Assembly (NCBI GenBank): GCA_017936765.1
Contig: JAGBEX010000030.1
Location: 1 to 64,000, forward strand
DNA: 64,000 bases
Origin: Clostridia bacterium
Lineage (GTDB): Bacteria > Bacillota > Clostridia > Christensenellales > Aristaeellaceae
Direction of reading: 5' to 3'
Position 1 is the stretch's first letter; each line of letters starts with the position of its first letter. Of this stretch, positions 1 through 64,000 are shown piece by piece. The notes beneath the pieces were generated by a model. That model was not told the DNA's origin. It saw only the letters and a program-made list of their open reading frames with translations, and made no database searches. Both the position numbers and the translations under genes were made by a program.

Positions 1-361
1 AGGCAGGCACGGTGATGACGGCCTGGGTCACGGTTTCGCCCAGATAGGCCTCAGCGGTCTCCTTCATCTTCTGCAGCACCATGGCGGAGATGTCCTGGGG
101 GGTGTAGGTCTTGCCGTCGATGTTCACCTTGTAGCCGGTACCCATCTCACGCTTGATGGAGATAACGGTGCGGTCGGGGTTGGTGACGGCCTGGCGCTTG
201 GCCACCTGGCCGATGAGACGCTCGCCGTCCTTGGTGAAGGCCACCACAGAGGGCGTGGTGCGGGCGCCTTCAGCATTGGTGATAACCATGGGCTGGCCGC
301 CTTCCATCACGGCGACGCAGCTGTTGGTGGTACCCAGGTCGATACCGATGATCTTACCCAT
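1..361 (-). CDS. dnaK: Chaperone DnaK (Hsp70), N-terminal part only
   Basis: ATP-dependent Hsp70 chaperone that works with GrpE and DnaJ on unfolded proteins in the cytoplasm. Only the first 120 codons are in the window; the rest lies beyond base 1. The N-terminus reads [20 protein letters not shown], the phosphate-1 loop of the Hsp70 nucleotide-binding domain, and is followed by the [10 protein letters not shown] and NPDRT segments typical of the family. The ATG at 359-361 is preceded by an AGGAGG-type ribosome site at 372-377. It is the third gene of the hrcA-grpE-dnaK operon, 90 bases after grpE. Identity is certain; the truncation is only the window edge. Confidence 0.98.
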
Positions 362-421
362 AATTCATTTTCCTCCTATATTTCCGGTTGGTCGGTTGAT
401 AGCTTGGTTGGATGTATATTC

Positions 422-444
422 ATAAAAGAGTTTGACTCTTTTAT
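422..444 (-). other. Stem-loop between grpE and dnaK
   Basis: Perfect 9-bp inverted repeat (ATAAAAGAG / CTCTTTTAT, 5-base loop) just after the grpE stop codon. It is AU-rich and has no long U-tract on the minus strand, so it looks more like an mRNA processing or stabilising element than a strong terminator. It could set the dnaK to grpE ratio; that is inference. Confidence 0.5.
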
Positions 445-451
445 TGCCTGC

Positions 452-1003
452 TTAGTCCGGTACAACCTTCACCATGGCGAAGCGCAACACATGGTCGCCC
501 ATCTTGTAGCCCTTCTGCAGCACCATGCACACGGTGCCGGGTTCGCCTTCATCGGGGCTGCCCTGCATGATGGCGTTTTCCAGGTTGGGGTCGAACTTCT
601 CGCCCAGGCGGTCGATGGGGGTCACGTCGTATTTGGCGTAGGCGTCCCGCATCTGCTTCAGGGTCAGCTCCACGCCGCTCTTGAGGGCTTCGTCGCTGGA
701 AGAGGCAGCGGCGTCCAGGGCGCGCTCCAGGTTATCCAGCACGGGGAGCATGGCAGCGGCCACAGCGCGCTGGCCTTCGGCATAGGCGTCGGCACGGACG
801 GACTCGTTGCGGCGGCGGAAGTTATCGAAGTCCGCCTGCACGCGCTGGGCCAGGTTCAGGTATTCTTCAGCCTGGGCGGCGGCTTTGTCGTAGTCCTGCT
901 GCAGCTTGGCCACGTCGATGGCGGGGGTCTCTTCGGCAGTTTCCTCAAGGATCTCTTCCTGGAGGACTTCCTCCTGCTGGGCTTTGCGTTCTTTTCTGCT
1001 CAT
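452..1003 (-). CDS. grpE: Nucleotide exchange factor GrpE
   Basis: GrpE releases ADP from DnaK. The product has 183 residues, normal for the family: an acidic, Glu-rich N-terminal tail, a long coiled coil (about residues 35-90, with AQRVQADFDNFRRRNE), then the compact beta domain with the signature VLDNLERAL and, near the C-terminus, GEPGTVCMVLQKGYKMGDHVLRFAMVKVV (abridged: GYKMGDHVLR is the diagnostic core). It lies 30 bases downstream of hrcA and 90 bases upstream of dnaK on the same strand, the standard Firmicutes heat-shock operon order. Regulation should be through HrcA at the CIRCE element ahead of hrcA. Confidence 0.97.
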   Translation of the reverse strand: MSRKERKAQQEEVLQEEILEETAEETPAIDVAKLQQDYDKAAAQAEEYLNLAQRVQADFDNFRRRNESVRADAYAEGQRAVAAAMLPVLDNLERALDAAASSSDEALKSGVELTLKQMRDAYAKYDVTPIDRLGEKFDPNLENAIMQGSPDEGEPGTVCMVLQKGYKMGDHVLRFAMVKVVPD

Positions 1004-1033
1004 TCGGCTATGTACTCTGCCTTTCTGTGATGA

Positions 1034-2059
1034 TCAATCGTCGCTGAACAGCTCGGAAAGCTGGTGTCCCATGGTGCCAAGGATGGACAGCACCCGGTTG
1101 TACTGCATTCGGGTGGGGCCAATGACGCCGATGGTACCCTGCTGGCCGTTGCCGGTGGAATAGGTGGCGGTGACGATGGAGCAATCCGCCATTTCCGGCA
1201 CGCCGGTCTCCGGGCCGATGCGGACGGTGAAGGCCATCTCGCCCTGCTGGGCGATGATGGAGGCCAGCTTATCCCGCGTCTCCATCAGGGAGAGGAAGGA
1301 GCGGGCCTTTTCCGTATCGCTGTATTCGGGGTAGTTGAGGATATTGCTCCGACCGCCGATGGCCACATGAGCGTGGTGGTTGGCAGCATCGGAATTCTCC
1401 TGGAAGAAGTTGTTCAGCCCCTGCAGAAGCTTTTCGTTGTCCTGCATCCGCCCGGTGATCTGGGGCAGCAGCTCCACGGCCTCCTTCAGCGTGCGACCGG
1501 AAAGCTCCTTGGTCAGCGTTTTGGAGATGGCGTAGAGCGTATCGCTGTCCAGCTGCTCGGATACGCGGATCACCGCGTCCCGCACGATGCCGCTGTCCGT
1601 TACGATCACCACCAGCGCGGCGTTGTTGCTCACCGGCACCAGCTGCAGCGTGCGGATGCGGGGCTGCGGCCCGGTGGGGGGAAGCACCACGGCGGTGTAG
1701 TTGGTCAGGTTGGACAGCACCTGGGCAGCGTGGTCGATCACGTCCTCCATCTGCCGCATCCTGCCCAGGAAGTGGGCGCGGATGGCGCTTTCGCTGTCGG
1801 AATGGAGCAGACCCTGGTGCAGCAGCTGATCCACATACAGCCGGTAAGCCTTGGCTGAGGGGATGCGCCCTGCGGACACATGGGGCTGATCCAGGTAGCC
1901 CAGCTCCTCCAGGTCGCTCATCTCGTTGCGGATGGTGGCGGATGAAAGGCCCATGTCGTACTTCTTGGAGATCGTTCGGGAACCCACAGGCACAGCGGTG
2001 AGAATGTAGTCATCGATGATGGCCTGCAGGATGCGGAATTTCCGCTCGTCCATGCCCAT
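1034..2059 (-). CDS. hrcA: Heat-shock repressor HrcA
   Basis: Winged-helix repressor of class I heat-shock operons; it binds CIRCE and is itself helped to fold by GroEL. About 341 residues. N-terminal MGMDERKFRILQAIIDDYI and the helix-turn-helix segment GLSSATIRNEMSDLEELGYL are typical; the C-terminal part is the GAF-like dimerisation region ending in IGPTRMQYNRVLSILG. I chose the ATG at 2059 because it has an AAGGAG site at 2069-2074. An upstream in-frame start at 2110 would lie inside the CIRCE operator and is unlikely. First gene of the operon; it should repress itself, grpE, dnaK and probably groESL. Confidence 0.96.
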   Translation of the reverse strand: MGMDERKFRILQAIIDDYILTAVPVGSRTISKKYDMGLSSATIRNEMSDLEELGYLDQPHVSAGRIPSAKAYRLYVDQLLHQGLLHSDSESAIRAHFLGRMRQMEDVIDHAAQVLSNLTNYTAVVLPPTGPQPRIRTLQLVPVSNNAALVVIVTDSGIVRDAVIRVSEQLDSDTLYAISKTLTKELSGRTLKEAVELLPQITGRMQDNEKLLQGLNNFFQENSDAANHHAHVAIGGRSNILNYPEYSDTEKARSFLSLMETRDKLASIIAQQGEMAFTVRIGPETGVPEMADCSIVTATYSTGNGQQGTIGVIGPTRMQYNRVLSILGTMGHQLSELFSDD

Positions 2060-2099
2060 GTGTTTCACTCCTTTCGTGTACGGCGGTCGGTGGCCGCTG

Positions 2100-2126
2100 T
2101 TAGCACTCACCGGAGTCGAGTGCTAA
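2100..2126. promoter_or_regulatory. CIRCE operator of the hrcA-grpE-dnaK operon
   Basis: Exact match to the CIRCE consensus: TTAGCACTC, 9-base spacer, GAGTGCTAA. It lies between the promoter and the hrcA start. A further half site (TAGCACTC) occurs at 2141-2148. HrcA binding here would block transcription of the operon. Confidence 0.97.
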
Positions 2127-2136
2127 CTACGATGAT

Positions 2137-2165
2137 AAGATAGCACTCCCCGGATGTTTTGTCAA
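2137..2165 (-). promoter_or_regulatory. Sigma-A promoter of hrcA operon
   Basis: On the minus strand: -35 TTGACA (2160-2165), 17-base spacer, -10 TATCTT (2137-2142). CIRCE begins 11 bases downstream of the -10, so the repressor would cover the transcription start. Confidence 0.85.
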
Positions 2166-2237
2166 GGGTTTTCCACAGAAAGGGTGATGAATTTTTTGTG
2201 AATGGGGGATGGCTGCGGTTCTTTCGCTGTACTTGCC

Positions 2238-2266
2238 TTGTCAACATTCTTCGGAAATGCTACAAT
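2238..2266 (+). promoter_or_regulatory. Sigma-A promoter for trmL and following genes
   Basis: -35 TTGTCA (2238-2243), 17-base spacer, -10 TACAAT (2261-2266), 20 bases before the trmL start. Divergent to the hrcA promoter. Confidence 0.8.
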
Positions 2267-2285
2267 AATATGGGAGATGATTGCA

Positions 2286-2804
2286 ATGCTGAATATTGTG
2301 CTGGTGAACCCGGAGATCCCGCAAAATACCGGGAACATCGCCAGGACCTGCGCAGCCACAGGCGCCATGCTGCACCTGATCGAGCCGCTGGGGTTTTCGC
2401 TTTCCGATAAATACCTGAAGCGTGCCGGGCTGGACTACTGGCACCTGATGAACTACCGCACCTATCCGGACATGGAGGCCTTTTTGCAGGCGCATCCCGG
2501 GGCGCGGATGCACTTTGCCTCCACCAAAGCGCCCAGGGGGTATCATCAGGCGGAATACCGGGATGGGGATTTCCTGGTTTTCGGCTGCGAGACCCGCGGC
2601 TTGCCGGAAAACCTGCTGGAGAAGGTCTATGACCGGTGCGTGCGCATCCCCATGCGGGAGGAAGCCCGCAGCCTGAATTTGTCCAACTCCGTGGCCATTG
2701 TGCTGTATGAGGCGCTGCGGCAGCTGGACTTTCCCCAGCTGAGCGACCACGGCAGCCTCACCGGCCGGGACGAGGCCGCTGCCCCCTGGCTGGACTATGT
2801 GTAA
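2286..2804 (+). CDS. trmL: tRNA (cytidine/uridine-34 2'-O)-methyltransferase TrmL
   Basis: SPOUT-class methyltransferase that methylates the ribose of the wobble base in some tRNA-Leu. 172 residues, a typical minimal TrmL. All three knot motifs are visible: VNPEIPQNTGNIARTC near the start, FGCETRGLPE in the middle and IPMREEARSLNLSNSVAIVL near the end, forming the trefoil-knot SAM site. The ATG at 2286 is preferred over the one at 2277 because GGGAGA at 2272-2277 is better spaced. It stands directly behind its own promoter and appears to head a short operon with the membrane protein and the two glycosylase genes that follow. Confidence 0.93.
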   Translation: MLNIVLVNPEIPQNTGNIARTCAATGAMLHLIEPLGFSLSDKYLKRAGLDYWHLMNYRTYPDMEAFLQAHPGARMHFASTKAPRGYHQAEYRDGDFLVFGCETRGLPENLLEKVYDRCVRIPMREEARSLNLSNSVAIVLYEALRQLDFPQLSDHGSLTGRDEAAAPWLDYV

Positions 2805-2855
2805 GCAGGGATCAGGGCGGTTGACCCGTTATATGCTGTAGAAGGAGGAAGCAGC

Positions 2856-3191
2856 ATGGCGTATTTCAACAACGATCCCCAGGATGTGCTGGAAGAGGAC
2901 TATCAGCCCGTGTTCCAGCAGCCTGTGGAGGACGACTATCTGGACGACGACATGGAGTCGGACGAATACTATACGGATGAATTGTATTATGATGAAGAAT
3001 ACCTCACCGAAGAGGAACGCCGGGAGGCGCGGCAGATGCGCTGGAAGCTGATGGCGGGTGTGGGGGACTTCATCGGCGTGCTGGCAGGCACGGTGGTGAT
3101 CCTGCTGCTGGTGGCGCTGCTGGTGAGCCTCATCACCTGGGTGCAGGCGGACATCAGCCAGACCTTTACCCTCTGGCAAACCAAACTGTAA
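2856..3191 (+). CDS. Acidic single-pass membrane protein, unknown function
   Basis: 111 residues, no family recognised. Residues 1-60 are strikingly acidic and Tyr-rich (runs such as DDYLDDDMESDEYYTDE), followed by a short basic stretch (RREARQMRWK) and one strong membrane helix (about 73-97, rich in Val/Leu/Ile). The charge pattern suggests one pass with the acidic N-terminus in the cytoplasm, by the positive-inside rule. Good ribosome site (AGAAGGAGG) before the ATG. It sits 51 bases after trmL and 15 before the uracil-DNA glycosylase, so it is probably cotranscribed, but context gives no clear role. Confidence 0.75.
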   Translation: MAYFNNDPQDVLEEDYQPVFQQPVEDDYLDDDMESDEYYTDELYYDEEYLTEEERREARQMRWKLMAGVGDFIGVLAGTVVILLLVALLVSLITWVQADISQTFTLWQTKL

Positions 3192-3206
3192 TGGGAGGTG
3201 TATCCC

Positions 3207-3797
3207 GTGGCAGAGATCAGCTGGGAACTGTTTGAAAGGCAGGTGGAGGCCTGCACCATGTGTCCGCTGCACCGGGGCATCCACCACAAGGTGCCGGGGC
3301 AGGGCGACAGGCGTTCGCCCCTGATGTTCATCGGCGAAGGCCCCGGGCAGGTGGAGGACGAGGAAGGCCTGGCCTTTGTGGGGCCGGCGGGTCAGCTGCT
3401 GACGAGGATGCTGGCCGCCATTTCCTTGCCCAGGGATCGGGTGTACATCTGCAATATCGTCAAGTGCCGCCCGCCCAACAACCGCGTGCCGGAGGAAGCC
3501 GAGGCCGAGGCCTGCAAGCTCCATCTGCGGATGCAGGTGGCGCTGGTGCAGCCCAAGGTGATCGTGCTGCTGGGTTCCACCGCGGCGAAAAACACCCTGG
3601 GGCCGGAGATCCGCATCACCCGGGACAGGGGACGGTGGTTCCAGCGCAAAGGCGTGTGGATGATGCCCACCTACCACCCCTCCGCACTCCTGCGGGACGC
3701 CTCCAAGAAGCGCGAGGCCTGGGAGGACATGCAGTCCCTGCGGGATAAGCTGATGGAATTGGAGCTGTATGAGGATATATACGGCCGCACAGAATAA
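3207..3797 (+). CDS. Family-4-type uracil-DNA glycosylase with Fe-S cluster
   Basis: Removes uracil from DNA, the first step of base excision repair. About 196 residues from a GTG at 3207, which has GGGAGG at 3193-3198; another GTG at 3198 overlaps that site and is less likely. Motifs: GEGPGQVEDEEG (uracil pocket and catalytic region), CNIVKCRPPNNRVP, and the C-terminal HPS motif in TYHPSALLR. Four cysteines fit the family 4 iron-sulphur pattern: Cys16 and Cys19 (ACTMCP), the Cys of VKCRPP, and one 16 residues later (EACKLH). It is followed at once by a paralogue lacking these cysteines. Confidence 0.92.
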   Translation: MAEISWELFERQVEACTMCPLHRGIHHKVPGQGDRRSPLMFIGEGPGQVEDEEGLAFVGPAGQLLTRMLAAISLPRDRVYICNIVKCRPPNNRVPEEAEAEACKLHLRMQVALVQPKVIVLLGSTAAKNTLGPEIRITRDRGRWFQRKGVWMMPTYHPSALLRDASKKREAWEDMQSLRDKLMELELYEDIYGRTE

Positions 3798-3825
3798 TCC
3801 GGATCAATTGCAGCAGGAGGTACCC

Positions 3826-4398
3826 ATGGAGCAATTCCGCAAGCGTTGCCGCGCTTTTTTCGATACCCTGTGGCCTGCGGAGGAAAAAACGCTGGTCTTT
3901 GGCGAGGGCAGGGCGGATCACCCACCCATCATGCTCATCGGCGAAGCACCCGGCGAGCAGGAGACTCTGCAGGGACGGCCCTTTGTGGGCAAGGCGGGGA
4001 AGAACCTGGACGCATTCCTTGAGGTGGTGGGCTTGAGGCGGGAAGACATCTACATCAGCAATGTAGTGAAGGTGCGCCCTACCAAGGTCAGCCCCAAGGG
4101 CAGCGTATCCAACCGGCCGCCCAACCGGGAGGAACTGGCGCTGTTCACCCCTTATCTATATGAAGAGATCCTGCTGGTGCAGCCGGAGATGATCGTCACC
4201 CTGGGCAATGTGGCGCTGAAGGCGCTGCTGGGCAAGGATGCGGTCATTGGCGAACACCATGGTCAGGTGACCCGGGCGCAGGTGCAGGGACAGGCGTTCC
4301 AGGTGTTTCCGCTGTACCACCCGGCGTCCATCATTTACAACAGGAGCCTGACGGAAATCTACCAGCAGGACCTGCAAAAACTGAAAACTGTCATTTGA
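3826..4398 (+). CDS. Uracil-DNA-glycosylase-family protein without Fe-S cysteines
   Basis: 190 residues from the ATG at 3826, which has GCAGGAGG at 3813-3820. It keeps the superfamily fold markers: LIGEAPGEQETLQGRPFVG, ISNVVKVRPTK, NRPPNREE and the C-terminal YHPAS. Compared with its upstream neighbour, the paired N-terminal cysteines, the Cys of the VKxRP segment and the fourth cysteine are all absent; only one Cys (KRCRAF) remains, at an unrelated position. It therefore cannot bind the family-4 cluster. It may be another glycosylase class with a different substrate, or a non-enzymatic partner. It lies 28 bases behind the first glycosylase, so the pair is probably coexpressed. Confidence 0.85.
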   Translation: MEQFRKRCRAFFDTLWPAEEKTLVFGEGRADHPPIMLIGEAPGEQETLQGRPFVGKAGKNLDAFLEVVGLRREDIYISNVVKVRPTKVSPKGSVSNRPPNREELALFTPYLYEEILLVQPEMIVTLGNVALKALLGKDAVIGEHHGQVTRAQVQGQAFQVFPLYHPASIIYNRSLTEIYQQDLQKLKTVI

Positions 4399-4430
4399 GG
4401 CAGCAAAACGTATCTTTGGTGCAGGATGTG

Positions 4431-4459
4431 TAGACGGCGGCAGGGTGCTGTGCTATACT
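4431..4459 (+). promoter_or_regulatory. Probable promoter of nfeD-floA
   Basis: -35-like TAGACG (4431-4436), 17-base spacer, -10 TATACT (4454-4459), 26 bases before nfeD. The -35 is imperfect. Confidence 0.6.
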
Positions 4460-4484
4460 GGCCACAACAGCAAGGGAGGTATCA

Positions 4485-4988
4485 ATGATGTTAGAGTTTA
4501 TTGCTGCGAATCTTCCGATTCTGGTCTGTCTCGTGGTTGGCCTTGGTCTCATCGTACTGGAGGCCTTCATGCCGGGCTTTGGCCTGCCGGGTATTGCCGG
4601 TGTGATCCTGCACGTGGTGGCGGTGGTGTTCACCTGGATCAACCACGGCCCCGTGGCTGCCCTGGGCATGACGGTGATTCTCCTGTCCATCATCGCCATT
4701 GCCATTTCCATTTCGCTGCGCTCGGCGGCCAATGGCAAATTGAGCAAGAGCCGCATCGTTCTCAACGAAACGGAGAGCAACGAGGCTGGCTATCGCTCCA
4801 GCGAGGACATGCAGGTGTTCCTGGGTAAGGAGGGCGTGACCACCACGGTGCTGCGTCCCACCGGCATGGCCGAGTTCGACGGTGTGAAGCTGAATGTGGT
4901 CTCCGATGGCGAGTTCATTCAGCCCGGCAACAAGGTGCAGATCGCCCGGGTGGAGGGCAGCCGCATCGTGGTTCGTGCCATCAAGTAA
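4485..4988 (+). CDS. nfeD: Short NfeD-family membrane protein
   Basis: 167 residues: two or three membrane helices (about 5-28, 33-52 and 57-77), followed by a soluble C-terminal OB-fold-like domain (about 105-167, with GKEGVTTTVLRPTGMAEFDG and ending VEGSRIVVRAI). This is the short NfeD form without a ClpP-like protease domain. NfeD genes are normally partnered with flotillin/stomatin genes, and here floA follows after 57 bases. By analogy with Bacillus YqeZ-FloA, it should work with FloA in membrane microdomains. Two ATGs (4485, 4488) are possible; GGGAGGT lies just upstream. Confidence 0.9.
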   Translation: MMLEFIAANLPILVCLVVGLGLIVLEAFMPGFGLPGIAGVILHVVAVVFTWINHGPVAALGMTVILLSIIAIAISISLRSAANGKLSKSRIVLNETESNEAGYRSSEDMQVFLGKEGVTTTVLRPTGMAEFDGVKLNVVSDGEFIQPGNKVQIARVEGSRIVVRAIK

Positions 4989-5045
4989 TACCATTGGATG
5001 AAACCATCAATGAAATGATGGTTCAAATAGAAGGAGGATTGGATT

Positions 5046-6047
5046 ATGGGAGCTGAATTTGCCTGGATCATCTTTGTCGTCGTGTTGGCGCTGATCGTGC
5101 TGACGGTATTCCTTCGTTTCTTCCCCATTGGCCTGTGGATCTCTGCCCTGGCCAGCGGCGTACACATTTCCATTGCTACGCTGGTTGGTATGCGCATCCG
5201 CCGCATCCAGCCCCAGCGCCTGGTGCATCCCCTCATCAAGGCCAACAAGGCCGGTCTGGATGTGACCATCAGCAAGCTGGAAACTCACTTCCTGGCTGGC
5301 GGTAATGTGGATCGCGTGATCAACGCCCTCATCGCTGCCCAGCGTGCCAACATCGAAATGGCCTTTGAAAAGGCCTGCGCCATCGACCTGGCTGGCCGTG
5401 ACGTGTTCGAGGCCGTGCAGATGAGCGTTACCCCCAAGGTCATCGAGACCCCCGTGGTGGCTGCCATTGCCAAGGACGGCATCGAGCTGCGCGCCAAGGC
5501 CCGCGTCACCGTGCGTACCAACATCGAGCGCCTGGTGGGCGGCGCCGGTGAAGAGACCGTCATCGCCCGTGTTGGCGAAGGCATCGTGACCACCGTCGGC
5601 TCTGCCGAGACCCACAAGCAGGTGCTGGAGAACCCCGATCTGATCAGCCGCACCGTGCTGTCAAAGGGTCTGGACGCCGGTACTGCCTACGAAATTCTGT
5701 CCATCGACATCGCTGACGTGGACGTTGGCCGCAACATCGGCGCTCAGCTGATGATGGATCAGGCCGAGGCCGATCGCCGCATTGCTCAGGCCAAAGCCGA
5801 GGAACGCCGCGCCATGGCCGTTGCTCACGAGCAGGAAATGAAGGCTGCCGTGCAGGAAATGCGCGCCAAGGTCGTGGAGGCCGAGGCCGATGTGCCCCGT
5901 GCCATGGCTGCTGCCCTGCGTGAAGGCAAGCTGGGCGTGATGGACTACTACAACATGCAGAACACCGTGGCGGATACCACCATGCGCGATTCCATCGCCA
6001 AGGCTTCCGCCCCCCAGCAGACCCTCCCCGGCACCGATAAGAAGTAA
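5046..6047 (+). CDS. floA: Flotillin-like protein FloA
   Basis: 333 residues, normal length. Flotillin-like scaffold of functional membrane microdomains in Firmicutes. It has an N-terminal membrane segment (about 5-27), a second hydrophobic stretch (about 32-50), the PHB/SPFH region ([20 protein letters not shown] through IERLVGG), then the Ala/Glu-rich coiled coil (about 235-300, [20 protein letters not shown]) and a short C-terminal tail. The strong site AAGGAGG is 9 bases before the ATG. A small stem-loop (AACCATCA/TGATGGTT, 5002-5023) sits between nfeD and floA and may adjust relative expression. Confidence 0.96.
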
Positions 6048-6104
6048 GGCGGATGCTGCCAGGCCTGAACTGCCAGGCCTGGCACATCTCCCCGGAGAGG
6101 AGGG

Positions 6105-6686
6105 ATGACCGTGGAAGATTTTCTGGGATTTCTATTCGTGATCATTGCGATCGTTTCGTCGATTGCGAAGAACAAAAAGAAAAAGCAGCAGGCGGCAGGT
6201 CGCAAGGCTGCCCGGCAGGCACAGGCTGCCAAGCCGCAGACCAACCGGGCGCCCTACTCCATGGAGTCGCTGCAGGCCTGGCTTGAAGAGAATGAAGAGG
6301 ACGCCGAGGCTAAGAAGCCCGCTGTACCCGCCGAGCCTGCCGTGGCTGCCAGCACAGGCAGCATCAAGGAGCAGACCCACGAAGGAATGCATCCCTGCGA
6401 TGTGCATGAAGATGCACCTGCGCAGGTGGCGCAGCCCCGCATCCAGGCCCGCGTGCAGGTGACGGAAAAGCCGAAGGTCGTGCTGGGCAGCATGGGGACG
6501 GACACCCACGAGGGCATCCACCCTTGCGACGAGCATGAGGACGAATTGCTGCAAAGCAACAAGCCCCTCATACCCATGCCCGTGGAAAAGCCTGGCATCC
6601 AGCTGGACTGGACGGGCGAGAACATGGTGAAGGCGTTCATCATGCAGGAGGTGCTGACCCGCCCCTGCCAGCGCAGACGCGCGTAA
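6105..6686 (+). CDS. Membrane-anchored protein with doubled HEGxHPCDxHED motif
   Basis: 193 residues, no named family known to me. An N-terminal membrane helix (about 5-20) is followed by a very basic patch (KNKKKKQQ) and an Ala/Pro-rich linker. The same 13-residue motif then occurs twice: THEGMHPCDVHED (about 91-103) and THEGIHPCDEHED (about 134-146). Each has one Cys, three His and several acids, which could bind metal; that is inference. It starts 57 bases after floA and is in the operon position where Bacillus has yqfB, without visible similarity. A direct repeat (CCAGGCCTG) lies in the gap at about 6059-6080. Confidence 0.8.
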   Translation: MTVEDFLGFLFVIIAIVSSIAKNKKKKQQAAGRKAARQAQAAKPQTNRAPYSMESLQAWLEENEEDAEAKKPAVPAEPAVAASTGSIKEQTHEGMHPCDVHEDAPAQVAQPRIQARVQVTEKPKVVLGSMGTDTHEGIHPCDEHEDELLQSNKPLIPMPVEKPGIQLDWTGENMVKAFIMQEVLTRPCQRRRA

Positions 6687-6690
6687 CAAG

Positions 6691-6725
6691 TCAGTGCGGA
6701 GAGGTGTGATACCTCTCCGCATTGA
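6691..6725 (+). other. Strong hairpin before the LytTR regulator gene
   Basis: Inverted repeat with 15 pairs (one G-U), loop GTGAT, core TGCGGAGAGGT / ACCTCTCCGCA. No U-tract follows, so it is not a standard terminator. The loop side contains AGGTGTGAT, which recurs at 6739-6747 as the ribosome-site region of the next gene. Confidence 0.7.
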
Positions 6726-6751
6726 TCCATTCAAAAAGGTGTGATGTACAG

Positions 6752-7507
6752 ATGGAACCCATTCGTGTGGTTATTGCGGACGACGACGAGGGCATGCGCC
6801 TGATCGAGCGGCGCATGATCGAAAAGGTGGAGGGCTTCGACCTGGTGGGCGAGGCTAAGGACGGCGAAGAGCTGCTGGACATGGTGGAAGAACTGCGCCC
6901 GCAGATCGTTTTCCTGGACGTGGAAATGCCTGGCAAGACCGGCGTGGAGTGCGGCCGCATCATTCAGGACATGGATCCCTCCATTGTGATGATCTTCGCC
7001 ACCGCCCACGACCAGTACATGGGCGACGCCTTTGAGGTCTATGCCTTCGACTACCTGATCAAGCCCTTCAAGGTGGATCGCGTGCTGAAGACCCTGGAGC
7101 GCGCCCGCGACCGCATCGGCCGCGTGGACGAGGAAGCGCCCCTGCCCGTCCCGCCCAAGGCTGCACCCCGTGCCGCCACCGGCAGGCTGATGCTCCACCA
7201 CAAGGAGGGCGTGTCCTTCATCAACATGAACGACATTCTGCTGGTGCAGCGCGAGAACCGCGCCACGGTGATCTACACCCTGGGCAATGGCCGCTACGTC
7301 ACCGGCGATTCCCTGGGCGACACCGAGGCCCGCCTGGATCCCAGCGTGTTTTTCCGCTGCCACAAGAGCTACATCATCAACCTGAACTACATCAGTAACA
7401 TTACGCCCTATGGTCGCTGGACCTACGTGGTGCGCCTCAACGGCACCGACCACGACGCGCTGATCACCCATGAGAAGTACGAGGAACTGGAGAGGATGTT
7501 CTCGTGA
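6752..7507 (+). CDS. LytTR-family response regulator
   Basis: 251 residues: receiver domain (about 1-118) with acidic pocket ADDDE, phosphoacceptor Asp56 in FLDVEMPG, and Lys in YLIKPF; then a linker rich in Pro/Ala; then a LytTR DNA-binding domain (about 145-250, with ILLVQRENRATVIYT, FFRCHKSYIINLNYI). Such regulators control cell-envelope, bacteriocin or competence genes in other Firmicutes. No histidine kinase is adjacent, so it is an orphan here. The ATG at 6752 is preferred because AAAGGTG lies 9-10 bases upstream; an in-frame start at 6722 overlaps the preceding hairpin. Confidence 0.92.
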   Translation: MEPIRVVIADDDEGMRLIERRMIEKVEGFDLVGEAKDGEELLDMVEELRPQIVFLDVEMPGKTGVECGRIIQDMDPSIVMIFATAHDQYMGDAFEVYAFDYLIKPFKVDRVLKTLERARDRIGRVDEEAPLPVPPKAAPRAATGRLMLHHKEGVSFINMNDILLVQRENRATVIYTLGNGRYVTGDSLGDTEARLDPSVFFRCHKSYIINLNYISNITPYGRWTYVVRLNGTDHDALITHEKYEELERMFS

Positions 7508-7704
7508 CGAACAAGCTGAAGTACCTGGTGCTGGTGAACGGCATCCTGACCATCATCGGTGGTGTGATGATGATCCTGTACGGTCTTGAGCTGATCCAGC
7601 TGGGCAAGCCGGTGCGCATCGCCATCGTGGTGGTGTTGTGCATCAACGCGGCGGTGAACTGTGCGAATTACTACAATGTGCGTAAACAGCAAAAGGCTTC
7701 CTGA
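7504..7704 (+). CDS. Small two-helix membrane protein
   Basis: 66 residues starting with GTG at 7504, which overlaps the regulator's stop codon by four bases (GTGA), so translation is coupled. Two membrane helices (about 6-28 and 37-55) with basic ends (N-term TNKLK, C-term VRKQQKAS). No family recognised. The tight coupling to the LytTR regulator suggests a shared job, for example as a sensor or membrane anchor, but nothing in the sequence proves it. Confidence 0.75.
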   Translation: MTNKLKYLVLVNGILTIIGGVMMILYGLELIQLGKPVRIAIVVVLCINAAVNCANYYNVRKQQKAS

Positions 7705-7721
7705 AAAGGAAGCCTTTTGCT
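7688..7721. terminator. Bidirectional intrinsic terminator
   Basis: Perfect 14-bp stem (AGCAAAAGGCTTCC / GGAAGCCTTTTGCT) with a 6-base loop, containing the stop codon of the small membrane protein. The A-rich and T-rich arms let it serve the convergent ZIP gene as well. Confidence 0.9.
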
Positions 7722-7733
7722 ATGCAGCCGGGC

Positions 7734-8516
7734 TTATCCCAGCGCCACGTCCAGCACCATCATCAGCGTGAAACCGATGGCGAAGAGGATGGTGCCGATG
7801 TTGGAGTGGGGTTCCTCGGACATTTCCGGGATCAGCTCCTCCACCACCACATACATCATGGAGCCGGCGGCAAAGCTGAGCAGGTAGGGCAGGGCAGGGG
7901 TCACTAGGCTGGCCGCCCAGATGGTCAGCAGCGCGCCGATGGGTTCCACTACGCCGGACAAAACACCATAGAGGAAAGCGCGGCCTTTGCCCACGCCCTC
8001 GGAACGCAGCGGCATGGAGATGATGGCGCCCTCCGGGAAGTTCTGGATGGCGATGCCCAGGCTCAGCGCCAGGGCGGCGGACAGGGTGATGGCGGTGCCG
8101 CCGTTGAGGATATCCGCATACACCACGCCCACGGCCATACCCTCGGGCAGGTTGTGCAGCGCCACCGCCAGCACCAGCATGGTGGTTTTCTTCATGTGGC
8201 AGCGGGGGCCTTCGCACACGGCGCTGTTCATGTGCAGGTGGGGGATGATCCTGTCCAGCACCAGCAGGAAAGCAATGCCCAGCAGAAACCCGATGGCCGC
8301 GGGCAGAAACGCCAGCTTGCCCAGGTGGTCGGACTGGTTCATGGCGGGGATCAGCAGGCTCCAGATGGAGGCAGCCACCATCACGCCCGCCGCAAAGCCG
8401 GTCAGCGCCCGGCGCAGCAGCGGGTTCATGCCCTTGCGCATCACAAACACGCAGGCCGAACCCAGCGCCGTGCCGATGAAGGGGAGCGCCAGCCCCTGAA
8501 TGATCTCATATGTCAT
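7734..8516 (-). CDS. ZIP-family divalent metal transporter
   Basis: 260 residues with about eight membrane helices. The family metal site is clear: HNLPEGMAVG in helix 4 and the matching QNFPEGAIIS in helix 5, plus EELIPE near the C-terminus. A short His/Cys-containing loop (HLHMNSAVCEGPRCHMKK) lies between helices 3 and 4 and may collect metal. It belongs to the GufA/ZupT branch, usually zinc uptake with broad specificity. The ATG at 8516 has AGGAGG at 8524-8529; longer in-frame extensions have no membrane logic. Convergent with the LytTR unit and divergent from rpmB. Confidence 0.92.
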   Translation of the reverse strand: MTYEIIQGLALPFIGTALGSACVFVMRKGMNPLLRRALTGFAAGVMVAASIWSLLIPAMNQSDHLGKLAFLPAAIGFLLGIAFLLVLDRIIPHLHMNSAVCEGPRCHMKKTTMLVLAVALHNLPEGMAVGVVYADILNGGTAITLSAALALSLGIAIQNFPEGAIISMPLRSEGVGKGRAFLYGVLSGVVEPIGALLTIWAASLVTPALPYLLSFAAGSMMYVVVEELIPEMSEEPHSNIGTILFAIGFTLMMVLDVALG

Positions 8517-8600
8517 AGGAAAACCTCCTTTGCAAGCATCTGTATAGGTTATACCCCCCCGCTTTGGCAATGAAACGCAAGAAAACTTGTTTTTCCGGGA

Positions 8601-8648
8601 AAAAAGCAAGAAAAAGTGCTTGCTTTTTCTTTTGGGGCATGGTACAAT
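8601..8648 (+). promoter_or_regulatory. rpmB promoter overlapping an AT-rich hairpin
   Basis: -35 TTGCTT (8620-8625), 17-base spacer, -10 TACAAT (8643-8648). An inverted repeat, AAAAAGCAAG (8601-8610) and CTTGCTTTTT (8619-8628), overlaps the -35, so it may be an operator or a leftover terminator-like structure. Confidence 0.7.
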
Positions 8649-8694
8649 TATCAGGCTTTGATGTGTGCAAACTCCAACAAGGAGGTGGAATCTC

Positions 8695-8907
8695 ATGGGT
8701 AAGTATTGCGAGATTTGCGAAAAGGGTACGCTGAACGGCCATAACGTCAGCCACTCCAACCGCAAGACCAACCGCACCTGGGCGCCCAATGTGCAGAGCG
8801 TTCGTGTGATGGTGAATGGTGCTGCCAAGCGGATGAACGTGTGCACCCGTTGCCTGCGCAGCGGCAATGTGCAGCGCGCTCTCCCCAAGACTCAGGAAGA
8901 AGCCTGA
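8695..8907 (+). CDS. rpmB: Ribosomal protein L28 (zinc-binding form)
   Basis: 70 residues from the ATG at 8695 with AAGGAGG upstream. Large-subunit protein bL28. The pairs CEIC near the N-terminus and CTRC near the C-terminus form the four-Cys zinc ribbon of the C+ type. NVSHSNRKTNRTWAPNVQ is the characteristic core. Monocistronic, with its own promoter and terminator. In Bacillus rpmB lies beyond the prpC-prkC-rsgA-rpe cluster; here it is separated from that cluster by about 9 kb. Confidence 0.98.
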   Translation: MGKYCEICEKGTLNGHNVSHSNRKTNRTWAPNVQSVRVMVNGAAKRMNVCTRCLRSGNVQRALPKTQEEA

Positions 8908-8921
8908 GATTAGCTTAGCAT

Positions 8922-8957
8922 AAAATGCCCCGTCTGTTGTGCGACAGACGGGCTTTT
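8922..8957 (+). terminator. rpmB terminator
   Basis: Stem CCCGTCTGT / ACAGACGGG with a 6-base loop, flanked by AAAA and followed by CTTTTA. Confidence 0.85.
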
Positions 8958-8982
8958 ATCGTTACAGGAAGGTGTGTTTCCC

Positions 8983-9855
8983 TTGAAGAAGCAATGGATC
9001 AGCATGGTGTTTGTCAATGTGATGTGGGGTCTTTCCTTCATCGCCAGCAAGCACGCCATGAACGCAGGCTTCACCCCCATGATGCTGGCGCTGTTCCGCT
9101 ACATCGTGGCCTCGGCCTGCCTGGTACCCATCACCCTCATCACCGAAAAGCGGCTCAGGCTGCGCAGGCAGGATATCATCCCCATGCTGCTCTCCGGTCT
9201 CACGGGCATCACCTTCTACTATTTCTTTGAGTATCATGGCATCCAGCGCACCTCCACGGTGAATGCCTCGCTGATCCTGGCGGCCATCCCCATCCTCACC
9301 ATGCTGGCGGAGGCGGTGGTGTACCGCACCCGGCTGCGTCCGGCGCAGATCGTGGGATCGGTGATCTCCATGGTGGGCGTGGGCATGATCCTCTTCTCCG
9401 GCAGCAACGAAGGCCAGGCCTCCATCGTGGGCGACCTGCTCATCATGGGCGCCAGCGTAGTGTGGGTGCTGTATATCTTCATCAGCCGCAGGCTGCGGGG
9501 TCAGTACACCAGCCTGGGCATGAACTCCTGGCAGGCGCTCACCGCCCTGGTGACGCTGCTGCCCCTGGCTGTTACCGAGGAATGCAACCTGGCGGCCATC
9601 CCCTGGGATGGCTGGGCGGCCATGGCTGTGCTGGCGGTGATCTGCTCCGCCTGGTGCTACTATCTCTACGGCAACGCCTTGTATGCGATGAGTCCGCTGG
9701 CCTCGGCCATTTTCATCAACCTGATCCCCCTGACCACCATGGTGGGCGGTGTGGTGCTGCTGGGCGAAAAGCTGACCTGGCTCACGGTGGTGGGCGGCGC
9801 CATGGTCATCGGCAGCATCTTCCTGGTGAACATGACGGAGGGAAAAAAGGCATGA
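8983..9855 (+). CDS. EamA/DMT-family transporter
   Basis: About 290 residues with ten predicted membrane helices arranged as two EamA repeats (about 1-140 and 150-285). Family markers are WGLSFIASKHAMN in helix 1, FRYIVASACLVP in helix 2 and the closing LGEKLTWLTVVGGAMVIGSI. Such proteins usually export amino acids, nucleosides or other metabolites; the substrate cannot be read from sequence. The start is uncertain: TTG at 8983 fits the AAGGTG site best, and GTG at 8974 would add three residues. It overlaps the next gene by four bases (ATGA). Confidence 0.88.
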   Translation: MKKQWISMVFVNVMWGLSFIASKHAMNAGFTPMMLALFRYIVASACLVPITLITEKRLRLRRQDIIPMLLSGLTGITFYYFFEYHGIQRTSTVNASLILAAIPILTMLAEAVVYRTRLRPAQIVGSVISMVGVGMILFSGSNEGQASIVGDLLIMGASVVWVLYIFISRRLRGQYTSLGMNSWQALTALVTLLPLAVTEECNLAAIPWDGWAAMAVLAVICSAWCYYLYGNALYAMSPLASAIFINLIPLTTMVGGVVLLGEKLTWLTVVGGAMVIGSIFLVNMTEGKKA

Positions 9856-10991
9856 GGAAAATCGTTGCCTGTCTGCTGGCGCTGGTCCTGCTGATGAGCA
9901 GCGCGGCGGCAGAGGATATCACCATCCTGGAGATCGCCAAATACGGCAACCTGGTGCTGAGTGTTTCGGGCACGGAGCTGCTCAACCAGGGCTATGAGTA
10001 CGGCGACGTTGTCACCGTGCAGATCGGGCAGGACAGTTATGATATGCCCATCGGCAGCAATTACTCCGATGTGGATAACGGCAGCATGGTCTGCCGGGTG
10101 AATATTGACGGCGAGACCGGCGAGGACACCGTGACCCTGGCCATTTGCATGGGTGATATGGCTACCGCTGCAGGCGTAGCGGTGAAGACGGCCATCGAGG
10201 ATGAGCCTGGCTACCGCTGGGATTATGTCGCGGGCATGCCGGAGATCACCTTTGCCATGAAGGAGCAGGGTGGCTATGCAGCGGAATACCAGCTGCGTCA
10301 GCTTACCCGCACCAACGCCCGGGAGGAATATGCCCACCTGAGCGATACGGAATTTGCCAACTTCCGCATGATCGCCACCACGGGCATGGGGAAGGGTGTC
10401 TTGTACCGATCCTCCTCTCCGGTGAACCCGGAGCTGGGCCGTAACACCTGCGCCGATGCGGCCCTGCAGGCGGCTGGGGTGCGCACAGTGGTGAATCTGG
10501 CAGACTCCGCGGCGGAAATGACGGCCTATCCCGGCTATGACCAGTCGGCCTATGCGAAGTGCAGCGTCATTGCCCTGTGTCTCTCGGTGGATGTGCTGGC
10601 AGAGGACTTCCGGGCAGGACTGGCCAAGGGACTGAGGCATATCATCGTCAACGAAGGCCCTTACCTGGTGCATTGCACCGAGGGTAAGGACAGGGCGGGC
10701 TTCGTCAGTGCGCTGCTGGAATGCCTGATGGGCGCCTCCGCCCAGGAGGTCTGCGCGGATTACATGACCACCTATGCGAATTACTACGGCGTTGTGCCGG
10801 GCACAGAGCAGTATGCAAAAATCGAGGAGAGCAACATCCGCAAGCTGCTGGCAGAGGCCTTCGGTGTGGAGGATATCATGGATGCTTCCGTGGATCTGTC
10901 CGCTGAGGCGGAAGCATACCTGCTGGAGCAGGTGGGACTTGGTGCGGAGGAGATCGCCTGGCTCAAGCAGAAACTGGCCTCGGAACCCTGA
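9852..10991 (+). CDS. Secreted tyrosine/dual-specificity phosphatase
   Basis: 379 residues. A clear signal peptide (about 1-20, MRKIVACLLALVLLMSSAAA) directs export. The C-terminal two thirds is a Y_phosphatase3-type domain: conserved NFRMIATTGMGKGVLYRSSSP, TVVNLADS, and the P-loop HCTEGKDRAG (HCx5R), the catalytic Cys-Arg pair. Residues about 25-80 (KYGNLVLSVSGTEL, IGSNYSDVDNG) resemble the C-terminal beta domain of SAM hydroxide adenosyltransferases; I am moderately sure of that. It is translationally coupled to the EamA exporter. Extracellular phosphatases of this type may act on phosphoproteins or phosphoinositides; the substrate is unknown. Confidence 0.88.
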   Translation: MRKIVACLLALVLLMSSAAAEDITILEIAKYGNLVLSVSGTELLNQGYEYGDVVTVQIGQDSYDMPIGSNYSDVDNGSMVCRVNIDGETGEDTVTLAICMGDMATAAGVAVKTAIEDEPGYRWDYVAGMPEITFAMKEQGGYAAEYQLRQLTRTNAREEYAHLSDTEFANFRMIATTGMGKGVLYRSSSPVNPELGRNTCADAALQAAGVRTVVNLADSAAEMTAYPGYDQSAYAKCSVIALCLSVDVLAEDFRAGLAKGLRHIIVNEGPYLVHCTEGKDRAGFVSALLECLMGASAQEVCADYMTTYANYYGVVPGTEQYAKIEESNIRKLLAEAFGVEDIMDASVDLSAEAEAYLLEQVGLGAEEIAWLKQKLASEP

Positions 10992-10999
10992 TGAAATCA

Positions 11000-11037
11000 C
11001 AGCATCCGTTTCCTTTGGGAGACGGGTGCTGTTTTTT
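11000..11037 (+). terminator. Terminator after the secreted phosphatase
   Basis: Stem CAGCATCCGTTTCC / GGAGACGGGTGCTG (two imperfect pairs) followed by six T residues. Confidence 0.88.
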
Positions 11038-11082
11038 GTGCATATAGTGGATAGTTTCTTTTGCGGAAGGAGCGCTTTCCTC

Positions 11083-11111
11083 TTGTGAAAATCCGCAGAA
11101 AACGGTATAAT
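11083..11111 (+). promoter_or_regulatory. Promoter of the priA-to-rpe operon
   Basis: -35 TTGTGA (11083-11088), 17-base spacer, perfect -10 TATAAT (11106-11111). It is the only clear promoter before nine closely packed genes. Confidence 0.85.
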
Positions 11112-11149
11112 GGATAGTGGATTGGTTTGTACATCGAGGGGGTGAGGGG

Positions 11150-13387
11150 ATGCTGGCGCAGGTCATTGTGGACATCGTTCACGAGAATGTGGCGCATACC
11201 TTCACCTACCGTGTGCCGGAGGGCATGGCGCTTTCCGTGGGGCAGCGGGTGGAGGTTCCCTTCGGCCCCCGCCGCAAGGAAGGCGTGGTGGTGGGCTTTT
11301 GCGATACCACCGATGTTTCTCCGGAAAAGCTGAAGAGCATCCTTGCGCCCCTGGAGGACTATCCGGCCATTCTGCCCTGCCTGCTGGACTTGGCCGAGCG
11401 CATGGCAGACAATGCCCATTGCCCCCTGGCGGAGACCCTGCGGCTCATGCTGCCTGCGGAGATGCGGGGCGGTCGGGTGCAGGTGAAGCAGCAGCCCATT
11501 GTGCGGCTGGCCATTCCCAAAGAGGATGTGGACGAGGCTATTTTCAAGCAGGGCAAGTCCCAGAAGCGCAAGCGGCTGCTGGACATCCTGCGGGACGGCA
11601 TTCCACACCCCGTCAGCGAGCTGAAAATGGTGGTCCGCGACCCGCTGGAGGCGCTCAAGCAATTGCAGCAGGCCGGACTGGTGGAGATCTTGCAGGAGGA
11701 AGTGCTGCGCCGCCCCGGCGGCAATGCGGAGCTTCCCCCCACCCCTGACCCGACGCTGACTCCGTCCCAGCAGGAGGTGCTGGGGGAGATGCTGCCGCAG
11801 CTGGCCAAGGGGCAGGGGAGGTTCCTGCTCCACGGCGTCACCGGCAGCGGCAAAACGGAGGTGTTCATCCGCCTCGTGCGGGAGACCCTGCGCATGGGCA
11901 AGTCGGCCATGATCCTGGTGCCGGAGATCGCCCTCACGCCCCAGATGGTGGACTGGTTCCGCCGGCGCTTCGGCGCGGTGGCGGCGGTGCTGCACTCCCG
12001 GCTGTCGGCCGGGGAGCGCTTCGACGAGTGGCGGCGCATCCGGCGTGGCGACGCACGGGTGATCATCGGCGCCCGGTCGGCGGTGTTTGCCCCTGCGGAG
12101 AAGCTGGGGCTGATCGTGGTGGACGAGGAACACGAGACCACCTACCTTTCCGACCGTCATCCCCGCTACGATGCCCGGGAGGTGGCCCGCTGGCGCTGCG
12201 ATAACGAGGGCGCCATGCTGCTCCTGGCCAGCGCCACGCCCAGCATCCTGTCCTTTGCCATGGCGCGCCGGGGAGACTACACCCTGCTGGAAATGCCCAC
12301 CCGCGTGATGAACCGCCCCCTGCCGGAGGTGGAGATCATCGATATGCGGCAGGAGCTGGAGCAGGGCAATCGCTCGGTATTCTCCGGCAAGCTGGTGGCC
12401 GCGCTGAAGGACTGTATGCGCCGCGGCCAGCAGGCCATGCTGCTGATGAACCGCAGGGGGTACAACGCCTTCATTTCCTGCCGCAGCTGCGGCCATGTGA
12501 TGAAATGCCCCAACTGCGATGTATCCATGACCTACCATGTTTCCGGCGGGGATGGGCAGCTCCATTGCCACTACTGCGGCTATGTGCAGCCGCCGCCCAC
12601 CACCTGCCCGGAGTGCGGCAGCAAGTACATCCGCTATTTCGGCGCGGGTACCCAGAAGGTGGAGGAGGAGCTGCGCAAGCTTTTCCCCCATGTGGGTATC
12701 GTGCGCATGGACATCGACACCACTTCCGGCAAGGATGGACACCAAAAGCTGCTGGACGAGTTCCGCTCCGGTCGCGCCCGCATCCTGGTGGGCACGCAGA
12801 TGATCGCCAAGGGGCTGGACTTTCCCAAGGTGACGCTGGTGGGCGTGGTGGCGGCGGACATGACGCTGAACCTGCCTGATTACCGCGCCCGGGAACGCAC
12901 CTTTCAGCTGCTGACCCAGGTGGCTGGCCGCGCAGGCCGGGGCGAGACCCCGGGGCAGGTGATCATCCAGACCTATAAGCCGGAGGACGAGGTGATCCTC
13001 ACCGCCGCCAGGCAGGACTACCGCGCCTTCTTCGAGCAGGAGTTCGACAAGCGCCGCACGGGGCTGTATCCGCCCTTCACCATTCTGGCGCGGCTGCTGG
13101 TGGAATCCACCTCGGCCAAGGCGGCGCAGGAACACGCCGAACACCTGATGGCCGAGTGTATGCGCCTGCTGGAGGAGCATCCCGCCTGGAAAAAGCGCAC
13201 GCTGATGATCCGGCTGGATCAGCCCTCGGTGACCATCCTGCGGGGCAAGAGCCGCTGGCATATCCTGATGAAGCTGCTGGTTCACCCGGAAACGGAGCGT
13301 TTCGCCGCTGAATTGACGGAGCTGGCGCGGGAGGAAGCCGACCAGGTGGACACTTACTTTGAATATAATCCGACAACGATGATGTAA
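11150..13387 (+). CDS. priA: Primosomal protein N' (replication restart helicase PriA)
   Basis: 745 residues from ATG 11150 (GGTGAGGGG upstream). It reloads the replisome at stalled forks. Order: N-terminal 3'-binding domain (ENVAHTFTYRVPEGM, VEVPFGPRRKEGVVVG), helicase core with Walker A GVTGSGKTEV and DEEH box (VVDEEHETTY), then the zinc-binding insert with paired cysteines (CRSCGHVMKCPNCD, CHYCG, CPECGS), and motifs V-VI (GTQMIAKGLDFPKVTLVG, QVAGRAGR). All catalytic residues look intact. First gene of the operon; it ends 15 bases before def, the usual priA-def-fmt-rsmB arrangement in Firmicutes. Confidence 0.98.
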   Translation: MLAQVIVDIVHENVAHTFTYRVPEGMALSVGQRVEVPFGPRRKEGVVVGFCDTTDVSPEKLKSILAPLEDYPAILPCLLDLAERMADNAHCPLAETLRLMLPAEMRGGRVQVKQQPIVRLAIPKEDVDEAIFKQGKSQKRKRLLDILRDGIPHPVSELKMVVRDPLEALKQLQQAGLVEILQEEVLRRPGGNAELPPTPDPTLTPSQQEVLGEMLPQLAKGQGRFLLHGVTGSGKTEVFIRLVRETLRMGKSAMILVPEIALTPQMVDWFRRRFGAVAAVLHSRLSAGERFDEWRRIRRGDARVIIGARSAVFAPAEKLGLIVVDEEHETTYLSDRHPRYDAREVARWRCDNEGAMLLLASATPSILSFAMARRGDYTLLEMPTRVMNRPLPEVEIIDMRQELEQGNRSVFSGKLVAALKDCMRRGQQAMLLMNRRGYNAFISCRSCGHVMKCPNCDVSMTYHVSGGDGQLHCHYCGYVQPPPTTCPECGSKYIRYFGAGTQKVEEELRKLFPHVGIVRMDIDTTSGKDGHQKLLDEFRSGRARILVGTQMIAKGLDFPKVTLVGVVAADMTLNLPDYRARERTFQLLTQVAGRAGRGETPGQVIIQTYKPEDEVILTAARQDYRAFFEQEFDKRRTGLYPPFTILARLLVESTSAKAAQEHAEHLMAECMRLLEEHPAWKKRTLMIRLDQPSVTILRGKSRWHILMKLLVHPETERFAAELTELAREEADQVDTYFEYNPTTMM

Positions 13388-13402
13388 GGAGAAACGATAT
13401 TT

Positions 13403-13894
13403 ATGGCGATTCGTAGCATTGTGAAGCTGGGGGAGGAGTGCCTGCGCAAGGTGTGCAAGCCCCAGGAGAAGTTTGACCTGCGGCTGTGGATCCTCTTGAA
13501 GGACATGGCCGATACCATGTACAAGGCCGAGGGCGTGGGTCTGGCCGCGCCCCAGGTGGGCATCCTGCGCCGGGTGGTGGTGATCGATGTGGGCGAGGGC
13601 CTCATTGAGCTGATCAACCCGGTGATCGTGGAGCGCAGCGGCTCCCAGTGCGGCCGCGAGGGCTGCCTGAGCCTGCCCGGCCGCCAGGGCATCGTGACCC
13701 GTCCCAACTGGGTGAAGGTGCAGGCCCAGGATCGCAAGGGCAAGGCCTTTGAGTTCGAGGCCGAGGGCTTCTTCGCCCGGGCGGTGTGCCACGAGCTGGA
13801 TCACCTGGATGGCCGGGTGTACATCGACGTGATGGATCGCGAGCTGACCCCCGAGGAGATCGAAGGCCATGTGCCGGAGGATGATGAGGAATGA
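13403..13894 (+). CDS. def: Peptide deformylase
   Basis: 163 residues. Removes the N-formyl group from new proteins. All three motifs are present: GVGLAAPQVG, EGCLSLPG (metal Cys) and CHELDHLDG (HExxH, the two metal His and catalytic Glu). The C-terminal tail is acidic (EGHVPEDDEE). It overlaps fmt by four bases (ATGA), coupling formylation and deformylation genes. Confidence 0.98.
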   Translation: MAIRSIVKLGEECLRKVCKPQEKFDLRLWILLKDMADTMYKAEGVGLAAPQVGILRRVVVIDVGEGLIELINPVIVERSGSQCGREGCLSLPGRQGIVTRPNWVKVQAQDRKGKAFEFEAEGFFARAVCHELDHLDGRVYIDVMDRELTPEEIEGHVPEDDEE

Positions 13895-14826
13895 GAATCG
13901 TCTTTATGGGTACGCCGGAATTCGCGGTGCCTTCCCTGAAGGCGCTGTGCGAAAACGGTTATGACGTGGTGGGTGTGTTCACCCAGCCCGACCGCCCCAA
14001 GGGCCGGGGCAACAAGGTGACCATGTCCCCGGTGAAGGAGTATGCGCTGAGCCAGAACATTCCCGTGTTCCAGCCCCAGCGCATCCGCCGGGATGGTGTG
14101 GAGGACCTGAAGGCGCTGGCACCTGACCTGTGCGTCACCGCGGCCTTCGGGCAGATCCTCTCCCAGGAGATCCTGGACATCCCGCCCATGGGGAACATCA
14201 ACGTCCACGCCTCCCTCCTGCCCCGGCACAGGGGCAGCGCGCCCATCAACTGGGCGATCCTGCAGGGGGACAAGGAAGCGGGCGTCACCACCATGATGAT
14301 GGACAAGGGCATCGACACCGGCGACATGCTGCTAAAGAGCGCCACCCCCATCCAGAGCGGTGAGACCGCGGGCGAGTTGACCCTGCGGCTGAGCCAGCTG
14401 GGCGCGGACCTGCTGCTGGAGACCCTCCATGCCCTGGAAAACGGCACGCTGGTGCGCATCCCCCAGGATGAGAGCCAGATGACCTACGACCCCATGCTGG
14501 ACAAGCAGATGGGCATCATCGACTGGACGATGGACGCCCAGAGCATCGTGAACCGCATCCACGGCCTGAACCCCTGGCCGGGCTGCTCCACCGCCTGGCA
14601 GGATGGTCGGCTGAAGCTGCTGCGGGCAACCGTGGCCCAGGGCAGCGGCGCTGCCGGTGAGATCATCGGTGCGGACGCCAAGGCGGGTCTGACCATCGCC
14701 TGCGGCAGCGGAGCGGTGAACATCACCATGCTGCAAGCCCCCGGCGGCAAACCCATGAACGCGAAGGACTACTTGCGCGGCCACCCCATGGCCGTGGGTA
14801 CGGTATTAAAAGAGGAACAGGCATGA
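13891..14826 (+). CDS. fmt: Methionyl-tRNA formyltransferase
   Basis: 311 residues. Transfers a formyl group from 10-formyl-tetrahydrofolate to initiator Met-tRNA. N-terminal catalytic Rossmann fold: MRIVFMGTPEFAVPSL, folate-site signature NVHASLLPRHRGSAPINWAI, and TTMMMDKGIDTGDML. The C-terminal OB domain is normal (IHGLNPWPGCSTAW, then the tail with LRGHPMAVGTVL). It overlaps both def and rsmB by four bases. Confidence 0.98.
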   Translation: MRIVFMGTPEFAVPSLKALCENGYDVVGVFTQPDRPKGRGNKVTMSPVKEYALSQNIPVFQPQRIRRDGVEDLKALAPDLCVTAAFGQILSQEILDIPPMGNINVHASLLPRHRGSAPINWAILQGDKEAGVTTMMMDKGIDTGDMLLKSATPIQSGETAGELTLRLSQLGADLLLETLHALENGTLVRIPQDESQMTYDPMLDKQMGIIDWTMDAQSIVNRIHGLNPWPGCSTAWQDGRLKLLRATVAQGSGAAGEIIGADAKAGLTIACGSGAVNITMLQAPGGKPMNAKDYLRGHPMAVGTVLKEEQA

Positions 14827-16424
14827 GCGACGATTTCAAGCGTGGAAGCAAGCCGCTGAACGGCGGCGCAAAAACGGGCTTCCGTGGGAATAATGACAAG
14901 AAATTTGCCGGAAATGGCAGCAAAAGTGGTAGCGCCATGGCACCTCGTGGCGACAAGAAGCCTTTTTCCGGCGAAAAGCGCGGCTTTGGTGGGGATCGCA
15001 AACCCTATCAGGGCAACAAGCCGGGCTTTGGTGGGAAACCGGGGAATTTCCGGGGTGAGCGCAAGCCGAAAGTGGTAGCGCCCGTGGAGGGCCTGGCTGC
15101 CCGCCGCATGGCGCTGGCCGTCATCCGCGAGGTGACGGAGAACGACGCCTATGCCTCCCTGTCCCTGAACGAGAAGCTGGTGAAGTCCGGCCTGAACTCC
15201 GCCGACCGCCGCCTGGCTGCCCGCCTGGCCTATGACACCATCGAGCATCTGCTGACCATCGACCATGCGCTGAGCCAGGTGATGGCCAAGCCGGACACGG
15301 ACATCAAGCTGCGGAACATTCTGCGGCTGGGTGCCTGCCAGATTCTGCTGGAGGACCGCATCCCTGAAAGCGCAGCCACCAACACCTGTGTGGAGCTGTG
15401 CAAGGAGCTGGGCATGGAAGGCCTCGCTGGCGTGTGCAACGGCATCCTGCGCAACCTGATCCGCAAGAAGGACGAGCTGACCTGGCCGGACGCGGAAGCC
15501 GAACCCATCCGCGCCCTGTCCATCAAGCATTCCGTGCCGGAGTGGCTGGTGGAGAAGCTCATGGCCGACTGGGGCAAGGAGGAGGCCGTGGCCCTCATGA
15601 GCCACGCCGAGCCGGAGACCTACATCTCCGTGCGCCCCAACATGACCGAATTGGACGATGAGGCCTTCGAGACCCTACTGAACAAGAAGGTCTGGGAGCA
15701 TGAAAAGGGGCTTGTACCCCACAGCTGGCGCATCCGTGGCATGGCGGATATCGGCCAGGATGCAGACTTCCTGGGTGGCAAGTTCTCCATCCAGGGCGAG
15801 AGCAGCATGATGGCCTGCATGGCCGTGAGCCCCAAGCGGGGTTCCCAACTGCTGGACGCCTGCGCTGCCCCCGGCGGCAAGACCTGCCTCTTGGCAGAAA
15901 TGATGGGCGGCACCGGTCGCGTGCAGGCCTGGGAGATGCACGAGCATCGCACGGCGCTGATCACCGCCCAGGCCAAGCGCCTGCATTTGGAAAACATTCG
16001 TCCCATGACCCGCGACGCCTCCAGGCACCGCGAGGACATGGACATGACCATGGACGCCGTGCTGCTGGACGCACCCTGCTCCGGCCTGGGCGTGATGAGC
16101 GACAAGCCCGACGTGAAGTACCGCGTCACCCCCGAAAGCGTGGCCGAGCTGTGCGGCATCCAGGCCAAGCTGCTGGACGCAGTGGCTCCCTATGTGAAGG
16201 AGGGCGGCACGCTGGTGTACTCCACCTGCTCCATGCTCAAGTGCGAGAACCAGCAGCAGGTGGCGGCCTTCCTCCAGCGCCACCCGGAGTTTGAGATCGA
16301 CAAGCTGCCGGAGAGCATTCCCGAGCAGTTCCGCGCTCACTACGGCGTGGGCTTGCAGCTGCTGCCCCACCGTGATCATGTGGAGGGCTTCTACATCTGC
16401 CGGATGCGGAGGAAGCGTTTATGA
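14823..16424 (+). CDS. rsmB: 16S rRNA m5C967 methyltransferase RsmB with basic Gly-rich N-terminal extension
   Basis: 533 residues, about 85 longer than usual. Residues 1-85 are low-complexity, rich in Gly, Lys, Arg and Phe (repeats such as KPFSGEKRGFGGDRKP), likely disordered and RNA-binding. Then comes the NusB-like domain (about 90-225, AARRMALAVIREVTEND) and the methyltransferase: SAM site LLDACAAPGGKTCLLAE, LLDAPCSGLGVMSDKPD, and catalytic Cys in VYSTCSMLKCEN. The core is intact, so activity is expected. Overlaps fmt and rlmN by four bases each. Confidence 0.96.
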   Translation: MSDDFKRGSKPLNGGAKTGFRGNNDKKFAGNGSKSGSAMAPRGDKKPFSGEKRGFGGDRKPYQGNKPGFGGKPGNFRGERKPKVVAPVEGLAARRMALAVIREVTENDAYASLSLNEKLVKSGLNSADRRLAARLAYDTIEHLLTIDHALSQVMAKPDTDIKLRNILRLGACQILLEDRIPESAATNTCVELCKELGMEGLAGVCNGILRNLIRKKDELTWPDAEAEPIRALSIKHSVPEWLVEKLMADWGKEEAVALMSHAEPETYISVRPNMTELDDEAFETLLNKKVWEHEKGLVPHSWRIRGMADIGQDADFLGGKFSIQGESSMMACMAVSPKRGSQLLDACAAPGGKTCLLAEMMGGTGRVQAWEMHEHRTALITAQAKRLHLENIRPMTRDASRHREDMDMTMDAVLLDAPCSGLGVMSDKPDVKYRVTPESVAELCGIQAKLLDAVAPYVKEGGTLVYSTCSMLKCENQQQVAAFLQRHPEFEIDKLPESIPEQFRAHYGVGLQLLPHRDHVEGFYICRMRRKRL

Positions 16425-17458
16425 TCGAGCTGACCGGGATGAACCCGGCGGAACTGACCGCGTGGTGCAAGGAACAGGGTCTGCCCGGCTTCCGGGGCAA
16501 GCAGATCTTCAAGTGGATCCACCAGGGGGCGGACTTCGAGGGTATGACCAACCTGCCCAAGGACCTGCGCGCCCGCTTGCAGGAGATGGCCATCGCCCAG
16601 CCGGTGGAGATCATTGAAAAGCGCCAGTCACGCCTGGACGACACGGTGAAGTTCCTCTTTGGCCTTCGTGACGGCAACTGCGTGGAGGGCGTGCTGATGC
16701 ACTACCACCACGGGTACACCCTGTGCATTTCCACCCAGGTGGGCTGCCGCATGGGCTGCACCTTCTGCGCCAGCACGCTGGATGGCTGCGTCCGCAGCCT
16801 GACTCCCGGCGAAATGCTGGGGGAGATCCTGTGCGCCAACCGCTTTCTGGAGGGTAAGGACAGGGTGCATAACGTGGTGCTGATGGGCAGCGGCGAACCC
16901 CTTGACAATTACGACAATGTGATGAAGTTCCTGCGGCTTCTGCGGGAGCCGGACGGGGTGAGCATCGGCCTGCGCAACGTGAGCCTCTCCACCTGCGGCA
17001 TCGTGCCGAGGATGTATGACCTGGCGGAGGAAGACCTGCCGGTGACGCTGAGTGTTTCGCTCCATGCGCCCAACGACGAGATCCGCCGCCAGACCATGCC
17101 CATCGCCAAGGCCTACCCCATGGAGGACTTGCTGAAGGCCTGCCGGAATTACATCGACAAGACCGGCCGCCGGGTGATATTCGAATACGCCCTGGTGGGC
17201 GGCGTGAACTGCGAGGAAAAGCACGCCGTGGAGCTGGCCTCCCGCCTGCGTGGGATGCAATGCCACGTGAACCTGATCCCCCTGAACGTGGTGGAGGAGC
17301 GGGACCTGCGGGGCGTGAACGAGCGCATTGTGAGTGACTTCCTCAAAACCCTTGAAAAGCTGCACATTTCTGCTACCCGCCGCCGCGAAATGGGCGACGA
17401 CATCGAAGGCGCCTGCGGTCAGCTCCGCAGGAAGACCATCATGGAGAAGAAGCAATGA
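16421..17458 (+). CDS. rlmN: Dual-specificity 23S rRNA/tRNA adenine-C2 methyltransferase RlmN
   Basis: 345 residues. Radical-SAM enzyme that methylates C2 of A2503 in 23S rRNA and A37 in some tRNAs. The cluster motif CRMGCTFC (CxxxCxxC) is present in VGCRMGCTFCASTLDG. Other family segments: NVVLMGSGEPLDNYDNV, SVSLHAPNDEIR, FEYALVGGVN. The second catalytic Cys is in the C-terminal EGACGQLR. It overlaps rsmB and prpC by four bases. Confidence 0.97.
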   Translation: MIELTGMNPAELTAWCKEQGLPGFRGKQIFKWIHQGADFEGMTNLPKDLRARLQEMAIAQPVEIIEKRQSRLDDTVKFLFGLRDGNCVEGVLMHYHHGYTLCISTQVGCRMGCTFCASTLDGCVRSLTPGEMLGEILCANRFLEGKDRVHNVVLMGSGEPLDNYDNVMKFLRLLREPDGVSIGLRNVSLSTCGIVPRMYDLAEEDLPVTLSVSLHAPNDEIRRQTMPIAKAYPMEDLLKACRNYIDKTGRRVIFEYALVGGVNCEEKHAVELASRLRGMQCHVNLIPLNVVEERDLRGVNERIVSDFLKTLEKLHISATRRREMGDDIEGACGQLRRKTIMEKKQ

Positions 17459-18333
17459 GCCACAAATTCCGTTTTTCCAAGGAAAGCAAAGCCCGGCTGA
17501 AGAATTTCCTCCTGGGGGAGAAAGCTGCCCCGGTGGAGGAACCCAAGCCGGAGGAAAAGCCCGCTGAGCCGCAGCCTGCTGCCGAGGTGCAGCCTGCTTC
17601 GCCTGCCGCAGAATGCCACGTGACGGCGGTGTGCCGCACGGACATCGGCAAAATGCGCAAGACCAACCAGGATGCGCTGATCGAAGCGCCGGAGATGCAC
17701 CTGTGGGGCGTGGCCGACGGCATGGGCGGACATAATGGCGGCGAGACTGCCTCCGCTGGCGCCCGGGACGGCCTGAAGGAACTGCTGAAGGGCAAAGCAC
17801 CGGAGCAGGGCAGCCTGCGCACGGCCATCGGCGCGGTGAACCGCCGCCTGTTCCTGCAGCAGAAGGAGGACGAAAAGCTTTCCGGCATGGGGACCACCCT
17901 CACCGTGCTGTGGTTTAGCGATAGCTGCGTGCATATCGGCCATGTGGGCGACAGCCGCGCCTATCGCCTGCGGGACGGGGCGTTCCAGCAGATCACCGAC
18001 GATCACTCGGTGGTGGCGGAGCTTTTGCGCTCCGGCATGATCACCGCCGAGCAGGCTGCTGCCCACCCCATGCGCAATGTGATCACCCGCGCCGTGGGTA
18101 CCGAAGAGGGCATTGAGATCGACCTTTTGTGCGAAGAGCGCCGCAAGGGCGATGTGTGGCTGGTTTGCTCCGATGGCCTCTACGGCATGGTGGGGGACGA
18201 GAAGATCGAGGAGATCCTCAAGGCCAACAAGCCGGAAAAGGCTGCGGATAAGCTCATTGCTGCGGCCCTGGAGGGCGGCGGCCGGGACAACATCAGCCTG
18301 GTGATCCTCCTGGATAAGGAGGGCAACGCATGA
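17455..18333 (+). CDS. prpC: PP2C-type Ser/Thr phosphatase PrpC
   Basis: 292 residues. Metal-dependent phosphatase that opposes PrkC, encoded next. Core motifs with metal Asp residues: MRKTNQDALIEAP, GVADGMGGHNGGETAS, GHVGDSRAYRLRDG, CSDGLYGMVGD and GGRDNISLVIL. Unusually it has an N-terminal extension of about 55 residues: a basic patch (SHKFRFSKESKARLKNF), then a Pro/Glu/Ala linker. This may be a docking or localisation tail. It overlaps rlmN and prkC by four bases. Confidence 0.96.
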   Translation: MSHKFRFSKESKARLKNFLLGEKAAPVEEPKPEEKPAEPQPAAEVQPASPAAECHVTAVCRTDIGKMRKTNQDALIEAPEMHLWGVADGMGGHNGGETASAGARDGLKELLKGKAPEQGSLRTAIGAVNRRLFLQQKEDEKLSGMGTTLTVLWFSDSCVHIGHVGDSRAYRLRDGAFQQITDDHSVVAELLRSGMITAEQAAAHPMRNVITRAVGTEEGIEIDLLCEERRKGDVWLVCSDGLYGMVGDEKIEEILKANKPEKAADKLIAAALEGGGRDNISLVILLDKEGNA

Positions 18334-20225
18334 GCGAGAAGATCCTTGCAGACCGCTATCGCTTAGTGGAGCAGATCGGCGTGGGCGGCATGGCCATCGT
18401 GTACCGCGCCATCGACCAGCGCACCGGCCACAATGTGGCGGTGAAGGTGCTGCGCCCGGAATTCAACCAGGATGCGGAGTTTGTGTCCCGCTTCCAGCGC
18501 GAGGCCGAGGCTGCCAGCAAAATGACCCACCACAACATTGTGAACCTGCTGGACGTGGGCATGGATGGCGAGAACCGCTATCTCGTCATGGAATACGTCC
18601 AGGGCAAAACGCTGAAGGAGCTGATCAAGGAAAAGGGTCGCCTGACCCCGGTGGTGGCGGCGCAGATCACCATCCGCATCCTGTCGGCCTTGCAGCACGC
18701 CCACCAAAACGGCATCATCCATCGCGACATCAAGCCTCAAAATATCCTTGTCCATGCCGATGGCCACATCAAGGTGGCGGACTTCGGCATCGCCCGCATG
18801 GCCAACAGCTCCACTCTCACAAGGGGCGACAGCGTGATGGGTTCGGTGCATTATTTCAGCCCCGAGCAGGCCAGCGGCCAGGCGGCCAATGTGACCAGCG
18901 ACCTGTATTCCGTGGGTGTGGTGCTTTATGAAATGCTCACCGGCCGGGTGCCTTTCGACGGCGACAGCCCTGTGGCGGTGGCCATGCAGCACCTCCACGC
19001 CCGCCCGACCCCCATTGAGAACTTCGCCCCGGAATCCCCCGCGGCCATCAACCATGTGTGCCTGATGGCCATGGAAAAGAAGCCCCAGTATCGCTACCAG
19101 AGCGCCCGGGAAATGGCCACCGAGCTGCGCATGGCGCTGGAAGGCCGCACCGAGCAGATGCAGCCGCGCCTGGTGGAAAAACCCATTGTGCCAGGTGTGC
19201 AGCAGGGTGCAGCAGGCGTCCAGGGCAAAACGGAGCTGGGCGCTGCGCGGTATAACACCGTGCGCCGCCGCCCGGTGAAGAAGCACCAGGGACTGTGGAT
19301 CCTCTTCTCCCTGTTCATGACTGCCCTGGTGTGCTATGGCCTGTATGTGGGCGGCGCGATCATTTATGAAAACGTGGTGAATTCCACCCCCGTGCCGGAC
19401 TTTGTGGGCATGGAGGTCACGGTGGCGCAGCGCACAGCCCAGCGCGCCGGACTGAATCCGCAAATCGTGGAGATCAACCACCCCACCATTTCCTCCGGCA
19501 CGGTGATCCTGCAAGCCCCGGAGGTGGATACCACCCTGCGCAAGGGCGACTCCGTGGTGCTGACGGTCTCGAAAGGCCCGGCCACCCAGCAGCTGCCCAG
19601 CATCGAGGGTATGTCCACCCAGGACGCCATCAACACCCTGCAGCCCATGGGCATCACGCTGATGGTGCTGGAGAGGGTGGTCTCCTCGGAGGTGCAGGCT
19701 GACCTGATCATCAAGCAGACCCCGGAGGCCAACACCCCCTGCAAGGTGGGCGACATTGTGCAGGTCACGGTGTCCGGCGGCATGACCTATGTGCCGAACC
19801 TGCTGGGCAACCCGCTCTCCGCCGCCCAGGAACGCCTGGGCAGCCTGGGGCTGAGCATGAACGCCAGCGTGACCTATGTGGACACCACCGAGGCAGCCCT
19901 GCACAACACCATCGCCTCCCAGACCCCCGCGGCCGAGACCCCGGTGATCCTGGGCGGTCAGGTGGCGGTGACGGTGTACCGTGTGCCGGAATTGATGGCC
20001 GGTGCCAAGGTAATCCTGGACCTGCCCCAGTCCGACAGCCTCACCTCCGTGCGCATCACGCTTAACGGCGGCATGGGCGAGGTGACGGTGTTCCAGGGCG
20101 AATTCCCGGCCAATGCCAGCCGCCACCCGGAGGTGGAGCTGAAGGCGCAGGAGGCCGGCGACTACACCTATCGTGTGTATTTCAACGAAAAGTTTGCCTA
20201 TCAGCATCAGGTGACGCTGAAATGA
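18330..20225 (+). CDS. prkC: Membrane Ser/Thr kinase PrkC with three PASTA domains
   Basis: 631 residues. Eukaryotic-like kinase that senses muropeptides and controls growth, cell wall and spore germination in related bacteria. Kinase domain about 1-270: Gly loop IGVGGMAIVYRA, Lys in VAVKVLRPE, HRDIKPQN, DFGIARM, and the activation-loop Thr/Ser stretch NSSTLTRGDSVMGSVHYFSPEQ. Juxtamembrane basic segment (RRRPVKKHQG), one membrane helix about 320-345, then three extracellular PASTA repeats (about 350-415, 418-485, 487-555) and a C-terminal domain of about 75 residues. Coupled to prpC; the rsgA ribosome site lies directly behind its stop. Confidence 0.97.
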   Translation: MSEKILADRYRLVEQIGVGGMAIVYRAIDQRTGHNVAVKVLRPEFNQDAEFVSRFQREAEAASKMTHHNIVNLLDVGMDGENRYLVMEYVQGKTLKELIKEKGRLTPVVAAQITIRILSALQHAHQNGIIHRDIKPQNILVHADGHIKVADFGIARMANSSTLTRGDSVMGSVHYFSPEQASGQAANVTSDLYSVGVVLYEMLTGRVPFDGDSPVAVAMQHLHARPTPIENFAPESPAAINHVCLMAMEKKPQYRYQSAREMATELRMALEGRTEQMQPRLVEKPIVPGVQQGAAGVQGKTELGAARYNTVRRRPVKKHQGLWILFSLFMTALVCYGLYVGGAIIYENVVNSTPVPDFVGMEVTVAQRTAQRAGLNPQIVEINHPTISSGTVILQAPEVDTTLRKGDSVVLTVSKGPATQQLPSIEGMSTQDAINTLQPMGITLMVLERVVSSEVQADLIIKQTPEANTPCKVGDIVQVTVSGGMTYVPNLLGNPLSAAQERLGSLGLSMNASVTYVDTTEAALHNTIASQTPAAETPVILGGQVAVTVYRVPELMAGAKVILDLPQSDSLTSVRITLNGGMGEVTVFQGEFPANASRHPEVELKAQEAGDYTYRVYFNEKFAYQHQVTLK

Positions 20226-20236
20226 TGGGAGGAACC

Positions 20237-21130
20237 ATGACGGAAACCGAAATGAAGCAGGGTACGCTCATCCGCGGCTTTGGCGGATTCTACGTGGTGG
20301 TGGACGGCGAAGGCTGCGAGTATACCCTGCGCTGCAAAAAGAAATTCCGGCGGATGAAGCTCTCGCCCCTGGTGGGAGACGAGGTGATGTTCACCCCCGG
20401 CAGCGGCGAGGAGCATGGCTGGCTGGAGGAGATCCTGCCCCGCACCTCCGAGTGCCTGCGCCCGCCCGTGGCCAATGTGGCGCTGCTGCTCATCGTGGTG
20501 GCGCCCGTGCCGGAGCCTGACCTGCTGCTGGTGGATCGCATGATGGTGCGCGCCCGCGCCCAGCAGATGGACATGCTGCTGGTGATCAACAAATGCGACC
20601 TGGATGAATCCCTGGCGGACGAGCTGCGCGCCCAATACGCCGGAGCCAATGTGCAGGTCTGCCCGGTATCGGCTAAGTCCGGCCGGGGCTTGGGCGAGCT
20701 GAAGACCCTGATGGGCAGCCGCCTGTGCTGCCTCACCGGGCAAAGCGGCGTGGGCAAAAGCACGCTGCTCAACGCCCTCTTCGGCCTGGAGCTGGAGACG
20801 GGGGAGATCAGCCGGAAGATCCAGCGGGGCAAGAACACCACCCGCCACGCCGAGCTATTGATGCAGGATGGTATGCGGGTGCTGGACACGGCGGGCTTCA
20901 GCCTGCTGGAGCTGGATGGCGGCATGGAACCCATCACCCTCAAGGAGTATTACCCGGAGTTTGCCGACCACGAGGGCGAATGCCGCTTTGAACCCTGCTA
21001 TCACGACAGGGAGCCGGGGTGCAGCGTTACCGCCGCCTGCGGGGCGGGGGAGATCCACCCGGCACGGCTGGCGCGCTACCGCGAACTGCTGGCTGAAGTG
21101 AAACAGGCATGGAGGGATAGGTATGATTAA
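20237..21130 (+). CDS. rsgA: Ribosome small-subunit GTPase RsgA
   Basis: About 297 residues from ATG 20237, with GGGAGG at 20227-20232; an ATG at 20222 overlaps that site. Circularly permuted GTPase that assists 30S maturation. N-terminal OB fold, then the GTPase with motifs in permuted order: G4 INKCDLDE before G1 GQSGVGKSTLLN, then G2 HTT-type region GKNTTRHAE and G3 DTAGF. C-terminal zinc site with Cys and His in ECRFEPCYHDREPGC. In Bacillus, RsgA is a PrkC substrate, which fits the gene order. Confidence 0.97.
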   Translation: MTETEMKQGTLIRGFGGFYVVVDGEGCEYTLRCKKKFRRMKLSPLVGDEVMFTPGSGEEHGWLEEILPRTSECLRPPVANVALLLIVVAPVPEPDLLLVDRMMVRARAQQMDMLLVINKCDLDESLADELRAQYAGANVQVCPVSAKSGRGLGELKTLMGSRLCCLTGQSGVGKSTLLNALFGLELETGEISRKIQRGKNTTRHAELLMQDGMRVLDTAGFSLLELDGGMEPITLKEYYPEFADHEGECRFEPCYHDREPGCSVTAACGAGEIHPARLARYRELLAEVKQAWRDRYD

Positions 21131-21758
21131 GGTATCACCGTCGATCCTGGCAGCGGATCCCCTGAACATGGAGCGCGATGTGCAGCGCATGGTGGATGCC
21201 GGCTGCGACCTGCTCCACGTGGACATCATGGATGCGCACTTTGTTCCCAACCTCAGCTATGGCCCTGCCCTGGCCGAGGCGCTGCACCGCCGCTTTACCA
21301 TTCCGCTGGATGTGCATCTGATGATGGACAACCCGGAAAGCTACATCGATACCTTTGCCAAGGCCGGCGCCTGGGGCATCACCATCCACGCGGAGATCCC
21401 CGGCAACGTGCCTGCCATGCTGGGACACATCCGCGAACTGGGCCTGAACGTGGGTCTGTCCATCAAGCCCGGTACGCCCATCGAAGCCATCCGCGACCTG
21501 CTGCCCATGGTGGACATGGTGCTGATCATGACCGTGGAGCCTGGCTTTGGCGGGCAGAAGTTCCAGAGCGCCATGCTGGAAAAGATCCGCGCCCTGCGGG
21601 CCTGGGGCTATGCTGGCCTCATCGAGGCCGATGGCGGCGTGTCGCTGGCCAACCTGCCCGACCTGAAGGCGGCTGGCCTGGACGTGGCCGTGATGGGTAC
21701 CGCCATGTACAAGAGCGAGAACCCGGCCAGGGACATGGAGATCATCCACGCGATGTAA
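21123..21758 (+). CDS. rpe: Ribulose-phosphate 3-epimerase
   Basis: 211 residues. Interconverts ribulose-5-phosphate and xylulose-5-phosphate in the pentose phosphate pathway. TIM-barrel with VSPSILAADPLNMERDV, the metal-site segments LLHVDIMDAHFVPN and LDVHLMM, the loop MTVEPGFGGQKF, and the phosphate-binding EADGGVS and VMGTAMYKS. It overlaps rsgA by eight bases and is the last large gene of the priA operon. thiN, present after rpe in Bacillus, is absent here. Confidence 0.98.
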   Translation: MIKVSPSILAADPLNMERDVQRMVDAGCDLLHVDIMDAHFVPNLSYGPALAEALHRRFTIPLDVHLMMDNPESYIDTFAKAGAWGITIHAEIPGNVPAMLGHIRELGLNVGLSIKPGTPIEAIRDLLPMVDMVLIMTVEPGFGGQKFQSAMLEKIRALRAWGYAGLIEADGGVSLANLPDLKAAGLDVAVMGTAMYKSENPARDMEIIHAM

Positions 21759-21765
21759 ATACTTG

Positions 21766-21805
21766 CGCCTCCTGTGGGGAAAACTGCCCCCAGGAGGTGT
21801 TTTTT
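21766..21805 (+). terminator. Hairpin after rpe with T-tract
   Basis: Stem CCTCCTG.GGGG / CCCC.CAGGAGG with a short loop, followed by GTGTTTTTT. It reads as an intrinsic terminator. Its 3' arm, however, is also an ideal ribosome site (AGGAGGTG) for the next small ORF, so it could instead gate that ORF. Confidence 0.75.
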
Positions 21806-21892
21806 GTGGAGCAGAAACCGAAAAAGTCGTCCCGCAGGCTCTTCATTCTGGGCAAGAAAAAGAACCTGATGGAACGCAGACACAACCAGTAG
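21806..21892 (+). CDS. Possible small basic protein (28 residues)
   Basis: GTG at 21806 preceded by AGGAGGT at 21792-21798 with a 7-base gap, an ideal ribosome site. The 28-residue product is strongly basic (about eleven Lys/Arg, e.g. MEQKPKKSSRRLFILGKKKN). It has no membrane helix and does not resemble SpoVM, the small sporulation protein found in this neighbourhood in Bacillus. The ribosome site is inside the 3' arm of the preceding hairpin. It may be a real small protein or chance coding behind a terminator; conservation would decide. Confidence 0.4.
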   Translation: MEQKPKKSSRRLFILGKKKNLMERRHNQ

Positions 21893-21931
21893 ACAAAAAT
21901 ATTTTTCAAAAACACAATATATAGTGTTTCA

Positions 21932-21954
21932 CTTTCCTGAAATGGGTGTATAAT
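21932..21954 (+). promoter_or_regulatory. Likely promoter of the small glycyl-radical-like gene
   Basis: Perfect -10 TATAAT at 21949-21954 with TG directly before it, in an AT-rich stretch, 22 bases before the start codon. The -35 (around TTTCAC, 21927-21932) is poor. Confidence 0.6.
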
Positions 21955-21975
21955 ACATCCAAGGAGATGATCACT

Positions 21976-22242
21976 ATGGCTTGCAATGTTACGGTAACCG
22001 GCGGTCAGCTGGAACAGGCCGAAATCAATGCCTACATCCAGCGCGCCAAGGAGAAATTCGGTAAGGAACCCTTCGGCATCGACATCCATGTGGACGGCGA
22101 GTACGTCGACCTGTCCTACGACTTTGGCAACCAGCCCTTCCACCGCATCCGCCGCATCACCGGCTACCTCGTCGGCACCCTCGACCGCTTCAACAACGCC
22201 AAGCGCGCCGAAGAATCCGACCGAGTAAAGCACGGTATCTGA
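21976..22242 (+). CDS. Small protein resembling the C-terminal glycyl-radical tail of class III ribonucleotide reductase
   Basis: 88 residues from ATG 21976 (AAGGAGATGATC upstream). The N-terminal half (VTVTGGQLEQAEINAYIQRA, then GIDIHVDGEYVDLSYDF) is a small alpha/beta unit. The C-terminal half, RIRRITGYLVGTLDRFNNAK then RAEESDRVKHG, aligns by eye with the end of NrdD proteins, where R-[VI]-x-G-Y carries the glycyl radical and is followed by [FW]N.[GA]K..E. Similar short proteins in Clostridia are, to my knowledge, annotated as NrdD-like. It lacks the catalytic barrel and cannot be a reductase alone. It may be a spare radical domain like YfiD/GrcA, or a regulator. Monocistronic. Confidence 0.6.
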   Translation: MACNVTVTGGQLEQAEINAYIQRAKEKFGKEPFGIDIHVDGEYVDLSYDFGNQPFHRIRRITGYLVGTLDRFNNAKRAEESDRVKHGI

Positions 22243-22250
22243 TGGAAGCG

Positions 22251-22413
22251 GCGCCAGAGGGGACGCTGTCCCCTCTGGACTCCCCTGCTTAAGGGCGCTG
22301 CCCTTAAGAATCCCGCGAAGGGCCGTTCGGCCCTCTCGACACCCATGCGGAGGGGTCATACCCTCTGATCTCCGAGTGGGGGTCACGGTGCGCAACGGGC
22401 GCACCGCGACGCG
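22251..22413 (+). repeat. Multi-hairpin intergenic element, copy A
   Basis: Starts 8 bases after the stop codon of the 88-residue gene. Order: hairpin 1 (22254-22278, CCAGAGGGGA / TCCCCTCTGG), linker ACTCCCC, hairpin 2 (22288-22308, CTTAAGGGC / GCCCTTAAG), linker AATCCC, hairpin 3 (22316-22338, AGGGCCG / CGGCCCT), linker ACACCCATGCGG, a region with GATCTCCGAG, and a final hairpin (22386-22406, CGGTGCGC / GCGCACCG) framed by GGGTCA and CGACGC. This copy has no T-tract of its own; a terminator follows at 22424. See copies B-F. Confidence 0.85.
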
Positions 22414-22423
22414 GGTAGCCAAC

Positions 22424-22462
22424 AAAAAGAGCCAGCTGCATGAATCTTGCAGCTGGCTTTTT
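22424..22462. terminator. Bidirectional intrinsic terminator
   Basis: AAAAAGAGCCAGCTGCA / TGCAGCTGGCTTTTT around a 7-base loop. It closes the transcript carrying element A and could also act on the minus strand. Confidence 0.9.
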
Positions 22463-22482
22463 GCGCACCCAAAGGGGGAGGT

Positions 22483-22603
22483 ATCGGAGGTGGAACGCCT
22501 CCGATTCAATTCGTATCCGCCGGGTTTCCCGGCGGGGCGGGGCGTTTCCGGCTCTGCCGGAAACATTCCTTACGCGAAGGAGCGGCCGTGGGCTTTAGCC
22601 CAC
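22483..22603. repeat. Run of five short hairpins downstream of groEL
   Basis: Consecutive stem-loops: ATCGGAGG/CCTCCGAT (22483-22505), CCGCCGGG/CCCGGCGG (22517-22535), TTTCCGGC/GCCGGAAA (22545-22563), TCCTT/AAGGA (22567-22581) and GTGGGCT/AGCCCAC (22588-22603). No ORF or T-tract explains them. They lie in the 3' region of the minus-strand groESL transcript. Confidence 0.7.
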
Positions 22604-22615
22604 AGCGACGTAGCG

Positions 22616-22653
22616 CCAAAACTCAACAAAGTGGCCTTCAGGCCACTTTGTTG
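22616..22653 (-). terminator. groESL terminator
   Basis: On the minus strand: a perfect 13-bp stem (CAACAAAGTGGCC / GGCCACTTTGTTG, loop 4) followed by AGTTTTGG. It starts 15 bases after the groEL stop. Confidence 0.85.
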
Positions 22654-22668
22654 AAGCGCGTAGCGCTA

Positions 22669-24312
<1,644 letters not shown>

Positions 24313-24325
24313 TTACAAATCGAAA

Positions 24326-24716
<391 letters not shown>

Positions 24717-24794
24717 TGCGCAGGGTGGTAAATTTGGGAAAAATCGGGTAAAAAACATTGAATAGGTGCAAATATCTCGCAAATGCTTGCAATT

Positions 24795-24822
24795 TTGAAA
24801 AATCGTCATTTCGTGGTACAAT
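24795..24822 (+). promoter_or_regulatory. mutY promoter
   Basis: -35 TTGAAA (24795-24800), 16-base spacer, -10 TACAAT (24817-24822). Confidence 0.7.
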
Positions 24823-24844
24823 AGCGCCGGAAGGAGGCTGAACC

Positions 24845-25876
24845 ATGCACTTTGCCGAACTGCTTTTGCGCTGGTATGATCAGCACGCCCGTGTGCTGCC
24901 CTGGCGGGGCATCCACAATGCTTACCACACCTGGGTTTCCGAGACCATGCTCCAGCAGACCCGGGTGGAAACGGTGCTGGCGTATTTTGACCGGTTCATC
25001 CGGCGCTTCCCCACGGTGGAAGCCCTGGCCGCTGCCCCGGAGGATGAGGTGCTGAAGATGTGGGAGGGCCTGGGCTACTACCGCCGCGCCCGCAACCTGC
25101 ACAAGGGCGCCCAGCAGGTGGTGGCAGAGCATGGCGGGGTGATCCCCAGCGATGTGAAGGAACTGCTGAAGATCAGCGGCATTGGCGAGTATACCGCGGG
25201 CGCTATTGCCAGCATTGCCTATGACCAAGCCGTGCCTGCGGTGGATGGCAATGTGATCCGCGTGGTGAGCCGGGTCAAGGGCATACGGGAGAACGTGGGC
25301 ATCCCCTCGGTGAAGCGACGCATTGCCCAGGAAGCCGCCGCCCTGGTGCCGCAAAGCCGCCCCGGCGACTTCAACCAGGCCATGATGGACCTGGGCGCAA
25401 CCATCTGTGTGCCGGGAACGCCCAGCTGCGAGCGCTGCCCTGTATCGGCCTTGTGCGACGCCTATCGCGAAGGCGACGCGGAGGACATCCCCGAGCTGCC
25501 CCGGAAGAACCCGCCCAGGGTGATCGACTACGACCTGTGCCTGATCTTCAACGGCGACCGGGTGCTGATGCGCCAGCGTACAGAGACTATGCTGCAAGGC
25601 CTGTGGGTATACCCCATGGTGGAAGATCACCACACCGTAAAGCAGCTGCCCGCCCTTGTGAAGCGCAAGATCGGCCTGCCTGTAACGGACATACAGACAG
25701 CAGGCGAGGCCAAGCACATTTTCACCCATCAGGTGTGGCAGATGAAGCTCTACATTATGCACACCACCGCCGAAGCACCTGCAGGCTGGCGGTTTGTGAC
25801 GATGGAGGAAATGCAGCAACTCACCATACCCACGGCGGTGAAGAAGGCGAAAGAAGTTGTCCTGAATTATGAATGA
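24845..25876 (+). CDS. mutY: Adenine DNA glycosylase MutY
   Basis: 343 residues. Removes adenine mispaired with 8-oxoguanine. N-terminal six-helix domain with LPWRG and VSETMLQQTRVETV; helix-hairpin-helix and catalytic Asp in ISGIGEYTAGAIASIA then VPAVDGNV; the four-Cys cluster ligands follow the C-x6-C-x2-C-x5-C pattern in ICVPGTPSCERCPVSALC. The C-terminal Nudix-like domain that recognises 8-oxoG is present (about 230-343). AAGGAGG precedes the ATG. Monocistronic. Confidence 0.97.
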   Translation: MHFAELLLRWYDQHARVLPWRGIHNAYHTWVSETMLQQTRVETVLAYFDRFIRRFPTVEALAAAPEDEVLKMWEGLGYYRRARNLHKGAQQVVAEHGGVIPSDVKELLKISGIGEYTAGAIASIAYDQAVPAVDGNVIRVVSRVKGIRENVGIPSVKRRIAQEAAALVPQSRPGDFNQAMMDLGATICVPGTPSCERCPVSALCDAYREGDAEDIPELPRKNPPRVIDYDLCLIFNGDRVLMRQRTETMLQGLWVYPMVEDHHTVKQLPALVKRKIGLPVTDIQTAGEAKHIFTHQVWQMKLYIMHTTAEAPAGWRFVTMEEMQQLTIPTAVKKAKEVVLNYE

Positions 25877-25901
25877 TGAATTATGAATTAGGAATTAAAA
25901 G

Positions 25902-25938
25902 CAGCTCCGGCTAAGCGTTGCCGGAGCTGTCCTTATTT
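25902..25938 (+). terminator. mutY terminator
   Basis: Stem CAGCTCCGGC / GCCGGAGCTG, 8-base loop, followed by the weak tract TCCTTATTTCT. The AATTATGAATT-type tract before it (25866-25899) resembles the ATTCCG tracts near 29300 and 54320. Confidence 0.7.
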
Positions 25939-25971
25939 CTATGCGAAAGTCGCCGTTCTTCGGGAGAGAGC

Positions 25972-26011
25972 GCGAGAGAGGGGCTTCTTTCAAAGAAGCC
26001 GCCTCTCTCGC
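25972..26011. repeat. Long hairpin at the 3' end of the GntR gene
   Basis: Near-perfect 19-bp stem: GCGAGAGAGG/CCTCTCTCGC continued by GGCTTCTTT/AAAGAAGCC, loop of one or two bases. It begins 8 bases beyond the gntR stop on the minus strand, without a clear T-tract. Confidence 0.75.
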
Positions 26012-26019
26012 ACCTCGCA

Positions 26020-26712
26020 TCAAAGCTCCCGATTCTGCTTCTGCGCGGCCAGGGCGGCGAGGCAGTTTTGCTTGCTGCGCTCGATGTGCTTGCCCATCAG
26101 CTCGGTGAAGCTTTCCAGGTCGCGGTTTTCGACGTATTCCACCAGCTTATAATGCTCGTCGTGGGCGGCGGAGCGGCGGTTCTCCTGCTGGATGGACATG
26201 GCGGAGAAGCGGGTGATGAATTCGTCCTGGCTTTCGATGACGCGCAGGATGCGGTTCTGGCGGCACAGGCGGGTGAGCTGGGTGTGGAAGGCGCGGGCCA
26301 TGGGGGACAGGGTCTCGATATCGCCGCGCTCCATCACATCGTCCATCTCGTGGAGGCGCTGCTTCAGTTCGGCAATGTCCTCGGCGGTGGCGTTTTTCAC
26401 AATGGCGGGCAGGGTGAGCATCTCCAGGGAGTTGCGGATGGTGTAGATCTCCTCCACATCAGCGATGGTAAAGGCGCGCACCACCACGCCGCGGCGCAGC
26501 ACGTATTCCACCAGGCCGTCGCGCTCCAGCTTGCGCAGGGCTTCGCGCAGGGGCGTGCGGCTGATGTGCAGGCGCTCGGCATAATCGGTTTCCACAATGC
26601 GCTCGCCCGCGGGGATCTCGCCGGTGATAATGGCGTGCTTCAGCACCTCGTAGGCGATCTCGCGGATGGGTCGGCTTTCCATCATGGGCTGGAAGAGGGA
26701 GTTGGTCATCAT
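26020..26712 (-). CDS. GntR-family (FadR/FCD type) transcription regulator
   Basis: About 231 residues from ATG 26712, with AAGGAG at 26724-26729; the nearby ATG at 26709 is also possible. N-terminal winged helix (about 10-75): REIAYEVLKHAIITGEIPAG and HISRTPLREALRKLERDGLV, the GntR recognition helix. C-terminal FCD ligand domain (about 85-215) with metal-site acids and His: EIYTIRNSLEM, ARAFHTQLTRL, DEHYKLVEYV, MGKHIERS. The ligand is unknown; relatives sense organic or fatty acids. A palindrome matching this family's sites overlaps its promoter, so autoregulation is likely. Confidence 0.93.
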   Translation of the reverse strand: MMTNSLFQPMMESRPIREIAYEVLKHAIITGEIPAGERIVETDYAERLHISRTPLREALRKLERDGLVEYVLRRGVVVRAFTIADVEEIYTIRNSLEMLTLPAIVKNATAEDIAELKQRLHEMDDVMERGDIETLSPMARAFHTQLTRLCRQNRILRVIESQDEFITRFSAMSIQQENRRSAAHDEHYKLVEYVENRDLESFTELMGKHIERSKQNCLAALAAQKQNREL

Positions 26713-26770
26713 GGTCAAAGCAGCTCCTTGCAGGTCGGTGGTCAAAGTGCCAATGTACATTGTATGCACT

Positions 26771-26808
26771 TTGTATACAAGGATAATACAATCTCCTTTT
26801 TCTGTCAA
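26771..26808 (-). promoter_or_regulatory. gntR promoter with GTATAC operator
   Basis: Minus strand -35 TTGACA (26803-26808), 17-base spacer, -10 TATCCT (26780-26785). The perfect palindrome TTGTATACAA (26771-26780) abuts the -10 and fits FadR/FCD-type operators. A related ATTGTATGCA occurs at 26759-26768. Confidence 0.8.
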
Positions 26809-26846
26809 GAGTATGGGTGAAGTTTCGCGAAATTTGCAAAAATGGG

Positions 26847-26875
26847 TTTACAAATTTTTGTGTTAGGTGTATACT
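26847..26875 (+). promoter_or_regulatory. pyrR-uracil permease promoter
   Basis: -35 TTTACA (26847-26852), 17-base spacer, -10 TATACT (26870-26875). The -10 contains GTATAC, the core of the GntR palindrome 90 bases away, so the GntR protein may touch it. Confidence 0.75.
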
Positions 26876-26905
26876 TTGTAAGGTTGTCAAAGCTATCCTT
26901 TAATC

Positions 26906-27003
26906 ACAGCACCGCGAGGCTGGGAAGGTTCGCGCAGACATCAAAGACGATATTTGCACGTATACGCCTTTTTCCGCCAGCGCGGGAGAGGCGTTTTCTT
27001 TTT
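26906..27003 (+). promoter_or_regulatory. PyrR-dependent attenuator (binding loop plus terminator)
   Basis: At 26906-26929 the leader holds a PyrR binding loop, core CCGCGAGGCTGGGAAGG, matching the known pattern with GAGGCU and GAGAAGG. A terminator follows: ACGCCT (26964-26969), an internal CCGC/GCGG stem, AGGCGT (26989-26994) and TTTTCTTTTT. With UMP/UTP-bound PyrR on the loop, termination before pyrR is expected. Confidence 0.85.
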
Positions 27004-27022
27004 GGAAATGGAGGTCGTGACA

Positions 27023-27556
27023 ATGGCAGGCGGAATCCCCAAGGCGCAACTGATGAACGGCGAAACAATGCAGCGCGCGCTGACCCGCATGGCGCATGAG
27101 ATCATGGAGCAGCTGGCTCCCCTGGACAATGTGGTGATGGTGGGCATCCGCCGCCGCGGCGTGCCGCTGGCCAAGCGCCTGGCCGATATCATTGAGGCTT
27201 ATGAACACGTGAAGATCCCCGTGGGCGAGGTGGATATCGCCATGTACCGCGATGACCTGGCCAACCGCCAGGTGAAGGTGCAGGCGCAGAACATCCCTGT
27301 GGATGTGGCTGGCCGCACGGTGGTGCTGGTGGACGACGTGCTGCACACCGGCCGCACGGTGCGCGCTGCCATGGACGCGATCCTGGACCAGGGCCGCGCG
27401 GAAAAGATCCGCCTGGCGGTGCTGATCGACCGTGGCCACCGCGAGCTGCCCATCCGTCCCGACTATGTGGGCAAGAACGTCCCCACCGCCCAGAACGAGC
27501 GCATCGGCGTGCAGATGGCCGAGATCGACGGCGGCGACGGTGTGGCGCTGTATTGA
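27023..27556 (+). CDS. pyrR: PyrR, pyrimidine operon attenuator / uracil phosphoribosyltransferase
   Basis: 177 residues from ATG 27023; longer frames would run through the terminator. RNA-binding regulator that senses UMP. Type I PRTase fold: [31 protein letters not shown], the basic RNA-binding surface, and the PRPP loop [18 protein letters not shown]-terminal [22 protein letters not shown] is the PyrR hallmark. It should control itself and the uracil permease behind it. Confidence 0.97.
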
Positions 27557-27634
27557 TTCTGTTCTATCGGGTTGCTCCGGCATAAGCCGGTTGAAGCTAA
27601 ATACATTAAATTATGAGGAAGGGAAGTTACCACC

Positions 27635-28990
27635 ATGAGCAAGATCCAAAAGCTTTCTCCTGCCAAGTTTGGTCTTCTGGGCTTCCAGCATATGTTCGCC
27701 ATGTTCGGCGCCACCGTGCTGGTTCCCACCCTGACCGGACTCTCCGTTAGTGCCACGCTGCTGTTTGCCGGCCTGGGCACGCTGCTGTTCCACCTGGTCA
27801 CCAAGGGCAAGGTTCCCGCTTTCCTGGGTTCCTCCTTCGCTTTCCTGGGCGGCTACTTCGCCGTGGCTGCCATGGAGCAGTTCGCGGGCGAGGGCGCTCC
27901 CAACTGGATCCCCTACGCTGGCGTGGGCGTTGCCGTGGCTGGCCTGATCTACTGCGTTGTGGCCTTCCTGTTCAAGCTCTTCGGCGCTGAAAAGGTCATG
28001 CGCTTCTTCCCCCCGATCGTCACCGGCCCCATCATCATCGCCATCGGCCTGATCCTGTCCAACAGCGCCGTGAACAACTGCGCTGCCAACTGGCCCATCG
28101 CCCTGCTGGCTCTGGTCATCGTGATCGTGTTCAACATCTGGGGTAAGGGTATGCTGAAGATCATCCCCATCCTGCTGGGTGTTGTGGGTTCCTACCTGGT
28201 GGCTGCCCTGTGCGGCCAGGTGGACTTCACCTCCGTGAAGAACGCTCCTTGGTTCGGCCTGCCCTTCCAGATGAAGGATACCGCCTTCTCCCTGATCGGC
28301 AATGTGGATTGGTCCCTGCTGATCACCGTGATCCTCACCATGGCGCCCATCTGCCTGGCCACCATGATGGAGCATATCGGTGATATGTCCGCCATCTCCT
28401 CCACCGTGGGCGAGAACTTCATCGAGGAACCCGGCCTGCACCGCTCCCTGCTGGGCGACGGCCTGGCCACCACCCTGGCTGCCCTGTTCGGCGCTCCTGC
28501 CAACACCACCTATGGTGAGAACACCGGCGTGCTGGCGCTGACCCGCGTGTACAACCCCGGCGTTGTCCGCATGGCCGCCGTGCTGGCTGTGATCTTCTCC
28601 TTCTGCCCCAAGTTTGCCGCGCTGATCTCCTGTATGCCCGCTGCTACCATCGGCGGCGTGAGCCTGATCCTCTACGGCATGATCTCCGCTGTGGGCGTGC
28701 GTAACATCGTTGAGAACCAGGTGGACTTCACCAAGAGCCGCAATGTTATCATCGCCGCTCTGATCATCGCCCTGGCCCTGGGCATCAACTTCTCCAGCGC
28801 CCTGGGCTGCGATACCGCCGCTGGCGTCAGCGGTGCCGTCTCCTTCATGATCGGCAACGTGAAGATCAGCCTCTCCGGCTTGGCCGTGGCCTCTCTGGTG
28901 GGCATCATCCTCAACGCCGTTCTGCCCGGCAACGACTACAAGTTCGGCAAGAACGACCAGGGCGACCAGTCCGTCAACTTCAAGGTGTAA
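27635..28990 (+). CDS. uraA: Uracil permease (NCS2 family, UraA/PyrP type)
   Basis: 451 residues with about 14 membrane segments. Proton-uracil symporter. Family motifs: LGFQHMFAMFGATVLVP in helix 1, TMAPICLATMMEHIGD, and TTYGENTGVLALTRV, the motif that separates uracil carriers from xanthine/urate carriers. It follows pyrR by 78 bases behind the same PyrR attenuator, which also favours uracil. The stop codon is directly followed by hairpin element B. Confidence 0.93.
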   Translation: MSKIQKLSPAKFGLLGFQHMFAMFGATVLVPTLTGLSVSATLLFAGLGTLLFHLVTKGKVPAFLGSSFAFLGGYFAVAAMEQFAGEGAPNWIPYAGVGVAVAGLIYCVVAFLFKLFGAEKVMRFFPPIVTGPIIIAIGLILSNSAVNNCAANWPIALLALVIVIVFNIWGKGMLKIIPILLGVVGSYLVAALCGQVDFTSVKNAPWFGLPFQMKDTAFSLIGNVDWSLLITVILTMAPICLATMMEHIGDMSAISSTVGENFIEEPGLHRSLLGDGLATTLAALFGAPANTTYGENTGVLALTRVYNPGVVRMAAVLAVIFSFCPKFAALISCMPAATIGGVSLILYGMISAVGVRNIVENQVDFTKSRNVIIAALIIALALGINFSSALGCDTAAGVSGAVSFMIGNVKISLSGLAVASLVGIILNAVLPGNDYKFGKNDQGDQSVNFKV

Positions 28991-29150
28991 CCAGAGGGCG
29001 CTGCCCTCTGGACTCCCGCCCAAGGGGCGCTGCCCCTTGGGAATCCCTGCGAAGGGCCGTTCGGCCCTTTCGAAACCCATCTTCCGTATTTGGAAGGTGG
29101 GTTTTTCCTTTGCGGGGGTCACGGAGCGCAACGGGCGCTCCGCGACGCAG
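28991..29150 (+). repeat. Multi-hairpin intergenic element, copy B (with terminator)
   Basis: Begins on the base after the permease stop codon. Hairpin 1 CCAGAGGGC/GCCCTCTGG, linker ACTCCCG, hairpin 2 CCCAAGGGGC/GCCCCTTGGG, linker AATCCC, hairpin 3 GAAGGGCCG/CGGCCCTTTC, then a true terminator (29073-29106, AAACCCATCTTCC / GGAAGGTGGGTTTTT), and the final hairpin GGAGCGC/GCGCTCC framed by GGGGGTCAC and CGACGC. Same plan as copy E. Confidence 0.88.
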
Positions 29151-29160
29151 ATGAGTTGCT

Positions 29161-29326
29161 AAGCCTCCCTCCTCGAGGGAGGTGGATTCGCCGTTAGGCG
29201 AAGACGGAAGGAGTGGTTCTGCTACTTGTTTCAACGCGCATCTTTCCCTTGCATCTGTAGGGGCGATCTGCGATCGCCCGCCGTCCACCAACTAAATTCC
29301 GCATTCCGAATTCCTAATTCCGAATT
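29161..29326 (+). repeat. Repeat tail after element B
   Basis: Three blocks: a two-hairpin unit (29161-29213, CCTCCCTC/GAGGGAGG then TTCGCC/GGCGAA and GACGGAAGGAG); a 27-base box (29256-29282, starting TGTAGGGGCGATC and containing GGGCGAT/ATCGCCC) that recurs identically at 54272-54298; and an ATTCCG-rich tract (29294-29326). The same order follows element E. Confidence 0.8.
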
Positions 29327-29327
29327 A

Positions 29328-29368
29328 AAAACCCGCCGCGTCTTCTTCCGGAAGACGCGGCGGGTTTT
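29328..29368. terminator. Bidirectional terminator
   Basis: Perfect 18-bp stem AAAACCCGCCGCGTCTTC / GAAGACGCGGCGGGTTTT with a 5-base loop. Serves the MFS gene on the minus strand and backs up the permease transcript. Confidence 0.93.
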
Positions 29369-29369
29369 C

Positions 29370-30557
29370 TCACGCTTTCTTTTCCTTCATCATGGCAATG
29401 CCTGCCAGGATCAAAACGGGGAAGATCATGGCCACCATCAGGCCATTTTGTAGGCTGCCGCCGGTGGCGTTGGCCACCATGCCCACCACCGTGGGACCGG
29501 AGGAACAACCCAGGTCGCCAGCCAGCGCCATCAGGGCATACATGGCGGTGCCGCCGGTGGGCAGCGCTTTGGCACCCATGCTGAAGGTTCCCGGCCAGAA
29601 AATACCCACCGAGAAGCCGCACACCGCGCAGCCCAGCAGCGCAAACAGCGGGCTGCCGCTGAAGGCTGCCACCAGGTAGCACATAATGCACAGCGCGGCG
29701 CTGCCCATCATGAATTGCTTCAGGGGGATCTTCTCGCTGAACTTGCCATACAGGGCGCGGGCGGTACCCATCAGGATGGCGAAGGCGCAGGGGCCAGCCA
29801 GGTCGCCCATGGTTTTGCTCACCTTCAGGCCGCTTTCGGCAAAGGCGCTGGCCCATTGGCTCATGGCCTGCTCGGAGGCACCGGCACAGACCATCAGCAC
29901 CATCAGCAGCCAGAAGACCTTCTGCTTGAACAGCCCCGTGATGGACAGCTTCTTTTCTTCTTCAGCCACGATGGGGAAGAGCGGCACCAGGGAGAAATAG
30001 GCGATGTTCAGCATCGGCACCAGCGCCCACAGGCAGGCCAGCACCCGCCAGCTGCTAATGCCGAATACCGCAAAGAACGCCGTGCTGACCACCACCAGCA
30101 GCACATGACCCCAGCAGTAGAAGGAGTGCAGCAGGCTCATGGCGGCTTCCTTCTTCTTGGTGGGGCAGGCCTCCACAATGGGGCTGACCAGCACCTCAAG
30201 GATGCCGCCGCCCAGGGCATACAGCACCACGGCGGTCATGAGGCCTGCATAGGGCGTCAGCACATAGGGCAGCACCGCCAGGCCGATGAGGCCAGCAGCG
30301 CACAGCACATGAGCCGCCACCATGCAGGGGCGGTAGCCGATCTTATCCACCACCTTGGCGCTGATCAGGTCAACGCCCAGCTGCACCAGAAAATTGATGG
30401 TGGTGATCAGCGTGATCTGATCCAGCGTCAAGCCGAAGTCATTCACGAAGGTGAGGAACAGCAGGGGCGCGAAATTGTTGATGATGGCCTGGGTGATATA
30501 GCCCAGGTAACTGGCGTAGATGGTATGCTCGTGGCTCTGACGGATGCGCGCAAGCAT
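29370..30557 (-). CDS. Major facilitator superfamily transporter
   Basis: 395 residues, twelve membrane helices. Start at ATG 30557 with AGGAGG at about 30568; the longer open frame upstream runs antisense through the ATPase gene. Features: helix 1 YASYLGYITQAIINNFAPLLF, the loop 2-3 motif DKIGYRPCMVAAH (a variant of the MFS GxxxDRxGRR), and a Gly-rich C-terminal half (GFSVGIFWPGTFSMGAKALP). The pattern resembles sugar- or peptidoglycan-fragment-type carriers such as FucP/AmpG relatives, but the substrate is not identifiable. Divergent from the P-ATPase. Confidence 0.88.
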   Translation of the reverse strand: MLARIRQSHEHTIYASYLGYITQAIINNFAPLLFLTFVNDFGLTLDQITLITTINFLVQLGVDLISAKVVDKIGYRPCMVAAHVLCAAGLIGLAVLPYVLTPYAGLMTAVVLYALGGGILEVLVSPIVEACPTKKKEAAMSLLHSFYCWGHVLLVVVSTAFFAVFGISSWRVLACLWALVPMLNIAYFSLVPLFPIVAEEEKKLSITGLFKQKVFWLLMVLMVCAGASEQAMSQWASAFAESGLKVSKTMGDLAGPCAFAILMGTARALYGKFSEKIPLKQFMMGSAALCIMCYLVAAFSGSPLFALLGCAVCGFSVGIFWPGTFSMGAKALPTGGTAMYALMALAGDLGCSSGPTVVGMVANATGGSLQNGLMVAMIFPVLILAGIAMMKEKKA

Positions 30558-30642
30558 GGGGCAGAGACCTCCTTTGGTGATGTCCCGGCCATGATACCAT
30601 AATATGAAGGAAAAAGGAAGAGCGAAAAAAGCCTTGCAGGGG

Positions 30643-30698
30643 TTGACAAGAGGGGAAAACGGAGTATAATAACATATGAACAAATGCTCATATGTTAT
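30643..30698 (+). promoter_or_regulatory. P-ATPase promoter with ArsR/SmtB-type operator
   Basis: -35 TTGACA (30643-30648), 16-base spacer, -10 TATAAT (30665-30670). Directly downstream is a near-perfect 30-base palindrome (30669-30698): ATAACATATGA, 8-base centre ACAAATGC, TCATATGTTAT. The ATATGA...TCATAT core is typical of metal-responsive ArsR/SmtB repressors. No such repressor gene is in the window. Confidence 0.82.
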
Positions 30699-30716
30699 GC
30701 GGGAGGCGCATTCCTT

Positions 30717-32789
30717 ATGAAGAAGACCTGGCGGATCGAGAACCTGGATTGTCCCAACTGCGCGGCTAAGCTGGAGCGGGCGCTGGCGGCGCTGCCCGGG
30801 GTGGAAGCGGCCAGCGTGAATTTCGTGAACAAAACTGTGGCTATCATCGCAGGGGAGAAGGAGTTTGCCGTTGTGGAGCAGGCCGTGCTGGCCGAAACTG
30901 CCCGGGTGGAGCCGGAGGCAAAGCTGGTGGAGGAGGCGCAGGAGCATCACCACGAGCATCACCACGAGCATCACCACGACGAGAAGCCTGTGCTGCTTTA
31001 CCGCGTGGCGGCTGCTGCGGTGCTGCTGGTGGCGGGTCTGCTGTTGGGCGCGCCCTTCAGCCTGGTGCTGTTTGTGGCGGCCTATCTGCTGGCGGGGTAT
31101 GACATTCTGCTGGCGGCTGTGCGGAACATTCGCCGGGGCGAGATCTTCGACGAGAACTTCCTGATGTCCGTGGCCTCCCTGGGGGCGATGCTCATGGGGG
31201 AGTATGCCGAGGGTATTGCCGTGCTGGCGCTGTATCAGGTGGGCGAGTGGTTCCAGCACCGGGCGGTGGACAGGAGCCGCGCTTCCATTTCCGCGCTGAT
31301 GGACATCCGGCCGGACTATGCCAACCGTGTGGTGGACGGCCAGGTGGAGCAGGTCTCGCCGCAAGAGGTGCAGGTGGACGATGTGATCCTTATCCGTCCC
31401 GGCGAAAAGGTGCCGCTGGATGGCGTGGTGGTGGAGGGCGTTTCCAGCCTGAACACCGTGGCGCTCACCGGGGAATCCCTGCCCCGGGATGTGCGCAGCG
31501 GCGATACCGTCCTCAGCGGCAGCGTGAACCTTTCGGGGATGCTCACGGTGCGGGTCACCAGCGCCTATGGTGAGTCCACCGTGGCGAAGATCCTGCACCT
31601 GGTGGAATCCTCTGGCGAAAGCAAGGCGCAAACGGAGAAGTTCATCACCCGCTTTGCCCGGCTGTATACGCCCCTGGTGTGCCTGGCGGCGGTGCTGGTG
31701 GCGGTGGTGCCGCCTCTGTTTGACGGCCAATGGCTGGAGTGGCTGCGCCGCGCCCTGACCTTCCTGGTGATCTCCTGCCCCTGCGCGCTGGTGATCTCCG
31801 TGCCGCTGACCTTCTTCAGCGGCATTGGCGGCGCCAGCCGCAAGGGTGTGCTGATCAAGGGCGCCAACTATCTGGAAACCCTGGCGCAGCTGGATACTGT
31901 GGTGTTTGACAAGACCGGCACCCTGACCCGGGGCGAGTTTGCCGTGACGAAGGTGGTGCCGCAGCTCGGCACGTCCGCCCAGCTGCTGGAAATGGCCGCC
32001 CTGGCGGAGAGCAGCTCCACCCATCCCATAGCCCGGTCGATTATGGCGGCCTGGGGTGGGGAGATCGACCACAGCCGCATCGGGCAGGTGGAGGAAACCG
32101 CTGGCCATGGCCTGATGGCGCAGGTGGACGGGCGGCGCATCCATGCGGGCAATGCCAGGCTGATGGCCGCCATCGGTGTGGAGGCTGCGGCGGTGCAGGA
32201 GAGCGGCACCATCGTCCATGTGGCGGCAGAGGGCGTGTATCAGGGGTATCTGGTGATTGCGGATGAGATCAAGCCCACCGCGGCCCAGGCCATGGCCGAC
32301 CTGAAGGCGGCAGGTGTGCGCCGCCTGGTGATGCTCACCGGCGACCGGCAGGCCATGGCGCAGGACATTGCTGACCGGCTGCAACTGACGGAAGTCCACG
32401 CGGAGCTGCTCCCCGGGGACAAGGTGACCCACCTGGAGCGCCTGCTGGGCGAGGGCAAGGTGGCCTTCGTGGGCGACGGCATCAACGACGCCCCGGTGCT
32501 GCGCCGTGCCGATGTGGGCATTGCCATGGGCGGCGTGGGCAGCGATGCAGCCATCGAGGCCGCCGACGTGGTGCTGATGGACGACGATCCCGCCAAGTTG
32601 CCCCTGGCTATCCGGATCGCCCGAAAGACCATGGGCATCGTGAAGCAGAACATCGTGTTTGCGCTGGGCATCAAGCTGGCGGTGATGCTGCTGGGTGTGC
32701 TGGGCGTGGCGAATATGTGGATCGCCGTGTTTGCCGATGTGGGCGTGGCGCTGCTGGCGGTATTCAATGCCATGCGGGCGATGAAGTGA
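30717..32789 (+). CDS. cadA: Heavy-metal P1B-type ATPase (Zn/Cd/Pb exporter, CadA/ZntA type)
   Basis: 690 residues. Exports Zn2+, Cd2+ or Pb2+. Order: N-terminal HMA domain with ENLDCPNCAAK (Cys12, Cys15), a His-rich linker (about 79-91, three HHHE/HHHD units), eight membrane helices, actuator TGES (LTGESLPRD), the transport motif CPC (VISCPCALVISV), phosphorylated Asp about 398 in FDKTGTLTRG, HP motif in STHPIAR, and GDGINDAPVL. The CPC plus GVGSDAAIEAADVVLM class fits group P1B-2. The strong promoter and ArsR-type operator point to metal induction. Confidence 0.95.
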   Translation: MKKTWRIENLDCPNCAAKLERALAALPGVEAASVNFVNKTVAIIAGEKEFAVVEQAVLAETARVEPEAKLVEEAQEHHHEHHHEHHHDEKPVLLYRVAAAAVLLVAGLLLGAPFSLVLFVAAYLLAGYDILLAAVRNIRRGEIFDENFLMSVASLGAMLMGEYAEGIAVLALYQVGEWFQHRAVDRSRASISALMDIRPDYANRVVDGQVEQVSPQEVQVDDVILIRPGEKVPLDGVVVEGVSSLNTVALTGESLPRDVRSGDTVLSGSVNLSGMLTVRVTSAYGESTVAKILHLVESSGESKAQTEKFITRFARLYTPLVCLAAVLVAVVPPLFDGQWLEWLRRALTFLVISCPCALVISVPLTFFSGIGGASRKGVLIKGANYLETLAQLDTVVFDKTGTLTRGEFAVTKVVPQLGTSAQLLEMAALAESSSTHPIARSIMAAWGGEIDHSRIGQVEETAGHGLMAQVDGRRIHAGNARLMAAIGVEAAAVQESGTIVHVAAEGVYQGYLVIADEIKPTAAQAMADLKAAGVRRLVMLTGDRQAMAQDIADRLQLTEVHAELLPGDKVTHLERLLGEGKVAFVGDGINDAPVLRRADVGIAMGGVGSDAAIEAADVVLMDDDPAKLPLAIRIARKTMGIVKQNIVFALGIKLAVMLLGVLGVANMWIAVFADVGVALLAVFNAMRAMK

Positions 32790-32852
32790 CACAAGCAAAA
32801 GGAGCTTCCCGTGGCGGGAGAGGGCTTAAGAAACAATTTATCCAATAGCGAA

Positions 32853-32885
32853 CAAGCGAGCATCCAACAATCGGATGCTCGCTTG
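32853..32885. terminator. Hairpin after the P-ATPase
   Basis: 13-bp perfect stem CAAGCGAGCATCC / GGATGCTCGCTTG, 7-base loop. Only TTAT follows, so it is a weak terminator at best. It marks the edge of the AT-rich block. Confidence 0.6.
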
Positions 32886-32989
32886 CTTATGTGCTTATGT
32901 AAACACAATGAACCGGAACGGTGCGTATAATTGCGCCCTCTTGAATGGAAGGTAAGTGAGTTTTCGGATGCTTGACAAATTGGAATTTT

Positions 32990-33319
32990 TCAGCCTAATG
33001 TTTCGACAAATATCTTCCTCAACACATCAGCAGGAATATCTTGTTTTAAGAAAATTTGCAACATACCTTTAGGCGTTACTTTATAGCCTGATAACATTTC
33101 CGTATTTGCCAACACAGCCTTCGCTTCAATATTAATATGGTCTTTGAAAGGAATAAGCCTTACAAAAGATTCCCCAACATAATAGGTTGGGAGTTTAGCC
33201 CACATTGTTTCTTGTGGTTCAGATGAAACACTATCAAAAATTAGTTTTCTTAATGTATTGTACATTTCGATAATGTTATTTGGATATTTATCTATATATT
33301 CTTTTACCTGCTCATTCAT
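32990..33319 (-). CDS. DUF1801/YdhG-like small protein, AT-rich
   Basis: 109 residues; resembles the DUF1801 (YdhG/YdeI, frataxin-like fold) family: VKEYIDKYPNNIIEMYNTLRKLI at the start, MWAKLPTYYVGESFVRLIPFKDHINIEA in the middle. Molecular function is not established for most members. The gene and its flanks (about 32890-33400) are clearly AT-rich and use AT-ending codons, unlike every neighbour, which suggests recent acquisition. It has its own promoter on the minus strand and a GAGG ribosome site 7 bases before ATG. Lies between the metal ATPase and sigG. Confidence 0.75.
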   Translation of the reverse strand: MNEQVKEYIDKYPNNIIEMYNTLRKLIFDSVSSEPQETMWAKLPTYYVGESFVRLIPFKDHINIEAKAVLANTEMLSGYKVTPKGMLQIFLKQDIPADVLRKIFVETLG

Positions 33320-33353
33320 TTGAATACCTCGTCAAATTCAAGTTTGCGCTTTC

Positions 33354-33382
33354 ATTCTATCACGCAGAACAAGAAATAGCAA
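33354..33382 (-). promoter_or_regulatory. Promoter of the DUF1801-like gene
   Basis: Minus strand -35 TTGCTA (33377-33382), 17-base spacer, -10 TAGAAT (33354-33359). Confidence 0.65.
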
Positions 33383-33486
33383 GCCTGGACGGGCTTGGTG
33401 TTTCGGTGTTTCTTTGGTGCAAAGTGAAGGATAACTCCTTCCTTTTCATCCTTCTCGCTGGTGGGAAGCTCCTTTGCTATGCTGTT

Positions 33487-34269
33487 CTACTGCACCTGCA
33501 CATGCTTTCGCATATGAAGCAGCGCATTCTTCTCCAGCCGGGACACCTGCGCCTGGCTGATGCCGATTTCCCCGGCCACCTCCATCTGGGTGCGGCCTTC
33601 GAAAAAGCGCAGCCGCAGGATCTTCTTCTCCCGCTCGTTCAGCCGCTGCAGGCCTTCCTTGATGGACAGATCCTCCAGCCACTTTTCGTCCCTGGTGTTC
33701 TCGTCCTTCACCTGATCCATGATGTACAGCGCGTCGCCGCCATCGTTGTACACCGGCTCAAACAGGCTCACCGGATCCTGAATGGCCTCCAGGGCGAACA
33801 CCACGTCCTGCCGGGGGAGCTGCATTTCCTCGGCGATCTCAGTCACGTCCGGTTCACGGTTCCATTGGGCCTGCAGGCGGTCGCGGGCTTGCAGCGCCTT
33901 GTAGGCCGTGTCCCGCATACTGCGGCTGACCCGGATCACATTGTTATCCCGCAGGTAGCGGCGGATCTCGCCGATGATCATGGGTACCGCGTAGGTGGAG
34001 AAGCGCACGTTTTGGCTGGTGTCGAAATTGTCCAGCGCCTTCATCAGGCCGATGCACCCCACCTGAAACAGGTCGTCCGCATTCTCGCCCCGGCCGGAGA
34101 AGCGCTGGATCACGCTGAGCACCAGCCGGAGATTGCCCTGGATGAATTCATCCCGTGCCTGCCTGTCGCCCCCATGCACCAGGGGGAAGAGTTCCCGCAT
34201 CCGCTCGTTGGACAGCACCGGAAGGGTGGAGGTGTCCACCCCGCAGATCTCGACCTTGCCGTAAGCCAT
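33487..34269 (-). CDS. sigG: Sporulation sigma factor SigG (late forespore)
   Basis: 260 residues from ATG 34269 with AGGAGG just upstream. Directs forespore genes after engulfment. Start MAYGKVEICGVDTSTLPVLS is diagnostic for SigG; region 2 FQVGCIGLMKALDNFDTSQNVRFSTYAVPMIIGEIRRYLRD (abridged core: RFSTYAVPMIIGEI), region 3 PDVTEIAEEM, region 4 LRFFEGRTQMEVAGEIGISQAQVSRLEK. It lies 133 bases downstream of sigE on the same strand, the classical spoIIGA-sigE-sigG order, with its own sporulation-type promoter. Confidence 0.97.
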   Translation of the reverse strand: MAYGKVEICGVDTSTLPVLSNERMRELFPLVHGGDRQARDEFIQGNLRLVLSVIQRFSGRGENADDLFQVGCIGLMKALDNFDTSQNVRFSTYAVPMIIGEIRRYLRDNNVIRVSRSMRDTAYKALQARDRLQAQWNREPDVTEIAEEMQLPRQDVVFALEAIQDPVSLFEPVYNDGGDALYIMDQVKDENTRDEKWLEDLSIKEGLQRLNEREKKILRLRFFEGRTQMEVAGEIGISQAQVSRLEKNALLHMRKHVQVQ

Positions 34270-34301
34270 ACCGCTGTGCCTCCTGTTCAACTGATACACA
34301 G

Positions 34302-34331
34302 AGTATGGCACCGGGGGTGCAGGCTTATTCA
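34302..34331 (-). promoter_or_regulatory. Sigma-F/sigma-G-type promoter of sigG
   Basis: Minus strand -35 TGAATA (34326-34331), 18-base spacer, -10 CATACT (34302-34307). Fits the forespore sigma consensus (GNATA / CATACTA) rather than sigma-A, implying forespore-specific and self-activated transcription. Confidence 0.7.
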
Positions 34332-34402
34332 GGGGCGACAGAAGGTGACAAAGGTGGTGCGGATGCGGGGAGATTCGCCCCTTGTGACGCTATATGTACA
34401 CC

Positions 34403-35128
34403 TTATCCGCTGACGCGCAATAATTCGCCATGGAGGCGGTGGAGGATGCGCTTTTCCAGCCGGGAAATGTAGCTCTGGCTGATGCCCAGCACGTCCGCCA
34501 CCTCCTTCTGGGTCATTTCGGTGCGGCCACCCAGGCCGAAGCGCAGGTTCATGATCTGCTGCTCCCTGGGGGAGAGGTGGCTCAGGGCGGCGAAGAGCAT
34601 CTGCTTTTCGGCATTTTCCTCCATGCCCCGGTACACCGTATCGCTTTCTGTACCCAGCACGTCGGAGAGCAGCAGCTCGTTGCCGTCCCAGTCGGTTTTC
34701 AGGGGTTCATCCAGGGAGACCTCCACCTTCGTGCGGGAGAAGCGGCGCAGGAACATCAGCACCTCGTTCTCGATGCAGCGGCTGGCGTAGGTAGCCAGCT
34801 TGATCTTCTTGCCGGGGTCGAAGGTGTTCACGGCCTTGATCAGCCCAATGGTGCCGATGGAGATCAGATCCTCCAGCATGACGCCGGTGTTCTCAAACTT
34901 GCGGGCGATGAACACCACTAGGCGCAGGTTGCGCTCGATGAGGGTCTGGCGGATGGTGCCGTCGTCCTGGTGGAGGCGGGCGCAGAGGGCTTGCTCTTCC
35001 TCCAAGGTCAGGGGCGCGGGCAGGGGATCGGGGCCGCCGATGTAATACAGCTCCTGGGTGGTGAGGCGGGAGAGCAGCTCGGTGAGGCGCTGCCGGGCAA
35101 TGGAATAGAGCTTGAAGGTCACGGACAT
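34403..35128 (-). CDS. sigE: Sporulation sigma factor SigE precursor (pro-sigma-E)
   Basis: 241 residues from ATG 35128 (AGGAGG upstream). Early mother-cell sigma factor made as an inactive precursor. The N-terminal pro-sequence (about 1-28, ending near [12 protein letters not shown]) is the part cut by SpoIIGA. Then region 2 with [20 protein letters not shown] and [20 protein letters not shown], and region 4 with [15 protein letters not shown] and [21 protein letters not shown]. Its start overlaps the end of spoIIGA, so activator protease and substrate are translated together. Confidence 0.97.
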
Positions 35129-35895
35129 ACAGAGATACCTCCTTGCGGGGATGAAGTGACGCTGGCGGGAACAAGTGCCTGAAAGCCGCTGTAGCCATCG
35201 GGACTCAGCCCGACCACGGCGTGGACGCTCTGCCAGCCCTGGGGCAAAAGCAATTGCAGCTGCTGGGGACGGAAGATGGGCATCAGCGCGGTGCCTGCCA
35301 CCGTGCGCACGCTGATGAGCCGCATACCGGGGAGCAGCTCGCCGGTGTTGGGCAGGAGCTTGCTGGCGGCCTGGCGGGAGATGACGATCACCGGCAGGCG
35401 GGTGAGGGGATCGTGGAGCAGGTTGCCGGTATCTACCAGGGCGGTGAGGCTCAGGCATTGGCAGGCGTGGGTGATGCGCAGGGTGATGCAGCTGCTGCGG
35501 GCCATGTCCGGCACCAGGTGGATCAAAAGCGGCAGCAAGGCAAACTGTGCCATGACCAGCGGCGCATGGTGCAGGCCAAGGGAGTGCAAGAGGCGGGTGC
35601 AGCCGGTCATCAGCAGGGCAAGCAGCAGGCTGCACAGGCACATGGCACGGCGCCTGGCGCGGGGGATATTCGGCCAGGCGGCCATGGGGGCGAGGGTGGT
35701 GATGGCCAGCAGCGCTGTGGTTCGCAGCAGCGGGTCGCCCTGCATGGCGCACAGCAGGCAAATGCTGCCGCAGGCCAGGGCGGTGGCGGTCAGCCGCAGC
35801 AGGCTGGCCTTGCGCAGCCCCATGTGCAGCCCCAGGGAGAGCAGCAGGCTCCAGGCGCTGGCGCTTTGCTGCAGCAGATAGAACCAGGCGCTCAC
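35119..35895 (-). CDS. spoIIGA: SpoIIGA, sigma-E processing peptidase
   Basis: About 258 residues from GTG 35895, which has AAAGGAGG 7-8 bases upstream; an earlier in-frame TTG at 35931 would overlap the promoter. Membrane aspartic protease that releases active SigE. N-terminal half: about five membrane helices (Leu/Ala-rich). C-terminal half: soluble protease domain with catalytic Asp in [21 protein letters not shown] and the downstream substrate-pocket segments [19 protein letters not shown] and AVVGLSPD. Overall similarity is low, but the DTGN motif and position before sigE make the call firm. Confidence 0.92.
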
Positions 35896-35919
35896 CGGCA
35901 CCGCCTCCTTTGTGGGGAG

Positions 35920-35975
35920 AGTATAGCGCAAGGGACGGGGTGGGGGTGTCGAATGGGGGCGCGAAGGGTGTCGAA
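35920..35975 (-). promoter_or_regulatory. spoIIG-type promoter with two 0A boxes
   Basis: Minus strand -10 TATACT (35920-35925). The -35-like TTCGAC (35948-35953) is 22 bases away, the same abnormal spacing as the Bacillus spoIIG promoter, which needs Spo0A. Two perfect 0A boxes, TGTCGAA on the plus strand, lie at 35947-35953 (overlapping the -35) and 35969-35975, exactly 22 bases apart. Confidence 0.8.
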
Positions 35976-36045
35976 AGGGTGCAGAGGGTAGCAGTCGCTT
36001 GCGGCATGGCGCTTGGTGTGGCGTTCCACCTCATCCGGTCGTGCC

Positions 36046-36184
36046 TTGGCTCCCCCTTTGGGGGAGCTGTCGCCTTTAGGCGACTGAGAGGGCTGCGCTG
36101 CAATAAAACCAACTAGGCAATTGTGCAGCGCAACCCTCTCAGTCTTCGCTTCGCTCAGCCAGCTCTCCCAGAGGGAGAGCCAAG
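36046..36184. repeat. Head-to-head pair of two-hairpin repeats
   Basis: Left copy 36046-36095: GGCTCCCC/GGGGAGC hairpin, then GTCGCC/GGCGAC, then TGAGAGGGCTG. Right copy 36130-36184 is the same unit inverted (CAACCCTCTCAGTC ... GAGAGCCAAG). Between them GCGCTGCA and TGCAGCGC also pair, so the block is one long imperfect palindrome of about 140 bases. The unit recurs at 54183-54236 and, diverged, at 29161-29213. Confidence 0.8.
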
Positions 36185-36199
36185 CTGTCGATTCCCCCG

Positions 36200-36367
36200 C
36201 GTCGCGGCGCGACCGTATTCGCGCCGTGACCCCTTCTCGGAGACCACCCTGCAACGGTGTCCCCGTATGGGTTTCGAAAGGGTCGAAGACCCTTCGTGGG
36301 GATTCCCAAGGGGCAAAGCCCCTTGGGTCAGGGGAGTCCAGAGGGGGACGAAGTCCCCCTCTGGCGC
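36200..36367 (-). repeat. Multi-hairpin intergenic element, copy C
   Basis: Reads on the minus strand from 36367: hairpin 1 CCAGAGGGGG/CCCCCTCTGG, linker ACTCCCC, hairpin 2 CCCAAGGGGC/GCCCCTTGGG, linker AATCCC, hairpin 3 CGAAGGGTC/GACCCTTTCG, AAACCCAT, then GGTGGTCTCCGAG and the final hairpin GGCGCGA/TCGCGCC before CGACGC. No terminator inside. No minus-strand gene ends at its beginning, unlike copies A, B, E and F. Together with the preceding block it fills the 553-base gap between spoIIGA and mazF; 35976-36045 shows nothing else. Confidence 0.85.
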
Positions 36368-36385
36368 ATAGGATGAAGAAGGAGA

Positions 36386-36425
36386 TTTTATGCATGGATG
36401 CATAAAAATTTCCGGCGAGGGTTGA
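36386..36425 (+). promoter_or_regulatory. Palindrome and possible 11-codon leader ORF before mazF
   Basis: Perfect palindrome TTTTATGCAT, GG, ATGCATAAAA (36386-36407). It also holds an ATG (36390) 6 bases after AAGGAG that opens a short frame (MHGCIKISGEG, stop 36423-36425). A TTGACT box (36422-36427) follows. The palindrome could be an operator for the toxin gene. Confidence 0.5.
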
Positions 36426-36448
36426 CTTCCGGGATGGAGTGTGACAAT

Positions 36449-36787
36449 ATGAGACGTGGAGAGATTTATCGGGCTGATCTGGATCCGGTGGTAGGCTCCG
36501 AACAGGGGGGTATACGGCCGGTGGTGATCATCCAGAATGATATAGGCAACCAGCATTCGACCACGGTGATCGTGGCGGCGGTGACCACCAGGAGCAAGAA
36601 GGCCAATCTGCCGGTTCACGTGGCCATCACAGCAGAAGAAAGCGGGCTGGAGCGCGACTCGGTGGTGCTGTTGGAGCAGGTGAGGACGCTGGAGAAATCG
36701 CGGTTGACGAAATATCTGGGCTGTTTGAGCCGGGAGGCCATGCGCCGTATTGACAAGGCGCTGGCGCTGTCCCTGGGAACGGCATGA
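36449..36787 (+). CDS. mazF: MazF/PemK-type mRNA endonuclease (EndoA-like toxin)
   Basis: 112 residues from ATG 36449. Sequence-specific RNase of the MazF family: MRRGEIYRADLDPVVGSEQG (active-site Arg), GGIRPVVIIQNDIGN, TVIVAAVTTRSKKANLPVHV, and DSVVLLEQVRTLEKSRL, close to Bacillus EndoA in length and motifs. No antitoxin (MazE/EndoAI, a ribbon-helix-helix protein) precedes it, which is unusual. The region upstream holds only element C and the palindrome. Start choice follows the family N-terminus; an ATG at 36434 would add five residues. It stands alone before the yitT-type gene. Confidence 0.92.
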   Translation: MRRGEIYRADLDPVVGSEQGGIRPVVIIQNDIGNQHSTTVIVAAVTTRSKKANLPVHVAITAEESGLERDSVVLLEQVRTLEKSRLTKYLGCLSREAMRRIDKALALSLGTA

Positions 36788-36835
36788 ACGGGCGAGCCGA
36801 TGTGGCTCGCTTACATAATCAGCAGGAGGAACAAC

Positions 36836-37714
36836 ATGACCTTACAAGACAAGCTGCGGAGCAGATTTCCTCATTTCGATTCGGTGATGGCGTATATACA
36901 GATCATACTGGGCTGCCTGATCGGCGGTGCGGCGTATCCGCTGTTTTTAGTCCCCAACAGCATTGCCCCCGGTGGGCTGAGCGGCCTGGCCATGGTGCTG
37001 AATCACCTGTTCCATTGGCCGGTGGGTTTGACCAGCCTGATCATGAACATCCCCCTGTTTTTAGTGGGCTACAAGGCCATGGGCAAGCTGTTTGTATGGC
37101 GCAGTCTGGTGGCCACGGTGGTCTTCTCCCTGTCCATCGACCTGATCAAGCTCCCGCCCATGACGGTGGATCCCCTGCTGGGGACGCTGTATGGCGGTCT
37201 GCTGCTGGGCGTGGGCCTGGGGCTGATCCTCCGCGGCGGCGCCACCACCGGCGGCACGGACATGATCGCCCGCATGGTACACAGCCGGATGCCATTCATC
37301 ACCGTGGGCGTATTCCTGCTGATGATCGACTGCGTGGTGGTGATCCTGGCGGGTGCGGTGATGGGTACCTCCGAGGGTTTGTATGCCATGATCAGCATCT
37401 TCATCTCTTCCAAGGTCATCGACATGGTGATGGCGGGCTTCTCCTCCAACAAGGCCTGTTTCATTATCACGAAGCAATGGGATGCGGTGACCCAACAGAT
37501 CCTACGGGACATGAACCGCGGCGTGACGCAGCTCACCGCCCGGGGTGCCTATTCCGGCGAGGAACGCCCGGTGGTGCTGTGCGTGGCCAGCCGCCAGGAG
37601 GTGGCGCGCCTGAAGGACATCGTGCGCGAGGCGGACGAGAACGCCTTCATGTTCGTGACCGAGGCGCATGAGGCGCTGGGCGAGGGATTCTCCAAACTGG
37701 CAGATGGGGAATGA
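36836..37714 (+). CDS. YitT-family membrane protein (DUF161 + DUF2179)
   Basis: 292 residues from ATG 36836 with AGGAGG upstream. Five or six membrane helices in the first 200 residues (IQIILGCLIGGAAYPLFLVPN, LTSLIMNIPLFLVGY, and the Gly-rich LLGVGLGLILRGGATTGGTD), then a C-terminal cytoplasmic DUF2179 domain (about 205-285: SSNKACFIITKQWDAVTQQI, GAYSGEERPVVLCVASRQEV, FMFVTEAHEALGEGF). Function is not established for the family. The gene starts 48 bases after mazF and may be read from the same transcript. Confidence 0.9.
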   Translation: MTLQDKLRSRFPHFDSVMAYIQIILGCLIGGAAYPLFLVPNSIAPGGLSGLAMVLNHLFHWPVGLTSLIMNIPLFLVGYKAMGKLFVWRSLVATVVFSLSIDLIKLPPMTVDPLLGTLYGGLLLGVGLGLILRGGATTGGTDMIARMVHSRMPFITVGVFLLMIDCVVVILAGAVMGTSEGLYAMISIFISSKVIDMVMAGFSSNKACFIITKQWDAVTQQILRDMNRGVTQLTARGAYSGEERPVVLCVASRQEVARLKDIVREADENAFMFVTEAHEALGEGFSKLADGE

Positions 37715-37722
37715 TTTTGCGC

Positions 37723-37751
37723 TTGAATGTTGCGGGCAGGTATGCTATACT
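37723..37751 (+). promoter_or_regulatory. Promoter of the BMP-family binding protein
   Basis: -35 TTGAAT (37723-37728), 17-base spacer, -10 TATACT (37746-37751). Confidence 0.75.
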
Positions 37752-37796
37752 TGTTTCAGTCCCCAATATGGGAAATGTACAAGGAGGAGAATACTC

Positions 37797-38900
37797 ATGA
37801 AAAAGTTTCTGGCACTCGTTCTGAGCATGATCATGGTGTTCAGCTGCGCTGCTGTGGCTGAGACTGTGAATCCTGACGACATCGCGGATACCTACACCGC
37901 GGAAGACGGCGTGTACGAACTCGCTTTCGTGACCGACGTCGGCCAGCTGAAGGACAAGTCCTTCAACCAGGGCACCTGGAATGGCGTGAAGGCCTATGCT
38001 GCTGCCAATGGCCTGAGCTACAAGTACTATCAGCCCGCCAACGGCGATCAGGCGACTGACGACGACCGTTACGACGCCATGAAGGCTGCCTGCGAAGGCG
38101 GCGCCAAGGTGGTTGTGGCTGCCGGCTTCATGCAGGCTGCTGCTCTGGAAAAGGCCGCCAAGGAATATCCCGAGACCAAGTTCGTCTTCATCGATGGCTG
38201 GCAGATGGGCCTGGCCAACGTTGCCCCCATTGCCTTCATGGAAGAGCAGAGCGGCTATCTGGCTGGCTATGCTATTGTGAAGGAAGGCTTCACCAAGCTG
38301 GGCTTCCTGGGTGGCGGCGGTGGCACCAACCCCGCTTGCTGCCGTTATGGCTACGGCTTCGCTCAGGGCGCCAATGCTGCCGCTGCTGAGATGGGCGTGA
38401 ATGTTGAGCTGAAGTACTCCTGGCAGTACGGCGCTTCCTTCAGCGCTTCTCCCGAGCTGGAAGCTATGGCTAAGGGCTGGTACGAGAACGGCACCGAAGT
38501 GATCTTCGCTTGCGGCGGCTCCATGTTCTCCTCCATCGTTTCCGCTGCTTCTGCTAACGATCTGTTCGTGGTCGGCGTTGACGTTGACCAGAGCTTCGAG
38601 TCCGAGACCGTTGTGACCTCCGCCCTGAAGGGTCTGTCCTCCGCTACCGAGTGGGCCATCAGCAAGTTCTACGCTGGCGAGTGGGAGACCATCGGCGACG
38701 TGGCCAACAACCTGGGCGCCAACGACAATGCTGTGGGCCTGCCCACCGAGACCTGGTCCCTGGAGAACTGGACTGTTGAAGAGTACAACACCCTGCTGGC
38801 TTCCATCGCCGAGGGCACTCTTGTGATCGACAACTCCGTTCTGGAGGCCGACAAGATCACCAGCGCCGAGCTGTCCAACGTGACTGTGATCTACGAGTAA
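37797..38900 (+). CDS. BMP-family nucleoside-binding protein of an ABC importer
   Basis: 367 residues. Extracellular binding protein of the Bmp/Med/TmpC (PnrA) family, which binds purine nucleosides. Export signal MKKFLALVLSMIMVFSCAAV: the Cys could be a lipobox (VFSC is not ideal), otherwise cleavage after AVA. Family segments: LAFVTDVGQLKDKSFNQGTWNG (nucleoside-site Asp/Lys), VVVAAGFMQAAALEKAAKEYPETKF, KLGFLGGGGG, EVIFACGGSMFSSIV, VVGVDVDQSFES. Strong AAGGAGG site. It is followed by a terminator and then the ATPase and two permeases; partial read-through would give excess binding protein. Confidence 0.93.
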   Translation: MKKFLALVLSMIMVFSCAAVAETVNPDDIADTYTAEDGVYELAFVTDVGQLKDKSFNQGTWNGVKAYAAANGLSYKYYQPANGDQATDDDRYDAMKAACEGGAKVVVAAGFMQAAALEKAAKEYPETKFVFIDGWQMGLANVAPIAFMEEQSGYLAGYAIVKEGFTKLGFLGGGGGTNPACCRYGYGFAQGANAAAAEMGVNVELKYSWQYGASFSASPELEAMAKGWYENGTEVIFACGGSMFSSIVSAASANDLFVVGVDVDQSFESETVVTSALKGLSSATEWAISKFYAGEWETIGDVANNLGANDNAVGLPTETWSLENWTVEEYNTLLASIAEGTLVIDNSVLEADKITSAELSNVTVIYE

Positions 38901-38911
38901 TTCAACCTGCA

Positions 38912-38940
38912 ACAGGGGAGCGCAAGCTCCCCTGTTTTTT
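38912..38940 (+). terminator. Terminator between binding protein and ATPase genes
   Basis: ACAGGGGAG / CTCCCCTGT with a 6-base loop, then TTTTTT. Confidence 0.92.
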
Positions 38941-38983
38941 GCATTCCAATAAGAAAGTTCCGGCCGAAACGGGGCTTTTTTTC

Positions 38984-39012
38984 TTGCTTTTTCCACCGCC
39001 AGCCGATATAAT
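38984..39012 (+). promoter_or_regulatory. Promoter of the nucleoside ABC transporter operon
   Basis: -35 TTGCTT (38984-38989), 17-base spacer, -10 TATAAT (39007-39012). Confidence 0.75.
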
Positions 39013-39073
39013 AAAAATATATGGTCAAAGCCGATTTTGTTCGGTTGTACATACGGAGAGGGAGGTGACGCAG

Positions 39074-40621
39074 ATGAGTAGCGTACCTGAGTACGTTATT
39101 GAAATGCTGCACATCACAAAAGAGTTCCCTGGCATCAAGGCGAATGATGATATCACCCTGCAGCTGCGCAAGGGCGAGATCCATGCGCTGCTGGGCGAGA
39201 ATGGCGCCGGTAAATCCACGCTGATGAGCGTGCTTTTTGGCTTGTATCAGCCTGAGCAGGGCGTGATCAAAAAGGACGGGCGCGAAGTCAAGATCAACAA
39301 TCCCAACGATGCTACTGCCCTGCACATCGGCATGGTACACCAGCACTTCAAGCTGATCGATGTGTTCACCGTGCTGGATAACATCATCCTGGGCGCGGAG
39401 GACGTGGGTGCCTTGGGCTTCCTGAAGAAGAAGGAAGCCCGCCGGAAGGTGCAGGAGCTTAGCGAGCGCTATGGCCTGAAGGTGGATCTGGATGCCAAGG
39501 TGGAGGATATCACCGTAGGTATGCAGCAGCGTGTGGAGATCCTGAAAATGCTCTACCGCGACAATGAGGTACTCATTTTCGACGAGCCTACTGCCGTGCT
39601 GACGCCCCAGGAGATCGACGAGCTGATGGAGATCATGCGCGGATTGACCCGCGAGGGCAAGAGCATCCTGTTCATCACCCATAAGCTGAATGAGATCATG
39701 GCTGTGTCCGACCGGGTGACCGTGCTGCGCAAGGGCCGCTATATCGGCACGGTGAACACCAGCGAGACCACCAAGGCTGAACTGAGCAGCATGATGGTGG
39801 GTCGCCCCGTGCAGCTGGTGGTGGACAAGCAGCTTGCCCAGCCTGGCGAAACCGTGCTGGAGGTGGAGAACCTCTGCGTTCCCTCCAAGCTGTATAAGCG
39901 CAACGCCGTGAACAATGTCAGCTTCAAGGCTCGCGCTGGCGAGATCCTGTGCATAGCCGGTATCGACGGCAATGGCCAGACGGATCTGGTTTACGCCATC
40001 ACGGGTCTGGAGCATCCCTCTTCCGGCAAGATCACGCTGGGGAATAAGAATGTGACCCGCCTGCCCATCCGTCAGCGCAGCGATGCGGGCATGAGCCACA
40101 TCCCCGAAGACCGGCACAAGCATGGCCTGGTCCTGGATTTCACCCTGGAACAGAATATGGTGCTGCAGCGCTTTGATGAAGGTCGCTTTCAGAAAATGGG
40201 CTTCATCCGTTTTGACGAAGTGCGCCGCTATGCGGATATGCTGATCGAGCAGTATGACGTGCGTTCCGGTCAAGGCGCCGAGACCACGGTGCGCAGTATG
40301 TCTGGCGGCAATCAGCAAAAGGCCATCGTTGCCCGTGAGATCGACCGCGACAAGCCGCTGATCATCGCCGTGCAGCCCACCCGCGGCCTGGACGTGGGTG
40401 CCATTGAGTACATCCACAGTCAGCTGGTGGCGCAGCGTGATGCGGGCAAAGCCGTGCTGTTGGTCTCCCTGGAGCTGGACGAGGTGATGAACCTGTCCGA
40501 CAGGATTCTGGTGATGTATGAAGGCGAGATCGTGGGCGAGTTTGATCCCAAGCAGATCACGGTTGAAGAGCTGGGTCTGTACATGGCAGGCGCCAAGCGA
40601 CAGGAGGTGGCGGAGCAATGA
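39074..40621 (+). CDS. Nucleoside ABC transporter ATPase (two NBDs, NupO-like)
   Basis: 515 residues from ATG 39074 (GGGAGGTGAC upstream). Duplicated ABC ATPase of the sugar/nucleoside class. First domain: Walker A LLGENGAGKSTLM, signature ITVGMQQRVEILK, Walker B VLIFDEPTAVL. Second domain: degenerate Walker A IAGIDGNGQTDLV, signature MSGGNQQKAIVARE, and IIAVQPTRGLDVG in place of Walker B, as usual for this family. It powers uptake with the two permeases that follow. Overlaps the first permease gene by four bases. Confidence 0.95.
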   Translation: MSSVPEYVIEMLHITKEFPGIKANDDITLQLRKGEIHALLGENGAGKSTLMSVLFGLYQPEQGVIKKDGREVKINNPNDATALHIGMVHQHFKLIDVFTVLDNIILGAEDVGALGFLKKKEARRKVQELSERYGLKVDLDAKVEDITVGMQQRVEILKMLYRDNEVLIFDEPTAVLTPQEIDELMEIMRGLTREGKSILFITHKLNEIMAVSDRVTVLRKGRYIGTVNTSETTKAELSSMMVGRPVQLVVDKQLAQPGETVLEVENLCVPSKLYKRNAVNNVSFKARAGEILCIAGIDGNGQTDLVYAITGLEHPSSGKITLGNKNVTRLPIRQRSDAGMSHIPEDRHKHGLVLDFTLEQNMVLQRFDEGRFQKMGFIRFDEVRRYADMLIEQYDVRSGQGAETTVRSMSGGNQQKAIVAREIDRDKPLIIAVQPTRGLDVGAIEYIHSQLVAQRDAGKAVLLVSLELDEVMNLSDRILVMYEGEIVGEFDPKQITVEELGLYMAGAKRQEVAEQ

Positions 40622-41871
40622 GTAAGACACCCTTTTTCCGGCAGCCGGGTACCCGCTCGGTGATGGCGTCGGTGATTTCCATTCTCTGCGGCCTGGGCGC
40701 GGGCAGCCTGATGATCCTCATCGTGGGTCTGTGTACGCCCTCGCTGGGTCTCAAGAGCGTGTGGGACGGCATCCGTCTGGTGATCGGCGGCCTGTTCTCC
40801 ACCGGCCGTGACGCTGCCGGTGCGCTGACCTTTGGCTTCAATCCCACCAACATCGGCAATATGCTCTTCCGCGCAACGCCTCTGGTACTCACGGGCCTTT
40901 CCGTGGCGGTGGCGTTCAAGACGGGCCTGTTCAACATTGGCGCCCCCGGCCAGTATCTGGCGGGTACCTGCGCCACGCTGTTCATTGCGCTGAGCATCCC
41001 CACCACGGAGATGGCCATCCCCGGCATCGAACCCACCAGCATCCCGCCGGTAGTGGTGTGGATCCTGGCCTTTGCAGGTGGTATGCTGGCTGGCGCGCTC
41101 TGGGGAGCGATCCCCGGTCTGCTTAAATCCCTGCTGAACATCAATGAGGTGCTGGCCTGCATCATGACCAACTGGATCGCCGCCAACCTGGTCACCTGGG
41201 CCTTCGATATCTCCAACCTGAAGAACCTGGTGGAAGGTACCAAGACGGGATATATTTACAAGACCACCATCAATGGCGTGGCCACCTCCAAGATGGGGCT
41301 GGACAAGCTGTTCCCCGGTTCGCAGGTGAATGGCGGCATCATCATTGCTGCGGTGCTGGCGGTGATCGTCTACATTCTGCTTACCCGCACCACCTTCGGC
41401 TATCAGCTCAAGGCCTGCGGTTCCAACCGCTTTGCGGCGCGCTATGCCGGCATTAAGGACAAGCGCAACATCGTGCTGAGCATGGCCATTGCAGGTGCAT
41501 TGGCGGGCGCGGCCGGTTCGCTGTATTACCTCAGCGGCAACACGGAGTTCTTCTGGTCCACCTATCAGCAGCTGCCTGCTGCCGGCTTCAATGGCATTCC
41601 TGTGGCGCTGCTGGCGGCCAATCATCCGGTGGGCGTCATCTTCACGGGCGCATTCATGTCCATGCTGGATATCTGCGGCCTGCAGCTGACTAACCTGACT
41701 GCCTACAACGAATACATCACCGATGTGATCATCGCTGTGATCGTGTATCTGAGCGCCTTCTCCCTGCTGATCAAGAGCCTGCTCGCTTCCCGCAAGAAGA
41801 AGGACGAACCCGCTGCCAAGGAGAATCCCCAGCCGACCCTTGCCAATGACCAGGAGGTGAAGCCTGAATGA
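40618..41871 (+). CDS. Nucleoside ABC transporter permease 1 (NupP-like)
   Basis: 417 residues, about nine or ten membrane helices, BPD_transp_2 (LivH/RbsC-like) family. Recognisable: FRATPLVLTGLSVAVAFKTGLFNIGAPGQYLAGT near the N-terminus (core NIGAPGQYLAG), the coupling segment IKDKRNIVLSMAIAGALAGAAG, and LGAIPGLLKSLLNINEVLACI-type loop. A long C-terminal tail of about 25 charged residues is present. Pairs with the next gene; four-base overlaps on both sides. Confidence 0.94.
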   Translation: MSKTPFFRQPGTRSVMASVISILCGLGAGSLMILIVGLCTPSLGLKSVWDGIRLVIGGLFSTGRDAAGALTFGFNPTNIGNMLFRATPLVLTGLSVAVAFKTGLFNIGAPGQYLAGTCATLFIALSIPTTEMAIPGIEPTSIPPVVVWILAFAGGMLAGALWGAIPGLLKSLLNINEVLACIMTNWIAANLVTWAFDISNLKNLVEGTKTGYIYKTTINGVATSKMGLDKLFPGSQVNGGIIIAAVLAVIVYILLTRTTFGYQLKACGSNRFAARYAGIKDKRNIVLSMAIAGALAGAAGSLYYLSGNTEFFWSTYQQLPAAGFNGIPVALLAANHPVGVIFTGAFMSMLDICGLQLTNLTAYNEYITDVIIAVIVYLSAFSLLIKSLLASRKKKDEPAAKENPQPTLANDQEVKPE

Positions 41872-42944
41872 ACGTCCTGCTTGACAATCTCACCTCGGGA
41901 AGCATGGTCTTCCTGATCCGGCAAACCCTGATCTACGCTGTGCCGCTGATGATCGTTGCCCTGGCAGGCGTGTATGCGGAGCGCAGCGGTATCATCAACC
42001 TGGCGCTGGAAGGCATCATGATCTTCGGTGCGTTCATTGGCGTGCTGTTTGTGCGACTGGTGCAGCAGTGGGGCTGGTTTGATGCCGTATACCAGGCGAA
42101 GAACTGGATCGGTCTGCAGGGATTTGTGCTGCTGACGATGCTGGTGGCTGCTGCCTTGGGCGCTGCATTCTCCATGCTGTTGGCCTTTGCGGCGATCAAC
42201 CTGAAGGCCGACCAGACCGTGGGCGGCACCGCCCTGAACCTGATGGCTCCTGCCCTGGTGCTGTTCTTTGTCCGCCTGATCGCCAATCAGAACACCCTGC
42301 AGATGGCTACTGGCGACAGCGCCAGCTGGTTCATGCTCAAGAAGAGTACCTTCGGCTTTGGCCGAACGCAGGAGGTTGGCTTCCTGTTTGATACCTTTGT
42401 GAACAAGGTGTATCCGGCCACCTATGTGTGCATTCTTGTGTTCATCGTCATGTCGGTGATCCTGTACAAGACTCGCTTCGGCCTGCGCCTGCGCAGCTGC
42501 GGCGAGAATCCGCAGGCCTCCGACAGCCTGGGCATCAACGTGTTCAAAATGCGCTATGCGGGCGTGGCCATTTCCGGTGCGCTGGCGGGCATGGGCGGCT
42601 TTGTTTACGCCATGACCACCACCAACTGCACAGCCAATGGCGACGTGGCCGGCTTCGGTTTCCTTGCCCTGGCGGTGATGATCTTTGGCAACTGGAAGCC
42701 CCTGAGCATTGCCGGCGCGGCGCTGCTCTTCGGCCTGTTCAAGTGCATTGCCGCCAGCTATGGCAGCCTGTACCTGGTCAACGAGGCTGGGGAGAAGTTC
42801 TATTTCCTCAAGGAACTGCAGATCAACACCAACTTCTACCGCCTGTTGCCCTATCTCATCACCCTGGTGGTGCTGGCGTTCACCTCCAAGAACTCCCGCG
42901 CCCCCAAGGCGGAGGGCATCCCCTACGACAAGGGAAGTCGATAA
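41868..42944 (+). CDS. Nucleoside ABC transporter permease 2 (NupQ-like)
   Basis: 358 residues, about eight membrane helices. Family segments YAVPLMIVALAGVYAERSGI and INLALEGIMIFGAFIGV, then GLRLRSCGENPQASDSLGINVFKMRYAGVAISGALAGMGG (core GENPQASDSLGINV). Second half of the heterodimeric channel of the BMP-dependent nucleoside importer. It ends the operon, with a terminator 10 bases later. Position directly before the purine operon groups salvage and synthesis. Confidence 0.94.
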   Translation: MNVLLDNLTSGSMVFLIRQTLIYAVPLMIVALAGVYAERSGIINLALEGIMIFGAFIGVLFVRLVQQWGWFDAVYQAKNWIGLQGFVLLTMLVAAALGAAFSMLLAFAAINLKADQTVGGTALNLMAPALVLFFVRLIANQNTLQMATGDSASWFMLKKSTFGFGRTQEVGFLFDTFVNKVYPATYVCILVFIVMSVILYKTRFGLRLRSCGENPQASDSLGINVFKMRYAGVAISGALAGMGGFVYAMTTTNCTANGDVAGFGFLALAVMIFGNWKPLSIAGAALLFGLFKCIAASYGSLYLVNEAGEKFYFLKELQINTNFYRLLPYLITLVVLAFTSKNSRAPKAEGIPYDKGSR

Positions 42945-42954
42945 GGAACATCCG

Positions 42955-42981
42955 GGACAGCCTTTACCGGCTGTCCTTTTT
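42955..42981 (+). terminator. Terminator after the nucleoside importer
   Basis: GGACAGCC / GGCTGTCC, 6-base loop, TTTTT. From here to 43275 the 331-base gap holds only the purine operon control region. Confidence 0.9.
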
Positions 42982-43053
42982 CTATTTGTCCATTTCACGT
43001 CATAGATCGGCCATACACGACAAAGGCAAAACGAAATCTTACAATTCGCTGAA

Positions 43054-43099
43054 AATGTTCGGGAAATGCCTTGACAGCCGATGGGCTGTACGGTAAAAT
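43054..43099 (+). promoter_or_regulatory. Purine operon promoter with PurBox-like half site
   Basis: -35 TTGACA (43071-43076), 17-base spacer, -10 TAAAAT (43094-43099). Just upstream, 43054-43066 read on the minus strand as TTTCCCGAACATT, an 11/13 match to the Bacillus PurR box AWWWCCGAACWWT. The paired forward box is not clear (only CGAA at 43032-43035), so PurR control is tentative. Confidence 0.6.
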
Positions 43100-43132
43100 G
43101 AATCGTAATGTTTGGAGGGAGGATGCCGCTTT

Positions 43133-43213
43133 ATGAAGCTGTTCACCTGTGGCAGTCAGCGCTGTTCCCTCTACGGTCATATGCTTTTTGCTACCCACAA
43201 GAGCGTGGTGTAA
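43133..43213 (+). CDS. Possible leader peptide of the purine operon
   Basis: A 26-codon frame in the leader, ATG 43133, with GGAGGGAGG at 43114-43122 (10-base gap). Product starts MKLFTCGSQRCSLYGHML and ends KSVV. Its TAA stop (43211-43213) lies inside the 5' arm of the terminator at 43199-43239, the layout of translation-coupled attenuators. There is no obvious run of one regulatory amino acid. An overlapping frame from 43123 runs into purE and would extend PurE, but has a poorer site. Confidence 0.45.
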   Translation: MKLFTCGSQRCSLYGHMLFATHKSVV

Positions 43214-43239
43214 GTTTTTTACACTACGCTCTTTTCTTT
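43199..43239 (+). terminator. Attenuator-type terminator before purE
   Basis: 15-bp stem with one G-U pair (AAGAGCGTGGTGTAA / TTACACTACGCTCTT), 5-base loop, then TTTCTTT. It lies 37 bases before purE, inside the transcript from the purine promoter, so premature termination is expected. Confidence 0.88.
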
Positions 43240-43275
43240 GCGAAAAGCACGCTGGAGAAGAAAGGAAAATCCACA

Positions 43276-43761
43276 ATGAAGAAAGTTGCCATCATCATGG
43301 GAAGCGACAGCGACCTGCCCGTATTGAAGCCTGCCTTCGAGCAGCTGCGCAAGCTGGACATCCCCTTTGAGGCTCATGTTTATTCTGCTCACCGCACCCC
43401 TGTGGAGGCGGCTGAATTTGCCCGCAACGCCCGTGATAACGGCTTTGGCGTGCTGATCGCCGCCGCTGGCAAGGCGGCTCACCTGGCCGGCGCTCTGGCC
43501 GCCCAGACCACCCTGCCCATCATCGGCATTCCGGTAAAGTCCTCCACCCTGGATGGCCTGGACGCCCTGCTGTCCACCGTGCAGATGCCCTCCGGTATGC
43601 CCGTGGCCACCGTGGCCATCGACGGTGCTGCCAATGCCGCCCTGCTGGCTGCCCAGATGATCGCCATCGAGGATGCTGACCTGGCTGCCAAGCTGAACGC
43701 CCAGCGTCAGGCGCAGCACGATGCGGTGATCGCCAAGAACAACGCGCTGGTCATCGACTAA
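43276..43761 (+). CDS. purE: Phosphoribosylaminoimidazole carboxylase, PurE
   Basis: 161 residues from ATG 43276 with AAGGAAAA upstream. Purine step 6: moves or adds the carboxyl group on aminoimidazole ribotide. Motifs: [17 protein letters not shown], the catalytic loop [25 protein letters not shown], and [20 protein letters not shown]. The last segment ([11 protein letters not shown]) is two residues shorter than in most class I enzymes. No purK is nearby, so whether substrate is N5-CAIR or AIR plus CO2 is open. First structural gene of the operon. Confidence 0.95.
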
Positions 43762-43825
43762 GGCCAAAAACACGAACATTCCACTTCAAAAACGATCCGA
43801 ACGTTTGATGGGAGATTGATGCTTT

Positions 43826-45235
43826 ATGATGGATAAACTCCACGAAGAATGCGGCGTATTCGGTATTTTCCGCCGCAGCGGCGAAACGGTGGTGCCCGAG
43901 ACCTACCATGCGCTGTATGCCCTGCAGCACCGCGGCCAGGAGAGCTGCGGCATCGCTGTGAACACCGATGGCGTGATCACCTGCCGCAAGGGTGCGGGCC
44001 TGGTGAACGAGGTCTTTACCCGCGAGACCCTGCTGAAGATGCAGGAGGGTCACATGGCCATCGGCCATTGCCTGTATGGCTCCATCGGCAACGCCAGCGA
44101 GAACATTCAGCCGCTTTTGATCAACCACATGAAGGGCGCCATGGCCCTGGCCCACAATGGCCGCCTGACCAATGGCCTGGAAATTCGCGAGGAGCTGGAG
44201 AAGAAGGGCATGATCTTCCACACCTCCTCCAACAGCGAAGTGATCGCCTACGCCATCATCCAGGAGCGGGTGCGCTGCGGCTCCATTGAGGAAGCCGTCC
44301 GCGCTGCCATGAAGGTCATCAAGGGCGCTTATTCCCTGGTGATCATGAGTCCCACCAAGCTCATTGCCGCCCGCGACCCCCAGGGCATCCGTCCCCTGTG
44401 CATGGGTACCCTGGGCGAGGATGTGGTCTTTGCTTCCGAATCTTGCGCCCTGAATGCCATCGGCGCTGCCTTCGAGCGGGATATCGAACCCGGCGAGGTG
44501 GTGGTGGTGACCAAGGATAGCGTGAAGAGCTACAAGCCCGAGGTGAAGGAAAAGACTGGCCTGTGCGTCTTTGAATACATCTACAATGCCCGCCCGGACT
44601 CCGTGATCGACGGTGCCAGCGTGCATGAGGCTCGCCTGCAGGCGGGCGCTTTCCTGGCCCAGGAGCATCCGGTGGAGGCCGATGTGGTCATCGGCGTGCC
44701 GGACAGCGGCCTGGACGCCGCCCTGGGCTATGCCCGGGAGAGCGGCATTCCCTACGGCATTGGCTTTATCAAGAACAAGTATATCGGCCGCACCTTCATC
44801 CAGCCCACCCAGAAGGAGCGCCAGGATGCGGTGCGCATCAAGCTGAACGTGGTCTCTGCCACGGTGAAGGACAAGCGCGTGGTGATGGTGGACGACTCCA
44901 TCGTCCGCGGCACCACCTCCCTTCCGATCATCAAGCTCCTGCGCGATGCGGGCGCCAAGGAAGTGCATATGCGCCTGGCCTCGCCGCCCTACATCCGCCC
45001 CTGCTATTTCGGCACGGACGTGGTCTCGGTGGAGAATCTGATCGCCGCCAACCACACCGTGGAGGAGATCGCGAAGATCATCGGCGTGGACTCCCTGGGG
45101 TATCTGTCCGTGGAGGCCTGCGACAAGCTGGCCAAGGGCTGCGGTCTGAGCTTCTGCAAGGGATGCTTTACCGGCGAATACCCGGTGGATCCCCCGAAGA
45201 AGGATCAGACTCCCCGGCACGAAAAACCCATTTGA
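43826..45235 (+). CDS. purF: Amidophosphoribosyltransferase PurF
   Basis: 469 residues. First committed step: PRPP plus glutamine to phosphoribosylamine. A short propeptide (MMDKLHEE) precedes the nucleophile Cys in ECGVFGIF; the glutaminase domain has ALQHRGQESCGI and AHNGRLTNG. PRTase loop VVMVDDSIVRGTTS. Cysteines at FEYIYNARPDS-proximal CVF, RPCYFGT and KGCGLSFCKGC match the four ligands of the [4Fe-4S] cluster in the Bacillus-type enzyme, an oxygen-labile regulator. Follows purE by 64 bases. Confidence 0.97.
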   Translation: MMDKLHEECGVFGIFRRSGETVVPETYHALYALQHRGQESCGIAVNTDGVITCRKGAGLVNEVFTRETLLKMQEGHMAIGHCLYGSIGNASENIQPLLINHMKGAMALAHNGRLTNGLEIREELEKKGMIFHTSSNSEVIAYAIIQERVRCGSIEEAVRAAMKVIKGAYSLVIMSPTKLIAARDPQGIRPLCMGTLGEDVVFASESCALNAIGAAFERDIEPGEVVVVTKDSVKSYKPEVKEKTGLCVFEYIYNARPDSVIDGASVHEARLQAGAFLAQEHPVEADVVIGVPDSGLDAALGYARESGIPYGIGFIKNKYIGRTFIQPTQKERQDAVRIKLNVVSATVKDKRVVMVDDSIVRGTTSLPIIKLLRDAGAKEVHMRLASPPYIRPCYFGTDVVSVENLIAANHTVEEIAKIIGVDSLGYLSVEACDKLAKGCGLSFCKGCFTGEYPVDPPKKDQTPRHEKPI

Positions 45236-45274
45236 GCATAACGAACGACGACATACACAAGGAGGAGCTTCCCC

Positions 45275-46318
45275 ATGAAGAGCGAAAGCGCAAGCTACAA
45301 GGCAGCAGGTGTGGACATCGTTGCCGGTTACCAGGCTGTGGAGCTGATGAAGAAGCACGTGGCCCGCACCAAGAATGAGGGCTGCATGGATGACATCGGC
45401 GGCTTCGGCGGCCTGTTTGGCCTGAACCTGGAGGGCATCAAGACCCCCGTGCTGGTCTCCGGCACCGACGGCGTGGGTACCAAGATCAAGCTGGCCATGC
45501 TGCTGGACAAGCACGACACCATCGGCATCGACTGCGTGGCCATGTGCGTCAACGACGTGATCTGCTGCGGCGCCAAGCCCCTGTTCTTCCTGGATTACAT
45601 CGCCTGCGGCAAGAACTATCCTGAAAAGATCGCCTCCATCGTCTCCGGCGTGGCCGAGGGCTGCGTGCAGGCTGCTTCCGCCCTCATCGGTGGCGAGACC
45701 GCCGAGCATCCCGGCATGATGCCCGATGATGATTACGACCTGGCGGGCTTCTCCGTGGGCGTGGTGGACAAGGATCGCATCATCGACCACAACACCATGA
45801 AGGCTGGCGACGTGATGATCGCCCTGCCCTCCACCGGCGTCCACTCCAACGGCTTCTCCCTGGTGCGCAAGGTCTTCCAGCTGGATGCTCCCAACGCCGC
45901 CGACCGCACCTATCCCGAGCTGGGCGACAAGTCCCTGTGGGAGACCCTGCTCACCCCCACCAAGATCTATGTGAAGTCCGTGATGGCCCTGCTCAAGGAG
46001 ATCCAGCCCCGGGCCATCAGCCACATCACCGGCGGCGGCTTCTACGAGAATATCCCGCGCGCCCTGCCCGAAGGCCTGTGCGCCAAGATCAAGAAGAGCG
46101 ACGTCCGCGTGCTGCCCATCTTCGACATCATCGCCCGTGAAGGCAATGTGCCGGAGCGCGATATGTACAACACCTACAACATGGGCGTGGGTATGCTGAT
46201 CACCGTGGCCAAGGAAGACGCTGACAAGGCGCTGGCTATTCTCCACGCCAACGACGAACCCGGCGCTTACATCCTGGGCGAGATCGTGGAAGGCGAGAAG
46301 GGTGTGGAACTGTGGTAA
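45275..46318 (+). CDS. purM: Phosphoribosylformylglycinamidine cyclo-ligase PurM
   Basis: 347 residues. Purine step 5, ATP-dependent ring closure to AIR. Conserved SYKAAGVDIVAGYQAVELMK, the ATP/phosphate segment VSGTDGVGTKIKLAML, CVNDVICCGAKPLFFLDYIA, GGETAEHPGMM and GLHSNG-type loop STGVHSNGFSLVRK, HITGGGFYENIPR. Good AAGGAGG site. Overlaps purN by seven bases. Confidence 0.98.
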   Translation: MKSESASYKAAGVDIVAGYQAVELMKKHVARTKNEGCMDDIGGFGGLFGLNLEGIKTPVLVSGTDGVGTKIKLAMLLDKHDTIGIDCVAMCVNDVICCGAKPLFFLDYIACGKNYPEKIASIVSGVAEGCVQAASALIGGETAEHPGMMPDDDYDLAGFSVGVVDKDRIIDHNTMKAGDVMIALPSTGVHSNGFSLVRKVFQLDAPNAADRTYPELGDKSLWETLLTPTKIYVKSVMALLKEIQPRAISHITGGGFYENIPRALPEGLCAKIKKSDVRVLPIFDIIAREGNVPERDMYNTYNMGVGMLITVAKEDADKALAILHANDEPGAYILGEIVEGEKGVELW

Positions 46319-46908
46319 GAGTTGCTGTACTGGTTTCCGGCGGCGGCACCAACCTGCAGGCCATTATTGATGCCAAGAAGGCTGGCAAGATCCCCTCTGC
46401 CGAGCTGACGCTGGTGGTGGCCTCCAACGACAAGGCCTATGCCCTGACCCGCGCTGCCGATGCGGGCATCAAGGGTGTGGTGGTGCATAAGGAAAAGGGT
46501 GAGGACATCGCCCACTACGGCGAGCGGCTGCTGGCCGTGCTGAAGGAAAACGCCATCGATATGGTGGTGCTGGCGGGCTTCCTCACCATTCTGCCGGAGA
46601 ATGTGATCCAGGCCTATGACCACCGGATGATCAACATCCACCCCAGCCTGATCCCCTCCTTCTGCGGTGCAGGCTTCTATGGCCTGAAGGTGCATGAGGC
46701 GGCGCTGGCAAAGGGTGTGAAGGTCACCGGTGCTACGGTGCATTTTGTGAACGAGATCCCCGATGGCGGCGACATCATTGCCCAGAAGGCGGTGGACGTG
46801 CAGCCTGGCGATACCCCTGAGATCCTGCAAAAACGCGTGATGGAGCAGGCTGAATGGATCATCCTGCCCAAAGCGGTTGAAGACGTAGCGAAAACGCTGG
46901 AGGTATAA
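46312..46908 (+). CDS. purN: Phosphoribosylglycinamide formyltransferase PurN
   Basis: 198 residues, starting with GTG 46312 inside the purM end. Folate-dependent step 3 of purine synthesis. Motifs: VRVAVLVSGGGTNLQAII, MVVLAGFLTILP, the folate signature INIHPSLIPSFCGAGFYGLKVHEAALAKGVKVTGATVHF (core NIHPSLIPSFCG), and DGGDIIAQKAV. All catalytic residues (Asn, His, Asp) are present. Confidence 0.97.
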   Translation: MVRVAVLVSGGGTNLQAIIDAKKAGKIPSAELTLVVASNDKAYALTRAADAGIKGVVVHKEKGEDIAHYGERLLAVLKENAIDMVVLAGFLTILPENVIQAYDHRMINIHPSLIPSFCGAGFYGLKVHEAALAKGVKVTGATVHFVNEIPDGGDIIAQKAVDVQPGDTPEILQKRVMEQAEWIILPKAVEDVAKTLEV

Positions 46909-46911
46909 ATC

Positions 46912-47643
46912 ATGCAGACCTACGATTTGAACGAACTCCTGGCTAACAACACCTATCCCGGCCGCGGCATCGTGCTGGGCCTGGACGAAACGGGCGAGAA
47001 TGCTGTGATCGTGTACTTCATCATGGGCCGCAGCGTGAACAGCCGCAACCGCATCTTTGAGGAGACCGACGAGGGCATCATCACCAAGGCCTATGACGAG
47101 AGCAAGATGACCGATCCCCACCTGATCATCTACGCCCCTGTCCGCGCCCTGCCCGACGGCAAGACCACCATCGTGACCAACGGCGACCAGACCGACACCA
47201 TTTACGATTTCATGAAGGAAGGCAAGACCTTCGAGGATGCCCTGCGCACCCGCACCTTCGAGGATGACCGCCCCAACTGGACGCCCCGCATCTCCGGCGT
47301 GGTGAAGGTGGAGGACGGCAAGGCTGAGTACAAGCTGTCCATCCTGAAGAGCGACTGCGGCGACGAGAACAGCGTCCTGCGCTACTTCTACGATTACTGC
47401 CAGCCCAAGGCCGGCGAGGGCCGCTTCATCCACACCTATGTGGGCGACGGCAACCCCATTCCCTCCTTCGAGGGCGAGCCGGAGAAGGTGACCCTGAAGG
47501 GCGACATCGAGACCCTGGCGCTGAACACCTGGCAGAACCTGAACAACGACAACAAGGTGAGCCTGTACGTCTCCTTCATCAATCTGAAGAACGGCGAGAC
47601 CGACAGCATCATCATCAACAAGCACGAGCAGGATGAGGAGTGA
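46912..47643 (+). CDS. PurO-like IMP cyclohydrolase
   Basis: 243 residues, 3 bases after purN. Matches the archaeal-type IMP cyclohydrolase family (PF07826): NTYPGRGIVLGLDETG, AVIVYFIMGRSVNSRNRIF, DPHLIIYAPVR, TNGDQTDTIYDFM, NWTPRISGVV. This enzyme closes the ring of FAICAR to give IMP. The bacterial PurH normally contains this step as an N-terminal domain; here the next gene lacks that domain, so this protein fills the gap. It overlaps that gene's possible GTG start. Confidence 0.9.
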   Translation: MQTYDLNELLANNTYPGRGIVLGLDETGENAVIVYFIMGRSVNSRNRIFEETDEGIITKAYDESKMTDPHLIIYAPVRALPDGKTTIVTNGDQTDTIYDFMKEGKTFEDALRTRTFEDDRPNWTPRISGVVKVEDGKAEYKLSILKSDCGDENSVLRYFYDYCQPKAGEGRFIHTYVGDGNPIPSFEGEPEKVTLKGDIETLALNTWQNLNNDNKVSLYVSFINLKNGETDSIIINKHEQDEE

Positions 47644-47648
47644 GAACC

Positions 47649-48821
47649 ATGACTGAACTGGAACTGAAGTATGGCTGCAACCCCAATCAGAAGCCTTCCC
47701 GCATTTTCATGACCGAGGGTCAGCTGCCCATCGAGGTCATCAATGGTAAGCCCGGCTACATCAATTTCCTGGACGCCCTGAACGGCTGGCAGTTGGTGAA
47801 GGAGCTGAAGGAAGCCACCGGCCTGCCCGCTGCTGCTTCCTTCAAGCACGTCAGCCCCGCCGGTGCCGCCGTGGGTATGCCCCTGGACGAGACCCTGCGC
47901 AAGATCTACTTCGTGGGCGACGTGGAGCTGTCCCCCCTGGCCTGCGCCTATGCCCGCGCCCGCGGCGCTGACCGTATGTCCTCCTTTGGCGACTGGATCA
48001 GCCTGAGCGACGTGTGCGACAAGGCCACCGCCTTGCTGATCAAGCCTGAGGTCTCCGACGGCGTGATCGCCCCCGGCTATACCGACGAGGCCCTGGAGAT
48101 CCTGAAGGCCAAGCGCAAGGGCGGCTACAACATCGTCAAGATCGACCCCGACTACAAGCCCGATCCCATCGAGCGCAAGCAGGTCTTCGGCGTGACCTTC
48201 GAGCAGGGCCGCAACGAGTTTGAGATCAACAACGCCCTGCTGGACGACATCGTGACCAAGAACAAGGAGCTGCCCGAGGACGCCCGCCGTGACCTGATCA
48301 TCGCCCTGATCACCCTGAAGTACACCCAGTCCAACTCCGTGTGCTATGCCAAGGGCGGCCAGGCCATCGGCATCGGCGCTGGTCAGCAGAGCCGCATCCA
48401 TTGCACCCGCCTGGCTGGCCAGAAGGCCGATAACTGGCTGCTGCGCCAGCATCCCAAGGTCCTGAACCTGCCCTTCGTGGAGAAGATCGCCCGCCCCGAC
48501 CGCGACAACACCATCGACGTGTACATCTCCGACGACGCCGATGAAGTCCTGGCCGACGGCCGCTGGCAGCGCTTCTTCACCCAGCAGCCCGAGGTGCTGA
48601 CCCGTGAAGAAAAGCGTGCCTGGCTGGATCAGCAGACCGGTGTGGCCCTGGGCAGCGACGCCTTCTTCCCCTTCGGCGACAACATCGAGCGCGCCAAGCG
48701 CTCCGGTGTGAGCTATGTGGCTCAGCCCGGCGGCTCCATCCGCGACGACCAGGTGATCGAGACCTGCGACCTGTATGATATGGTGATGAGCTTCACCCAC
48801 ATGCGTCTCTTCCACCACTAA
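47649..48821 (+). CDS. purH: Stand-alone AICAR formyltransferase (PurH C-terminal domain type)
   Basis: 390 residues from ATG 47649 (GAGGAG upstream; a GTG at 47640 is possible). Transfers a formyl group to AICAR, purine step 9. Only the AICARFT domain is present: LKYGCNPNQKPSRIF at the start (the PurH motif LRYGENPHQ in altered form), AAASFKHVSPAGAAVG with the catalytic Lys-His, KYTQSNSVCYAKGGQAIGIGAGQQSRIHCTRLAGQKA (core SNSVCYAKGGQAIGIGAGQ), and DAFFPFGDNIE near the end. The IMP cyclohydrolase domain (about 200 N-terminal residues of normal PurH) is missing and replaced by the upstream gene. Confidence 0.92.
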   Translation: MTELELKYGCNPNQKPSRIFMTEGQLPIEVINGKPGYINFLDALNGWQLVKELKEATGLPAAASFKHVSPAGAAVGMPLDETLRKIYFVGDVELSPLACAYARARGADRMSSFGDWISLSDVCDKATALLIKPEVSDGVIAPGYTDEALEILKAKRKGGYNIVKIDPDYKPDPIERKQVFGVTFEQGRNEFEINNALLDDIVTKNKELPEDARRDLIIALITLKYTQSNSVCYAKGGQAIGIGAGQQSRIHCTRLAGQKADNWLLRQHPKVLNLPFVEKIARPDRDNTIDVYISDDADEVLADGRWQRFFTQQPEVLTREEKRAWLDQQTGVALGSDAFFPFGDNIERAKRSGVSYVAQPGGSIRDDQVIETCDLYDMVMSFTHMRLFHH

Positions 48822-48829
48822 GAAAAAAT

Positions 48830-48867
48830 GTGCCAGCCCGACGGAACCATCCCTCGGGCGCACTTTT
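48830..48867 (+). terminator. Weak terminator inside the purine operon
   Basis: A6 tract, then GTGC.CCCGA / TCGGG.GCAC hairpin, then TTTTGCG, 9 bases after the AICARFT stop. It would lower expression of purD and purL relative to the genes before it. Confidence 0.65.
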
Positions 48868-48901
48868 GCGTAATCCCCACCCCAAAAGAAAGCACAAAAA
48901 G

Positions 48902-48992
48902 CGGGTTTCGAAAGGGTCGAAGACCCTTCGCGGGATTCCCAAGGGCAGCGCCCTTGGGCAGAGGATTCCAAAGGGGACAGAGTCCCCTTTGG
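48902..48992 (-). repeat. Multi-hairpin intergenic element, copy D (short)
   Basis: Reads on the minus strand, antisense to the purine operon, between the AICARFT gene and purD. Hairpin 1 (48968-48992) CCAAAGGGGA/TCCCCTTTGG, linker AATCCTCTG, hairpin 2 CCCAAGGGC/GCCCTTGGG, linker AATCCC, hairpin 3 CGAAGGGTC/GACCCTTTCG, AAACCCGC. The 3' half seen in other copies (final hairpin) is absent. Confidence 0.82.
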
Positions 48993-49026
48993 TCGCCGCA
49001 GGCGAAACGTGCTGACGGAGGATAAA

Positions 49027-50307
49027 ATGAAAGTATTGATCGTTGGCGGCGGTGGCCGCGAGCATACGATTGCGACCAAGATCGCTGAGAATCCCAGCGT
49101 GACCAAGCTCTATGCTGCGCCCGGCAATGGCGGCATGGCGGATATTTGCGAGCTGGTTCCGCTGAAGGCCACGGATATTACGGGCATTACCGCGTTCTGC
49201 AAGGAAAACCAGATGGACTACGTGGTGGTGGCGCCGGATGATCCCCTGTGCCTGGGCCTGGTGGATCTGCTGGCCGAGGCGGGCATCCCTGCCTTTGGCC
49301 CGGAGAAGAAGGCGGCCATTATTGAGGGCAGCAAGGTCTTCTCCAAGAACCTGATGAAGAAGTACAACATTCCCACCGCGGCCTACGAGGCCTGCGATGA
49401 GTACGACGAGGCGGTGGCCTACATCAACTCCCTGCCCGAAGCGCCCCTGGTGGTGAAGGCCGACGGCCTGGCCCTGGGCAAGGGCGTGCTGATCTGCCAG
49501 AACAAGGCAGAGGCGCTGGACGCCGTCAGCACCATGATGAAGCACAACGCCTTTGGCGCTTCCGGCCACCGTGTGGTGATCGAGGAGTTCCTCACCGGCC
49601 CGGAAGTTTCTGTGCTGGCCTTCACCGATGGCAAGGTGGTGAAGCCCATGGTGTCCTCGATGGACCACAAGCGCGCGCTGGACCATGACGAGGGTCTCAA
49701 CACCGGCGGCATGGGTACCATCGCCCCCAACCCCTGCTATACCCCTGAACTGGCCGAGCGCTGCATGAAGGAGATCTTCCTGCCCACCATCGAGGCCATG
49801 AACGCCGAGGGTCGCACCTTCAAGGGCTGTTTGTACTTTGGCCTGATGATGACCCCCAACGGCCCCAAGGTCATTGAGTACAACTGCCGCTTCGGCGATC
49901 CGGAGACCCAGGTGGTGCTGCCCCTGCTGAAGAGCGACCTGCTGACCATCATGCAGGCCACCACCAATGGCACCCTGGCAGAGACCGAGGTGGTCTTCGA
50001 TGATGGTGCGGCGGCCTGCGTGGTGCTGGCCAGCGGCGGCTATCCCCAGAAGTACCAGACCGGCTATCCCATCTCCGGCCTGAAGGAAGCGGGCGAGACT
50101 GCCTGCGTGTTCCATGCCGGCACCAAGCTGGGCGAGGATGGCGAAATCCTCACCTCCGGCGGCCGTGTGCTGGGCGTGACCGCCACCGCCGAAAACCTGA
50201 AGGAAGCCATCGCCAAGGCCTATGAGGCTGCGGAGAAGATCAGCTTCACCGACCTGCACAAGCGTCACGATATTGGCCAGAGAGCCTTGATGGAGGTACA
50301 AGCATGA
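49027..50307 (+). CDS. purD: Phosphoribosylamine-glycine ligase PurD
   Basis: 426 residues from ATG 49027 (GGAGG upstream). Step 2 of purine synthesis. ATP-grasp fold: MKVLIVGGGGREHTIATKIA, LYAAPGNGGMA, APLVVKADGLALGKGV, EEFLTGPEVSVLAFTDG, DHDEGLNTGGMGTIAP, and EYNCRFGDPETQVVLPLL with metal-binding Glu/Asn. Preceded by element D and overlapped by purL for four bases. Confidence 0.98.
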   Translation: MKVLIVGGGGREHTIATKIAENPSVTKLYAAPGNGGMADICELVPLKATDITGITAFCKENQMDYVVVAPDDPLCLGLVDLLAEAGIPAFGPEKKAAIIEGSKVFSKNLMKKYNIPTAAYEACDEYDEAVAYINSLPEAPLVVKADGLALGKGVLICQNKAEALDAVSTMMKHNAFGASGHRVVIEEFLTGPEVSVLAFTDGKVVKPMVSSMDHKRALDHDEGLNTGGMGTIAPNPCYTPELAERCMKEIFLPTIEAMNAEGRTFKGCLYFGLMMTPNGPKVIEYNCRFGDPETQVVLPLLKSDLLTIMQATTNGTLAETEVVFDDGAAACVVLASGGYPQKYQTGYPISGLKEAGETACVFHAGTKLGEDGEILTSGGRVLGVTATAENLKEAIAKAYEAAEKISFTDLHKRHDIGQRALMEVQA

Positions 50308-53300
50308 GCGTCAAGCGCATCTATGTAGAAAAAATGCCCGAGTATGCGGTGGAAGCCAAGCAGCTGCTGTGGGAGATCCGCCACATTCTGCTGATCAAGA
50401 ACATCACCGGTCTGCGCTTCCTGAACCGTTATGACGTGGAGGGCGTGGCCGATGAGCTGTACAACACCTGCAAGCCCATTGTGTTCTCCGAACCCCAGGT
50501 GGACGTGACCTACGACACCCTGCCCGAAGGCGGCAAGGCCGTGTTCGCCGTGGAATACCTGCCTGGCCAGTACGACCAGCGCGCTGCCTCCTGCGAGGAG
50601 TGCATCCAGCTGGTGGGCCAGTGCGAGCGCCCCACCGTGCGCACCGCTCGCGTGTACATCCTGGAGGGCGACTTCACCGAGGACGAATTGAACAAGGTGA
50701 AGAAGCACGTGATCAACCCCGTGGAGAGCCGCGAGGCTGACCTGGCCGAGAAGGCCACCCTGCAGCAGGTCTACGAGACCCCCGACCATGTGGAGACGCT
50801 GAACGGCTTCACCACCATGGACATGGAGGCCGTGCAGGAGTTCGTGAAGAAGTACGGCCTGGCCATGGACAAGGACGACCTGGCCTTCTGCCGCGATTAC
50901 TTTGCTTCTGAGCATCGCGATCCCACCCTCACCGAGATCCGCATGATCGACACCTACTGGTCCGATCACTGCCGCCACACCACCTTCCTGACCACCATCG
51001 ATGAAATGAACATCGAGAAGGTGGCCGTGGAGAAGGCCTTCAAGCGCTACCTGATGGCCCGCGAGACCGTGTATGGCGAGCGCATCAGCCAGAAGCCCAT
51101 CAACCTGATGGACATGGCCACCATGGGCGGCAAGTATCTGAAGAAGATCGGCCAGACCCCCAACATCGACGTGAGCGAGGAGATCAACGCCTGCTCCATC
51201 AAGATCGACGTGGACGTGAACGGCGTGAACGAACCCTGGCTGCTCATGTTCAAGAACGAGACCCACAACCACCCCACCGAGATCGAACCCTTCGGCGGCG
51301 CGGCTACCTGCCTGGGCGGCGCTATCCGCGACCCGCTGTCCGGCCGTACCTATGTGTATCAGGCCATGCGCGTCACCGGCGCGGCTGATCCCCTGGTGCC
51401 CGTGGCCGACACCATGCCCGGCAAGCTGCCCCAGCGCAAGCTGGTGACCACCGCTGCCGCTGGCTATTCCTCCTACGGCAACCAGATCGGCCTGGCCACC
51501 GGCCTGGTGGACGAGCAGTATCACCCCGGCTATGCTGCCAAGCGCCTGGAGATCGGCGCGGTGGTGGGTGCTGCCCCCGCCAAGAACGTCCGCCGCGACG
51601 TGCCTGCCCCCGGTGACAAGATTGTGCTGCTGGGCGGTCGCACCGGTCGTGACGGCATCGGCGGCGCCACTGGCTCCTCCAAGTCCCACAAGCTGGAGTC
51701 CATCGAGACCTGCGGAGCCGAGGTGCAGAAGGGCAACGCCCCCACCGAGCGCAAGCTGCAGCGCCTCTTCCGCAATGGTGAGGTGACCCGCCTCATCAAG
51801 CGCTGCAACGACTTTGGCGCGGGTGGCGTGTCTGTGGCCATTGGCGAGTTGGCCGATGGTTTGATGATCGAGCTGGACAAGGTGCCGAAGAAGTACGACG
51901 GCCTGGACGGCACCGAGCTGGCCATTTCCGAATCCCAGGAGCGCATGGCCGTGGTGCTGGCTGCGGAGGACGTGGAGGCCTTCATGGCCGCTGCCCGCGA
52001 GGAGAACCTGGAGGCCACCGTGGTGGCTGAGGTCACCGCCGAGCCTCGCCTGCGCATGACCTGGAAGGGCAACACCATTGTTGACCTGAGCCGCGAATTC
52101 CTTAACTCCAACGGTGCCGAAAAGCACACCACCGTGGCCGTGCCTGAGGATGCCGTGCAGCAGGTGACCTTTGCTGGCGACACCGTGGCCGAGAAGTTCG
52201 CCAACATGGTGGGCGACCTGAACATCTGCTCCAAGCAGGGCCTGAGCGAGCGCTTCGACGCCACCATCGGCGCGGCCACCGTGCTGATGCCCTATGGCGG
52301 CGCCCGTCAGCTGACCCCCAACCAGGCCATGGTGGCCAAGCTGCCTGTGCTGGACGGCGTGACCGACACCGTGTCCGGCATGGCCTATGGCTTCCACCCC
52401 GAGATCCTCAGCCAGAGTCCCTACGAGGGTTCCTACCTGGCTGTTATCGAGTCCGTCACCAAGCTGGTGGCCGCTGGCTTCGACTACAAGGAAGCTTACC
52501 TGACCTTCCAGGAATACTTCGAGCGCATGACCTCCGATCCCAAGCGCTGGGGCAAGCCCTTTGCCGCGCTGCTGGGTGCCTTCGATGCCCAGCTGGATCT
52601 GAACATCGCCTCCATTGGCGGCAAGGACTCCATGTCCGGCACCTTCGAGAAGATGGACGTGCCGCCCACGCTCTGCTCCTTCGCCGTGGCTCCCGGCAAG
52701 GCCAGCCAGGTGATCTCCCCCGAATTCAAGGCCGCTGGCCATGAGATCCGCCTGCTGAGCTGCGATCCCCACGACACCGCTGCCCTCACCGCCAATTACG
52801 ACGCCGTACGCGAGGGCATCCTGAATGGCAAGATCGTGGCTGCCTGGGCGCTGGGCCTGGGCGGTGTGGCGGAAGGCCTGTTCAAGATGGGCCTGGGCAA
52901 CGCCATCGGCACCCGCGTGGACGACGATTACGAGGGTGACCTGTTTGCCCAGCAGATCGGCGCCATGCTCATCGAGTGCGCCGAACCCTGCGACCTGGGC
53001 GTAAAGGTGGGCGACACCGTGCCTGAGTGGGCGCTGGAATACGAAGGCGATCGCATCGACCTCGCTCCCATGCAGGAGATTTACGAGGGCAAGCTGGAGA
53101 AGGTCTTCAAGTATCGTGGCCGCACCGGCGAGACCACCGAGAAGTTCACCCAGAAGGCTGAAAAGCGTGTGGCTCCTGCCATTCACGTGGCCAAGCCCCT
53201 GGCCTTCATCCCCGTGTTCCCCGGCACCAACTGCGAATACGACACCGCCCGCGCTGTGGAGCGTGCCGGCGGCAAGGCGGAGATCCTGGTGATCAACAAC

Positions 53301-53990
53301 CTGACCCCCGCTGACATCACCGCCTCCATCGAGAAGGCTGCCTCCATCATCGCCCGCAGCCAGATGATCGTGCTGCCCGGCGGCTTCTCCGGCGGCGACG
53401 AACCCGACGGCTCTGCCAAGTTTATCACGGCCTTCTTCCGCAATCCCGCCATGAAGGACGCCGTGGCCGACCTGCTGGAAAACCGCGACGGCCTGATGCT
53501 GGGCATCTGCAACGGCTTCCAGGCGCTGGTGAAGCTGGGTCTGGTTCCCTTCGGCAAGATCGTGGATACCGATGACCAGTGTCCCACCCTGACCTTCAAC
53601 GAGATCGGCCGCCACCAGTCCATGCTGGTGCGCACCCGCATCGCCTCCAACAAGTCTCCCTGGCTCTCCAAGTGCGACGTGGACGACATCCACACCATCG
53701 CCATCAGCCACGGCGAGGGTCGCTTCGTTGGCCCCGAGGCGCTGCTGCGTCAGCTGGCCGCTAATGGTCAGATCGCCACCCAGTACGTTGACCTGGCTGG
53801 CAATCCCTCCATGGACACCCGCTTCAACCCCAACGCCTCTTACTTCGCCATCGAAGGCATCACCAGCCCCGATGGCCGCGTCCTGGGCAAGATGGGCCAC
53901 ACCGAGCGCTCCGGCGAAAACCTCTACAAGAACGTCCCCGGCAACAAGTACCAGCCCCTCTTCGAAGGCGGCGTGGAGTACTTCAAGTAA
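50304..53990 (+). CDS. purL: Phosphoribosylformylglycinamidine synthase PurL (single-chain)
   Basis: 1228 residues. Step 4: FGAR to FGAM with glutamine. This is the large one-chain form, uniting the PurS-like N-terminal part, the two PurM-like catalytic halves and a C-terminal glutaminase, so purS and purQ are not needed. Landmarks: TYWSDHCRHTTF, LMFKNETHNHPTEIEPFGGAATCLGG (core ETHNHPTEIEPFGG), GGRTGRDGIGGATGSS, and glutaminase motifs VFPGTNCEYD, LPGGFSGGDE, the nucleophile Cys in GICNGFQALVKLG, and ISHGEGRF. Last gene of the operon; element E starts 3 bases after its stop. Confidence 0.98.
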   Translation: MSVKRIYVEKMPEYAVEAKQLLWEIRHILLIKNITGLRFLNRYDVEGVADELYNTCKPIVFSEPQVDVTYDTLPEGGKAVFAVEYLPGQYDQRAASCEECIQLVGQCERPTVRTARVYILEGDFTEDELNKVKKHVINPVESREADLAEKATLQQVYETPDHVETLNGFTTMDMEAVQEFVKKYGLAMDKDDLAFCRDYFASEHRDPTLTEIRMIDTYWSDHCRHTTFLTTIDEMNIEKVAVEKAFKRYLMARETVYGERISQKPINLMDMATMGGKYLKKIGQTPNIDVSEEINACSIKIDVDVNGVNEPWLLMFKNETHNHPTEIEPFGGAATCLGGAIRDPLSGRTYVYQAMRVTGAADPLVPVADTMPGKLPQRKLVTTAAAGYSSYGNQIGLATGLVDEQYHPGYAAKRLEIGAVVGAAPAKNVRRDVPAPGDKIVLLGGRTGRDGIGGATGSSKSHKLESIETCGAEVQKGNAPTERKLQRLFRNGEVTRLIKRCNDFGAGGVSVAIGELADGLMIELDKVPKKYDGLDGTELAISESQERMAVVLAAEDVEAFMAAAREENLEATVVAEVTAEPRLRMTWKGNTIVDLSREFLNSNGAEKHTTVAVPEDAVQQVTFAGDTVAEKFANMVGDLNICSKQGLSERFDATIGAATVLMPYGGARQLTPNQAMVAKLPVLDGVTDTVSGMAYGFHPEILSQSPYEGSYLAVIESVTKLVAAGFDYKEAYLTFQEYFERMTSDPKRWGKPFAALLGAFDAQLDLNIASIGGKDSMSGTFEKMDVPPTLCSFAVAPGKASQVISPEFKAAGHEIRLLSCDPHDTAALTANYDAVREGILNGKIVAAWALGLGGVAEGLFKMGLGNAIGTRVDDDYEGDLFAQQIGAMLIECAEPCDLGVKVGDTVPEWALEYEGDRIDLAPMQEIYEGKLEKVFKYRGRTGETTEKFTQKAEKRVAPAIHVAKPLAFIPVFPGTNCEYDTARAVERAGGKAEILVINNLTPADITASIEKAASIIARSQMIVLPGGFSGGDEPDGSAKFITAFFRNPAMKDAVADLLENRDGLMLGICNGFQALVKLGLVPFGKIVDTDDQCPTLTFNEIGRHQSMLVRTRIASNKSPWLSKCDVDDIHTIAISHGEGRFVGPEALLRQLAANGQIATQYVDLAGNPSMDTRFNPNASYFAIEGITSPDGRVLGKMGHTERSGENLYKNVPGNKYQPLFEGGVEYFK

Positions 53991-53993
53991 GAC

Positions 53994-54172
53994 GCCAGAG
54001 GGCGCTGCCCTCTGGACTCCCGGTCAGGGCGCTGCCCTGACAACCCGCCCAAGGGCTCTGCCCTTGGGAATCCCGCGAAGGGACTTCGTCCCTTTCGAAA
54101 CCCATTCGGGGACGCCCGAGTGGGTTTTTCCTTTGCGGGGGTCACGGCGCGAATACGGTCGCGCCGCGACGC
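53994..54172 (+). repeat. Multi-hairpin intergenic element, copy E (four stems, with terminator)
   Basis: Hairpin 1 CCAGAGGGC/GCCCTCTGG, linker ACTCCCG, an extra hairpin GTCAGGGC/GCCCTGAC, linker AACCCG, hairpin 2 CCCAAGGGC/GCCCTTGGG, linker AATCCC, hairpin 3 CGAAGGGAC/GTCCCTTTCG, terminator (54098-54129, AAACCCATTCGGG / CCCGAGTGGGTTTTT), final hairpin GGCGCGA/TCGCGCC between GTCAC and CGACGC. It ends the purine operon transcript. Confidence 0.88.
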
Positions 54173-54182
54173 CGGGCATTAT

Positions 54183-54345
54183 CTTGGCTCTCCCTCTGGG
54201 AGAGCTGTCAGCGCTTGCGCTGACTGAGAGGGCTGCCCTTCATCTTCTGCCCTGCAACTTATCTGTGCATATGTAGGGGCGATCTGCGATCGCCCGCCCG
54301 TCCACACTCTCAATTCCGAATTCCGAATTCCGCATTCCGAATTTC
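54183..54345 (+). repeat. Repeat tail after element E
   Basis: Same order as after element B: two-hairpin unit (54183-54236, GGCTCTCCC/GGGAGAGCT, then GTCAGCGC/GCGCTGAC and TGAGAGGGCTG), the 27-base box (54272-54298, identical to 29256-29282), and an ATTCCGA-rich tract (54311-54345). Together with element E it fills the 420-base gap after purL. Confidence 0.8.
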
Positions 54346-54352
54346 CTCACGC

Positions 54353-54381
54353 TTGCATTCTTTGCCATCTTCCGCTATAAT
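54353..54381 (+). promoter_or_regulatory. Promoter of the nucleoside phosphorylase gene
   Basis: -35 TTGCAT (54353-54358), 17-base spacer, -10 TATAAT (54376-54381). Confidence 0.8.
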
Positions 54382-54410
54382 AAGCATCATGCGTGAAAGG
54401 GGAGAACCCC

Positions 54411-55187
54411 ATGCTGCTCCACGAGTTCGACTCCAGCCAGGTGGCCATGTTCAACCCCACCACGGCGCACCAGCCCGTGCCGGGGATGCCCAAAGTGGCG
54501 GTGAGCTGCTTCTCCTTTGTCACGTTCCAGCGGCTGTTGGAGGGCCTCGACGCCCAGCCCATTGCCCAAATGAAGACGGCCAGCCAGGTCTACCCGATCT
54601 ACAAGGCTGTTTACAAGGGCGTGGAGGTGGCGCTGTATCTGTCCGGCGTGGGTGCGCCGGTGTGCGTGGGCAGCCTGGAGGAACTTTTTGTCATGGGTGT
54701 GGAGACCGTGGTGCTGTTTGGCACCTGCGGCGTGCTGGACCGGGAAATCGGGGATTGCTCCATCATCCTGCCCACCTCAGCCCTGCGGGACGAGGGTACC
54801 TCCTACCACTATGCGCCGCCGGGGGACGAGATCGCCGTCAACACCCGCTATGGTCAGCTTTTCATGGATATGCTGGAGGAGCTGCACATCGGCTACGCAT
54901 CCGGCAAGTGCTGGACGACGGACGCCATGTACCGCGAGACCCGCGAGAAGGTGGCCCGGCGCAAGGAGCAGGGCTGCATCTGCGTGGATATGGAGTGCAG
55001 CGCCTGCGGGGCGGTGGCGCAGTTCCGCGGCAGGGACGTGCTGCAGTTCTTCTACGCTGCAGACAACCTGGACGCCGAGGAATGGGACGCCCGCAGCCTG
55101 TCCAACCACGCTTTGTTAGAGGAAAAAGACCGCATTGCCCTGCTGGCCCTGGAGGCCGCGGTGCGCATCAGCAACACGACCAGATAA
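54411..55187 (+). CDS. Nucleoside phosphorylase (PNP/UDP family)
   Basis: 258 residues from ATG 54411 (GGGGAGAA upstream; 54393 is an alternative). Phosphorolysis of nucleosides to base and pentose-1-phosphate. Family PF01048 features: VALYLSGVGAPVCVGSLEEL, VVLFGTCGVLDREIGDCSIILP (phosphate site and strand), WTTDAMYRETREKV, and the substrate-binding CICVDMECSACGAVAQFRG (VDMExS/A motif) followed by LQFFYAADNLDAEEWD. Closest in style to uridine phosphorylase-like proteins. Substrate is not certain. It sits behind the purine operon and may salvage nucleosides brought in by the ABC importer. Confidence 0.88.
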   Translation: MLLHEFDSSQVAMFNPTTAHQPVPGMPKVAVSCFSFVTFQRLLEGLDAQPIAQMKTASQVYPIYKAVYKGVEVALYLSGVGAPVCVGSLEELFVMGVETVVLFGTCGVLDREIGDCSIILPTSALRDEGTSYHYAPPGDEIAVNTRYGQLFMDMLEELHIGYASGKCWTTDAMYRETREKVARRKEQGCICVDMECSACGAVAQFRGRDVLQFFYAADNLDAEEWDARSLSNHALLEEKDRIALLALEAAVRISNTTR

Positions 55188-55199
55188 AGGAGAACCATC

Positions 55200-55541
55200 A
55201 TGCCTTACATTCAAACCATGACCAACGTTGGCATTTCCGGCAAAAAGGAGCAGACCATCAAGCAGCGCATGGGCGAGGCCATCGAGCTGATCCCCGGCAA
55301 GAGCGAAAGCTGGCTGATGCTCTCCTTCCAGGACGATGTGCATATGTACTTCCGGGGCGAGGATGAACCCTGCGCCATCTGCCAGGTGAAGCTCTACGGC
55401 TCTGCCAGCGAGCGCGCCTATGATGACCTGACCGGCGCGCTGACGGACATCCTGTCCGAGGAGCTGGAGATCGAGCCGGATCACATCTATGTGACCTACG
55501 ACGAGATCGGCACCTGGGGCTGGAACGGCGGAAATTTGTGA
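55200..55541 (+). CDS. MIF/phenylpyruvate-tautomerase-like protein
   Basis: 113 residues, 12 bases after the phosphorylase. Matches the macrophage-migration-inhibitory-factor fold: the catalytic Pro follows the initiator Met (MPYIQTMTN), Lys in the middle (GKSESWLMLSFQDDVHMYFRG), and C-terminal IEPDHIYVTYDEIGTWGWNG resembles MIF ends. Tautomerase activity is likely; a metabolic role is unknown. Terminator follows. Confidence 0.85.
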   Translation: MPYIQTMTNVGISGKKEQTIKQRMGEAIELIPGKSESWLMLSFQDDVHMYFRGEDEPCAICQVKLYGSASERAYDDLTGALTDILSEELEIEPDHIYVTYDEIGTWGWNGGNL

Positions 55542-55550
55542 TTAAAAAGT

Positions 55551-55573
55551 GGCGGCGATTGCCGTCCTTTTTT
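55551..55573 (+). terminator. Terminator after the tautomerase-like gene
   Basis: GGCGGC / GCCGTC (one G-U), loop GATT, then CTTTTTT. Confidence 0.75.
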
Positions 55574-55629
55574 GTGTGATGAAGATGTATTTTCCGGAAG
55601 AATTGTCACAAAAAATTTTCAAAAACCCG

Positions 55630-55658
55630 TTCATATTCCTGCTGTGATGTAGTATAAT
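55630..55658 (+). promoter_or_regulatory. cdaA operon promoter
   Basis: -35 TTCATA (55630-55635), 17-base spacer, -10 TATAAT (55653-55658). It excludes the ATG at 55660 as a start. Confidence 0.75.
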
Positions 55659-55701
55659 AATGGTGGTGTCTTATCGTGTACGAAAGTGGGGGAGAAATCG
55701 C

Positions 55702-56553
55702 GTGGAATCGCTGTGGCAAACGATCCAAACCATGATATGGAACGTGTTTCATCGCCCCGGTCTGTCTGATATCATCGATATCATTATTGTTGCATTCATC
55801 GTATACGAGCTGATCATGCTCACCCGCCAGACCCGCGGCAGCGCCGTGCTGAAGGGTCTTGTTTTGCTGCTGCTCATTGTGGGCATCAGCGACCTGCTGG
55901 GGCTGACGGCCCTGAACTGGCTGCTGATGACCATCGTGTCCAATGGCGCGGTGGTGCTGGTGATCCTTTTCCAGCCGGAATTGCGCAAGGCCCTGGAGCA
56001 GATGGGTCGCGGCACCGTGCTGGACAAAAACCACGAGGACAAGAGCGAGGAAGCCCGCATTGTGGACGAGGTGATCAAGTTCCTCACCAACCTCAGCCGC
56101 CGCCGTGTGGGTGCGCTGATCGTGTTTGAACAAAAGACTGGCTTGCAGGACGTGATCGAGACCGGCATCAGCATCGATGCCCAGATCTCCTCCGCCCTGC
56201 TGGAAAATATCTTTGAACCCAACACCCCCCTGCACGACGGTGCTGTGGTGATCCGCGGCACCCGCGTGATGGCCGGCGCCTGCATCCTGACGCTGACGGA
56301 GGGCGCGGGCATCAGCCACGAGCTGGGTACCCGCCACCGCGCGGCCATCGGCATCAGCGAAACCACCGACGCCGTGGTGCTGATCGTCTCCGAAGAGACG
56401 GGCATCATTTCCATGGCGCGGGAGGGCAAGCTGACCCGCCACCTGGACGCCAAGTCCCTGCGGGAGCTGCTCACCGGTATGTACGAGCCGCCTCACACCA
56501 GCCTGGTGTCCGTTTTCCGCGACCTGGTGAAGGGAAAGGAGGGTGACAAGTGA
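55702..56553 (+). CDS. cdaA: Diadenylate cyclase CdaA (c-di-AMP synthase)
   Basis: 283 residues from GTG 55702 with GGGGGAG 7 bases upstream. Makes c-di-AMP, which governs potassium and osmotic balance. Three N-terminal membrane helices (about 17-85), then a short coiled linker and the DAC domain with catalytic DGA in NTPLHDGAVVIRG and RHR in ELGTRHRAAIGISE. Its partner YbbR/CdaR is the next gene, overlapping by four bases. glmM, the usual third gene, is not here. Confidence 0.97.
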   Translation: MESLWQTIQTMIWNVFHRPGLSDIIDIIIVAFIVYELIMLTRQTRGSAVLKGLVLLLLIVGISDLLGLTALNWLLMTIVSNGAVVLVILFQPELRKALEQMGRGTVLDKNHEDKSEEARIVDEVIKFLTNLSRRRVGALIVFEQKTGLQDVIETGISIDAQISSALLENIFEPNTPLHDGAVVIRGTRVMAGACILTLTEGAGISHELGTRHRAAIGISETTDAVVLIVSEETGIISMAREGKLTRHLDAKSLRELLTGMYEPPHTSLVSVFRDLVKGKEGDK

Positions 56554-57878
56554 TGCAGAATCATCCCCAGCAGCCCGAAAAAAACAGCCAGTGGAAAACC
56601 ATTTTGCTGACCCTGTGGCAGATGCTGAGCAAAAACTGGGGCTTCAAGCTGCTGGCGCTGTTTGTGGCCATTGCGCTCTGGGCTGGCCTGATCACCCAGG
56701 ATCCCTCCCTGACCCGCGAAAAGATCTTCAACGATGTCACCATCTCTGTCACCGGCAGCGAGACCATCAAGCGCAACGGCATGATCGTGACCAGCGATCT
56801 GGGCGAGCTGATGCAGGGCGCACAATTGCAGGTGGACGTGCCGCAGATGCAATACAGCAATGCCAATGCCAGCACCTTCAATGCCCGCATCGACCTGAGC
56901 CGTGTGAATACCACCGGCGTGCAGGAGATCAAGGTGCTGACCACCAACAGCGTGGCCTATGGCACGGTACGCCAGGTGATCCCCTCCACGCTGGAGATCG
57001 AAGTGGATGAATACGTGACCCGCTACCGCATTCCCATGAATGTGAACATTATCGGCGAAGCGCCTGCGGGTTACTATGCCGGAACCGCCCAGCCCGACCC
57101 GCCCATGGTGGCCGTCAGCGGCCCCAAGGCCCTGGTGGAGCAGATCGTGCGGGCAGAGGCGGTGCTGGACCTGAGCAGCCTCCCCGCCAGGGAAGGCACC
57201 ATGCGCGTGGCCAGCGCCTTCTACCTCCTGGACGAGCAGGGCAATGCTGTGGAAAGCGACCTGCTCTCTGTGACCAGCGAATCCGTTCTGCTGGACAGCG
57301 TGGTGGTGGAGCTGACCATGTATGCCACCAAGGAAATGGATATTTCCGGCCTGAGCATGATCAATGGCGAGCCTGCTGAGGGCTATGAGGTGAAATCCGT
57401 GAGCTACACCCCCACGGTGATCCGCGCCGCCGGACGCTCCATCAACCTCGATCTGCTGGACACCCTGTATGCCTCCAGTGCCGTGGATGTGACGGGCAAA
57501 ACCGATTCCCTGCAGCAGCAGGTGCGTGTGCGCCGCCCCACCGAGCTGATCTACCTCAGCGCCGATACGGTGACCGTGGAGGTGGAGATCGGCCCCATCA
57601 TCCAGGAGAAGAGCTTTACCGACCAGAAGGTCAGCGTCGTGAACCTGAAGAGCGGCCAGCGGGTCAGCACCGATGTGCGCACCGCCAATCTGATCATCAC
57701 CGGTCCCCAGCTGTGGGTGCAGGGCCTGCGCAGCTACCACGTCACCCTGAGCTGCGATGCCTCCGGCCTGACGGCGGGCGAGTACGACCTGCCGGTGATC
57801 TGCCGCATCCAGAACGATGCGGGGCAGAACTACACCGTGGACGTGCAGCCTGCCACCGTTCATGTAACGATTCGATAA
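56550..57878 (+). CDS. cdaR: YbbR-domain protein CdaR, regulator of CdaA
   Basis: About 442 residues; start GTG 56550 or ATG 56553, both behind AAAGGAGGGTGA. One membrane helix (about 33-50, NWGFKLLALFVAIALWAGL), then an extracytoplasmic region with four YbbR beta repeats (about 55-135, 140-225, 235-320, 325-440; each with a YRIPMNVNIIGEAPAGY-like motif). In relatives this protein binds CdaA and tunes its activity. No glmM follows; instead a terminator and an unrelated membrane protein. Confidence 0.93.
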   Translation: MMQNHPQQPEKNSQWKTILLTLWQMLSKNWGFKLLALFVAIALWAGLITQDPSLTREKIFNDVTISVTGSETIKRNGMIVTSDLGELMQGAQLQVDVPQMQYSNANASTFNARIDLSRVNTTGVQEIKVLTTNSVAYGTVRQVIPSTLEIEVDEYVTRYRIPMNVNIIGEAPAGYYAGTAQPDPPMVAVSGPKALVEQIVRAEAVLDLSSLPAREGTMRVASAFYLLDEQGNAVESDLLSVTSESVLLDSVVVELTMYATKEMDISGLSMINGEPAEGYEVKSVSYTPTVIRAAGRSINLDLLDTLYASSAVDVTGKTDSLQQQVRVRRPTELIYLSADTVTVEVEIGPIIQEKSFTDQKVSVVNLKSGQRVSTDVRTANLIITGPQLWVQGLRSYHVTLSCDASGLTAGEYDLPVICRIQNDAGQNYTVDVQPATVHVTIR

Positions 57879-57905
57879 GCAAGCGCAGCCTTTGCTGCCA
57901 CTCCG

Positions 57906-57943
57906 GCCAGCCCACGGTGTAAGGCCGTGGGCTGCTGGTTTTT
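57906..57943 (+). terminator. Terminator after the YbbR gene
   Basis: CAGCCCACGG / CCGTGGGCTG with a 7-base loop, followed by CTGGTTTTTG. Confidence 0.85.
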
Positions 57944-57974
57944 GTCAAACGATCCTGCGGAAAGGAGGTCGCCT

Positions 57975-58721
57975 ATGGGAAGCTTTGCCAATTCCATGTT
58001 CAGCGTGCTGCTGGGCTGGTTCCGTGGTGCGGTGGACTGGGTATGGAAGGTGCTGTTCAACGCCGAGGATGGCGGCCTTATCGGCTGGATCGGCGAGAAC
58101 TGGGTGGGGCTGATCATCTTCCTGTGCGTGGCCTGCATGGCGGTGGATGCGGTGGTGCATCTTTTGCGCTGGCGTCCCTACAAGGTGTGGGCAAGCTTTT
58201 TCCGCCGCCTGCTGGGCAAGGCCGATGGGAGCGAGGACACCGGTGAGTTCTCCGGCCGGATGCGCCGCGAGTGGTACTATGCCGATGGCACCGCCCGCAC
58301 CGAAGAGGTGGAGGTTCCCCAGGAGGAATGGTACGAGGATGAGCTGCCCCCGGCGCGGGTCAGCAGCGCGGAAATGCCCCAGCAGTACGTGCAAGCCTTT
58401 GCCAAGCCGGAGAAGCTGAAATATCAGGAGGAATTGAAGAAAGACCAGCCCGTGCAGGGCCTGGAGGACTATCCCCAGCCCCGTGCTGCCCAGGAGGAGC
58501 AGCCCGCCGCCCCCACCCGCACCGAGCGGATGCGCAAGCGCATGGCGCGGCTGAACGCCTATCTGGATGGCGACGACGAGCTGCAGCTGCGGTACCGCCC
58601 CGTTCCCCCGGCGGTGGACAAAAACGAGGCGTACCGCGCACCCTATTATCCGCCCCAATGGAAAAAGCCCCAGGCGGGCGCGGATGTCAACGAGGAGGAA
58701 ATGCATGACAGCGCTTACTGA
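57975..58721 (+). CDS. Membrane protein with acidic, Pro-rich tail, unknown function
   Basis: 248 residues from ATG 57975 (AAAGGAGG upstream). Two hydrophobic segments: an amphipathic one (about 8-30, MFSVLLGWFRGAVDWVWKVLF) and a membrane helix (about 43-62, GLIIFLCVACMAVDAVVHLL). After that a Trp/Tyr/Glu-rich cytoplasmic tail (REWYYADGTARTEEVEVPQEEWYEDEL) with Pro/Ala linkers and a basic segment (RTERMRKRMARLNAYL). No family recognised. It overlaps the ATPase gene that follows by 17 bases, so both probably act together. Confidence 0.75.
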   Translation: MGSFANSMFSVLLGWFRGAVDWVWKVLFNAEDGGLIGWIGENWVGLIIFLCVACMAVDAVVHLLRWRPYKVWASFFRRLLGKADGSEDTGEFSGRMRREWYYADGTARTEEVEVPQEEWYEDELPPARVSSAEMPQQYVQAFAKPEKLKYQEELKKDQPVQGLEDYPQPRAAQEEQPAAPTRTERMRKRMARLNAYLDGDDELQLRYRPVPPAVDKNEAYRAPYYPPQWKKPQAGADVNEEEMHDSAY

Positions 58722-59373
58722 CAGCCGCTTTGTGGTGCTGGTGGGCAATTATGGCAGCGGGAAAACCGAGCTGTCGCTGAACCTGGCGCTGGCTTCGGCC
58801 AAGCAGATGACCACCACGCTGGTGGATCTGGACATTGTGAACCCTTATTTCCGCAGCGGCGAAAAGGCCGATGAGCTGAAGGCCGCTGGCGTGCGGGTGC
58901 TGATGCCCACCTTCGCCATGTCCACGGTGGATATCCCCGCCTTGCCTGCGGAGATCCAGAGCGTGTTTGAGCAGCCCAGCCAGCGGGTCATTTTCGACGT
59001 GGGCGGCGACGATACCGGCGCGGCGGCCCTGGGGCGGTATGCTCCCTCCTTCCGGCGCTACCGGGAGGATACCACCGTGTGCCTGGTGATCAACGCCATG
59101 CGCCCCCTGACCCAGACCGCCGAGGACGTGGTGGACCTGGCCCAGCGCATTGCTGCCCGTGGGCGCATGAACATTGACGTGATCATCAACAACACCAACC
59201 TGGCCGACCAGACCGAGCCGGAGATGCTGGCTGCGGGGCATCAGGTGGCGGTGGAGGCTGCCAAGCTGCTGGGCGTGAGCCGGGTGGTGGACGTGGCCAT
59301 GCCTCAGCTGGGCGTAAAGGAAGCCCTGCCCCTGACGCGCCACATGGCGCCGGACTGGATGGAGGACGCATGA
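58705..59373 (+). CDS. P-loop ATPase (MinD/ParA-like), unknown role
   Basis: 222 residues from ATG 58705 (GAGGAGG upstream). Walker A VLVGNYGSGKTELSLNLALA, then TTLVDLDIVNPYFRSGEKAD (switch region like cobyric-acid/Mrp ATPases), Walker B-type VIFDVGGDDTGAAALG, and VIINNTNLADQT in the base-recognition position. It lacks the deviant KGG start of true MinD/ParA. Similar Clostridia proteins are annotated only as ATPases. The overlap with the upstream membrane protein suggests a membrane-tethered ATPase pair; the four-base overlap with the methyltransferase gene downstream joins all three. Confidence 0.82.
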   Translation: MTALTDSRFVVLVGNYGSGKTELSLNLALASAKQMTTTLVDLDIVNPYFRSGEKADELKAAGVRVLMPTFAMSTVDIPALPAEIQSVFEQPSQRVIFDVGGDDTGAAALGRYAPSFRRYREDTTVCLVINAMRPLTQTAEDVVDLAQRIAARGRMNIDVIINNTNLADQTEPEMLAAGHQVAVEAAKLLGVSRVVDVAMPQLGVKEALPLTRHMAPDWMEDA

Positions 59374-60665
59374 ACGAGCTGCCTCAGGCCTTTGTGAACC
59401 GAATGAAAGCGCTGCTGCAGGATGAAGCGGCAGCCTTTTTGCGCTCCTATGATGAGCCGTATCAGCGTGGGCTGCGGGTGAATCCCATGAAGATGGTGGA
59501 CGCTGCCCTGATCCCCGGCTTGCTGGATGCTGTGCCGTGGGAGGCGAGCGGGTACTACCTCAGCCAGGAGTCCAACGCGGGTGCGCTGCCCCTGCACGAG
59601 GCGGGCGCGTACTATTTGCAGGAACCCAGCGCCATGCTGCCTGCGGCGGTGCTGGATCCTAAGCCCGGGGAAACGGTGCTTGACCTGTGCGCTGCGCCGG
59701 GGGGCAAGTCCACCCAGCTGGCGCTGCGGATGCGGGGCGAGGGCCTGCTGGTGTGCAACGAGCCGGTACCCAAGCGGGCGCAGATCCTTTCGCGGAACGT
59801 GGAGCGCATGGGCATCACCAACGCGCTGGTGGTGAGCAGCCTGCCTGCCCCCCTGGCCAAGCGCTGGCCGGAGGGCTTCGATTCCATTCAGGTGGATGCG
59901 CCCTGCTCCGGGGAGGGGATGTTCCGCCGCCACCCGGAGACCCGGGACGAGTGGAGCGAGGATTCCCCTGCGGGCTGCGCCAAGCGCCAGGCGGAGATCC
60001 TGGACTGCGCGGCGGAGATGCTGCGCCCCGGCGGGCGGCTGGTGTATTCCACCTGCACCCTGAACGCTGTGGAGAACGAGAACACCGTGGCGGCCTTCTG
60101 CCAGCGGCATCCTGACTTTGAGCTGGCTGCGTTTGACCTGCCGGGTGCCTCTGCGCCCACGGGAATGCTGACCTGCTACCCCCATCGGATGCGGGGCGAG
60201 GGGCATTTTGTGGCGCTTTTGCGGCGCAAGGGCGAGGGCGTGGCACAGCTGCCGCTGGACGCCTCCCTGCCCAAGCCGGACAAGGCGCTGGTGAAGGCCC
60301 TGCAGGCTTTCGTGCCGGAGGCCCCCATGCCTACCGCCATGCTGGGCGACACGCTGGTGCATCTGCCAGGCTGCCCCGATGTGCGGGGCCTGAAGGTGCT
60401 GCGGGTAGGTTTGCACCTGGGCGCCATGAAGGGCAAGGTGTTCCTGCCGGATCACGCCTGGGCGGTCTCGACTGCTGCGCCGGATGTGCCGCAGGTTCCC
60501 CTGACGGAGGAGGAAGCGCGCCGCTATCAGGCGGGGGAGACAATTGCGGTGGTGGACGGGCTGCGCGGATTTGTGCTGCCCACGCTGGCGGGGTTACCCC
60601 TGGGGTGGGGGAAAGTCAGCGATGGGGTGATGAAGAATCATTACCCGAAGGGGTTGCGGAGGTAA
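59370..60665 (+). CDS. rRNA cytosine-C5 methyltransferase (RsmF-like)
   Basis: 431 residues. NOL1/NOP2/Sun-type enzyme: short N-terminal helical part (LPQAFVNRMKALLQDEAAAFL), YYLQEPSAMLPAAVL, SAM site TVLDLCAAPGGKSTQLALRM, VDAPCSGEGMFRRHPE (first Cys), catalytic Cys in VYSTCTLNAVENE, then an RNA-binding C-terminal part (about 300-431: RVGLHLGAMKGKVFLPDHAWA, ending GVMKNHYPKGLRR). That C-terminal extension and length fit RsmF/YebU-like enzymes acting on 16S rRNA; exact site unknown. Second Sun-family enzyme in the window besides RsmB. Confidence 0.92.
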   Translation: MNELPQAFVNRMKALLQDEAAAFLRSYDEPYQRGLRVNPMKMVDAALIPGLLDAVPWEASGYYLSQESNAGALPLHEAGAYYLQEPSAMLPAAVLDPKPGETVLDLCAAPGGKSTQLALRMRGEGLLVCNEPVPKRAQILSRNVERMGITNALVVSSLPAPLAKRWPEGFDSIQVDAPCSGEGMFRRHPETRDEWSEDSPAGCAKRQAEILDCAAEMLRPGGRLVYSTCTLNAVENENTVAAFCQRHPDFELAAFDLPGASAPTGMLTCYPHRMRGEGHFVALLRRKGEGVAQLPLDASLPKPDKALVKALQAFVPEAPMPTAMLGDTLVHLPGCPDVRGLKVLRVGLHLGAMKGKVFLPDHAWAVSTAAPDVPQVPLTEEEARRYQAGETIAVVDGLRGFVLPTLAGLPLGWGKVSDGVMKNHYPKGLRR

Positions 60666-60671
60666 AGGAAA

Positions 60672-60707
60672 AGCACCAGCGGAAGGGCTGGTGCTGCTGC
60701 CTTTTTT
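60672..60707 (+). terminator. Terminator after the RsmF-like gene
   Basis: AGCACCAGC / GCTGGTGCT, 6-base loop, then GCTGCCTTTTTT. Confidence 0.85.
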
Positions 60708-60748
60708 GCTTGGTTTTTCTTTTGCAACTATGCTTTTGTGCGAGGTTG

Positions 60749-60882
60749 TTCTTTTCGTCTCGGCGAAAAGAACCAAAAGCCGCCCGGGGGCGCTGAATTG
60801 AGCCTGTTACGCAGCGCCCCCGGACCCCCTTACCCGCCATGGGGTAGCGGCCCGGTCGGGGTCGCCCCACCGGCTTCCTCGC
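60749..60882. repeat. Further hairpin cluster in the gap before malic enzyme
   Basis: TTCTTTTCG/CGAAAAGAA (60749-60772), CCGGGGGCGCTG/CAGCGCCCCCGG (60784-60823), and GGGG/CCCC inside a CCGG-framed stem (about 60852-60872). Unlike elements A-F in sequence. With element F it fills the 485-base gap; 60883-60997 shows nothing I can assign. Confidence 0.65.
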
Positions 60883-60997
60883 GGGGGCGTGCAGTTTCGT
60901 ACGCCGTGTAGAACATCGCTATGGTGCCTATCGCGCGGCATTGGCTCGCGCTCTGTGCGCGGGTTTGTTGTTCTGGTGCGCAGGAAAGCAGCTTGAT

Positions 60998-61155
60998 CTG
61001 CGTCGCGGCGCGACCGTATTCGCGCCGTGACCCCTGCTCGGAGACCACCTGGATGGGCATCCCCGCATGGGTTTCGAAAGGGTCGAAGACCCTTCGCGGG
61101 TTTCCCAAGGGCAGCGCCCTTGGGTGGGGATCCCTAAGGGGCAAAGCCCCTTAGG
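60998..61155 (-). repeat. Multi-hairpin intergenic element, copy F
   Basis: Reads on the minus strand. Hairpin 1 (61133-61155, CCTAAGGGGC/GCCCCTTAGG) overlaps the stop codon of the malic enzyme gene. Linker GATCCCCA, hairpin 2 CCCAAGGGC/GCCCTTGGG, linker AAACCC, hairpin 3 CGAAGGGTC/GACCCTTTCG, AAACCCATGC, then GGTGGTCTCCGAG, and the final hairpin GGCGCGA/TCGCGCC before CGACGC. Confidence 0.87.
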
Positions 61156-62320
61156 CGCGTGCTACTCCGGTCTTCCTCGCGGCTTCCATGACGGCGGTGG
61201 CGACGGCGGAGGCGACGCGCTTGTCCAGGGCGTCGGGGAGGATGTAGGTGGGGGAGAGGTCGGCGGCCACCAGGTCGGCAAGGGCGTGGGAGGCGGCCAT
61301 CTTCATTTCCTCGTTGATACAGGTGGCGCGGCAATCCAGCGCGCCCCGGAAAATGCCGGGGAAGGCCAGGACGTTATTGATCTGGTTGGGGAAGTCGCTG
61401 CGGCCGGTGCCGACCACTGCGGCGCCTGCGGAAAGCGCCTCATCGGGCATGATCTCCGGGGTGGGGTTGGCCATGGCGAACACGATGGGGTCAGCCGCCA
61501 TGCTGCGCACCATGTCCTGGGTGAGGACACCCGGCGCAGACACGCCGATGAACACGTCGGCACCCTTGATGGCATCGGCCAGGGTACCGCGCAGGTGGCT
61601 GCGGTTGGTGACCTGCGCCATGGCAGCCTGGGCGGGGTTCAGCTCGGCCATGCCTTCGTCGATGATGCCGAAGCGATCCACCAGCGTCAGGTGTTGCACG
61701 CCCAGGTTAAGCAGGTGCTTGGCAATGGCAATGCCCGCCGAACCAGCACCGTTGAGAACCACCCTGGCGGTGGCAATGTCGCGGTTGGTGACCTTCAGCG
61801 CGCCCAGCAGAGCGGCAGCCACCACCACGGCGGTGCCGTGCTGATCATCGTGGAAAACGGGGATGTCGCAGCAGGCCTTGAGCTTCTCTTCGATCTCAAA
61901 GCAGCGGGGCGCGGCAATGTCCTCCAGGTTGATGCCGCCAAAGCTGCCTGAGAGCAGCGACACCGTGCGGACGATCTCGTCCACGTCCTTGGAGCGGATG
62001 CACAGGGGGAAGGCGTCCACGTCCGCAAAGGCCTTGAACAGGGCGCACTTGCCCTCCATGACGGGCATACCGGCCTCGGGGCCGATGTCGCCCAGGCCAA
62101 GCACGGCGGTACCATCGGTGACCACGGCCACCAGGTTGGCACGGCGGGTCAGCTCGTAGGACTTATTGACATCCGCCTGAATGGCCAGGCAGGGTTCGGC
62201 CACGCCGGGGGTGTAGGCCAGGGAGAGGTCGTTGCGGTCGTTGATGGGCGCGCGGGAGATCACCTCGATCTTGCCGCGCCACTCGTAGTGCTTTTGCAGG
62301 GATGCTTCGCGAATATTCAT
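61151..62320 (-). CDS. NAD(P)-dependent malic enzyme
   Basis: 389 residues, the short bacterial form. Oxidative decarboxylation of malate to pyruvate. Motifs: [19 protein letters not shown] (active-site Tyr), [50 protein letters not shown] with metal-binding Glu/Asp, [23 protein letters not shown] fold [18 protein letters not shown], and [10 protein letters not shown]. Cofactor preference cannot be read safely. The ribosome site is weak (AAGGGCAG, long gap). Its last codons are part of element F. Confidence 0.95.
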
Positions 62321-62373
62321 GCGTATGCCATCTGCCCTTGACCCTGGGCGGCGGGAAATCAGTCACAAGGAAT

Positions 62374-62402
62374 AGTTTACTCCGTTAAAGTGGATTTGTC
62401 CA
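62374..62402 (-). promoter_or_regulatory. Probable malic enzyme promoter
   Basis: Minus strand -35 TGGACA (62397-62402), 17-base spacer, -10 TAAACT (62374-62379). Confidence 0.6.
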
Positions 62403-62426
62403 TAGCAAATTGTGTGGAGGTGCGGT

Positions 62427-63254
62427 ATGCTCAGCAAGCGGGAGAAGCTGTATCAGGCGGCGGAAGGGTTGAACGCCCTGCGCTGCCCGGTGTGCGGCGG
62501 CAGTTTGACCCGGGTGGGGGATGACTTTGCCTGCGAAAAACGGCACCGGGTGAACGTGAACCGCAAGGGCTGCCTGAACTTCCTGTCAGCGCCGGTGGAC
62601 AGCTGCTATGATGCGGCGCTGTTCCAGGCCCGGCGGCGGGTGTTTGCGGCAGGGTGCTATCAGCCTGTTGCGGAAGCCCTGGAGGCCATGCTGCCCCAGG
62701 GCGAGCAGCGCCTGCTGGACGCGGGCTGCGGCGATGGCTGGTACCTGAACGCGCTGCTGGAAAAGCACGCCGACTGGCAGGGTGCGGGGGTGGACATCAG
62801 CCGGGATGCCATTTTGCAGGCCACAGACCAACCCTGCACGGCCTTGTGGTGCGTGGGCGACCTGCGGAAGCTGCCCTTCCGCAACGGCGCTTTCACGGCC
62901 ATTCTGGACGTGCTGACGCCTGCCAACTACGAGGAATTCCGCCGGGTGCTGGCGCCGGAGGGCCTGCTGCTGAAGGTGTACCCCGGCAGCGGGTACCTGC
63001 GGGAGATCCGTGCCGCCCGTGGCATGGAACCCTATGCTGAGGGGCAGGTGGAAGCCTACCTGCGGGAGAAGGCGCAGGTGGTGGAAGAGCGCCGGGTGAC
63101 GGTGAGCCACGGGGTGACCCCGGAACTCTGGCGGGACTTTGTGTGGATGACGCCGCTGAACCAGGACCTGACCGATGAAGAAAAAGAAGCGCTGGCGCAG
63201 CGGCCAGCGGAGACGGTGACGGTGGACCTGCACATTGCGGCGGTGAAACTGTGA
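62427..63254 (+). CDS. RlmA-type 23S rRNA guanine-N1 methyltransferase
   Basis: 275 residues from ATG 62427 (GGAGGTG upstream). Methylates a guanine of 23S hairpin 35 in relatives (RlmA-I/RlmA-II). N-terminal zinc site CPVCGGSL ... FACEKRHRVN, followed by KGCLNFL; SAM site LLDAGCGDGWYLNALLE, VDISRDAILQA, then the catalytic-domain segment ILDVLTPANYEEFRRVLAPEGLLLKVYPG (core PANYEEFRRVL). The family includes antibiotic-resistance methyltransferases (TlrB), but nothing here points to that role. Confidence 0.9.
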   Translation: MLSKREKLYQAAEGLNALRCPVCGGSLTRVGDDFACEKRHRVNVNRKGCLNFLSAPVDSCYDAALFQARRRVFAAGCYQPVAEALEAMLPQGEQRLLDAGCGDGWYLNALLEKHADWQGAGVDISRDAILQATDQPCTALWCVGDLRKLPFRNGAFTAILDVLTPANYEEFRRVLAPEGLLLKVYPGSGYLREIRAARGMEPYAEGQVEAYLREKAQVVEERRVTVSHGVTPELWRDFVWMTPLNQDLTDEEKEALAQRPAETVTVDLHIAAVKL

Positions 63255-63256
63255 GG

Positions 63257-63291
63257 AAAGAGCCTTTTGACGGTGGGTCAAAAGGCTCTTT
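63257..63291. terminator. Bidirectional terminator
   Basis: Perfect 15-bp stem AAAGAGCCTTTTGAC / GTCAAAAGGCTCTTT, 5-base loop. Serves rlmA and the convergent secreted-protein gene. Confidence 0.9.
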
Positions 63292-63296
63292 GCGTG

Positions 63297-64000
63297 TTAC
63301 TGAACATTCAGCACGTCCAGCGTCGTGTCGCTGAGGGTAACGGCGTATTGGGGTTGGTTCGGGAGAACGTGGTGGAACTGCACCAGCCATTGGTCATCGG
63401 CAGGGCGGTAGAACGCAACCGCACCATAGAGGTGAAGCGGAATATCGGCAGGCAGCTGGGCCGCGGCTTTGTCGGTCACATCAAACACGGATGCGCTGGC
63501 AAACTTGCCGGTGTGGGCATCCATGTAGGTGCGGTAAGCGGTGCCGTCGATGGACACGGCGTGGTACCACACGGGATGCTCCGGATCGTCCACCAGATAG
63601 TAGAAGCCAATGTCTGCCGTGTCGTCAGGCGAAAGCACTGCGCCTTGGGCCATGAATTGGTCACAGGCCATGGAGCGGGCGGTAGCCTGGTCAATAGCGG
63701 TTTCATCCGGCAGGCCATGCTGGTAGATGCCCAGGGGATAGGCGAAGCGGGTGGTGAGATCAGCCCCCATGGCTTCACGGCGGGCGTTCTCTTGGCTTAC
63801 CAGCTTGTCCAGCTCACCGGAGAGCCAGGCTTTCTGCTCCAGCGTCCATTGGTTCACATGCCCCCATTGCCGCTCCAGGTCGCCGTAGAATTGGCTGAGA
63901 CTGTAGGTGGACGTGAGTTGGGGCAGTTCGGGCGGGGAGATGGGTTCATCAGCCAACGCAGAGGCGGTGCATAGCAGCACCAACAAAAGAAGCAGGGCAA
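63297..64000 (-). CDS. Secreted protein with PepSY-like segment, N-terminus cut by window edge
   Basis: At least 234 residues; the start lies beyond base 64000. The visible N-terminus is the hydrophobic core of a signal peptide (LLLLVLLCTASALA, cleavage before DEP). The mature part begins with a helical region (residues around LEQKAWLSGELDKLVSQEN). About mid-protein, TARSMACDQFMAQ, then WYHAVSIDGTAYRTYMDAHTGKF, resembles a PepSY/YpeB-type beta hairpin. No enzyme motif. Possibly a secreted inhibitor-like or cell-surface protein; unassigned. Confidence 0.7.
   Translation of the reverse strand, partial: ALLLLLVLLCTASALADEPISPPELPQLTSTYSLSQFYGDLERQWGHVNQWTLEQKAWLSGELDKLVSQENARREAMGADLTTRFAYPLGIYQHGLPDETAIDQATARSMACDQFMAQGAVLSPDDTADIGFYYLVDDPEHPVWYHAVSIDGTAYRTYMDAHTGKFASASVFDVTDKAAAQLPADIPLHLYGAVAFYRPADDQWLVQFHHVLPNQPQYAVTLSDTTLDVLNVQ

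Follow-up and report, generated by a model that had tools for sequence, protein, structure and literature searches.

A conserved microgene behind rpe with a predicted forespore-type promoter inside a hairpin that may mask its ribosome site

The sequence behind rpe at this locus raises the question of why the ribosome site of a very small gene should lie within what looks like a transcription terminator. In the window, the whole 64,000-nucleotide stretch of DNA that was analysed, rpe (ribulose-phosphate 3-epimerase; 21123–21758, plus strand; TIGR01163, 227.2 bits against a cut-off of 212.6) is the last gene of a prpC–prkC–rsgA–rpe run. RsgA is matched by TIGR00157 (171.9 bits, cut-off 100) and the prpC and prkC products by PP2C and kinase/PASTA Pfam families; the frame ahead of the run, at 16421–17458, looks like rlmN. 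A first-pass annotation had described a 28-codon Lys/Arg-rich GTG frame directly behind rpe with its ribosome site in the 3' arm of a terminator-like hairpin, and had offered two explanations: an ordinary terminator in which a ribosome site lies by chance, or expression of a small protein gated by the hairpin.

The hairpin and the small gene

Both features are present in the sequence as described. The hairpin (21765–21800, plus strand), which we predict to mask the ribosome site in read-through RNA, consists of a 5' arm at 21765–21779, a 7-nt loop at 21780–21786 and a 3' arm at 21787–21800, with 14 pairs and one bulged base. The 76-nt stretch that contains it folds at −29.4 kcal/mol (z −3.79), and only 1 of 200 shuffles is equally stable. 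The Shine–Dalgarno (SD) sequence AGGAGG lies within the 3' arm, at 21792–21797 on the plus strand, and is followed by TG, by a T6 tract (21800–21805) that makes the hairpin terminator-like, and then by the GTG start, 8 nt downstream of AGGAGG and 6 nt downstream of the AGGAGGTG quoted in the first-pass annotation. The G+C-rich stem and the immediate T run are those of an intrinsic terminator, although a simple terminator scan does not list the hairpin, perhaps on account of the bulge. The small gene itself extends from 21806 to 21892 on the plus strand (28 codons, TAG stop at 21890–21892) and encodes VEQKPKKSSRRLFILGKKKNLMERRHNQ, with a net charge of +8. This arrangement is more than a chance observation because the frame recurs in relatives, and so does the hairpin with its paired SD.

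Relatives were compared by locating Rpe and reading the sequence downstream of it, which gave a better yield than searches with the peptide. Rpe was recovered in all 18 genomes of the genus; among 30 genomes taken from the family's other genera, 26 yielded it. A small basic frame with a good SD stands directly behind rpe in 17 of the 18 genus genomes, the exception being G014 (locus L029), so the check at the same position in related genomes that the first-pass annotation had proposed came out in favour of the frame. In the other genera, four of the 26 Rpe-bearing genomes carry such a frame (L143, L151, L152 and L154); the 30 genomes were picked by hand, and five of them come from one genus where the profile had already matched two. 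The peptides range from 22 to 36 residues, with a net charge of +6 to +9 in 16 genus members. Most of them share a core near LFxxPxKKKRMxRRPxR, and those of the window's clade end in RRHNQ or similar. By their record titles, many of the relatives come from ruminant and deer gut samples.

A synonymous-site analysis, likewise proposed at first pass, indicates purifying selection: in-frame pN/pS is 0.36 for L013–L017 and 0.43 for the last 16 codons of L020–L028, against 1.01, 1.32, 1.53 and 1.42 out of frame in the same sets. Because the frame stands behind rpe in nearly all genomes of the genus and is under purifying selection, we regard it, from this comparison, as a real gene.

Searches with the peptide in 60 relatives gave 12 matches at E 10, and five of these reach 1.6e-7 or better. 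Across 150 genomes of the family, a profile returned 79 matches at E 1, nearly all of them weak. Of the matches beyond the genus that were followed up, only those in G180 (5.1e-5) and G163 (0.0015) stand behind rpe. In 396 genomes of the order the profile gave nine matches at E 0.02. Four belong to the window's own genome or family; the other five (L263–L267), from outside the family, have no Rpe match in their 1.5-kb flanks and were judged to be chance matches. A profile search of the genome's contigs with the peptide alignment returned nothing useful. With two members as queries, no Pfam or NCBIfam family was matched up to E 10, and membership in a known small acid-soluble spore protein (SASP) or minor SASP family was not found in this search.

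A predicted forespore-type promoter within the hairpin

The window carries genes that are a sign of a sporulation sigma cascade. A sigG-like gene lies at 33487–34269 on the minus strand (TIGR02885, the sigF model; 295.9 bits, short of the 321.45 cut-off) and a sigE-like gene just upstream of it (match at 34424–34975); both names rest on gene order and the N-terminus. Among the 18 genus genomes, gpr and SASP genes are each found in 15, both over their cut-offs, and spoIIR is matched in 13, none over cut-off. The sigF model matches all 18, none over cut-off, and also 11 of 14 control genomes, and is unspecific by itself. Judged by these genes, a sporulation cascade is present in the genus.

A predicted sigma-F-type promoter occupies 21757–21786 on the plus strand and so shares sequence with the hairpin's 5' arm and loop. 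It consists of a −35 element AAATA (21757–21761), in which the usual first G is missing, a 15-nt spacer and the −10 element GGGAAAACTG (21777–21786). The aligned copies have GNATA, 15 bases and GGNNANACT ahead of the small frame, an arrangement that resembles the sigma-F consensus. The pattern RNATA-N15-GGNNANAHTR, which was written after the site had been seen and whose first letter was then widened to R, has a single match in the window, at the small gene, where 0.06 would be expected. Over the whole genome it has 14 matches, one of them directly upstream of gpr, compared with four for the reversed pattern.

For a broader comparison, a promoter matrix was trained on the upstream regions of 13 spoIIR and 15 gpr genes. 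The matrix was seeded with a sigma-F consensus, a motif already noticed ahead of the small gene; when 14 Gibbs runs were made without a seed, the seven best recovered the same motif, three fell on the SD and four on T runs or other sequence. The training set has flaws, with gpr starts placed too far downstream in L202, L207 and L210 and no convincing site at the spoIIR gene of L223. A site of the spoIIR/gpr class ends 18–25 nt ahead of the start in 16 of the 17 genus copies, L015 having no acceptable site, and each of the 16 beats all four rpe control stretches of its own locus, narrowly so in L026 (11.2 against 10.9). Ten of the 17 have strong sites, matched by 0–6 of 500 shuffles, and six, among them the window's own weak site (29 of 500), have marginal ones (27–42 of 500). 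In G014, which lacks the small gene, there is no site behind rpe (323 of 500).

Behind rpe, a score of at least 10 is reached at 13 of 19 loci with the small gene and at two of 85 without a recognised gene, in a scan of 104 of 106 loci (L096 runs off its contig and L136 is too short) in which some loci repeat one genome. The other six gene-bearing loci score 3.3–8.7, overlapping the gene-less loci, which reach 8.9 when the two above 10 are set aside. These two, L150 and L155, belong to the same genus as L151, L152 and L154; they have a strong forespore-type promoter with no intact small gene recognised, and may hold a decayed copy or have lost the frame.

At sigG, which was outside the training set, the score is at least 10 in 10 of 18 genomes and at least 7.9 in 17. 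The placement at gpr is similar to that at the small gene, with the −10 element ending 20–26 nt before the start in 12 of 15 copies, the other three being those with misplaced starts. At the SASP genes, where L259 was left out of the upstream-region set, a pattern with a spacing of 17–19 has no matches and one with a spacing of 15 matches 10 of 29, but the latter requires its −10 element to begin with CA and so does not distinguish sigma-F from sigma-G. We infer that the small-gene promoter is used by a forespore sigma factor, without choosing between the two, since sigma-F and sigma-G sites overlap, as is also reported for C. difficile (PMC7438776).

Masking, termination and alternative explanations

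With a promoter in this position there would be two kinds of RNA that differ in the availability of the ribosome site. When the gene's own transcript is taken to begin 6 nt past the −10 element (placed by hand for L015), the predicted start in the window falls at about 21792–21794 on the plus strand, at or just before AGGAGG, and the predicted leaders in the genus are 12–19 nt long. In the window, the calculated price of freeing the SD is 13.8 kcal/mol for read-through RNA and 4.8 for the predicted own transcript. The cost is higher in read-through RNA (6.0–19.2 kcal/mol) than in own RNA (0.1–7.0) in every one of the 17 genus copies; the means for all 21 copies are 11.2 and 3.5 kcal/mol. Either five or all six SD bases are paired upstream in 16 of the genus copies, and three are in L025. 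When the upstream part is shuffled with the SD held fixed, the observed cost is reached by no more than 5 of 100 shuffles in 15 of the 17; the weaker masks are those of L017 (7 of 100) and L028 (11 of 100). Outside the genus the mask is doubtful: the cost is reached by 94 of 100 shuffles in L143, 6 in L151, 9 in L152 and 29 in L154, and in L143 it amounts to 2.7 kcal/mol in read-through RNA and 3.5 in own RNA. The median SD cost of the small gene (9.4, 21 copies) exceeds those of spoIIR (5.9, 13 copies), SASP (3.8, 29) and gpr (4.4, 15), with a Mann–Whitney p of 2e-6 that is not corrected for relatedness.

By eye, the SD of the gpr leaders of L204, L209, L213, L214 and L215 is flanked by an inverted repeat, CCGCATTC-AAGGAG-GAATGCGG, in which L214 shows matching substitutions on both sides (CTGCATTC...GAATGCAG). 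The gpr own transcript may be without part of the 5' arm, because the forespore −10 element is just upstream.

The terminator-like part of the hairpin is less constant than the mask. A run of four or more T residues follows the SD in nine of the 17 genus copies, and its presence varies with the next gene, which may be NrdD-like, RsmB/F-like or DEAD-box-like (the latter two named from motifs alone). All eight copies with an NrdD-like gene next have the T run, as compared with one of nine with an RsmB/F-like gene close behind (L020; Fisher 0.0004, ancestry not corrected), and TATAAT stands ahead of the NrdD-like gene in seven of those eight. L143, outside the genus, is an exception, with an NrdD-like gene next and no T run. 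In the window, an NrdR-box-like palindrome, AACACAATATATAGTGTTT, and a TATAAT element occupy 21911–21954, ahead of an 88-residue frame at 21976–22242. Near its end, 33 residues match the NrdD C-terminus (PF13597, 29.9 bits, cut-off 26.2), which marks the frame as a short protein like the tail of NrdD, the anaerobic ribonucleotide reductase. It may be that the hairpin only masks if the following gene depends on read-through, and also terminates if that gene is served by a promoter of its own. The hairpin of the window's clade may well be a terminator too, although across the genus termination looks secondary.

We are reasonably confident in the following reading of these results: a small forespore gene of the sigma-F type lies behind rpe, the hairpin masks its SD in read-through RNA, and its own promoter bypasses the mask. 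The frame, the SD pairing and the promoter motif are conserved in sequence. A forespore sigma factor would act on the promoter, and because the −10 element lies in the hairpin loop, the resulting RNA would start at or just before AGGAGG, would be without the 5' arm and would be translated. RNA entering from rpe would have both arms, so that AGGAGG would be paired and the frame silent. In the window's clade, the T-tract hairpin would probably also end much of the rpe transcript. The first-pass proposal of a hairpin gate is partly supported; it missed the predicted promoter inside the hairpin, with which the mask would concern read-through mRNA only.

An ordinary rpe terminator, with AGGAGG in its 3' arm by accident and a real frame that is not purposefully masked, would account for the hairpin and T6 of the window, and L081 has a CCTCC/GGAGG hairpin with a T run behind rpe where no small gene is listed. 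We nonetheless consider this unlikely. Masking is the more constant feature, because the SD is paired in all 17 genus copies and the T run is found in only nine, and the promoter is placed so that its transcript would be without the 5' arm. Because the pairing is kept where the T run has been lost, gating is a better explanation than accident, and of the two explanations first offered the small protein and its gate fit better; the hairpin may be a terminator as well, since the two readings are not exclusive. Translational coupling, in which a ribosome that has finished rpe opens the hairpin and re-initiates at AGGAGG, with the peptide tracking Rpe in all cells, appears improbable. In the window a terminating ribosome could reach the first SD partner, which is 12 nt beyond the first base of the rpe stop codon, but over 21 copies this distance ranges between 10 and 49 nt, and there would be no need for a forespore-type promoter. 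Still less credible is a factor-sensing gate of the riboswitch kind: an Rfam search of the window gave no family at its gathering score, and the arms and loops vary between copies except for the −10 element and the SD, even though a stable, conserved hairpin over the SD is what such a gate would need.

The position behind rpe also brings SpoVM to mind, since spoVM lies behind rpe in B. subtilis. The idea that the small frame is SpoVM or its descendant draws on L158, a locus of another genus in which a hydrophobic frame and then, by eye, a SpoVM-like frame follow rpe. That makes the neighbourhood one of interest, as the first-pass annotation had suggested, and its statement that the peptide is not SpoVM-like also holds: there is no local alignment between the two up to E 100. 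Furthermore, G016 (L028) and G002 (L027) carry the small gene plus a separate SpoVM-like frame, and we give SpoVM ancestry almost no credence. SpoVM-like frames (L268–L276; for example MRVRMVCIRLPKFMGGIVRKMAGRRR) are found away from the small gene in nine of the 18 genus genomes; the window's own genome has none at E 1. As a separate observation, L158, L161, L164, L166 and L167, from other genera, have a hydrophobic frame of about 46–62 codons behind rpe, and in L164 and L167 its SD seems, by eye, to sit in the 3' arm of a hairpin.

Relation to known systems

Returning to the forespore gene with its read-through mask, we lean towards a further conclusion, that these genes make up a new family of basic forespore proteins of 22–36 residues, known so far from three genera of one Clostridia family. 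In such a family the promoter would be nested in an SD-masking hairpin whose mask is constant and whose terminator part varies with the downstream gene, ending the housekeeping transcript when a separate promoter serves that gene. An open-access literature search found no paper on the small gene or on such a promoter/hairpin element. A conserved microprotein that is unnamed in Pfam and NCBIfam would thereby gain a likely programme, that of the forespore, and a read-through mask would be extended to a gene behind a housekeeping operon and, in some species, merged with a terminator. The rule of looking for a forespore −10 element inside an SD-masking hairpin may lead to further hidden sporulation microgenes in uncultured Clostridia.

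Minor SASPs, SspM, SspN and CsfG are short forespore proteins, some of them basic. The small peptide is likewise short and basic, but differs from them in having no family match in the searches described above. From charge and promoter class alone, one might tentatively guess at a nucleic-acid- or ribosome-binding role for it in the forespore. The spoVM gene, also tiny and devoted to sporulation, sits close to rpe in some Firmicutes, and is unrelated in sequence.

In its regulation, the small gene can be placed, from its sequence alone, with B. subtilis sigG and phage T4 gene e. For sigG (PMC5942855), a large hairpin is proposed to prevent the translation of transcripts that read through from the spoIIG promoter, and is unable to form in transcripts from the sigG promoter. 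As at that gene, a forespore promoter, here a predicted one, is directly upstream and the SD hairpin would be possible only in read-through RNA; unlike there, the upstream gene here is a housekeeping gene rather than a sporulation operon, and some copies have a T run. In the genus studied here, sigG has a read-through SD cost of its own of 4.1–10.3 kcal/mol. For T4 gene e (lysozyme) and I-TevI, PMC3014915 describes long early transcripts that mask the ribosome site and late promoters just upstream whose transcripts are without the 5' part of the structure, with translation measured. The small gene shares with these the predicted pairing of the ribosome site in the long RNA, and the position of its putative promoter implies an own RNA that would be without the 5' arm. 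The genes are unrelated, and whereas a phage late factor makes the unmasked transcript in T4, a sporulation sigma factor would do so here.
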